Of a DNA stretch of 35,039 bases, positions 1-35,039 are shown one piece after another; the first letter of the stretch is position 1; each line of letters begins with the position of its first letter. Position numbers and translations under genes: made by a program. This stretch comes from an uncultured Opitutales bacterium. Lineage in GTDB: Bacteria > Verrucomicrobiota > Verrucomicrobiia > Opitutales > Intestinicryptomonadaceae. The DNA is taken from the NCBI GenBank assembly GCA_944389575.1, contig CALXMX010000065.1:1-35039 (forward strand). Reading direction: 5' to 3'. The notes beneath the pieces were generated by a model. That model worked only from the letters and a program-made list of their open reading frames with translations. It did not search any database and was not told the DNA's origin.

Positions 1-110
1 CGGTTAGGCTCCTTCCCGCGCAGAGGGACTCTCAACCTCTTTCAGCGCGCGGGCGACGCGCGCTTTAACGCGCTCCGCGCTCATGACTTCAAGCATCGGA
101 AGCAAGTCCG
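1..110 (-). repeat. Partial direct duplication of the gltX 3' end
   Basis: Bases 1-110 match 309-418 with a single difference (T at 81, C at 389); similarity then decays over about 20 bases. The segment carries the last 30 or so codons of the glutamyl-tRNA synthetase reading frame on the minus strand, including the stop at 4-6, but nothing upstream resembles the rest of the gene, so it is a fragment. Because it lies exactly at the sequence edge, it may be a true tandem remnant or an assembly artefact at a contig end. I cannot distinguish the two from this window. Confidence 0.85.
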
Positions 111-308
111 AATTGGAGAACAACGGAAAAACAATCCAATACATTCAAAAAATGCGCGGGCGGAAAGAACGCGCGGCGGAAATTCAAGCGCGCCCAAGTT
201 CGGACGCACCCAAGTTCGGACACGCAGAGTGAAACGGCGCGGGTAGCGCGCGCGGATTGGACGCAAAAAATTTTTTTAACGCGCCGTTTCGCAACGCACG
301 CCCAGCCC
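111..308. other. Spacer between the two gltX 3' copies
   Basis: No gene is visible. A short tandem (CCCAAGTTCGGAC at 193-205, repeated at 209-217 as a shorter version) is present. An 11-bp inverted repeat, GAAACGGCGCG at 231-241 and CGCGCCGTTTC at 280-290, encloses an A-run and T-run (265-277). The inverted repeat could form a hairpin downstream of gltX on the minus strand, but the long loop makes it a poor terminator. Confidence 0.4.
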
Positions 309-311
309 CGG

Positions 312-1649
312 TTAGGCTCCTTCCCGCGCAGAGGGACTCTCAACCTCTTTCAGCGCGCGGGCGACGCGCGCTTTAACGCGCTCCGCGCCCATGACTTCAA
401 GCATCGGAAGCAAGTCCGGACCGGAGGACAATCCGGAAAGCGCATAGCGCAAAATCGGAAAATACTCCGAAATTTTCAGCCCCTTAGACTCCGCGAGCGC
501 GCCCAGCGCGTCGTGGAGCGAATCCGCATCAAACTTGTCGAGTTTCGCAAAAAGTTCGGCGAGTTCCGCAAGGCGCTTGAGAGGTTCGCCCTTCCTGAAC
601 ACTTTTTCCGCCGCCGCCGCGTCAAACGCGTAAGATTCGTCAAAAAAGAACGACGCAAGCGGGGCGAAGTTTTCCATGTCGGTCACTTTTGGCTGGCAGA
701 GCAAAAGCGCGCGGCGGACGTAGGGGTCGGAGCAATCTACGCCAATCCCCGCGGCCGAAAGGGCGGCCGACGCGAGACGGCAGAACCTGTCGCCGTCGAG
801 CGCGCGCAAGTGCACCGTGTTAAAGTGCGCCATGTTGCGCTCGTCGAAGCGCGCGTTGCTCTTGACTATTCCGGGGAAATCGAACAGCTCGACTATCTCG
901 GACGTGTCCATAATCTCCCTGTCGTTCTTCGGATTCCAGCCGAGCATGCACAGGTAATTGCGGACGGCCTCCGGAAGGAAATTTCTCTCGCGGTACTCCT
1001 CCACGAGGGCGCCGCGGTCGCGCTTGCTCATCTTTCCGCGGCCGTCGCCCTTCAAAATCAGCGGAATGTGCGCAAAGCGCGGCATCGGAGCTTCGAACGC
1101 CTTGAAAAGCTCCAAGTGCTTGTTCGTGTTCGTGAGGTGGTCCTGCCCGCGTATGACGTTTGTTATTTGCATGCAGATGTCGTCCACCACGTTGACGAAG
1201 TGGAACACCGGCGTTCCGTTGGAGCGGAATATCGGGAAATCCTTTTCCTCGAATCCCTCAACGTCTCCGTAAACGGCGTCGTGCAAAACCTGCTTCTGCC
1301 CGGACACCTTGAAGAATACCGCGCCGTCCTTGTCGTAGGCGCGCCCCTTCTTGCGCAGCATCTCCAAATATTGCGCGTATATGTCGGAACGCTGGCTCTG
1401 GTAGTAGGGGCCGTAGTCGCCGCCTACCTCCGGGCCCTCGTCCCAATCCATGCCGAGCCACCTCATTCCGTCCTTTATCACCTTGAGCGACTCCTCCGTA
1501 TTGCGCTCCTTGTCCGTATCCTCTATGCGCAATATGAACTTTCCGCCGGTGTGTTTGGCGTACAGCCAGTTAAACAGCGCCGTGCGCGCGCTGCCGATGT
1601 GAAAAAAGCCCGTAGGGCTGGGTGCGAATCTTACTCTTACGTTGTTCAT
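312..1649 (-). CDS. gltX: Glutamyl-tRNA synthetase (class I aaRS)
   Basis: Charges tRNA(Glu) with glutamate in the cytoplasm. The 445-residue product has the class I signature HIGS at residues 17-20 after VRFAPSPTG, the RIEDTD segment, and KMSKR at 206-210, followed by the helical anticodon-binding half. Length is slightly below the usual 460-490. I chose the ATG at 1649 rather than a longer upstream reading because it begins directly with the conserved [14 protein letters not shown] start. That ATG overlaps the stop of the upstream Nudix gene (ATGA, 1646-1649), suggesting translational coupling. Discriminating versus non-discriminating type (Glu only, or also tRNA(Gln)) cannot be decided here. 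The last 110 bp region is duplicated at the left edge of the window. Confidence 0.97.
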
Positions 1650-2209
1650 TGCAAATTGCCAAAAGAAATCCCGCGCCGACGGACTTGCCCGCGCTTCGAT
1701 AGATAAAACCCGTACACGCACAAGAGCGACGGAGTAAAAAGCTCCGGTGACTCCAGAATGCGCTCCTCAAACTCGCGCACCGGAACCCACTCAAATCCGT
1801 CAATCTCCTCCGGGGAGAACGACAGCCGAATGTCCCTCGGCGCGCGCATTGCGTAAACCGCCACAAATTCCATTCCCGTCTCCGGGCGCGGGGAAATTTT
1901 TCCCACAAAGTCCAAGACCGAAGGCGACTCAAGCCTTATTCCGGTCTCCTCCCGAAGCTCGCGCAAAACGCCTTCGCCGTAATCCTCGCCGCTGTCGACG
2001 TGCCCGGAGCACGCGGCGGTGAATTTTCCCGGGTGAATGTCCTTGCTTGCGGAGCGCTTTTGCAAAAGAATTTCCGGAACGCCGCCATCGGAGAAAATCA
2101 AGACGTGGGCGGACCTGTGAAGAAGCCCGCGCGAATGTATTTCGGAACGCGGGGCGCGCCCCACGACCTCGTCGTCCGAGTTCACAATGTCGAATATGTC
2201 CTCGCTCAT
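1646..2209 (-). CDS. Nudix hydrolase (YfcD/IPP-isomerase-like subgroup)
   Basis: The 187-residue protein contains a complete Nudix box at residues 69-91 (G-x5-E-x7-REL-REE-TGI), which binds divalent metal and hydrolyses nucleoside diphosphates linked to other moieties. The preceding segment, with [22 protein letters not shown], resembles the YfcD and isopentenyl-diphosphate-isomerase-like branch of the superfamily; the substrate of that branch is poorly defined. It overlaps gltX by four bases and is 82 bases downstream of the DUF362-type gene, so all three may be co-transcribed. The start at 2209 gives the typical N-terminus (MSEDIFDIV) of the group. Function beyond Nudix hydrolase is not claimed. 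Confidence 0.88.
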
Positions 2210-2291
2210 TCCAAAACAGCGTCAAAATAACGGCGAAATGCGGCCTAAGCAGCCCGCGAAAGCGCGCCGGGCGAAACGAAGGCCCTCTCCT

Positions 2292-3407
2292 CTATCTCCT
2301 CTTCGGCGCGGAGACGTAGATGCGGCGGTGCTCGCGCAAATCCCAATCCCCGATTTTGAGTTCCTTGCAATAGTTCAGCAGAGCCGGCATTGTGGAAATC
2401 GGCTCAAACCCGAAACTACGCCGATATTTGTTGATGTATTCCCACGCTATGAAGTCCAGCACCACCGGGTCGGCGCTCATGTAAATTTTGCGTTCGCTCA
2501 GCGTGCAGCGCGAGTTGAACACCGCGCCCCCCACGAATTGCCCGCGCTCCATCGACATTATGGTCATCAGCAGAGAATTTCGCATCTCAGGAATCGCGCA
2601 GACCTCCGCCGCGGCCATCGACGCGTTCGCGGGGGACTTCAGGAACCTCTCGTTGTTCGACATGTTCCAAATGCTGATGTTGCCGAGCGCCGCGCACACC
2701 CCGAGCCCCTCCATATCGGTGACTACGGGAAGATTTATCCAAAAGTCCACCGTCAAGAACAGCGGCACCGGAAGGTAGCTCTTGCGCAGTTCCGGGTCGT
2801 AAATGTCGCCTACGGCGGTCGCCGAGCGGACGCTTTTGGGCGTCAGCGGATTGTCGTAATACCACATCTTGTCGAAAAACTTTCCGCCGTCGATATCGAC
2901 GACGTTTACCCCGTTGTAGTCGTCCTTGGCCCCCGCGCGAATTTGGGAGAGCTTGGGCAGAAAGCCCGATTCGCGCAGGCGACGGCGCGACATGTCGACA
3001 ATCGTAATGTCCTTCTTTTCGTATCCTCTGCGGCGCAGCTGCTCTATTACCGCGTCAACGAGGGGCTTGGGAGTGGTAAGCCCGGCGCCGGAATTCGTGT
3101 ATATCTTTATGCCGACCTTTCCCTTCGCCCCCCTCTTTATCGGGGATCCGAGATTCTTTTCAAACGCCTTAAAAAGCGATTCGACCGCCGTCGAATACGC
3201 GAAATTGTCGAAGGAGGGCAGATTGTATTCAAAAATTTCGGAGCGCATGCGTTCCAGAGCGTCCGCCGGAAGCCCCGCGCCCCGCGTCGCGCCGCCCCCG
3301 GACTCCGCGGCCTTCTCCTGCGCCGAAACGCCCGGCGAGGCGGACAACGCCGCAAGCGCCGCCAAAATAAGCCAAAAAGCGCGCCCTTTTTTAAAAAAGT
3401 CGGTCAT
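2292..3407 (-). CDS. Exported DUF362-domain protein
   Basis: A 371-residue protein with an N-terminal signal peptide (basic MTDFFKKGR, then a hydrophobic stretch ending near ASPGVSAQ at about residue 30). The body resembles the DUF362 family: VGIKIYTNSGAGLTTPKPLVDAV, a following adenine-type segment with ITIVDMSRRRLRESGF, and NLPVVTDMEGLGVCAALGN later. DUF362 proteins are often found with iron-sulfur domains, but no cysteine cluster of that kind is visible here. The role is unknown; location is expected to be periplasmic or outer surface. It is transcribed away from the TPR lipoprotein gene, with 72 bases between the two starts. Confidence 0.75.
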   Translation of the reverse strand: MTDFFKKGRAFWLILAALAALSASPGVSAQEKAAESGGGATRGAGLPADALERMRSEIFEYNLPSFDNFAYSTAVESLFKAFEKNLGSPIKRGAKGKVGIKIYTNSGAGLTTPKPLVDAVIEQLRRRGYEKKDITIVDMSRRRLRESGFLPKLSQIRAGAKDDYNGVNVVDIDGGKFFDKMWYYDNPLTPKSVRSATAVGDIYDPELRKSYLPVPLFLTVDFWINLPVVTDMEGLGVCAALGNISIWNMSNNERFLKSPANASMAAAEVCAIPEMRNSLLMTIMSMERGQFVGGAVFNSRCTLSERKIYMSADPVVLDFIAWEYINKYRRSFGFEPISTMPALLNYCKELKIGDWDLREHRRIYVSAPKRR

Positions 3408-3479
3408 ATTTGTATTGCGGTATCGTAAAAATCGAATTTTTATATATAGGGTAGAAAGTTAAACACCCATTTTCAGATT
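3408..3479. promoter_or_regulatory. Divergent AT-rich promoter region
   Basis: The 72 bases between two divergent starts are far richer in A/T than the surroundings. TATATA at 3441-3446 is a candidate -10 for the rightward lipoprotein gene, with a weak TTGCGG at 3415-3420 at a too-long spacing of 20. No element for the leftward gene is clear. Confidence 0.35.
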
Positions 3480-5114
3480 ATGCAAGCACCGATAAATTTT
3501 ATTTTGAGGCTTCTCGGGTTTCTTTTGGCGGCTCTCATGCTCGCCGCGGTATCCGGCTGCGGCGAAAAGACACCCGCCCAGCTCGAGAAGGAGAGGCGCG
3601 AAAACATGGAGCTGGCGGTCACGAGGGCGCGGGTGCTGCTATTTGAAAACAATCCGCTAAAGGCGGTGGAAATCTTGGAAAACGCGTCGAAGCAGTGGGG
3701 GGTTGACGCCGATATGTGCGAGGCGCTCGCAAACGCCTACGCCCAAAGCGGGCAGATAGGCTTCGCGGCAATGTTCTTCGACAAGGCCTCGGACCTCAAG
3801 GGCGGAGATCCGGAGCTGCAAATCAGCGCGGCAAAATCGTACGAGCAGTCAGGTTCGCTCGAAAGCGCGGTGAAGTCGTACGAAAAATATTTGAAGATGC
3901 GCCCGCAAGACACCGTGGTCTGGAAGACGCTCGCCAGAAACTACGAAAAGCTCGGCCTCCTGGAGCAGTCGATGAACGCGCTCATGTCTGCGATAAGGAC
4001 TTCCGGGCGCAATCCCAACTCGGCCGAGGCCGCGCAGGTGGGGCTGCTCTTTCTCAAGCTCGGCAACACAGTTCAGTCGCAGCGCTGGCTGACTGCGGCG
4101 TACGCGGCAACGCTGCCGGAAAACAAGCAGGTGCGCAAGGACATTTTGCTCGGGCTAATCCAAATCAGACTGGCAGAAAAGGACGTGGAAAACCTCGACC
4201 GAAACGTCGCGGAACTGGACGCGATAGACCCCTCCGCTTTAGACGCAAACTTTCCGCAGTTGCGCGGGAAAATCGCCGAATTTAAAAAGTCTTTGAAGGA
4301 GGCGCAGGACGCGCTCGCCGCAAAAAAACTCGCCGAAGAAGAAAAGAAGAAGGCCGAAGAAGCCGCAAAGAAGGCGCAGGAGGAAGCCAAGCAAGACGCT
4401 CCCGCGCAAGCCGCGCAAACTGCGCCCGCGCAAGCCCCCGCCCCCGAATCCAGCAAGGCCTCCCCGGCGGAGAGCGGGAAAGAGGCTGCCCCCAAACCTT
4501 CCGGCTCCGAAAAAAAGGCGGACGATTCCAAGGCTGGCGATTCCGAAAAAAAAGCCGGGGACGACGGACAACAGGGCGGGACGAAAACTCCGCAAATGGA
4601 AGACGCCACTGTCAAAGACGCCGCCGAAAAGCCCGCCGCGAAAGAGAAATCCCCCGTGGAAAAAATTTACGAGGCGATAGAGAAAAAAGAGCTCAAAAAC
4701 GCCGAACAGATGGCCCACAGGGCGGTCGCCGACGCCCCCGACTCCCACCAGGCGTGGACGGCCCTGTCAAAGACGTACGAGGCCGAGGGGAAAAATAACG
4801 ACGCATTCCTCGCCGCCGGAGAGGCCCTCAACCGCAATCCCGACGACATAGACGCCACGCTCTACTACCTGCGCACCGCCTCAAAAGTGCAAAATAACGA
4901 GCACTTCCTAAACAGCCTTTACGCCGCCCGCAAGAAGTTCCCCCGCAACGCCGAAATACTCATAGGCCTCGCGCGCACTTACAAGGAGATGGGCGACAGG
5001 AAAAACTCCGAATTTTTCTACCGAACATTCCTAAACGACATAAGAATCGACCACCCGCGCTACAAGGAGATAGAGGAGGAATACGGCCGCTATTCCTCGC
5101 AAAGCCAAAAGTAG
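3480..5114 (+). CDS. TPR-repeat lipoprotein with Ala/Lys/Glu-rich linker
   Basis: A 544-residue protein. A signal peptide ends in a lipobox (AAVSGC, Cys27), so it should be lipid-anchored on the periplasmic side. Tetratricopeptide-type helical repeats occupy about residues 40-270 (for example the SYEQSGSLESAVKSYEKYLK and NYEKLGLLEQSMNALMSAI units). A low-complexity linker rich in Ala, Lys, Glu, Gln and Pro runs from about 275 to 390, and a second TPR block fills the C-terminal 150 residues. TPR proteins of this architecture act as scaffolds in envelope assembly. No enzymatic motif is present and no specific partner can be named. It is monocistronic, followed by a 440-base gap. Confidence 0.85.
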   Translation: MQAPINFILRLLGFLLAALMLAAVSGCGEKTPAQLEKERRENMELAVTRARVLLFENNPLKAVEILENASKQWGVDADMCEALANAYAQSGQIGFAAMFFDKASDLKGGDPELQISAAKSYEQSGSLESAVKSYEKYLKMRPQDTVVWKTLARNYEKLGLLEQSMNALMSAIRTSGRNPNSAEAAQVGLLFLKLGNTVQSQRWLTAAYAATLPENKQVRKDILLGLIQIRLAEKDVENLDRNVAELDAIDPSALDANFPQLRGKIAEFKKSLKEAQDALAAKKLAEEEKKKAEEAAKKAQEEAKQDAPAQAAQTAPAQAPAPESSKASPAESGKEAAPKPSGSEKKADDSKAGDSEKKAGDDGQQGGTKTPQMEDATVKDAAEKPAAKEKSPVEKIYEAIEKKELKNAEQMAHRAVADAPDSHQAWTALSKTYEAEGKNNDAFLAAGEALNRNPDDIDATLYYLRTASKVQNNEHFLNSLYAARKKFPRNAEILIGLARTYKEMGDRKNSEFFYRTFLNDIRIDHPRYKEIEEEYGRYSSQSQK

Positions 5115-5497
5115 CCCGCCAAATCTCAGGTGAGCTCCGCGGCCAATTTGCTATGGATTCGCTTCGCCCGGGAATTTGCGCCGCCTCCGGCAATCCGGAA
5201 CGCCTGCCCCCCGCCTCCGGGCGCGCAACCGGCGTTTTTCCCAAAAAGACCTTTCGGCGGCTTTCGCGCGGGCGAATGAGCAAAAACGCACTCCTTTCCC
5301 TTCCCCTCAACGCCATTTTGCAATGCCGCTTGGCAACACTGCGGACAACACTCATTGAGAACACTCCTTAATAATCCTTCTTGACAATGCTCCGGGCTGT
5401 ACACCCCTTAAGCCCCGCAGCGCGAACATCGGGCAAACCGGACGTTTTAGAGCAGCCCGCGGCCAGCGCGCGCAATGGAAAGGGTTGACGCGCCAGT
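5115..5497. other. Intergenic region before dnaG
   Basis: No convincing gene. A minus-strand frame preceded by AAGGAG near 5365 runs into the lipoprotein gene, but it lacks any recognisable protein pattern. A TTGACA at 5381-5386 has no -10 at suitable spacing. Confidence 0.4.
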
Positions 5498-5503
5498 TAT
5501 AAT
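5498..5503 (+). promoter_or_regulatory. Candidate -10 box for dnaG-rpoD
   Basis: A consensus TATAAT lies 51 bases before the dnaG start. TTGACG at 5485-5490 is only 7 bases away, so it cannot be its -35; no good -35 is seen at 16-18 bases. Confidence 0.35.
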
Positions 5504-5553
5504 ATCCGCCACTTCGGAAAACGCAAAAAGCCGATTCCGAAAAGACGAAAAAA

Positions 5554-7416
5554 ATGCCCCTCATAAAAAACAGCAGCATAGAGGAAATAAAGGCGAAGGT
5601 GCGAATAGAGGACCTCGTATCCCGCTATGTGCAGCTGAAAAAGGTCGGGGCGAACTACCGCGGGCTAAGCCCGTTCAAGCACGAAAAGACACCATCGTTC
5701 TACGTCTATCCCGACAAGAATTTTTACTATTGCTTCAGCACCTCGCAGGGGGGCGACATATTCAAATTTGTCCAGACGAAAGAAAACATGTCGTTCGTCG
5801 AAGCCGCGGAGTTTATCGCCGACAGATTCGGAATAAGGCTGGAGTACGAAAGGGGCGCAAAGGCCGGCGCGGGATCCAGCGTAAGGAAGCAGATCTTCGA
5901 CATAAACGAGGACGCCGCCGCATATTACTCCGCGGAATTTTTTGCGAAAAACCCGCGGGCGGAATCGGTGAGAAATTATTGGACGCAGGAGAGAAAATTC
6001 ACGCTCGAAAACGCGAAGGAACTGCGCATAGGATTCTCCCCTACGGACGCGGAGGGGCTTAAAAAAATTCTGGCGAAAAAGAACTATTCGCCCGACGCCC
6101 TGCGCGAGTGCGGGCTGTTTTTCGCCCGCGAATCCGAAGCCGACCTCGCGCGCTTTCACCCGCGCTTCCGCGGGCGGCTGATGATACCCATATCTGACGG
6201 CCAGGGGCGCGTCATAGCGTTCACGGCGCGCAAGACCGAATTCACGCCGTCCGACATCGCGTACGAGGAGGGCAAATACGTCAACTCTCCGGAAACTCCC
6301 GTATTCAAAAAAAACATGACGCTGTTCAACTTCGACCGCGCGAAGAAGGAAGCCGAACGGCGCGGATATTTCATACTCGCGGAGGGGCAGCTCGACACGA
6401 TAAGAATGTATTGCAGCGGATTGGAAAACACCGTGGCCTCGCAGGGGACGGCCGCAGGGGCGGAACACTTCGCGCTCATGAAGCGCCACGCCGACAGGGT
6501 GGTGCTTCTGTTCGACGGCGATTCGGCCGGCCGCCACGCCGCGCTGCGCGCCATACCGATTTGCATAGCCGCCGACATTGAGCCGTTCGTCGCGCAGCTG
6601 CCGCCGGACGACGACCCCGACAGCTTCATAGCAAAAAATGGCGCCGATGCCATGAGGGAACTCGTCGAAAACGGCAAACTGCCGGCCCTCAAATTCGCAA
6701 CCCGCGAAATTCTGGCCGACACTCCCGCGCCCGACATGCGCGCAAAGCGCAAGGCCATGCTCGAAATTTTCGCCATGCTCAACGGCTGCAAGTCGGAGGT
6801 GCTACGGGACGACTATCTCAGGGAGATAGCCTTCAACCTCAATTTGGAACTCCCGTCCGTAATCGGTGACTACAAAAAATTCAAGACAACTCCGGCGTTT
6901 CGGCCGCCGAGCGGCGACGCGCGGCAAGGCGGAAAGGATATTGACTCAATTTCGAAAATACTGGATAAAAAAGAGGAAGGAATGTTGACAAATGCCGTTT
7001 ATGACGCTTTATTTGTATGCTTGCATTTCAGCAATGTCGCGGAGGGTCTGTCCCAGATACTCCAAGACAGTTGGATTGGAGGCGAGAGGGCGGAAGACAG
7101 GGCATTGTGCCGTCTGCTGGCTTTGTATAGAGAGGGAATAGAGTTTTCCATCGACCAAATACCGGAGCTGTTCGACGACGAAGACGAAAAAAACCTGCTC
7201 TATAAGCTCTGCTCCGGCGACGGGCGGCTGATAGAAAATCCCGTCAAATACGCCAACAGCTGCATATGCAAAATCCACAAGAATTTTATATCAAAGCAAA
7301 TTGAAGACCTTAACGCGGAGCTAAAAAAGTCCGATAAGCAGGATTTCGAGCTATTGAGAAAAATCAGCAAATTGAGAAGGGATTTCATGAAACCGCCGGC
7401 GCTGCTGGCGGAGTGA
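5554..7416 (+). CDS. dnaG: DNA primase DnaG with degenerate zinc-finger ligands
   Basis: Synthesises RNA primers at the replication fork together with the replicative helicase. The 620-residue product has an N-terminal CHC2-type domain (about 1-100), a catalytic core with the conserved [10 protein letters not shown] and [11 protein letters not shown] segments, and a TOPRIM fold with Glu277 (AEGQLD) and Asp321/Asp323 (FDGDSAG). The N-terminal domain keeps the family scaffold (EKTPSF, GGDIFKF), but three of the four usual zinc ligands are replaced: Ser39, Lys42 and Thr63, with only Cys60 retained. The C-terminal helicase-interaction region is present but divergent. rpoD follows immediately, the classic macromolecular-synthesis arrangement without rpsU. 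Identification is certain; whether the finger binds metal is doubtful. Confidence 0.96.
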
Positions 7417-7436
7417 TTCGCTTTTTAAAAAGAGAT

Positions 7437-9578
7437 ATGGCCAAAAACAACGCAAAGAAAGCCGTCAGTGCGGCAAAGAAGAATCCGGCAAAGCCGGCGA
7501 CTAAGAAAGCGTCCGCTCCAGCAAAAAATGCGGTGCAAAAACCCGCGCAAAAGAGCGTAAAGCCCGCCTCGAAGCCGAAGGTTGCGGACGCGGCAAAAAA
7601 GGTTTCCAAGCCGAAGGCGCAAGTTAAGACGGCCTCCAACTCGGCGGCGAAAAAGCCCGCGGCAAAAGCTCCGGCAAAAGTTCCGGCAAAAGTTCCGGCA
7701 AAAGCTCCGGCAAAAGTTCCGGCAAAAGCGCAGGACAAAATTCAGGACAAGGCGCAACCGAAGGCTCCGCAAAAAAAGGCTGCGGCCGGCGAAACGCAAA
7801 AGAACGCCGCGCAAAAGCCCGCCTCCCCCGCGGCAAAGGCCGAGGCTTTGAAGCCCGCCGAGCGCAAGCCCTCCAAGAGCGAACAATCGGAGGCCGCCCA
7901 CAAGCGCGATTTGAACGAAAAGATCCGCCAGCTCATACACCTGTCGAAGGAGAAGGGATTCCTGACAAATCAGGACATCAACAAGCACCTCACCGAAACG
8001 CTGAGCAATCCGGAAGAATTTGAGAAGGTGATAAACATACTCGAGAACCTCGACGTGGAGATACTCGACGGCGAGGAGGAAATCGAGAGCTACAAACACC
8101 GCAAGGAGGAATCCGAGGAGCGCCAAACGCGCGCCCAGCAGAGCGACACTCTGGACGACCCCGTAAGAATGTACCTCAAGCAGATGGGGCAGGTTCCGCT
8201 GCTTACGCGCGAGGAGGAAATATCGATTTCAAAGCGCATAGAGGCCGCGGAGGCCAAAGCTGTCAAGGCGCTGTTTTCCGTCGCGCTGACGAACTCCTAC
8301 CAGCTCAATATGGCGAAGAAGCTCTCCGCGCGCGAGGAGCGCTTCGACAAGATAGTGCTCGACAAAAAAGTGGAAAGCCGCGAAAACTACTTCCGCGACC
8401 TGCCCAAATACATAGAGGAGGCCGAAAAGCTCGAAGAAAAGCTGTCGAAGTCGTGGGAGAACGCGCAAAACGCCGCCACTCCCGCCATGCAAAAGCGCCA
8501 CATGACGCTGTACCACCATCTGGAGGAAAACCTCAAGGACATCTACCTCAAGGGATACCGCTTTAAGCTCAAAATTTTCGAGGATTTTCTGGACAGCCTG
8601 TCGCCGACCCTCCGCGAGATAGAGGACTGCATGTACAAGCTGCGCGCCATCGAGAAGATCGGCAAAAAGACGAAGATAGGCGACGCCGACGCAATCAACA
8701 GGCGGCTGGCTGAAATAAAGAACAAATATCGGATAGAGCCCGCCGAGCTCGTGGAGCTTGTCAAATCCGTCCGCCAGGCCATGCGCGAGGCGCACAGGGC
8801 CAAGACCGAAATGGTGCGCGCAAACCTGCGCCTTGTGATTTCGATAGCGAAGAAGTACACAAACAGGGGATTGAACTTCCTCGACCTGATTCAGGAGGGC
8901 AATATGGGGCTCATGAAGGCGGTCGAGAAATTTGAGTACAAGCGCGGATACAAATTTTCCACATACGCCACATGGTGGATACGCCAGGCCATAACGCGCT
9001 CAATAGCCGACCAGGCGAGGACGATACGCATTCCGGTACACATGATAGAGACCCTCAATAAGGTCATGCAGGTGCAGAAGCAGCTCCTTCAGGAGTTCGG
9101 GCACGAGCCCACGCCGGAAGAGGTCGCAAACGAAATGCAATTTCCCGTGGAGAGGGTTCAGGCGATAATGAAAATGGCGCAGCAGCCCATTTCCCTGCAA
9201 AGCCCCGTGGGCGATTCCGACGACACAAACTTCGGAGACTTCATAGAAGACAAAGGAGCGGAAAATCCGTACGACATGACTGCCTACTCGCTACTGAGGG
9301 AAAAGCTCATGGACGTGCTCAATTCTCTCACTCCGCGCGAGCGCAAGGTTCTAAGCCTGCGCTTCGGCCTGCAAGACGGGTATTCGCGCACGCTGGAGGA
9401 GGTCGGCAAGCAATTCAACGTCACCCGCGAGCGCATACGCCAGATAGAGGCCAAGGCGCTGCGCAAGATGCGCCACCCGATTAGGATTCGCCAGCTTCAC
9501 GGCTTCTTTGAGGCGGAGGGCGGAACGTCGCGCCCCGGATTCGACCAATTCAGGAAAGAGCGCGAGGAAAGAGATTAG
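7437..9578 (+). CDS. rpoD: Primary sigma factor RpoD (sigma-70) with long basic N-terminal tail
   Basis: Directs RNA polymerase to housekeeping promoters. From the ATG at 7437 the protein has 713 residues. The first 145 or so are a Lys/Ala/Pro-rich tail made of PAK-type repeats. Then come region 1.1 ([19 protein letters not shown]), region 1.2 ([18 protein letters not shown]), region 2 with [12 protein letters not shown] and the [17 protein letters not shown] helix, region 3 and region 4 ([15 protein letters not shown], then the [16 protein letters not shown] helix-turn-helix). The dnaG stop overlaps an in-frame GTG at 7413 (GTGA), giving an alternative start 8 codons upstream. I prefer ATG 7437 because it opens the basic tail and follows an AAGAG stretch, but the choice is uncertain. 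Probably co-transcribed with dnaG. Confidence 0.95.
7659..7730 (+). repeat. Six 12-bp tandem repeats inside rpoD
   Basis: Six near-identical units of CCGGCAAAAGTT (variants end CT or CG, the first begins GC) encode alternating PAKA/PAKV tetrapeptides in the sigma factor's basic tail. The perfect 12-bp period is in frame, so gain or loss of units would change tail length without a frameshift. Confidence 0.92.
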
Positions 9579-9579
9579 A

Positions 9580-10167
9580 ATGGGAGACCTTCCTAAAGGC
9601 GAAAGCTCCGGGCGCGCGCAACCGCGCGGCGGAGTTTTTTTTGCGCGCAAAATTTCGGCGGGCAAACGGCGCGGAAAGCTCGCCCTGGCCGCCGCGGCGT
9701 TGGCGCTTGCGGCGGCTGCGGCCGACGACGCCTTGGCGCAATCTACGCGCTTCTACAAGGGGCCTCGAATGGAGCGCGTGCCCGAAAGCGTCATACGCGA
9801 GAGGGAATCGAGAGACATCGATTTCTATTTGGGGCGTATAGTCCGCAGAGACGCCGACGCGGTAATAGTCCACATAACGGGTTCGCCTCCCCGCAATTTG
9901 CGCGGAAGGGCGGCCATATTTTACGCGCTTGACGAAAAGATGCGCGCCATAGCCGTTTTGGAGGACGGCGGCAACGCATTTAGAAACTGCGCAACCTTCA
10001 AGATTGCGCGCGGAGACGCAAAGCGCGGAGACATCGTCATGGTAAAATACCTCGCCCCGAAAAAACCGGGCGACGACGAACCTCCCGCCTTACCCGACGC
10101 CGCCGCGCAAATCGACGCGCCGACACAATCCGAAGCGCAAATGCAATCCGAAACGCCCGGGGACTGA
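9580..10167 (+). CDS. Small exported protein of unknown function
   Basis: A 195-residue product, starting one base after the rpoD stop, with AGGAAAG about 8-14 bases before its ATG, so it is likely part of the dnaG-rpoD operon. A basic stretch (KRRGK) precedes an Ala/Leu-rich hydrophobic segment that ends in ADDALAQ, a probable signal peptide with an unusually long N-region. The central 100 residues (RIVRRDADAVIVHITGSPP through GDIVMVKYLAPKK) look like a small beta-rich domain. The tail is a Gln/Ala/Glu-rich low-complexity stretch. I do not recognise a family. Confidence 0.65.
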   Translation: MGDLPKGESSGRAQPRGGVFFARKISAGKRRGKLALAAAALALAAAAADDALAQSTRFYKGPRMERVPESVIRERESRDIDFYLGRIVRRDADAVIVHITGSPPRNLRGRAAIFYALDEKMRAIAVLEDGGNAFRNCATFKIARGDAKRGDIVMVKYLAPKKPGDDEPPALPDAAAQIDAPTQSEAQMQSETPGD

Positions 10168-10514
10168 GAGCCGCAAACTCCAAGCAAAGACCCTGAAGCT
10201 ATCGAAAATCGCGCGAAGGCGAAATCTCCGGCTCGCACGCCAAAAATTAAACGCCGCAAAGTGCGGGGGCAATTTTTTCGGTCAAAAAAATCGAAGCCAA
10301 TGTGTATCGCGCCAAAAAATTTGATATAATTGCGATGCGCTTGTGCCGCACGCTTGGCTGCCTTCGAGTAAAATAAAGTTTTGTCGGCGCAAACTGCGGG
10401 CTTTGCAATGTGCCTGCAATTATTCATCTTTCATTATTCATTTTTCATATTCAACGGGCGCGCCCTCTTAGATTATTGTTGCGATTTTAAAACGAAGCGA
10501 AACAATTTAACACC
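10168..10514. other. Intergenic gap before the asmA-like gene
   Basis: No gene is evident. The second half is AT-rich, with GATATAAT at about 10321-10328 and a run of degenerate TTATTCAT/TTTCATATT motifs at 10421-10452. These may hold the promoter for the downstream operon, but no paired -35/-10 set stands out. Confidence 0.4.
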
Positions 10515-11240
10515 ATGTCAGCCGTACTCTCTTCATTAAAACTTGCGAGACAACAGCCGTTCGGCTGTCTGGTGTCCGTGATATTTTCCGCAATTCTCGT
10601 CGGGGCGGCGGCGCTGGCAATCGCGTGTTCGCTCTATGCGATGATGGCGGTAGGCCTGATAAAGGGCGCGTTGCAAAATTCCACCGGATTCTACGCAGAC
10701 AGCGACTCCATATTCGTGAATATGCTCACTGGAAACTGTTCCATACGCAATTTGAGGATAGACAATCCCTCCATATACGGCGCGCGTGAATACTATGAAA
10801 GATCGGGAGACGTGGCAAAACCGTTTCTAATCGCCTCCCGCGTCGGTATGAAGATATCCCCGATGCAGCTATTGTTGGGCAAGTTTGCAATTTATTCGCT
10901 GGATATGGAGATATCGCAGCTCAACTGCGTCAGGCTGAACAATTCCGCATACAACCTGTCCGAATTTCTGGACGGAATATCCAAGCAGTCCGCTTTCGCG
11001 CAGAGGGACGGGCGCGCATACATAAGTTCGTTTTCGATATCCATAGACAAAGTGTCATACCGCGATTTGTCATCGCCCTCCGACATAATAAAATACGACG
11101 GAAACGCGCAGTTCAAATTTTCGCGCTCCGACGTATCCGACATGCCTAAGCTCCTTTCGGAATTAGAGGCGAATCTCGCCGAAAACAAAATGGGATTCGT
11201 CGCCAAGGGCTTCAACGTTTTAAACGCGCAGGCGAAATGA
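10515..11240 (+). CDS. AsmA-like inner-membrane protein (N-terminal type)
   Basis: A 241-residue protein. One transmembrane segment lies at about residues 20-50 (FGCLVSVIFSAILVGAAALA onward). It is followed by a periplasmic domain with the short beta-strand pattern seen at the start of AsmA/TamB-type envelope proteins: GNCSIRNLRIDNPS, ISPMQLLLGKFAIYSLDMEI, and SISIDKVSYRD. Full AsmA proteins are much larger, so this is a short relative or a lineage-specific protein with similar topology. Its stop overlaps the purN start by four bases (ATGA at 11237-11240), implying translational coupling, though no functional link to purine synthesis is evident. Confidence 0.6.
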   Translation: MSAVLSSLKLARQQPFGCLVSVIFSAILVGAAALAIACSLYAMMAVGLIKGALQNSTGFYADSDSIFVNMLTGNCSIRNLRIDNPSIYGAREYYERSGDVAKPFLIASRVGMKISPMQLLLGKFAIYSLDMEISQLNCVRLNNSAYNLSEFLDGISKQSAFAQRDGRAYISSFSISIDKVSYRDLSSPSDIIKYDGNAQFKFSRSDVSDMPKLLSELEANLAENKMGFVAKGFNVLNAQAK

Positions 11241-11836
11241 GAATCGCAATACTGGCGAGCGGCCGCGGCACCAATGCGCGCGCGCTGATGGAAGCCGAAC
11301 GGTGCGGGGAGCTCGGTGGAGCGCAGATATGCCTTCTGCTCAGCGACAATCCGGACGCTCCCGCGCTCGACGCCGCGCGCGAATTCGGGAAGAGCTGCCT
11401 GGCGATTCCAACCGGCGCAAAGGGCGCGCGCTTCGGCAAAGACGCGGAGCTCGAATATCTCAAGGCGCTGTCCGGCGCGAAGGCGGACTTCGTAATTTTG
11501 GCCGGATTCATGAAAATCGTGCCCGACTCCATGATAAGAGCCTACGAAGGGCGCATAATAAATCTCCACCCAAGCCTTCTGCCGGCATACAAGGGAAAAG
11601 ACGCGATAGCGCGCGCATACGCCGCAGGCGAAAAGCTGTGCGGCTGTTCGGTGCACCATGTCACCCCAGAGCTCGACGGGGGAAGCGTGATCGCCCAAAG
11701 CAAAGTGGAGATTCTTCCGGGCGAGACGCTCGCGGAGGTCGAGGGCAAAGTCCACGCGGCCGAGCACGCGCTGATTGTGAAAGTCGCGGCCAAATTCGCG
11801 GCGGAATTTGCAAAAGATACGAAAAATGCCGTTTGA
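11237..11836 (+). CDS. purN: Phosphoribosylglycinamide formyltransferase (GAR transformylase)
   Basis: Transfers a formyl group from 10-formyltetrahydrofolate to GAR, the third step of de novo purine synthesis. The 199-residue length is normal. Visible motifs are the N-terminal substrate-binding ILASGRGTN loop, GFMKIVP, the catalytic Asn and His in INLHPSLLPAYKG, and the catalytic Asp in HHVTPELDGGSVI. It overlaps the preceding membrane-protein gene by 4 bases and the following murB-like gene by 11 bases, so the three form a tight operon. Confidence 0.96.
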   Translation: MRIAILASGRGTNARALMEAERCGELGGAQICLLLSDNPDAPALDAAREFGKSCLAIPTGAKGARFGKDAELEYLKALSGAKADFVILAGFMKIVPDSMIRAYEGRIINLHPSLLPAYKGKDAIARAYAAGEKLCGCSVHHVTPELDGGSVIAQSKVEILPGETLAEVEGKVHAAEHALIVKVAAKFAAEFAKDTKNAV

Positions 11837-12668
11837 AATAAAAGAGTACCGCGGAAACGGACTCAGCAAATTCAAGACTTTCCACCGCATCCCGTTTTAC
11901 GCGGAAATAAAGAGCCCCGACCAGGCCGTGGAGGCTTTTATTTACGCGCGCGAGCGCGGGCTTTCACCGTTCGTGCTCGGCGCGGGCTCCAATGTATTCT
12001 TCAAAAATTCAAAGGTAAAATCCCTGGTTCTAAAGGCGGCTCTTCCGCCGGAAATAAGGGATATGGGAAACGGCGCGTTTGAAGTTTCGGCGTCGACAAG
12101 CATGGCCGACCTGCTGAAAAGGCTCTACCGCGAAGGGCGGGACGGCCCGTATTACCTCGCGTCGGCGCCGTGCCAAGTAGGCGGGGCCATCGCAATGAAC
12201 GCCGGTTCCGGGCCGCGGGAAGGCAAATCCATATCGGACTTTCTAAAGAGCGTGACGCTCGCCGACGCCGACGGAATCCGCACAATATCAAAGGGCGAAT
12301 TGGAGCCTTCATACAGGTGCACGCGGCTTTTGGAGCAACAAGCGCTCATAGTGTCGGCCGTATTTGAATTTCCCGAAAGGCGCTTTGCCCGCGACCCCAT
12401 AAGGGAGCGCATGGAGTGGGCCATGCAACACCAGGATTTGTCCGCCCCAAACTGCGGCTCCGTATGCAACAAATACGACGCCCGCATAATGCGCTTCACC
12501 CGCCTGCTCTTTCGCCCGTTCAAAGCCGGAATGAGCGCAAAAAAGCTCAACTGGGCCTACAACCGCGCAAAAGGCCCGGCGACGCTGAGGGCATTTTTTT
12601 GGGTCTTAAAGTTCCTGCACAGGCTGTTCGGCAAGGAACTGAAATTCGAGATAAGAATGGTGGACTGA
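11826..12668 (+). CDS. murB: MurB-like FAD-dependent oxidoreductase (UDP-MurNAc dehydrogenase family)
   Basis: MurB reduces UDP-GlcNAc-enolpyruvate to UDP-MurNAc in peptidoglycan synthesis. The 280-residue product shows the FAD-binding VLGAGSNV (residues 50-57), the glycine-rich APCQVGGAIAMNAG (114-127), YR at 163-164 matching the substrate-binding pair, and a terminal Glu275 in the LKFEIRMVD position. The third domain is odd: where MurB has a GS-x-FKNP proton-donor loop, this has PNCGSVCNKYD (208-218), and the usual SEKHANF motif reads SAKKLNW. It may be a second, divergent paralog. ATG 11826 was chosen over an upstream TTG at 11808. It overlaps purN by 11 bases. Confidence 0.75.
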   Translation: MPFEIKEYRGNGLSKFKTFHRIPFYAEIKSPDQAVEAFIYARERGLSPFVLGAGSNVFFKNSKVKSLVLKAALPPEIRDMGNGAFEVSASTSMADLLKRLYREGRDGPYYLASAPCQVGGAIAMNAGSGPREGKSISDFLKSVTLADADGIRTISKGELEPSYRCTRLLEQQALIVSAVFEFPERRFARDPIRERMEWAMQHQDLSAPNCGSVCNKYDARIMRFTRLLFRPFKAGMSAKKLNWAYNRAKGPATLRAFFWVLKFLHRLFGKELKFEIRMVD

Positions 12669-13101
12669 AACGGCGGATCTGCTTTGTGAATCCCCATGTC
12701 CCCAAGGCGAGCTTCCCCATAATACCCAACGCCCAATAGATAGCGAAGAACGAAAAATAAAAAATGAAGAGCTGCGAGATTTCGGCAGATGAAGAACTGC
12801 GGAATTTCAGCGCAACATCAAACCCGCCGCCCCCCGCAGTGATGCGAAAACAATAACTAACTAAAATTAGATTTCGCCATCGCATCACCCTCCCTATCCC
12901 CCACAGGCGCAACGGTTCGCTTTACATTCGCCAATTTTTACATTCGTACATAAGGCATAAGGCGGCGGCAGCGGGAACATAGGCGGATTCTCCGCCGCGC
13001 TCTTCGCTTTTAATTCTTAGTCTTTCGTTAATCATATTCGCAATAACCGCAATAGCCTCAAAACCCCGGGCCCGACGCGCAACGCGCGCGGCGCAATCGC
13101 T
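12669..13101. other. Intergenic gap between convergent operons
   Basis: No convincing gene. A 30-codon plus-strand frame (start 12763) and a longer hydrophobic minus-strand frame (12547-12912, overlapping murB) are both judged accidental. Bases 13091-13109 are an exact 19-bp match to 24545-24563. Confidence 0.4.
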
Positions 13102-13132
13102 AAAAAAACGCCGCCCGAAAATTCGGACGGCG
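13102..13132 (-). terminator. Rho-independent terminator of the sugar isomerase gene
   Basis: Read leftward, CGCCGTCCGAA (13122-13132) pairs with TTCGGGCGGCG (13109-13119) with one G-U pair, followed by seven U residues (13102-13108). It lies 40 bases after the stop codon. Confidence 0.88.
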
Positions 13133-13172
13133 CAAAAAAATCGATCAAACTTCAATTCGCTATTCCGCGGCG

Positions 13173-14048
13173 CTATTTGCCCAAGACGGAATTTTTAAAG
13201 AACTTCAAGTTGTGCGTTATGACTTCCTGATACGGGTGGTCCTTAATTTTGCAGCCCATTTCAAGCACGAGCCAGCCGTCGTACCCGCTGTCTATAATCG
13301 CCTGGAAGCACTTGTTCAAATCCTTCGGGCTGGTCGCCTCGTCGTAGAATTCCTTGTTTGCCTTCAAGTGAATCTGGCTGATGTATTTTGTGCCGAGAAT
13401 CTTTATGGCGTCCTCCGGCTGATAGCCGGCGCCCACTATGTTGAGCGTGTCGAAATACACCTTCACGTTCGGCGCCCCGATTTTGTCGATTATCGCAATG
13501 TTGTCCTCCGGCGTCAAAGTGTTTTCGAGCGACAGCGTCACGCCCTTCTTCTGCGCATAGGGAGCCAGCTCCTTCAAGAGCTTTACAAGCGGCTCAATCC
13601 TGTCCTTCTTGAGGACGAACTTTCCGTTGACCTTCTCCTTTTCATAAAGGCTGGATTTGCCGAAGAACGGAATCAAAATGTCGTTCGCACCGAGTTCGGC
13701 GGTCTGGTCTATTATGTTGCGCATATAGGTGAGGACGTTCTTGTCGTCCTCAAAGCGGAACTTGTGATAGCACGGAACGCACACGGAGCAGACTACCACG
13801 CCCGTCTCCTTCATCTTCTTTTTCAAGTCCGCAAGCTGTTCCTTCGTATATCCGCCGGAATCCTCCATGGACTTGCGCCCGTGATTGAGCTGAATGCCGT
13901 CGTATCCGGCCTGTTTGGCGGCCTCGAAAGTTCCGCCGAAGTTGGCGAACTTATATTTGGGCTTCGACGCCTGCGTGGTCGCGCACGCCATAAGGCACAG
14001 CGCCGACACCGCAAGTATTGACTTTATCAAAAAAGTTCCTCTTTTCAT
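13173..14048 (-). CDS. Lipid-anchored sugar phosphate isomerase/epimerase-like TIM-barrel protein
   Basis: A 291-residue protein of the xylose isomerase-like/AP endonuclease 2 superfamily. Metal-site residues characteristic of the fold are visible: Glu in VTLSLENT, Asp in VYFDTLN, His in SQIHLKAN and Glu in LVLEMG. The N-terminus is a signal peptide with lipobox LMAC (Cys22), so unlike most relatives it should act outside the cytoplasm. Start ATG 14048 was chosen over a frame open to 14288 because it is preceded by a strong GGAAGGAAG ribosome site and opens a canonical lipoprotein signal. Exported homologues are common in sugar-degrading Verrucomicrobiota and Planctomycetota. The substrate is unknown. 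Confidence 0.82.
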   Translation of the reverse strand: MKRGTFLIKSILAVSALCLMACATTQASKPKYKFANFGGTFEAAKQAGYDGIQLNHGRKSMEDSGGYTKEQLADLKKKMKETGVVVCSVCVPCYHKFRFEDDKNVLTYMRNIIDQTAELGANDILIPFFGKSSLYEKEKVNGKFVLKKDRIEPLVKLLKELAPYAQKKGVTLSLENTLTPEDNIAIIDKIGAPNVKVYFDTLNIVGAGYQPEDAIKILGTKYISQIHLKANKEFYDEATSPKDLNKCFQAIIDSGYDGWLVLEMGCKIKDHPYQEVITHNLKFFKNSVLGK

Positions 14049-14067
14049 TTTCTTCCTTCCGTCCGTT

Positions 14068-14073
14068 ATTATA
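14068..14073 (-). promoter_or_regulatory. -10 box of the sugar isomerase-like gene
   Basis: Minus-strand TATAAT, 20 bases before the ATG. A -35 match at 16-18 bases is weak, and the short leader contains the GGAAGGAAG ribosome site. Confidence 0.45.
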
Positions 14074-14839
14074 ACCGCATTCACTGCAAATGCGATGTGG
14101 TTTATTAAAGGAAAATCGCTTTTGCCAGTCAACAAAAAACGTCTTCTTATGCCGCGCAAAGGCGTCCCCGCGCGCCCGCGTAAAAACCGCGGCGATAACG
14201 CGCGCAAAACGGCAAAGCTCCCCGTGTAAAATGCCCTGGCCGCAAGGAGCGCAAAAGCGGGTACCGCCGATTTTTTCAAAACCCGCAATTCAAAAAGCGC
14301 AATTCCAATTCCCGCCCGGCAAGAAAACGCGAAGGCTGCCGCGCCGGCATTTTAAATCGAAATCGCGGCGCCGCAAAAGGCGAAGGTCGGCGCCCCCTTC
14401 CCCGCCCGGCCGAACGCCGCTCTAATATAAAAACGGCGAACGCAAGCGAAGCGGCAAATGAAAAAATCGGCGCCAGCGGCGGCGAACTTCCCATCGCACA
14501 AAACTGCATCGATAACTTTGATATTTTATAAAGGCGAAGCGAAATTAAAAAAACGCCTGTCGTTTAAAATTCAGGCAAACGCGCATTGCGGGCGAGCGTT
14601 CCGAAAAATTGCGGGCGAGCATTCCGAAAAAACTCCTCCAATGCGGCCGCGAAAAAATTAAAACTCCGCAAGTATCAATGCGAAAAAAATCGGGCGCAAA
14701 AGCGGGCCTTGCGAATTAACATGCGCCGCGCCACGATACGCCGCGCCGCAGAGATATATCGCGCAGCAACGCGCCGCGCCACAACGCCCGCTCTGCGCCG
14801 CGTAGCAACGCGCCGCGCCAACTACCCGCTTAGCGGGCC
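14074..14839. other. Gap with GC-rich degenerate repeats
   Basis: No gene. From about 14721 to 14838 the sequence is a patch of degenerate GCGCCGCGCCAC-like units; AGCAACGCGCCGCGCCA occurs exactly at 14765-14781 and 14804-14820. A small hairpin, CCCGCT-T-AGCGGG, sits at 14825-14837. The rest is biased but unstructured. Confidence 0.5.
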
Positions 14840-14864
14840 AAAAAAGCGGCAACGCCCGCGCCGC
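14840..14864 (-). terminator. Terminator of the coiled-coil protein gene
   Basis: Read leftward from just after the stop codon: GCGGC (complement of 14860-14864), 9-base loop, GCCGC (complement of 14846-14850), then six U residues (complement of 14840-14845). The stem is short but GC-only and ideally placed. Confidence 0.6.
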
Positions 14865-14865
14865 G

Positions 14866-16410
14866 CTAACGGAGCCCGTATGGAACTTTTTTCAGGCGCG
14901 CGCTCGCCTCTCCCACAAAGGACTCCGCCTTCATCGGCGTGTAATCCTTCCCCAGCGGAAGCGACGACGCCAACCCGAACGGCTTGATTAAAACCGCCCA
15001 ATCCCCGCCGAGCATGACGCCCATGAAATCTCCGCTGCGGGAAAAAATCAGGTCGCCCTCGGAAGGCGAGAACGCGCCGAAAACCGACTGCAGCAATCCG
15101 ACGTCCATCTGCGCGTATGAGGAATCCTTGAAATCCGCGCGAAACGGCACCTGCCCGTAGTGGGACTTCCCCAAATCGACCACTACACAGTCCGCAAACG
15201 CGAACAGATTTGAAGGAACTTCCAGCGGCTCGATTTTCTCGTTCTCGCAAAACTTCGACGGAACCTTTACCGCGAGCAGGCGCGGATCGCAGGTCAGCGA
15301 ATATATCAGATTCGGCCTGAAGCGAAACGACTTCCCCAAAACCGACACGACCATATTTTCCGGCGGATAGTACTTGCGTATCGACGGCGACAAAACGGTG
15401 TCCTGCGCGCCGAATATCAGCCATATCTCCCCGCCTATCCGCACCGGCACCGACTTGAGCTCCACGGAGGATTCCGTGAGCCCCAGCAGGCCGTGCCGCT
15501 TGTAGTTGAAAACCACGCGGACTATGCTGTTTCTGATGCCGTCGAATATTTCGCTGGAGGTTTTCGGGCGAATCTCCTTGACGGCCGTGGACATTTCCTT
15601 TTGCGAGGCCGCCAACTCCGAAACTCCGGCGGCGAGCGTCTCGGCGTGCTCGCGCATCTTCTCCTTCTCGGTCTTTTCGACGTCTACTATGGCCTGAAAG
15701 CGCTTGAGGTTCTCCTCGTATATTTTCGTCTTTGTCGCGGCGACCTCCAACTGGGTGGACAGCGCGTTCTTCTCCAGCTCTATGGCGCGGTTTTCGTTCT
15801 TGAGAACCTCGCTTTCGGCGCGCAGCTTTTCCAGATTGTCCTTGTGGAGCTTCAGCTCCGCCTGTACGCGCTCCAATTTCAGCTTTGTGGTGCTGTCCAC
15901 CTCCTTCATCGCGCCGAGCTTTTTTTCAAGTTCGGCCCGCGTGGCGGCGGACTCCTCAAGGCTGGCGCTTACCGAAACTATCCGGCTTTGCAGCTGGGCG
16001 TTGCGCCTCTCGCTCTCAGCGACGCGCCTTTCCAGCTCCCCGCTCTTGTCCAGTATCTCCGCTTTTTCGGATTCCAACAGCTTCTTCGTCTCGGCCAGCC
16101 GCCTTATTTCGCGCTCGCGCTCCTCCAAAATTTTCTTCTGGCTGGCGGCCAATTCGCTGTTTTGTTTTGCGGCCGCGCTCAGGCGCTCCACGTCCCCGCT
16201 CAAGGCCATGCGCTTGTCGCGCTCGTTGTCCAGAGACATCTTCAACAGGTCGAGCAGCTGGGAGTCCGCATAGTTGCGCTGCGCCACCAATTCAAGCTCC
16301 TTCGCCTTCGCCGCGTCGGACTCCATTCCCGCGGGGCTGTCGAAATTCGCCAAGCTCAACAGGCTCAACAATAGAAAGTCGCAAATTACAATCAGTATGG
16401 ATTTGCTCAT
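14866..16410 (-). CDS. Membrane-anchored long coiled-coil protein
   Basis: A 514-residue protein. A single hydrophobic anchor (SILIVICDFLLLSLLSLANF, residues 4-23) is followed by about 270 residues of heptad-rich coiled coil dense in Glu, Lys, Arg, Leu and Ala. A globular C-terminal 200 residues begins near SEIFDGIRNSIVRVV. That domain contains GDLIFSRSGDFMGVML, which recalls the end of trypsin-like folds, but I see no convincing catalytic triad. It could tether the cytoplasm or periplasm to the envelope. Start ATG 16410 was chosen over a longer frame because it opens directly at the anchor. It lies 64 bases downstream of the helicase gene on the same strand. Not recognised as a named family. 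Confidence 0.7.
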   Translation of the reverse strand: MSKSILIVICDFLLLSLLSLANFDSPAGMESDAAKAKELELVAQRNYADSQLLDLLKMSLDNERDKRMALSGDVERLSAAAKQNSELAASQKKILEEREREIRRLAETKKLLESEKAEILDKSGELERRVAESERRNAQLQSRIVSVSASLEESAATRAELEKKLGAMKEVDSTTKLKLERVQAELKLHKDNLEKLRAESEVLKNENRAIELEKNALSTQLEVAATKTKIYEENLKRFQAIVDVEKTEKEKMREHAETLAAGVSELAASQKEMSTAVKEIRPKTSSEIFDGIRNSIVRVVFNYKRHGLLGLTESSVELKSVPVRIGGEIWLIFGAQDTVLSPSIRKYYPPENMVVSVLGKSFRFRPNLIYSLTCDPRLLAVKVPSKFCENEKIEPLEVPSNLFAFADCVVVDLGKSHYGQVPFRADFKDSSYAQMDVGLLQSVFGAFSPSEGDLIFSRSGDFMGVMLGGDWAVLIKPFGLASSLPLGKDYTPMKAESFVGEASARLKKVPYGLR

Positions 16411-16474
16411 TGTTCTTTTTTCGTTTTTTATTTTCCTAACGCGGGCGCGCCGCGCATTCCCCCCGAATTGCCGG

Positions 16475-18106
16475 CTATCGGTTTCTGCGCTTGGCGCGCT
16501 TCGGAGCCTCCTCCAAAATCGGCTCGTTCCGATAGCGGAATCCCTCAAGCTTGCGGCGCTCTATGCGCGCGTTTATCAACGCCTCTATACGCCGCAGAAA
16601 TTCGGTCTCCTCCGAGGCGAAAAACGTCACAGCCGTGCCGTCCCTGTTGGCCCGCCCCGTCCTGCCTATGCGGTGGACGTAGTCCTCCGCATGCTCCGGT
16701 ACGTTGTAGTTTATGACGTATCCGACGTTCGATATGTCAAGCCCGCGCGAAGCTATGTCGGTTGCCACGAGTATCGCGGTTCTGCCCTCCTTGAAATCGC
16801 GCAACGCCCTGTCGCGCTCGCCCTGCGTGCGATCCGAGTGCAATGTGGACACCTTGTAGCCGTGCCCCAAAAGCCACTCGCTGATTCTGTCGGCGTCAAT
16901 GCGCGTGCGCGTAAACACAATCAGGCTGTCGAAAGTTATGCTCTTGAGAAATTCTATGAGCATGTCGTACTTCTGTATGCTGTCAACCGGATACACAAAA
17001 TGCTCTATCGTCTCCGCCGGCATACCCGACCCGTTCTCGAAAACGACGGGATCCTTCAGCGCCCATTCGGACAGGCGCATCACGGCCTCCGGCATAGTCG
17101 CGGAAAAGAACAGCGTCTGCCTCTCCTTCGGGCAGTAGCGTATTATGTTCGACACGTCCTCGATAAACCCCATGTCGAACATTCTGTCTACCTCGTCGAG
17201 CACGAGATATTTTATCGTGCCCAAAGACACGACGGACTGCCTTATGAAATCCAGCAGCCTGCCCGGAGTGGCCACTATCACTTCTGCTCCGCGCCGGACG
17301 GCCTCCGCCTGCGGGCGCATCGCCACCCCGCCCTGAATGAGCGCGGTCTCAATATCCAGATACTTGGAAAACGTTTTGAAGGCCTGGGCGGTCTGCGTCG
17401 CCAATTCCCTCGTTGGGCTGAGCACGAGAACGCGCGCCTTTGCGAAGGACTCTTTGCCGTCGGCGTCCATCATCTGCAGAATCGGAAGCGCAAACGCCGC
17501 CGTCTTACCCGTCCCCGTCTGAGCCATGCCGATTATGTCCGACCCCTTCAGAGCCTCCGGAATAGCCTGCCGCTGTATGGGCGTGGGAGAGACATACCCC
17601 GCGTCCGCAACCGCCGAAAGCAGTTTCTCATTAAGGCCCAGCTCGACAAACTCCGCAACTGCGGCGCCCAATTCGTCGAGAGATTTCGGCGCGGGAAGCT
17701 CCCCGTCGGACTTGGGAATGCGCGGCTTTACGGAAATGTTTTGCAGGTCTCTCTCCCTGCCCTCGCCTCGCTTCGCGCGGCCGCCGCCTGAGCGCCGGGA
17801 GGCCGCGCGCCCGGAAGCCGAACGCGAGTCCACCGCTTTGCGGCCACCCCTTTGCGGCGCCCCTTCCGAGACGCGCGCGGACGAATCCGATTCCCTTCCG
17901 CCCTTGCCGCGCGTTTTAGCTTTGTCGGATTTGCCGTCTCTGCCGCTCTTGACGCCTTTTCTGCGGGCGCGCGGCGGCGTCGCGCCGGACCGGCCCGCCT
18001 TTCCAACGCCGGCGCCGCGCTTTTTCGACTCGGACGCCGAAGCTCCCTTTTTTGCGCCGCCCAAGAGTTTGGATCCCAAACCCATTATCTTTTTCAACAA
18101 CTTCAT
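16475..18106 (-). CDS. DEAD-box family ATP-dependent RNA helicase (RhlE-like, DEVD motif)
   Basis: Unwinds or remodels RNA in ribosome assembly or mRNA decay. The 543-residue protein has a basic Lys/Arg/Gly/Ser tail of about 125 residues, then the Q-motif region (Phe153 and PTPIQRQ), Walker A AQTGTGKT (195-202), PTRELA, TPGRLLD, motif II as DEVD instead of DEAD (LVLDEVDRMFDMGF), SAT, the VFTRT motif Ia-type segment of domain 2, DIASRGLDI and HRIGRTGR. The C-terminus is again basic. ATG 18106, preceded by AAAGGGCAG, was preferred to an upstream TTG at 18145. Closest in style to RhlE; the exact paralog cannot be assigned. Confidence 0.92.
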   Translation of the reverse strand: MKLLKKIMGLGSKLLGGAKKGASASESKKRGAGVGKAGRSGATPPRARRKGVKSGRDGKSDKAKTRGKGGRESDSSARVSEGAPQRGGRKAVDSRSASGRAASRRSGGGRAKRGEGRERDLQNISVKPRIPKSDGELPAPKSLDELGAAVAEFVELGLNEKLLSAVADAGYVSPTPIQRQAIPEALKGSDIIGMAQTGTGKTAAFALPILQMMDADGKESFAKARVLVLSPTRELATQTAQAFKTFSKYLDIETALIQGGVAMRPQAEAVRRGAEVIVATPGRLLDFIRQSVVSLGTIKYLVLDEVDRMFDMGFIEDVSNIIRYCPKERQTLFFSATMPEAVMRLSEWALKDPVVFENGSGMPAETIEHFVYPVDSIQKYDMLIEFLKSITFDSLIVFTRTRIDADRISEWLLGHGYKVSTLHSDRTQGERDRALRDFKEGRTAILVATDIASRGLDISNVGYVINYNVPEHAEDYVHRIGRTGRANRDGTAVTFFASEETEFLRRIEALINARIERRKLEGFRYRNEPILEEAPKRAKRRNR

Positions 18107-18145
18107 TCTGCCCTTTGATACAATCACAATGCCCAAACGAATCAA

Positions 18146-18394
18146 GCAATTAAACCGCCGGAGCCTCCGATATTTCCCGTGTTCTCCTTTCCCGTTTTCT
18201 CCGCGTTAAGCGCAGAAGTCAAATTAAGGCGGGAGTCCGAATCCCAAATAAGAGGCGGAGCAAAACCGCATACATAAATCCCGACTGCGCGCCTTGCCGC
18301 AGCGCGCATCCCTGCGGCCTTTTTAGCATTCCCACTTTTAGCGCCTTTAACACTGCGCCCTCCCCCCCCCGCCGCCGTTGGAATACGAGCCCCG
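18146..18394. other. Gap upstream of the helicase with orphan hairpin and repeat
   Basis: No gene. A plus-strand terminator-like hairpin, GCCGCAG/CTGCGGC (18296-18302 and 18312-18318) followed by five T, has no rightward gene before it. GGCGGGAGTCCGAATCCC at 18228-18245 resembles the reverse complement of the tmRNA T-arm with two single-base indels, possibly by chance. The left copy of the hicAB flanking repeat is also here (18285-18308). Confidence 0.4.
18285..18308 (+). repeat. Left copy of direct repeat flanking hicAB
   Basis: GCCTTGCCGCAGCGCGCA at 18291-18308 is identical to 19459-19476. Including CTGCGC upstream, the match extends to 24 of 25 positions with one indel (18285-18308 versus 19452-19476). 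The two copies bracket the toxin-antitoxin module. The left copy also forms one arm of the orphan hairpin at 18296-18318. Confidence 0.6.
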
Positions 18395-18466
18395 CTCCCG
18401 CCGCCTTCGCTATAAGCCAGGCCGTAATTTTAAAGGGATTGCGGCCTTTCTTTTGGCTCTATTAAA
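18395..18466 (+). pseudogene. Relic of the tmRNA (ssrA) 3' end with terminator hairpin
   Basis: Aligned without gaps to 30828-30899 (the acceptor arm of the intact tmRNA and its terminator). The first 12 bases, CTCCCGCCGCCT, are identical. The CCA end has decayed. The terminator stem GGCCGTAAT/ATTGCGGCC (18420-18428 and 18438-18446) is preserved with a G-U pair, as are AAAGGGATTGCGGCCTTT and TTTTGGCT. Constant spacing between tRNA-like end and hairpin argues for duplication of an ssrA 3' end, as left by an element that integrated there, rather than a generic terminator. The T-arm to the left is no longer recognisable. Confidence 0.7.
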
Positions 18467-18481
18467 CCAAGCCAATATAAA
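18453..18481 (+). promoter_or_regulatory. hicAB promoter
   Basis: TTGGCT (18453-18458), a 17-base spacer and TATAAA (18476-18481) form a good sigma-70 promoter. The -35 is the last part of the ssrA-type terminator relic. Transcription should start near 18488, just upstream of the leader frame and operator. Confidence 0.65.
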
Positions 18482-18508
18482 TTTTTATTTTTTTCTTGCG
18501 GGAGATAA

Positions 18509-18538
18509 ATGCAACTATATTTAGTTGCAAAAAAATGA
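18509..18538 (+). CDS. Possible nine-codon leader peptide of hicA
   Basis: ATG at 18509, four bases after GGGAG (18500-18504), opens MQLYLVAKK and stops at TGA 18536-18538, overlapping the hicA ATG (ATGA). The hicA ATG itself has only A residues in front of it, so ribosomes finishing this frame could re-initiate at hicA. The palindromic operator lies within it. Inferred from layout only. Confidence 0.45.
   Translation: MQLYLVAKK
18510..18529. promoter_or_regulatory. Inverted-repeat operator, probable HicB site
   Basis: TGCAACTA (18510-18517) and TAGTTGCA (18522-18529) are perfect inverted 8-mers around a 4-base spacer, just downstream of the promoter and six bases before hicA. Ribbon-helix-helix antitoxins of the HicB family repress their own operons at such sites. 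The repeat could also form an RNA hairpin over the hicA start. Confidence 0.65.
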
Positions 18539-18789
18539 AAAAAGATAAACTCTTGCAGAAGCTTTTGAGTATGCCAAAAGACTACCGTTGGGAAGAATTA
18601 ACGGTTGTTTTGGCGAGTCTGGGATATTCCGAAGCATCGACAGGCAAGACAGGCGGTTCAAGAAGAAGATTTATTTCCGTTAATAACAAGAAGGCGTTAA
18701 CATTTCACAAACCGCACCCGAAGGGAATCTTGAAAAGATATCAGATAAAAAGCGTGATAGAAACATTAAAGGCGGAAGGATTGATATGA
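18535..18789 (+). CDS. hicA: HicA-family mRNA interferase toxin
   Basis: An 84-residue protein of the HicA double-stranded-RNA-binding-like fold: a ribosome-dependent-independent mRNA cleaving toxin neutralised by HicB. Visible are TGKTGGSRRRF, in the position of the G-S-H loop of classic HicA, and the FHKPHP-x-LKRYQIKSVIETL segment typical of the subgroup with Arg after GS. The catalytic His must then be one of the FHKPHP histidines, or activity may be altered. ATG 18535 was chosen; a TTG 13 codons upstream is possible but lacks a ribosome site. The gene is AT-richer than its neighbours, which fits horizontal acquisition. Its stop overlaps the hicB start (ATGA). Confidence 0.88.
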   Translation: MKKDKLLQKLLSMPKDYRWEELTVVLASLGYSEASTGKTGGSRRRFISVNNKKALTFHKPHPKGILKRYQIKSVIETLKAEGLI

Positions 18790-19124
18790 CGAACACAATG
18801 AAATACAAGGGGTACACGGGAAGCGTTGAAATATCGGAAGAGGACAACTGCCTCTTCGGCAGGGTACTTTTTATTCGTTCCCTACTTTCTTACGAGGGGC
18901 AGACGCTTGAAGAAATAAAAAAAGATTTCAAGGACGCGGTAGACGACTACTTGCAGCTTTGCCAGGAAAGGGGAATCGAGCCGGAGAAGCCGTTCAAGGG
19001 GTCGTTCAATGTGCGGGTACGGCCGGAGGTGCATCGCGGCCTTGCAATAGCGGCGGCGAAGCGCGGCGAAAGCCTGAACAAATACGTTTCGGAAATACTC
19101 GAAGGCGCAATTAATGCGAGATAA
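18786..19124 (+). CDS. hicB: HicB-family antitoxin and repressor
   Basis: A 112-residue protein. The N-terminal half (YKGYTGSVEISEEDNCLFGRV, then TLEEIKKDFKDAVDDYL) is the partly degraded RNase H-like fold that caps HicA. The C-terminal part (FNVRVRPEVHRGLAIAAAKR, then SLNKYVSEIL) is a ribbon-helix-helix DNA-binding domain, expected to bind the palindrome at 18510-18529. An AAGGA site lies about 6 bases before the ATG. Coupled to hicA by a four-base overlap and followed by a strong terminator. Confidence 0.9.
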   Translation: MTNTMKYKGYTGSVEISEEDNCLFGRVLFIRSLLSYEGQTLEEIKKDFKDAVDDYLQLCQERGIEPEKPFKGSFNVRVRPEVHRGLAIAAAKRGESLNKYVSEILEGAINAR

Positions 19125-19169
19125 GCTTTCGGACGGTTCGCGCCTTGCGCTTTCCGGTTTTCCTGTAGC

Positions 19170-19198
19170 AAAAAGCCGCCTAAAATGGCGGCTTTTTT
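19170..19198 (+). terminator. Rho-independent terminator of hicAB
   Basis: AAAAAGCCGCC (19170-19180), loop TAAAAT, GGCGGCTTTTTT (19187-19198): an 11-bp stem, 45 bases after hicB. Symmetric A and T runs make it potentially bidirectional. Confidence 0.92.
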
Positions 19199-19200
19199 AC

Positions 19201-19520
19201 TAACCAATTATAAAAACGAAGTTTTCGTCTATCGCAATCCTTTTAAACAGGAGGATACGTCAAGGATTAGGCTCTCCTATCGCGCGCTCAAGCCGCAGTC
19301 AAGGCAACTGCCGCGCGCTCGAAAAAATACACATGCCGCGCGCAAGAACCCCCAAGCGCGCGCAAAGCCGCAGGCGGCAATTCCACAAAGGGCGGCCCGC
19401 GTCCGAAAGAATCCATATTAAAATGACTCCCGCAGCCGAAAGCTTTCCGGGCTGCGCGGCCTTGCCGCAGCGCGCAATCCACCCGGCGCAAATGCCTTTC
19501 GCGCAAGCGGGGCGCCCGCC
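19201..19520. other. Gap with right copy of the hicAB flanking repeat
   Basis: No gene is seen in this 320-base stretch, which is rich in CGCGC and CCGCA words. The right flanking repeat is at 19452-19476. Confidence 0.4.
19452..19476 (+). repeat. Right copy of direct repeat flanking hicAB
   Basis: Exact 18-bp match (19459-19476) to 18291-18308, extended by CTGCGC with one inserted G. It lies about 330 bases beyond hicB. Confidence 0.6.
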
Positions 19521-20744
19521 CTAATTCGCGCCGGCTTCGCGCTTCATCTGCTGAATCGTCCGCACGCGCGGCAGGAAATACGCAACCGCACCGAACAGCG
19601 GGAAGAACGAGCACAGGTAATACACAAACTCTATTCCGTATCCGTCCGCCAGCTTCCCCAAGACGGCCGACGACACCCCGGCCATTCCGAACGCGAACCC
19701 GAAAAATATGCCGGACACAAGCCCGACTTTCAGCGGCAGCAATTCCTGCGCATACACGAGTATCGCCGAAAACGCGGACGATATTATAAAGCCTATCACG
19801 ACGCTCAAAACCACCGTGCACTCCAATCCCGCATAGGGCATCGCAAGGGCGAACGGGGCGGACCCCAATATGGACCACCATATCACAAGCCGCCTTCCGT
19901 ACCTGTCGCCCAGCGGCCCGCCCACAAGCGTCCCGAGAGCCGCGGAAAACAAAAACACGAACAACAGCGCCTGCGAAACATGCACGCTCACGCCGAATTT
20001 CGCCATCAGATAAAACGTGTAGTAATTCGAAAGGCTGACCGTGTAAAAATTCTTGGAGAACACCAGAAACATCAGTATTGACATCACGAATATTATCGTG
20101 CCGCGCGGCAACCCCGCGCCGGGGGGCGGAGGAGCGGCGGATTTGCGCTCCGCCGCGGCCGCGGCGTCCGCCTTTATCTTGGCCGAATACCACCTGCACG
20201 CCGGTATCAGCGCGATTATGGCCACTATCGCCAATATTCCGAATTTCGCCACCTCCGGCTGATTGCGCACAAACAGCGCCGCCAGCAGAGGCCCGAGCGA
20301 GTATCCGCACGACCCGCCCACCTGAAAAATCGACTGCGCCAATCCCTTCCTGCCCCCCGAAACCATCGACGTAATTCTGGAGGCCTCTGGGTGTATCACG
20401 GACGACCCTATCCCGGAGATAAATACCGCGCCCACAAGCCAATATATCCCGTCCGCAAAGGATATGAGTATCAGCCCCGTCATCGTGCAGCACATTCCAA
20501 ACGGAAGGAACCACCCCGCCGGGCGCTTGTCGAACACGTATCCGAATATGGGCTGCATTATCGACGCCGATATTTGATACGCCAAAGCCACCAGCCCAAT
20601 CTGCGCATAGCTAAGCCCCAAATTCTCCTTCAACAGCGGATATATCGCGGATATGAGCGATTGCATTGCGTCATTGAGCCCGTGCGCCAGGCTCAGCGCG
20701 GCCAATATTCCGAGCAGCAATCCCTTCTGTTTTCGTTCCTGCAT
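19521..20744 (-). CDS. MFS transporter, fosmidomycin resistance (Fsr)-like
   Basis: A 407-residue inner-membrane protein with about 12 hydrophobic segments. The opening AHGLNDAMQSLISAIYPLL is the hallmark of the Fsr subfamily of major facilitator exporters (E. coli Fsr exports fosmidomycin). Other features are GSSVIHPEASR in the loop after TM4, FQVGGSCGYSLGPLLAA in TM5, a polar Ala/Pro-rich central loop (about residues 188-212), and GPLGDRYGRR, the MFS motif A of the second half. Natural substrate is not predictable. It stands alone, with non-coding gaps on both sides. Confidence 0.88.
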   Translation of the reverse strand: MQERKQKGLLLGILAALSLAHGLNDAMQSLISAIYPLLKENLGLSYAQIGLVALAYQISASIMQPIFGYVFDKRPAGWFLPFGMCCTMTGLILISFADGIYWLVGAVFISGIGSSVIHPEASRITSMVSGGRKGLAQSIFQVGGSCGYSLGPLLAALFVRNQPEVAKFGILAIVAIIALIPACRWYSAKIKADAAAAAERKSAAPPPPGAGLPRGTIIFVMSILMFLVFSKNFYTVSLSNYYTFYLMAKFGVSVHVSQALLFVFLFSAALGTLVGGPLGDRYGRRLVIWWSILGSAPFALAMPYAGLECTVVLSVVIGFIISSAFSAILVYAQELLPLKVGLVSGIFFGFAFGMAGVSSAVLGKLADGYGIEFVYYLCSFFPLFGAVAYFLPRVRTIQQMKREAGAN

Positions 20745-20992
20745 AATGCAAATATGTTTTCCCCATTAGACAAAGAATCAAGTCAATTACTCCGATAAAA
20801 CGCATTTGCGCGAAAGATTATAGTATCCGCGAAAAAAGGCGCAAATCGGCGCCGCCTGCAAGCTGCGCAGGCCAAGCCGAATTTTGGCCCGAGCGCCGCC
20901 GGCGCCCCTCCGAATGCCCCTCCGAATGCCACGCCGAATGCCGCGCCTAACAAGCGCAAAAAAAAGCTTGCGCGAAATGCGGCAAATATGAG
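20745..20992. other. Gap upstream of rpsO region
   Basis: No gene is seen. It contains the three-unit tandem at 20907-20942. Confidence 0.4.
20907..20942 (+). repeat. Three 12-bp tandem units
   Basis: CCTCCGAATGCC twice exactly (20907-20918, 20919-20930), then ACGCCGAATGCC (20931-20942). Non-coding as far as can be seen. Confidence 0.85.
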
Positions 20993-21169
20993 ATGAATAG
21001 GGACTGCGCAAGAAATCTCATAGTTGCTGCGGTCAAAAGCGGCTGCGGCATCGTGTGGATTTCGGCGATTCCCACCGGCTCGACCGCCCGCCGCTTCAGC
21101 GGGTCGCGAAAAGGCCGGCGGTACGGCGACTTCGCCGGCGAGTGGCTGGCGGAGCGGGTTCGCAGTTAG
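20993..21169 (+). CDS. Possible 58-residue small ORF or structured rpsO leader
   Basis: ATG 20993 to TAG 21167-21169 encodes 58 residues beginning [14 protein letters not shown] and ending [10 protein letters not shown]. Codon use is strongly GC-rich at third positions, like real genes here, and the frame ends 38 bases before rpsO. The ribosome site is weak and I recognise no family. The same bases contain hairpins (CCCGC/GCGGG around 21090-21107, CGGCG/CGCCG around 21124-21138), so this may instead be a regulatory leader to which S15 binds, as in other bacteria. Both readings are open. Confidence 0.35.
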
Positions 21170-21207
21170 AACTCCAAATGCAATCGCTCCAAAACGAGAG
21201 AAACAAT

Positions 21208-21480
21208 ATGTCTAAACACAACTATTTGGACAAGGCGTCCATAATAAAGGAATACGCGACGGGCGACAAAGACACCGGTTCGTGCGAAGTCCAGGTTGCC
21301 CTGCTGACCGCGAGAATCGCGCACTTGACGGAGCACCTGTCGGTAAATAAGAAGGACTTTCACTCGCGCCGCGGCCTTCTGGCAATGACGAGCCGCCGCA
21401 GAAAGCTTCTGGACTACCTCAAGAGGAACGACTTGGCCCGTTATAACGACCTCATCACGCGCCTGAAGCTGCGCCGCTAA
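21208..21480 (+). CDS. rpsO: 30S ribosomal protein S15
   Basis: A 90-residue S15 of normal length. Conserved signatures include [20 protein letters not shown], the DFHSRRGLL rRNA-contact motif and [13 protein letters not shown]. It binds 16S rRNA early in small-subunit assembly. GAGAG lies 8 bases before the ATG. pnp follows after 138 bases, the arrangement conserved in many bacteria. Confidence 0.98.
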
Positions 21481-21514
21481 GCCGCCTTGCGCGACAAGCT
21501 TGCAATCGTTGACG

Positions 21515-21546
21515 GAGGACAATCGAGTAAAAAGCCGCTTGTCCTC
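21515..21546 (+). promoter_or_regulatory. Hairpin in the rpsO-pnp spacer
   Basis: GAGGACAA (21515-21522) and TTGTCCTC (21539-21546) are perfect 8-bp arms around a 16-base loop, followed by TTTGTGT. It could be a leaky terminator for rpsO or an RNA processing site analogous to the RNase III hairpin through which E. coli PNPase controls its own mRNA. The analogy is inferred. Confidence 0.5.
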
Positions 21547-21618
21547 TTTGTGTAAAATTTAATTTGCCGAACAATCGGGCGTCCGACCCGCCCGGCGGCG
21601 CGAAAAAGAAAGAGAGAA

Positions 21619-23769
21619 ATGGAACAGAAATACATGGTTGATGTCGAGGGGCTCGGCATCAAAATATCCACGGGGACGATGGCGAAACAGGCCAACGGTT
21701 CCGTAACGATAAGTCTGGGGGACACGAATCTGCTCGTCACGGCCACGGCGGCCGGCGCCCTGCGCGACGGGCAGGATTTTTTCCCGCTGACGGTTGACTA
21801 CCGCGAAACATACTCGGCGGCCGGACGCTTTCCGGGAGGATACTTCAAGCGCGAGGGACGCCCGAGCGAAAAGGAAATTCTGACCTCCCGCCAGTGCGAC
21901 AGACCCCTGCGTCCCCTATTCCCCAAGGGCTTCATGAATGAGGTTCAGATTATCGGCCTCCTGCTTTCGGCGGACATGAAGAACGATTCGGACGTGCTGA
22001 TGGTCAACGGGGCCTCCGCCGCGTTGCTGATATCCGACATTCCCTGGAACGGCCCGATAGGCTGCGTGAGAATCGGGGAGATAGACGGAAAATTCATAAT
22101 CAACCCGACGCACGAGCAGATGTTCGACTCGACCCTCGACCTCGTGTACGTCGGCAACGAGCGCGAGATGATGATGATAGAAGGCTCGGCCGAGCAGTGC
22201 CCGGAGGAGAGGTTTATAGAAGCCCTCGAATTTGCGCAAAACGCCATACAGCCCATCATCAAGGCGCAGAAGGAGCTTGCGGCGATGTGCGGCAAGCAAA
22301 AGAGGGAATTTCCGCTGATAGTCTGCCCCGACGAAATTCTGCAAATGTGCAAGGAATACGTCGGCGGGCGGCTGCTTGAGGCGGTGTTTCAGGATCAAAA
22401 GCTCAAGCGCCAGGCGGACGTCGACGCTCTCATGAGCGAGACTGGCGAAGTCGTCAAGGAGAAGGTCGGCGAGGAAAACTACAACGCCGCGCACGTCAAA
22501 ATGGCGTTTGAAATTCTCCAGGAGGAGGTTTACCGCGAGAACATTCTCGACGCCGGAAAGCGCTGCGACGGCAGGACGTACACGGACTTGCGCAAGATTA
22601 CCTGCGCTACGAACGTATTGCCGAGGGTCCACGGAAGCGCGCTTTTCACGCGCGGCGAAACGCAGGCTTTAGTGGTCACCACTCTGGGTTCCACGCGCGA
22701 CTGCCAGGATCTCGACGGGCTCACGGGGGGAACCAAGGAAAAGTCGTTCATACTGCACTACAACTTTCCGCCCTATTCCGTCGGCGAAACGGGGCGCTTC
22801 GGAACGCCCGGCCGCCGCGAAATCGGCCACGGGGCGCTGGCGGAGCGCTCTCTCCTGCCGGTATTGCCGCCGGAGGACGAATTTCCGTACGCGATACGCC
22901 TGGTTTCCGAAATCATGGAATCGAACGGCTCCACGTCTATGGCCTCGGTTTGCGGAGGCTGCCTGAGCCTCATGGACGCGGGCGTCCCGATTCAGACTCC
23001 CGTGGCCGGAATCAGCTGCGGGCTTGTGACGCGCTTCGACAAGGACGGCAAGCTCCTGAAGCACGTGGTTCTCACAGACATCATCGGCGCGGAAGACCAC
23101 TTCGGAGACATGGACTTCAAAATCTGCGGCACAAAGGACGGCATAACCGGATTCCAGCTGGACTTGAAAATCCAGGGACTGCCGTTCGACATCGCGAAGG
23201 AAGCCATAATGCGCAACCGCGACACCAGAATGCAGATTCTCGACATCATGAAATCCGCAATCGCCGAGCCGAACAAAGAGTTGAAGCCGTGCGCTCCGCA
23301 AATCAAAACCATGCAGATTGATCCGGAGAAAATCGGCATGCTCATCGGCCCCGGAGGCAAGAATATCCGCCGCATAACCGAAATTTCCGGCGCGCAGATA
23401 GACATTGACGACGACAATCCCGGTCGGGTGCTGATATTCGCAAGCTCCGCGGAGAGCATGAAGCGAGCCGTCGACGAGGTGGAGCTCGTCATAGGCGAAA
23501 TAGAGGTCGGCAAGACCTACCGCGGCATAGTGCGCTCCATAAAGGAATTTGGGGCGTTCGTGGAATGCCTGCCCGGCAAAGAGGGCCTGGTGCACATATC
23601 GGAGCTGGCGGACTTCCGCGTGAACAAAACCGAAGACGTATGCAAGCTCGGCGACGAGATAATCGTCAAGTGCATAGGCATAGACGACAAGGGGCGCGTA
23701 AAGCTCTCGCGCCGCGCCGCCCTCTGCGAACAGCAGGGTCTGCCCTACGAGCCGCGGTCGCGCCAATAG
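21619..23769 (+). CDS. pnp: Polyribonucleotide nucleotidyltransferase (PNPase)
   Basis: 3'-to-5' phosphorolytic exoribonuclease in mRNA decay. The 716-residue product is full length. It has the first RNase PH domain (about 10-145, including [18 protein letters not shown]), the helical linker, the second catalytic RNase PH domain (from [12 protein letters not shown], with [15 protein letters not shown] and the active-site segment around [16 protein letters not shown]), a KH domain ([14 protein letters not shown]) and a C-terminal S1 domain ([24 protein letters not shown]). GAGAGA before the ATG is the ribosome site. Likely trimeric and cytoplasmic. Confidence 0.98.
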
Positions 23770-23821
23770 CGCGCCGAGGGCGCGCAGGCGGCCGGTTTAA
23801 TTCGGACTATAAAAATTTCAA

Positions 23822-23852
23822 AGCGTCCGCGCAAATGCGGCCGCTTTTTTTT
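23822..23852 (+). terminator. Rho-independent terminator of pnp
   Basis: AGCGTCCGC (23822-23830), loop GCAAAT, GCGGCCGCT (23837-23845) with a single mismatch, then a run of eight T. It is 53 bases after the stop. Confidence 0.85.
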
Positions 23853-24662
23853 GCGCCCACGCGCGATTGAAGGCGATTGAAGGCGCAAAACGGCGGTCGA
23901 ATACACGAGCGGCAATTCACACTTTTAAGCGAATAAAAAACAATGCTCCCGCGCCGTCTCGCTCAAATAATTTAAAGCGTTCCCGCGCCCGCTATCCACG
24001 CAGCGCAACTTGGGCTAACACGCAAAAAATTTGCAAAAGGCCTTTATTCTCCGCGAGTCTTCTTTGCAGCGCCCCTGGCAAAAATTGGGGGAAAAAATTT
24101 TTTTTCGGGCATTCGGTTTTTCGCCCCAACTCTTGCGGCGCGGTGCGAAATCCTAATTCATTTTTTCAAAATAAAATTTCACGGCGGACAGAAAACCGGC
24201 GCGTAAAATTCCGCCAAGGGAAAAAAATTATCCCGCCTGAAAATAATAAAAACACCGACCGCGAAAGAAGTCGGCTAAACTTGTCTAAAGCCGCCAATAT
24301 CGCCGTCGAAAAGTCCGCGCATAAGTCCGCGCATAATTCGCAGATTTTTTCTCAGTAAAAAAGGGCTTTTTAATAAGGCGCGGCGCAAAAATTTTCAATC
24401 GGCAGCAAACCGGCATTCAGACAAATACTTCGCCCGCGCGGCAAAGCCAAACGCCAGCGCCCGCGGCAGGCGCGATTGTCTTGCCGTATAAAACGCTGCG
24501 GCGCCTAAACGCTACGGCGCGCGAAAAAACGAAAGACTGCCTTTGCGCAATCGCTAAAAAAACCTGCGGCGCGCCCGCCAAATCAGCATTGCGAAAAGAA
24601 CGCGCCAATCTCTTTCGCCCATTTCGCAAAAGAAAAGCCGGCCTCTTCCGCCGCGCGGTGCG
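23853..24662. other. Long gap between pnp and the dapA-like gene
   Basis: About 800 bases with no supportable gene; open frames present have no protein-like pattern. There are small tandem repeats, GCGATTGAAG twice (23863-23882) and AAGTCCGCGCAT twice (24311-24334), and bases 24545-24563 repeat 13091-13109 exactly. A and T homopolymer runs are common. Confidence 0.45.
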
Positions 24663-25799
24663 CTACAACTTCAAATACGGGCGCAATGACGAAAAGCACG
24701 CCTCAATCTCGTCAATCTGGAACTGCGACAATTCCTGATTGACTACAATCATCTGCTTAGGAGCGACCCTCCTGCCCTTCACAAGCTCAAACTCCCTCGA
24801 TAGCCTGTTTTTGAAAATCCCGCGCTTTTGCAGGACGTAAAGATGCGGCCCCCTGAGATCGCTGTGGGTATTCCCCTTTACAAAATAACTCAGGTTGAGC
24901 ATGAGCAGATATTTTGAATAGGCGTCGTTCAAAGTTGCGTACTTGTCCCCGTTTTCCATTTGCTCCCATATGTATGCGAGCAAATCCGAATACGCCGGGC
25001 GCTCCGTAATCAATCCCTCCGAACCTATCTGCCGCGACTGGTACAGCCATTGCCAGCCTCCCCACGCGCTAAATACGGCGTGTATGTGGGGCTTCGCCTC
25101 TATTTCCCGCTTCATTCGCGCGTTGCATTCGTCGGCATTTCCGGTCTCCTCCTTTATGTACCCAAAGACCTTCGGATTGCGCTTGGCAAGTTCGATCATC
25201 ATGTCCACGTCCGGAACCGGCCCCCTGTACGGAACGCCCCCTCCCGTCTGTATTATCACGGGACGGTTTACATGCTTTTCCAATTCGAGATAGTATTGCA
25301 TTACGTCGTTTCGGGTCTTGCCCTCGGCCGGGGGGCGCGATATTATGGCAATGTTCGTCTCCGGATACTTTGCGGCAAGATTTTCGACATGCTTTGCGTA
25401 AACGACTAAATCTTCCTTGTTTCGCCCGTTGCAGCCAAACGCGATTGTGGCTTTCCCTCCCCGCATGGCCTCAGCCAAAAGCTCCATGCCCTTCAGCTTC
25501 TCGTCGACGGACAAGAGTTCGACGCTGTCTTCGGACTGCGGCCAAATCATGCCGCTCGCCCCGCAGTCGCCGACGAACTTGGCCTCCCGGCAGAGCGTCT
25601 CGTAATCCACCGCCCCCGACTCCTCTATCGGAGTCGAGAGAATTGGAAACGGCCCGCGGATTCGCGGATCCCCGCCCCCGTCGGCTTTCTCCACAATCTT
25701 GGAGCCTTTGGAATAGCCCTTGGAAACGCATGCCGACAGCGACAGCGCGGCGGACGCGGGAATCAGGCTCTTTACAAAACTTCTCCTATCTATGTCCAT
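24663..25799 (-). CDS. Exported DapA-family aldolase-like lipoprotein
   Basis: A 378-residue protein whose body matches the dihydrodipicolinate synthase/N-acetylneuraminate lyase TIM barrel. FGYIKEETGN carries the Schiff-base Lys216. The usual catalytic Tyr motif (L-Y-N-x-P) is replaced by IIQTGGGVPYRG (182-193), and the usual GTTGE loop reads GASGMIWPQSED, so the reaction is not a standard one. The N-terminus is DRRSFVKS with two arginines, a hydrophobic run and lipobox LSAC (Cys24), suggesting Tat export and lipid anchoring. It is divergent from the DUF1080-like hydrolase gene; both may be involved in periplasmic sugar processing. Substrate is unknown. Confidence 0.82.
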   Translation of the reverse strand: MDIDRRSFVKSLIPASAALSLSACVSKGYSKGSKIVEKADGGGDPRIRGPFPILSTPIEESGAVDYETLCREAKFVGDCGASGMIWPQSEDSVELLSVDEKLKGMELLAEAMRGGKATIAFGCNGRNKEDLVVYAKHVENLAAKYPETNIAIISRPPAEGKTRNDVMQYYLELEKHVNRPVIIQTGGGVPYRGPVPDVDMMIELAKRNPKVFGYIKEETGNADECNARMKREIEAKPHIHAVFSAWGGWQWLYQSRQIGSEGLITERPAYSDLLAYIWEQMENGDKYATLNDAYSKYLLMLNLSYFVKGNTHSDLRGPHLYVLQKRGIFKNRLSREFELVKGRRVAPKQMIVVNQELSQFQIDEIEACFSSLRPYLKL

Positions 25800-26280
25800 A
25801 ACGCAAAAACAATCCGTTAAATTTCAGAATCTCACCTTTCCTGCGGCGAAAGCGGCGGGGAAAACAAACGCGCCGAACGCTCCGGACGCGCCGCATTCAG
25901 ACATTCAATATTGACTCCATATCCAATGAGTCAATTATATATTGTTGGAAAGGAAGGCAATTCGCTTTGCAGGATTGCGATATTGCAAGGCGCATTTGGA
26001 ACAAATTTTCGCCCCGCGGCGCGGGCGCAAATTGAGCTCATAATTCGCATTGTCTGCCGAACGGCGGCGCGCAGGGCGACGGGAGAGCAAAAGGAAAATC
26101 AACGCTCCAATGCAGATTGGCTAAATGGCGGATTGGCGGAATGAATCGGCCGTCAAACCCGATTTCTAATGACAGTTATAAGATTTCCGCGCTGCGCCAT
26201 TTGCCTGTGTAGGCGACGGCTCGCCGGACACAACAGCATTTTGAGAGCAGCATTTTAAAATAAATAACTTCCAAAAGAAA
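25800..26280. promoter_or_regulatory. Divergent intergenic region with inverted repeat
   Basis: A 480-base non-coding stretch between divergent exported-enzyme genes. ATTGACT (25910-25916) and AGTCAAT (25929-25935) are inverted 7-mers 12 bases apart inside an AT-rich patch (25904-25946). TTGACT at 25911-25916 with TTATAT at 25936-25941 gives a weak rightward promoter, and the mirror TTGACT at 25929-25934 could serve leftward transcription. A shared regulator site is possible. The rest holds no gene. Confidence 0.4.
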
Positions 26281-27639
26281 ATGAAACGCGAAAATGTAAG
26301 AAAAATCACAGCGGCGCTATTGACATTCGCTCTCGCGGCGGAATTAACACTGGCGGACGGCGGGGCGTCGTTCGGCGTCTCGCAGGAATCCCCCGTATTC
26401 TCCGGCGCGGCGCTTTCCCAACCCGCGCAGGACTTCGTCCTGACGGGAAAGTTTCTCACAAAGAACCGCGGAAGCGCGAATCTTTACTTTCACACCGATT
26501 CAAACCTCTCAAAAGGCTATGCGGTGGCCATAAATAACGATCCCCTGGGAAAATGCTGGTGGCGCGCGTCGGGAAGCCTCGCGTCGGTTAGAAACGTCGC
26601 AAAGCATTTCGCCAAGGACGGCGAATGGTTCGAACTAAAAATAAAGGTCCACGGAGCGGAAATATCGACTTGGATCGACGGGCTGAAGGTAGTCGAATAC
26701 ATAGAACCGCAAAAGCCGTTCCGCACGCAGAAAAATCAAAACATGAAATTGGGAAGCGGAACGTTCGCGCTGAAACATTCGGGCGGAGGAAGCGTTCTTG
26801 TCAAGGATTTGAAAATCGAGCCCCTTCCGCCGCGGGGCGACGTTTCAAACCAGCGCACAAACGCGATAGACGAAGAAACCGACGGCGTGATACGGCTGCA
26901 TCAGCGCGACTTTCCCGTGCTGAATTTCCACGTGCACCTCAAAGGGGGATTCACTGCGGACTGGGCTTTCGCCAAATCCAGAAAATTCGGAATAAACTAC
27001 GCGATAGCGCCGAACTGCGGGCGGGACTTTGAGCTAAACCGCGCGGAAAAGGCAGCGGACTACCTGGATTTTGAGGCCAAAGGCTATCCATTCATAATCT
27101 GCATGCAGGCCGAGGGGCGCGAGTGGCACAAGCTCTTCGGCCGGGATATTCGCGGGCGTTTCGCGTACGTGTTCACCGACGCGATGACCTTCGACGACCT
27201 CTCGGGAAAACGCACGCACATATGGCGCGCGGACGAAGTAAACTGCCCCGCCGGAGAGGAGCAAAAATACATGGACTTGATTGTCGACACCATTTGCAAC
27301 ATCTTGGAAAACGAGCCCGCCGACGTTTACGCAAACCCGATGCGCCTGCCGGAAATATTGGAAAAGGACTTCGGCAAATATTGGACGCCGGAGCGCCGCC
27401 AGCGCGTCTTGGACTCGCTTGCAAAAGGCGGAAAGGCGCTTGAAATAAACCTGATGACGCGCCTGCCGGATTTCGATTTCATAAAAAGCGCAAAAGCGCG
27501 CGGAGTAAAGCTTACCTTCGGCTCCAACAACGACGCCCCCGAATTTGGGAAATTCGAGTACGCCTGCGAGGTGATTGAAAAATGCGGGCTCTCCCCCGAC
27601 GACATATTCAATCCCTATTCGGCAAAAATCTCAAAGTAG
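26281..27639 (+). CDS. Exported two-domain protein: DUF1080-like plus HxH metal-dependent hydrolase
   Basis: A 452-residue protein with a signal peptide (about 1-25, ending LTLA). Residues 30-185 resemble the DUF1080/3-keto-disaccharide hydrolase beta-sandwich (DFVLTGKFLTKN, GEWFELKIKVHGAEISTWIDG, VLVKDLKIEPL). Residues 200-450 look like a PHP/amidohydrolase-like barrel opening with His217 and His219 in NFHVHLKGG, a later INLMTRLPDFDFIKSAK and TFGSNNDAPEFGKFEYACEV, which recalls the closing segment of PHP-type enzymes. The combination fits sugar-related hydrolysis outside the cytoplasm. Substrate is unknown, and the second domain is assigned by motif only. Confidence 0.7.
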   Translation: MKRENVRKITAALLTFALAAELTLADGGASFGVSQESPVFSGAALSQPAQDFVLTGKFLTKNRGSANLYFHTDSNLSKGYAVAINNDPLGKCWWRASGSLASVRNVAKHFAKDGEWFELKIKVHGAEISTWIDGLKVVEYIEPQKPFRTQKNQNMKLGSGTFALKHSGGGSVLVKDLKIEPLPPRGDVSNQRTNAIDEETDGVIRLHQRDFPVLNFHVHLKGGFTADWAFAKSRKFGINYAIAPNCGRDFELNRAEKAADYLDFEAKGYPFIICMQAEGREWHKLFGRDIRGRFAYVFTDAMTFDDLSGKRTHIWRADEVNCPAGEEQKYMDLIVDTICNILENEPADVYANPMRLPEILEKDFGKYWTPERRQRVLDSLAKGGKALEINLMTRLPDFDFIKSAKARGVKLTFGSNNDAPEFGKFEYACEVIEKCGLSPDDIFNPYSAKISK

Positions 27640-27678
27640 CGTATTCCCGGGGAAAATAGCGTATTCCCGGAGAAAATA
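27639..27678 (+). repeat. Two 20-bp tandem units
   Basis: GCGTATTCCCGGGGAAAATA followed by the same with one change (A for G at 27671). The first begins at the stop codon's last base. Beyond, CTCCCCGGGGAG (27700-27711) is a perfect 12-bp palindrome followed by seven A. Confidence 0.9.
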
Positions 27679-27914
27679 ACGCGCCTAACGGGGAAAACGC
27701 TCCCCGGGGAGAAAAAAACGCGCCCAAGAAGCCGGGCCGCGTTTGGCGAAGGGCAGTTTCGGAAGCCCCCTGCCCCGCGTACGGCGCGCTGTGCCCGACC
27801 GGCCGCGACGGCGAAACTTTCGCGCCCAAGCAAAGCGGAATTTTCGCCGGTTGAGACACGCATTTTCTATGCGCGCTAAAAGCCCGCCATATACCCGCCG
27901 CCGCAAAGTATCCG
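27679..27914. other. Non-coding stretch after the DUF1080-like gene
   Basis: No gene. It contains the palindrome at 27700-27711. Confidence 0.4.
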
Positions 27915-28154
27915 CTATGATACAGGAAGAAATATAAACGCCAGTTCAAATGCGGCGCAAATTGCAAAGGCGGTAACCCAAAAAATTCTGCGCCGCAAGA
28001 GAGTTTTCTCAAAACGCCTGCGGCCGCCGTCTATTTTATTCCTGTAATCGGAGTAAAGTTCGTCGACCGAACGTCCAAAATAGTACCAAAGCCTGCCGCA
28101 AACTGCCAGCAGAAGAATGAAAAATAAGAGAATAAATATCAGCCTTTCGTACAT
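27915..28154 (-). CDS. Possible small two-helix membrane protein
   Basis: A 79-residue frame from ATG 28154 (a longer start at 28241 is possible). Two clear hydrophobic helices, LIFILLFFILLLAVCGRLWY and IFWVTAFAICAAFELAFIFL, are separated by a charged loop of about 28 residues rich in Arg, Asp and Lys. That hairpin topology is hard to get by chance. The ribosome site is poor and no family is recognised. It lies alone between the DUF1080-like gene and the PEP-CTERM gene. Confidence 0.5.
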   Translation of the reverse strand: MYERLIFILLFFILLLAVCGRLWYYFGRSVDELYSDYRNKIDGGRRRFEKTLLRRRIFWVTAFAICAAFELAFIFLPVS

Positions 28155-28434
28155 AAGCTCGATGCGCAATTTTAACAGGTTATGAAGTCTGCACAGCCGC
28201 TCTGCAAGCATAATTTGGCAATATCTCGGCCGGCGGCGCAAGAATTTCCATGCGCTTAACGGCGCGCAAATCCCGCCTTGCCGGTTGCTTCAAAGCGGCT
28301 CCAAATCTACACTCAATTTTTTGTCCGACACGTCGGCCCCCCCGCCGCGCGCATTGTTACGCAAAAAACGCCGAAATCAAATCGCGGGCGCCAAATAGAA
28401 TCCATTCTCACTCCCCCCAATTCCTTCTAACGGC
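28155..28434. other. Non-coding stretch
   Basis: No gene or clear structure is seen in this 280-base interval. Confidence 0.35.
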
Positions 28435-28467
28435 AAAAAAAAGCGGCTTCCAAAAAACGGAAACCGC
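28435..28467 (-). terminator. Rho-independent terminator of the PEP-CTERM gene
   Basis: Read leftward: GCGGTTTCC (complement of 28459-28467), loop of 7, GGAAGCCGC (complement of 28443-28451) with one wobble pair, then eight U. It is 25 bases after the stop. Confidence 0.92.
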
Positions 28468-28492
28468 CGCATAAAAATCCGACCGCGAAACG

Positions 28493-30157
28493 CTATCTAC
28501 CCCTGCGGCGCAGCGCGGCAAACAGCACGCAGGCAACACCCAAAAGGACGGCAAAATCCGCGGGTTCCGGAACGACGTACTTCACGTAGAGCCCGTCGTC
28601 GTTGACTGCGAACTGAGCGTGGTACGCGCCGTAGGAATTTGCGGTAAAGTCCTCCTCCGAAAGGCCGCTCTTGTTGGCGACGTCCCATGAAATTATCTTA
28701 ACGCCGTCGCTCGAATCGTCATACTGCGTAAGCCACTCAAGGTTTGTTCCGAAATCAAACGTCACCTTTGCGCCCTCGGCCGCGGAAGCGCCGAACGACA
28801 ACGTCCCGCCGGCAACGTCAACCCACGAGGAATCCTCCGAATTATACAAGGCGTAGGAAGTCAGATCCAGAGTGTCCATTTTATCGGCGGAATCGAGCCT
28901 CAGCTTTATCGTGCCGCTATTGTATATTATATTGGTAAAGCGGAACGAGCCGTAGGAGTCGGAGCCTTCTGTCGAGCCGAATACCGCGTTTGCGCCGGCC
29001 GATTGCAAGCCGTCCACAACTGCGCCCATTTCCAAGTCGCCATGCGAGAACTGCGCGCGCGTGGTTCCTCCGTTCGTCGTAAAGGCCGTCACCGTATTGG
29101 TGCCGGAATTGTTGTAAGAGTACTCGTTATAACGGGCATACTGGTTGAAATTTATGTACAACCCGCCCGAAACGACTTTCACACCACCCTGAAAAACGGC
29201 GGTATTGGTCGTGAAAGACTGGCTCGCGGTGCCGTTCATGACGAAGTTTACCCGACCCGCTTCGGAAGTCCATTTTGAACCGTTTCTCTCGGAAATTGCC
29301 CCGGTTGCGGAATAGTCGGCAGAGTTAGTCAGAATGTAATACGATGTGCCGTTCTGGGACGAATAGTTGGCCGGCGCCTCCCTCATCAGCGATCCGCTTC
29401 CGGTGACGCCGCTGACTTGAATGTAGTTGTCGGCCGATCCGCTCGGCTTGGAATAAAACATCATGGAATCGATAACGCCGCCGATTTTTATGCTGGGATT
29501 GGAAAAACTGGAGGAAGTGCCGTATGCCACCATATACATTCTTCCTCCGTTGCTCGACTTGATATCGCCGGCAACCTCAAGCGTGCCGATGGTCATGGCA
29601 AAATTGCCTCCGGGCGTCACAATGTCGCCGCCGACATAGACGCTCTCCGCATTGTTTACAAAGGACGACCTTATGGTGGACTTCTTCAAATCGCCCAAAA
29701 TGCGAATGTTTCCGCGGTTGCCGGACGAATATCCGAACAGCCTCGACCCCTTGTCCGCAGATGAATATCCGCCGAGAGTGACCGACCCCACCGTGAATGT
29801 CTCGCCGGCTTCTAACTGCAGATATGTGAACAAGTCGTTTTCGGAAGTGTGATACGAGTTGTCGCCGAGAACCAAATCAATTTTGCTAAAGTCCTCCGGA
29901 ACGGACGAAGACCAGACCTTCTCCCCGTCGGAATTAAGGGTGTACCAATAGCCGTTGGCCCAGGAATCGTTCCAAGTGATACTGCCGCCCGAGGCGGTAT
30001 CGCTTCTAAATATATTGTAATACTGCGTAGCTTCCGGATCGCCGTGCGACGAAAAGGCGTAATACCACGTCTGGTTTGCCTCCTCCTGGGCGGACGCAAA
30101 AGCGGCGGAAAACAAACAGCCGCATATTATCGGAAAAATCTTTTTTAACGCTTTCAT
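28493..30157 (-). CDS. PEP-CTERM surface protein, beta-helix type
   Basis: A 554-residue exported protein. A signal peptide (MKALKKIFPIICGCLFSAAFASA) is followed by a Ser/Gly/Asn/Thr/Tyr-rich body with short recurring strand motifs (VYVGGDIVTPGG, LEVAGDIKSSNGG, IKIGGVIDS) suggesting a beta-helix like that of autotransporter passengers. The C-terminus is a PEP-CTERM sorting signal: VPEP, a hydrophobic helix (FAVLLGVACVLFAAL) and RRRGR. Such proteins are processed by an exosortase and displayed or released at the envelope. No exosortase gene is in this window. Transcribed from its own promoter and closed by its own terminator. Confidence 0.9.
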   Translation of the reverse strand: MKALKKIFPIICGCLFSAAFASAQEEANQTWYYAFSSHGDPEATQYYNIFRSDTASGGSITWNDSWANGYWYTLNSDGEKVWSSSVPEDFSKIDLVLGDNSYHTSENDLFTYLQLEAGETFTVGSVTLGGYSSADKGSRLFGYSSGNRGNIRILGDLKKSTIRSSFVNNAESVYVGGDIVTPGGNFAMTIGTLEVAGDIKSSNGGRMYMVAYGTSSSFSNPSIKIGGVIDSMMFYSKPSGSADNYIQVSGVTGSGSLMREAPANYSSQNGTSYYILTNSADYSATGAISERNGSKWTSEAGRVNFVMNGTASQSFTTNTAVFQGGVKVVSGGLYINFNQYARYNEYSYNNSGTNTVTAFTTNGGTTRAQFSHGDLEMGAVVDGLQSAGANAVFGSTEGSDSYGSFRFTNIIYNSGTIKLRLDSADKMDTLDLTSYALYNSEDSSWVDVAGGTLSFGASAAEGAKVTFDFGTNLEWLTQYDDSSDGVKIISWDVANKSGLSEEDFTANSYGAYHAQFAVNDDGLYVKYVVPEPADFAVLLGVACVLFAALRRRGR

Positions 30158-30189
30158 AAATTTTTGGCAAATATTCTAGTAATGAAATA

Positions 30190-30218
30190 TGAATATAAGA
30201 ATATAATCGAAATGTCAA
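30190..30218 (-). promoter_or_regulatory. Promoter of the PEP-CTERM gene
   Basis: On the minus strand a consensus TTGACA (complement of 30213-30218) is followed by TATTCA at 17 bases (complement of 30190-30195) or TATATT at 15 (complement of 30192-30197). The start codon is about 33 bases further. The surrounding 60 bases are strongly AT-rich. Confidence 0.65.
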
Positions 30219-30493
30219 CCGGTTTTTATAGTACATTTTACAAAAAAACTCCGCCGCCGAACGCTTTTTTCGCGCACCTTTAACCCCGATTTTCGTCCAG
30301 ACGGGCAACTATTTCATCACTACCTTTTAAGGCCGGCATTTTCCGGCGCCTAAGCTCTCCCCTTTTTTCAAATTCGCAAAGTTCCATTTTTTATCGGGAA
30401 AAATCGCGCAATCGAATAAAATAAAGCTTGATATTTCACAGTTTTTTCCGACCTTGGACACAAGAGCCGCTTTTTGCAAAGCGCGAAATTCAA
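30219..30493. other. Gap before ssrA
   Basis: No gene. TTGGAC at 30454-30459 could be an ssrA -35, but no good -10 follows. Confidence 0.35.
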
Positions 30494-30845
30494 GGGGGCG
30501 TCCCGGAATTCGACTTTTCATCGTAGGGCGGGTCTGCATGCCGAAGACGACACTTGGCTTCGTAAAAATGTGTCAAAAAAACATAAATGGCGAAGAATAC
30601 GCTATTGCCGCTTAATTGACGCGGCACGTCCGTTCCCCGACTCCCGATAGGGGAAGCCGGGCGTCGACATCGGGAAAAGGGGGCAAGCGCGTTGCGCGCC
30701 GGCGTTTGCCCGCCATTACGGCGCGATGCTCGGCGGGCGGTTGCCGTTTCCAACCCCGCCGAAAAGATCCAATAACGGCTAAGCATGTAGCATGGCGCGC
30801 GCGAAAGTGTCAAGGACGCGGGTTCGACTCCCGCCGCCTCCACCA
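30494..30845 (+). ncRNA. ssrA: Transfer-messenger RNA (tmRNA), one-piece
   Basis: Rescues ribosomes stalled on broken mRNA by acting first as an alanyl-tRNA and then as a short message that tags the nascent protein. The 5' GGGGGCG (30494-30500) pairs with CGCCTCC (30835-30841) including the conserved third-position G-U, and ACCA is encoded at the end. The T-arm is GCGGG-TTCGACT-CCCGC, and GGAATTCGAC follows the 5' arm as in other tmRNAs. The tag reading frame ends NGEEYAIAA with TAA at 30613-30615; the upstream codons read AAA AAC ATA. The exact resume codon is not certain. Length, 352 bases, is normal. A terminator follows 7 bases later. Confidence 0.95.
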
Positions 30846-30852
30846 AGAGCCA

Positions 30853-30887
30853 GGCCGCAATTCTAAAGGGATTGCGGCCTTTGTTTT
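30853..30887 (+). terminator. Rho-independent terminator of ssrA
   Basis: GGCCGCAAT (30853-30861), loop TCTAAAGGG, ATTGCGGCC (30871-30879), then TTTGTTTT. AGCCA and TGGCT flank it and can extend the stem. A degenerate copy is at 18420-18456. Confidence 0.9.
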
Positions 30888-31051
30888 GGCTATATAAAAG
30901 GGATTGAAAACAGGCACCACCTTCCAATGCCATCGCGTCGATATGTCAAAATTATGGCTTTTTACGCTTGAAAAGTCCTCGCGAAATCCTCCATCGCTCC
31001 ATCGGAAGAAAGGGAAAATCCGCGACCGTTTTTCAAGCAGGCGCGGCGCTT

Positions 31052-31115
31052 CAAACGCGAAGCTTAAAACGTGAAGCCCCAAACGCGGCGTTTTAAACGT
31101 TGTACCTCAAACGCG
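31052..31115 (+). repeat. Degenerate 28-bp tandem repeat beside tpx
   Basis: CAAACGCG occurs at 31052, 31080 and 31108, exactly 28 bases apart. Within the units TTAAAACG and TTTAAACG also align. The inner parts have diverged, so this is an old or loosely kept array just downstream of tpx. Confidence 0.6.
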
Positions 31116-31123
31116 CGGCGCAA

Positions 31124-31633
31124 TCAATCGGCCAAGGCCTTCAAAGCGGCATCATAATCGGGTTCCTCGGTAATCTCGCCGTTCATGGCCGAATATGCGA
31201 TATTTCCGTCCGTTCCGATTATCACCACCGAGCGCGCAAACAGTCCGCCGAGGGGGCCGTCTTTCATCACAACGCCGTAGTCCTCGCCAAAAGCGGACTT
31301 ATAGCGGAAGTCCGAAAGCATGACGACGTTTTCAATCCCCTCCGCCGCACAAAACCGGCTCTGCGCAAACGGCAAATCCCGCGACACGCACAGAACTACG
31401 GCATTCTCAATCCCCGCGGCCAACCTGTTGAATCTCCTGACCGAAAGCGCGCAAACCGACGTGTCCAGACTGGGAAATATATTCATCAAAACCTTCTTTC
31501 CCCCCGCTTGGGCGAGGGAAAAATCCTTCAAATCTCCCGTCGATAGCAGGAAATCCGGAGCCTTCATTCCCGGTTTGACGAAATTTCCGGCCACGCAAAC
31601 CGGCGCTCCCTTGAATTTTGTGCAGTTTTCCAT
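31124..31633 (-). CDS. tpx: Thiol peroxidase (Tpx-type peroxiredoxin)
   Basis: Reduces hydrogen and alkyl peroxides using thioredoxin. The 169-residue product follows Tpx throughout: FKGAPVCVAG, VKPGMKAPDFLL, the peroxidatic Cys in LDTSVCALSVRRFN, and the resolving Cys in SRDLPFAQSRFCAAEGIENV about 34 residues later. Start ATG 31633 was chosen because GGAAGGA lies 9 bases before it; an upstream in-frame ATG is too close to that ribosome site. The gene is isolated, which is usual for tpx. The predicted partner, thioredoxin, is not in the window. Confidence 0.95.
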   Translation of the reverse strand: MENCTKFKGAPVCVAGNFVKPGMKAPDFLLSTGDLKDFSLAQAGGKKVLMNIFPSLDTSVCALSVRRFNRLAAGIENAVVLCVSRDLPFAQSRFCAAEGIENVVMLSDFRYKSAFGEDYGVVMKDGPLGGLFARSVVIIGTDGNIAYSAMNGEITEEPDYDAALKALAD

Positions 31634-32765
31634 TTGATTCATTCCTTCCATATTTTGCGCAAAAGCGCTTGTTCGACATTCGGCGGATACCCCCCGAGCC
31701 CGCGCGGCGGCCGTCGCATTAACGGCAAATGCGCGCCCGATGCAAATTCTGCCCTCCGCAAAAAAAAGAGACAGCAAAAAATGCGAAAGCGCGCATTTTA
31801 TTTTCGGCGCAGTTCGGCGCAGGCGCGCCTTTCAAAGGTCGCCGCCCGCACTTAAGATTCAAATCCGATTTTCTCGCGCCGCATTGCGCAAGAAGATTTC
31901 CCCGCTTCAGCGGCCCGACCGCGCTTTGCATAATACCCCCCCCGCGCCGATTCCGCCCGCCCCGCACGGGAAAAATTCGCAAAAGGCACGGCGGCAATTT
32001 TGCTTCCCGCAGTCCCAACAATCTCCGCAATCCCAACACAAAAATTCCACCGCATCGCAAAACACAGAAATTCTCGCCGACAGCAAATCGCAAAATTTGA
32101 TTTTGAAAAAATGAAGCGCAATTAAGGAAATGCACCTTTCGAGAAATGTCTCCGCCCCCGGCAATCTCCGGCGCAGACTCTAACCGAGCCGCCTAACTAA
32201 GCGACCGGTGAACTTCTTCCGCCTTTTTGCGCCAACACGCAAAAAATCTCCACACATTTCGCCCCGGAGCGCGGCAGGGCCGCTTAAGTTTCCCCTTTCA
32301 TAAAAAAATCTATCCGAGCCTCATTTTATTTTGTGCGTCGCGCGAAAAAATTTTTCTCAAATCCGAAACCTTTTTTCCAAAAAATTCGCCGCAATCTTAT
32401 TAGGCGCAGACGCCCCGAAATTTTCCATTATTCCCTTCCGTTATTTCCCGCAATATGTCGCTATCGAAACAGCCTCTTATACGGCGGCGGAATCACGCCC
32501 CGGCGCAAAAATTCCGCAAGCACAAGGACGAAAACTTCCGCAAGTACCGCAGCAAAAAAGTCCACAAGAAAATACCGGAAAATGCGGCGAGCCTAACGGC
32601 GCAATCTCCCCCTAAACGCCGCTTAACGCAGTCCGCTTTTGACGGCCCCTTCGCGCGGGCAGCCTCTTCACGCGCGGCGAAGATGTCAATCCCGCCAGCG
32701 CAAAAGTCTCTCCAACGCAAAAAACTTCCGCTTTTGCGCCGCGCGCAGAAGCGCCGGACTCCGCT
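31634..32765. other. 1.1-kb gap where an exporter ATPase gene would be expected
   Basis: No supportable gene. Several frames are open for 90-200 codons, but they are Arg/Pro/Lys-rich with no recognisable protein pattern and overlap each other. No Walker A or ABC signature (LSGGQ) is seen on the minus strand, so the ATPase of the devBC system is not here. A and T homopolymers are frequent. Confidence 0.5.
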
Positions 32766-33950
32766 TCAGAATATGTCCGCGGGATTTGCCTTGCGCAGCT
32801 TGCGCGTCGCCAACAAGCCCGCCGACACGCACATGAAAATCGCGAGGAAAAATATCAGCGCAAGGTTCGCAAGCGACATTTGGGTCGGCATGTTTGCCAC
32901 GTCGCGGGTGAGCTTGTACAGCACCGCCGCCAGCAGCGAACCCGGTATAAAGCCGAACAGCGAGAGAATCAGCGACTCCTGCACTATTATCCACACGAAA
33001 AACGAATCGGAAAAGCCTATCGCCTTTAAAGTTGCGTACTCCGGAATGTGGTCCGTGACGTCCGTGTAGAGAATCTGGTACACTATCACCGCCCCGACGA
33101 AAATCGCAACCGCCATCGACGCTCCTATTACGAATCCTATCGGCGTGCGAACCGCCCAATACTCCTTTTCGGCTTCGATAAACTCCCCTTTGGTCATTAC
33201 GCGGACGTCGGGCGGAAGAATTTTGCGAAGTTTGTCCGCGGCGACTGAAGCGTCGGCCCCCTCGCGTATCCGTATGAGGCCGACGTTAGAGATGTCGGGG
33301 GAATCGTGCCTCCAAATTTTCGAGAGGGTATCGAGGCTCATAAGGACGTTTCCGTCGGCGGCGAAGGTCGCCCCAATTTCGACGCCCGCCCCGATTCTCG
33401 CCCTGTGTCCGGAAAGCTCCGTGCGCGGAAATTCGCCGGCCTCAAGTTTCGACGCAACGTCGCCGTACTGCTTCCGCGACAATGTGTCGAAGAGAACAGT
33501 GCCCTCGCGCTTGAGAATATACTGGGAGGAATTTATGGATTCGTCCTCGAATATGCGCTTGGACGGGTCGAAAGCTATTGCGAATATGTCCCTTTCGCGC
33601 CCGTCGTCCACGTTTTTAAACGGCATGCACCCGAGCTTTATTCCGTTTGCGTCCACGACCTCCGGAACGGCGAACGCCTGCTTTAAGCGCACGTTCGCAA
33701 ACCCGCGGCCCACGCCGAAATACTCGTAGTTGGGGCTGACAATCACGACGTCCGCATCGAGCATCGACAAAGGGCCGACCACCTGGCGGAAGAGCGCCCC
33801 GCGCAGGCCCACCTGAAACAGCATCATCGCCACCGCGAAGGTAATGCCCGCAATGGCGACGGCAAAACGCTTGCGATCGCTGGTGAGCTGAAGCCACGCC
33901 AGCGGGATTCCCAGCGGGATTATGCGCTCGTATAGGCTGCGCCGCTTCAC
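32766..33950 (-). CDS. devC: DevC-like ABC exporter permease (FtsX/MacB fold)
   Basis: A 394-residue inner-membrane protein of the DevC family. One transmembrane helix is near residues 30-50 (KRFAVAIAGITFAVAMMLFQ), then a large extracytoplasmic domain, then three helices in the last 130 residues (IGFVIGASMAVAIFVGAVIV; FFVWIIVQESLILSLFGFIP; LALIFFLAIFMCVSAGLLAT), with EYATLKAIGFSD, the conserved cytoplasmic coupling loop of FtsX-type permeases, between them. GTG start at 33950 follows AGGA that overlaps the devB stop, so the two genes are coupled. The ATPase DevA that should power it is absent downstream. Confidence 0.9.
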   Translation of the reverse strand: MKRRSLYERIIPLGIPLAWLQLTSDRKRFAVAIAGITFAVAMMLFQVGLRGALFRQVVGPLSMLDADVVIVSPNYEYFGVGRGFANVRLKQAFAVPEVVDANGIKLGCMPFKNVDDGRERDIFAIAFDPSKRIFEDESINSSQYILKREGTVLFDTLSRKQYGDVASKLEAGEFPRTELSGHRARIGAGVEIGATFAADGNVLMSLDTLSKIWRHDSPDISNVGLIRIREGADASVAADKLRKILPPDVRVMTKGEFIEAEKEYWAVRTPIGFVIGASMAVAIFVGAVIVYQILYTDVTDHIPEYATLKAIGFSDSFFVWIIVQESLILSLFGFIPGSLLAAVLYKLTRDVANMPTQMSLANLALIFFLAIFMCVSAGLLATRKLRKANPADIF

Positions 33951-33957
33951 TTGCGTC

Positions 33958-34881
33958 CTACCGCAAAATAATTCTTACGTTGACCTGCGAACCGATGTAG
34001 TTTCTGAACGCCTCGGAGTCGTCGAGCGATATTTTCACCGCCACCACGCGCAGGTTTGAATAGTCCGTCGGGTCCGAGCTGAAGATTTTGTTGCCCTTGA
34101 CGTAGCTCGAAATTTCCACGACTTTTCCGGAATACTTTTTGTCGCCAAGCAGGTCGCCGAACACTTCGGCGGCGTCGCCGACCTTCACTTTTGGGACGTC
34201 CGAAACATATACCTCGGCGTCCACAAACATTTTTTGGGTATCGGCAATCTCGCATATTCCGTCGATTCCCACGGCCTCGCCGCGCCTGATGTTCATCTCC
34301 ACCACGCGCCCGTCTATGGGAGAGCGCACGACGTATTCGCCCGCCGCCGCCTTCGACACCTCCAACGCCGCCGCGCATTCGGATACGACCGCCTTCTGCG
34401 CGGCCTCCACCAGCGGGAGCATCGCCTTTGCCTGCGCTATCCGGCGCAGCAGAGCCTCTTGTTCGTAGTCGATTTGTTCGCGCTCCCGACGCGGCGGATC
34501 AGTGCGCTCGATCACGCTCTTGTTTTGGGCGTAAGAGCCTTCCAAATCCGCAATCAGATTTTTTTGCTGGAGGATTTTTATGTCCGCCGCCGCCCTGGCA
34601 GAATCCAGCGCGGCCTGCGCCCTGGCCACTTCGGCCTCGGCGCGGGAGAGGCCCGAAAGCTCCGCAACGGGCTCGCCGACCTTTACGGCGTCCCCGCGCT
34701 TTACGAACAGTTTTGAGACAACCGCCTGCGCGCCGCCCGGAGCCGCCGCCGAAAGCCGCGCTATTCTCGATTCCGGAGCAATCTTTCCCAAGCACGCCAC
34801 AAACTCCCCGTCGGGCGACGCCGCAAAAACGGGAGCGGCCATAAAAAACGCCAAAGCCGTCAACCTATTTAAAATTTTCAT
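33958..34881 (-). CDS. devB: DevB-like membrane fusion protein (HlyD family)
   Basis: A 307-residue periplasmic adaptor. A signal peptide (about 1-20, ending VFAAS) is followed by the HlyD pattern: a biotinyl-lipoyl-like half (VSKLFVKRGDAVKVGEPVAEL), a coiled-coil hairpin rich in Ala, Glu, Lys and Arg (about 85-175), the second lipoyl half (GEYVVRSPIDGRVVEMNIRRGEAV), and a beta-barrel domain. The FVACLGKIAPES segment matches DevB-type adaptors, which link an ATPase-permease pair to TolC for glycolipid or lipid export in cyanobacteria. ATG 34881 was chosen over an upstream frame since it opens the signal peptide. It sits 7 bases before devC. Confidence 0.9.
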   Translation of the reverse strand: MKILNRLTALAFFMAAPVFAASPDGEFVACLGKIAPESRIARLSAAAPGGAQAVVSKLFVKRGDAVKVGEPVAELSGLSRAEAEVARAQAALDSARAAADIKILQQKNLIADLEGSYAQNKSVIERTDPPRREREQIDYEQEALLRRIAQAKAMLPLVEAAQKAVVSECAAALEVSKAAAGEYVVRSPIDGRVVEMNIRRGEAVGIDGICEIADTQKMFVDAEVYVSDVPKVKVGDAAEVFGDLLGDKKYSGKVVEISSYVKGNKIFSSDPTDYSNLRVVAVKISLDDSEAFRNYIGSQVNVRIILR

Positions 34882-35039
34882 ACGCCAAAAAATTATTTCC
34901 CCGAAATCCGATATTACAACATTAAAAAAAAACACGGCCCGGCGAAGGCGTCACCCCCACACACCCTCCGAATGCGCAACCCGCCGCACCCTCCACCTCC
35001 CCCCCAGCAAAAATTCCGAAAAAAACACACTCTTCCACC
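34882..35039. other. Non-coding right edge
   Basis: C-rich and low in complexity in its second half; no gene or partial gene is visible. Confidence 0.4.

Follow-up and report, generated by a model that had tools for sequence, protein, structure and literature searches.

A degenerate copy of the ssrA 3′ end and its terminator next to a mobile hicAB cassette in an uncultured Opitutales bacterium

Among named organisms, the uncultured bacterium studied here is closest to gut Opitutales (Verrucomicrobiota). Its genome carries, 12.4 kb upstream of its intact tmRNA gene (ssrA) and on the same strand, a degenerate second copy of the 3′ end of this gene together with its terminator. The window analysed here is a whole contig (C65) of 35,039 bp, from an assembly of 2.08 Mb in 221 contigs that is 87% complete. 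Integration at the 3′ ends of tmRNA and tRNA genes is textbook knowledge, and the relic is probably one half of a decayed attachment site, derived from the traffic of tyrosine-recombinase elements at the ssrA 3′ end. It is most likely the footprint of this well-known process and not a new kind of element. The coordinates of the relic and of the features around it and around ssrA are collected in Table 1.

Table 1. Features of the window that bear on the origin of the relic.
Feature	Start	End	Strand	Description and evidence
Relic of ssrA 3′ end and terminator	18395	18466	+	T-loop/acceptor part with decayed CCA, followed by terminator; 62/72 identity
Relic terminator hairpin	18419	18447	+	Terminator scan and fold
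hicAB cassette	18489	19150	+	Foreign, low G+C; 88% to G001 over 665 bp
Palindrome TGCAACTATATTTAGTTGCA before hicA	18510	18529		Kept in G001
hicA, predicted toxin gene	18535	18789	+	ATG at 18535, frame open from 18496; Pfam HicA_toxin 8.2e-9
hicB, predicted antitoxin gene	18786	19124	+	Pfam HicB 2.5e-21
ssrA (tmRNA), intact	30494	30845	+	ARAGORN; Rfam RF00023, 152.7 bits
ssrA 3′ flank, putative fossil integrase-proximal end	30846	30985	+	Terminator at 30852-30880 and segment with CTTGAAAAGTCCTC

A repeat search of the window aligns positions 18395-18466 with 30828-30899 over 72 nt, on the same strand and without gaps, with 62 of 72 identical positions (86%), whereas the next-best gapless score over all window positions is 37/72. 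When the ssrA 3′ end is compared by BLAST with its own whole genome, the relic ranks second after ssrA itself (E 2.4e-18). The identity is unevenly distributed: the block CTCCCGCCGCCT is perfectly kept (12/12), the patch of the CCA end retains 3 of 8 positions, the terminator 41 of 45 and the tail 6 of 7, which means that the CCA patch is far more altered than either the 12-mer before it or the hairpin. Within the window, CTCCCGCCGCCT is confined to the relic and ssrA, and its chance of occurring at a given position is about 5e-6 under an order-1 Markov model. Both hairpins fold, that of ssrA with −25.3 kcal/mol (z −3.9) and that of the relic with −22.6 kcal/mol (z −2.8) and one G-U pair. A previous sequence-only reading had already described the gapless alignment, the identical block, the decayed CCA end and the hairpin kept with a G-U pair, all of which hold. 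Its proposal of a relic of the ssrA 3′ end and terminator is supported by the gapless match and by an ssrA-specific 12-mer that only the relic shares.

A weak similarity extends 10 nt more into the T-arm, back to about 18385, where five out of six mismatches are transitions; considered together with those of the CCA patch, transitions amount to 9 of 11 mismatches, a small number whose bias fits decay better than unrelated sequence. The preservation of the hairpin could be due to selection as a terminator ahead of hicA, a putative role. Behind ssrA, the terminator is followed by an arm region that is missing from the relic; this absence and the strong alteration of the CCA patch speak against an attachment-related origin. 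Among the ssrA genes of the genus with 3′ ends read, CCGCCGCCT is found only in that of this genome (others show, for example, CCACCT), which, together with the restriction of CTCCCGCCGCCT within the window, indicates that the relic comes either from the ssrA of its own lineage or from an element matched to ssrA.

The hairpin is present in exactly three copies in the genome, those of ssrA and the relic and a third one behind tRNA-Arg(TCT) on contig C196, so two of them lie behind stable RNAs and a dispersal behind many unrelated genes, as contemplated in the first reading, is not observed. The flanks of ssrA and tRNA-Arg(TCT) are 83% identical over 130 nt, far longer than a terminator. The loop motif AAAGGGATTGCGG also occurs behind tRNA-Met, and in relatives behind tRNA-Cys and tRNA-Gly, and the unrelated tRNA-Asn and tRNA-Lys genes of this genome follow the pattern of ssrA and tRNA-Arg, with a common 3′ flank of 133 nt (84%). 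Such common flanks and repeated hairpins would also be expected from a dispersed stable-RNA terminator copied by recombination among tRNA and tmRNA 3′ flanks, with a bit of ssrA attached and without any integrative element. This origin is unlikely, however, because the common flanks lead to integrase genes in relatives, and because the relic contains the ssrA-specific 12-mer and yet is not preceded by any stable-RNA gene (Rfam, relaxed threshold). At this same threshold, no dead tRNA gene was found ahead of the relic hairpin.

Among 12 genomes of the genus the ssrA 3′ flanks diverge strongly, except for a terminator common to a few of them, and the linkage between integrases and tRNA genes is genus-wide. 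In the genome G002, a tyrosine-recombinase gene follows both tRNA-Ser(GCT) and tRNA-Cys at a fixed short distance (PHROG integrase, 1e-18 and 2e-26, with Pfam matches absent or below cut-offs), with a phage tail gene behind the latter tRNA, and an integrase is likewise located behind tRNA-Ser(GGA) in G004. In G002, the flanks of ssrA and tRNA-Ser share about 200 nt of homology, and that of ssrA enters the start of a broken integrase (69% over 29 aa, interrupted by one stop). On the other hand, the first 115 nt of the tRNA-Cys flank of G013 are nearly those of G002, without an integrase. The occurrence of the same flanks with an integrase in G002 and without it in G013 indicates that this type of flank is the integrase-proximal end of an element, either intact or fossil. 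When all stable-RNA flanks are compared, those of ssrA and tRNA-Arg in the window genome can be chained at equal offsets to the flanks of G002, and this chain of similarities suggests that the flank of the window ssrA would be a fossil end of the same kind; tblastn finds no integrase remnant behind this ssrA.

Displaced 3′ ends are also found in relatives. In G050, of the same order, ssrA is immediately followed by an integrase, and 49.7 kb downstream the same strand bears a displaced ssrA 3′ end; displaced ssrA 3′ ends also occur in G035 and G032. An element in ssrA, for which the first reading advised a search in related genomes, is thus present in G050 and, in a decayed form, in G002. The isolate Puniceicoccaceae bacterium Marseille-Q1082 (G001) contains a prophage of about 50 kb behind tRNA-Ser(TGA), at ~945 kb, with genes for integrase, helicase, primase, terminase, portal and tail. 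At its far end, at 995.36 kb, a tRNA-Ser 3′ end is joined to what looks like the former terminator, a sequence that makes up the terminator of tRNA-Ser(CGA) in G008. This prophage end indicates that an RNA 3′ end with its terminator, located away from the gene, is a product of attachment sites in the genus. The ssrA and tRNA 3′ ends of the clade are thus supported as integration sites, as the first reading held for tmRNA in general. Two ssrA 3′ ends in G028 are apparently overlapping contig ends and were left out, and the comparison of the integrase with viral contigs gave three distant matches.

The G+C content drops to 0.36 at 18400-18600, where a cassette begins in which two neighbouring genes, one with a HicA and one with a HicB domain, predict a HicAB toxin-antitoxin system, with TGCAACTATATTTAGTTGCA as its probable antitoxin operator. 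HicA is present in just 2 of 14 genomes of the genus, and the cassette shares 88% identity with that of G001 over 665 bp, whereas the protein of the neighbouring DEAD-box gene shows 63-78% identity across the genus. In G001, hicAB adjoins an integrase that is 51% identical to the tRNA-Ser integrase of G002. The cassette is therefore mobile, since an integrase element carries it in a relative, and the toxin-antitoxin pair, described as acquired in the first reading, is indeed foreign. The homology with G001 begins at 18489, 23 bp beyond the relic, and the G001 element has no relic. Searches with the relic-hicAB stretch gave no match in phage and plasmid collections, and those with the hairpin and hicA no confirmed match in viral contigs. 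The G001 element is small (~4.3 kb) and splits an aldo/keto reductase gene (L321:8220-12700).

Integration puts the 3′ fragment downstream of the gene, and Islander rejects 3′ fragments found upstream (PMC4383910), so the relic, due to its upstream position, is not filed as the partner of the intact ssrA. The interval between them is occupied by chromosomal genes, among them those for a major-facilitator transporter and for polynucleotide phosphorylase, and a 12-kb island extending from the relic to ssrA is ruled out by these genes together with the wrong order. A tblastn search of the window with five integrases of the clade gave no integrase remnant, its best match (E 0.02) lying antisense to the gene for polynucleotide phosphorylase. 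The decayed attachment scar proposed by the sequence-only reading remains the best reading of the relic, but its pairing with the intact ssrA is not supported, and the integrase relic that this reading advised to look for was not found in the window. Comparison with the relatives of the genus shows that gene order is barely conserved, also around the relic, and for this reason no orthologous empty site was found in them. In the closest species (G011), the contig starts inside the DEAD-box gene, no full ssrA was found and there is no empty site. In G002, ssrA and the DEAD-box gene share one contig, a linkage that looks coincidental, with no other relative of the window genes between them.

A short, single copy in direct orientation, with no integrase nearby and in a fragmented assembly (221 contigs), could also result from a plain segmental duplication of the ssrA 3′ end or from its copying by template switch, in either case with no mobile element involved, or from an assembly artefact. 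Such origins appear improbable, since the copy spans from the T-loop to just beyond the terminator and thereby has the same edges as the attachment segments of the clade, the distance to a mobile cargo cassette is only 23 bp, and a divergence of 14% speaks against an artefact.

An attachment-related origin as a whole seems rather likely, and its most plausible pathway would start with tyrosine-recombinase elements that carry or displace a unit formed by the 3′ end of an RNA gene and its terminator. One such unit, as part of an element, would have reached 18395 together with the hicAB cassette. The integrase and the remainder of the element would have been lost afterwards and the CCA end would have decayed, leaving the hairpin nearly intact. 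Either an ssrA-type element may have settled at a secondary site, leaving its (left) end and hicAB, or a displaced ssrA end, as the right end of an element, may have been shifted upstream by rearrangement. The secondary site is preferred because it would explain the relic and hicAB together, even though in G001 the orientation of hicAB relative to its integrase and attachment site is the opposite one, and no far end was found. Rearrangement is plausible, as gene order is hardly conserved in the genus.

A slightly new aspect is the joint movement of terminator and 3′ end in this clade, so that terminators vary among the ssrA genes of sister species and are common to unrelated RNA genes within one species. 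Fossil ends of elements can thus be recognised without an integrase, the relic being one example. A bolder and rather doubtful generalisation would regard the stable-RNA 3′ end and terminator as an exchangeable module in the genus, in which elements would overwrite the native terminator, the host would keep that of the element after its loss, and the module could be left away from the RNA gene, as at 18395.

The relic resembles the displaced tDNA fragments described by Islander (PMC4383910) in being the 3′ end of a single ssrA, in direct orientation, extending from the T-loop to the 3′ end and with foreign cargo nearby. It differs from them in its upstream location, the lack of an integrase, the presence of the terminator and the chromosomal genes in the interval, and it would fail the configuration and integrase filters of that method. 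In Dehalococcoides (PMC3146451), ssrA islands integrate at a single-copy ssrA, a site shared with our case, whereas the phylum is another one and the window offers one decayed fragment with no mapped island. A likeness also exists to the tRNA-Ser(TGA) prophage of G001, whose far end is also a displaced 3′ end with terminator, although that element is apparently complete, with about 50 kb and the correct geometry.

G001 also contains an insertion sequence of the ISL3 family (Pfam DDE_Tnp_ISL3, 4e-58), with 29 copies of its end sequence. Twenty of these 29 ends lie, in one orientation, at most 350 bp behind a stable-RNA gene of the same strand. They fall at 16 of the 47 such genes, whereas about 0.3% per site would be expected, and one more end follows a tRNA-Pro that was missing from the tRNA list on which the count is based. 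An ISL3 element also follows ssrA in G006 and G012, and a tRNA in the window genome. Two places on contig C1 of G001, at ~995.36 and ~1026.73 kb (L364:14300-14410 and L366:7670-7775), show a tRNA-Ser 3′ end, half a terminator and ISL3, with different outer sequences on both sides. The ISL3 copy is apparently located within the loop of the terminator, and it may have moved with adjacent DNA. The literature searched on ISL3 and tRNA gave no description of such a preference, which is weak evidence of novelty, and this observation is possibly worth more than the relic itself. An insertion sequence of this type, located in stable-RNA 3′ flanks and carrying adjacent DNA along, could in principle have brought the unit to 18395, considering that in G001 the last tRNA-Ser bases and half a terminator accompany ISL3 twice, at sites separated by 31.4 kb that differ in sequence past the element, but the relic has no ISL3 end and its terminator is whole, which makes such a transfer very improbable.

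Two repeats complete the description of the contig. A direct repeat of 123 nt (positions 1-123 and 309-431, 96%) is found at the contig end, and an array of 12-base direct repeats of the CGGCAAAAGTTC type at 7636-7767 falls in the N-terminal extension of an RpoD-like sigma factor gene (7413-9578).
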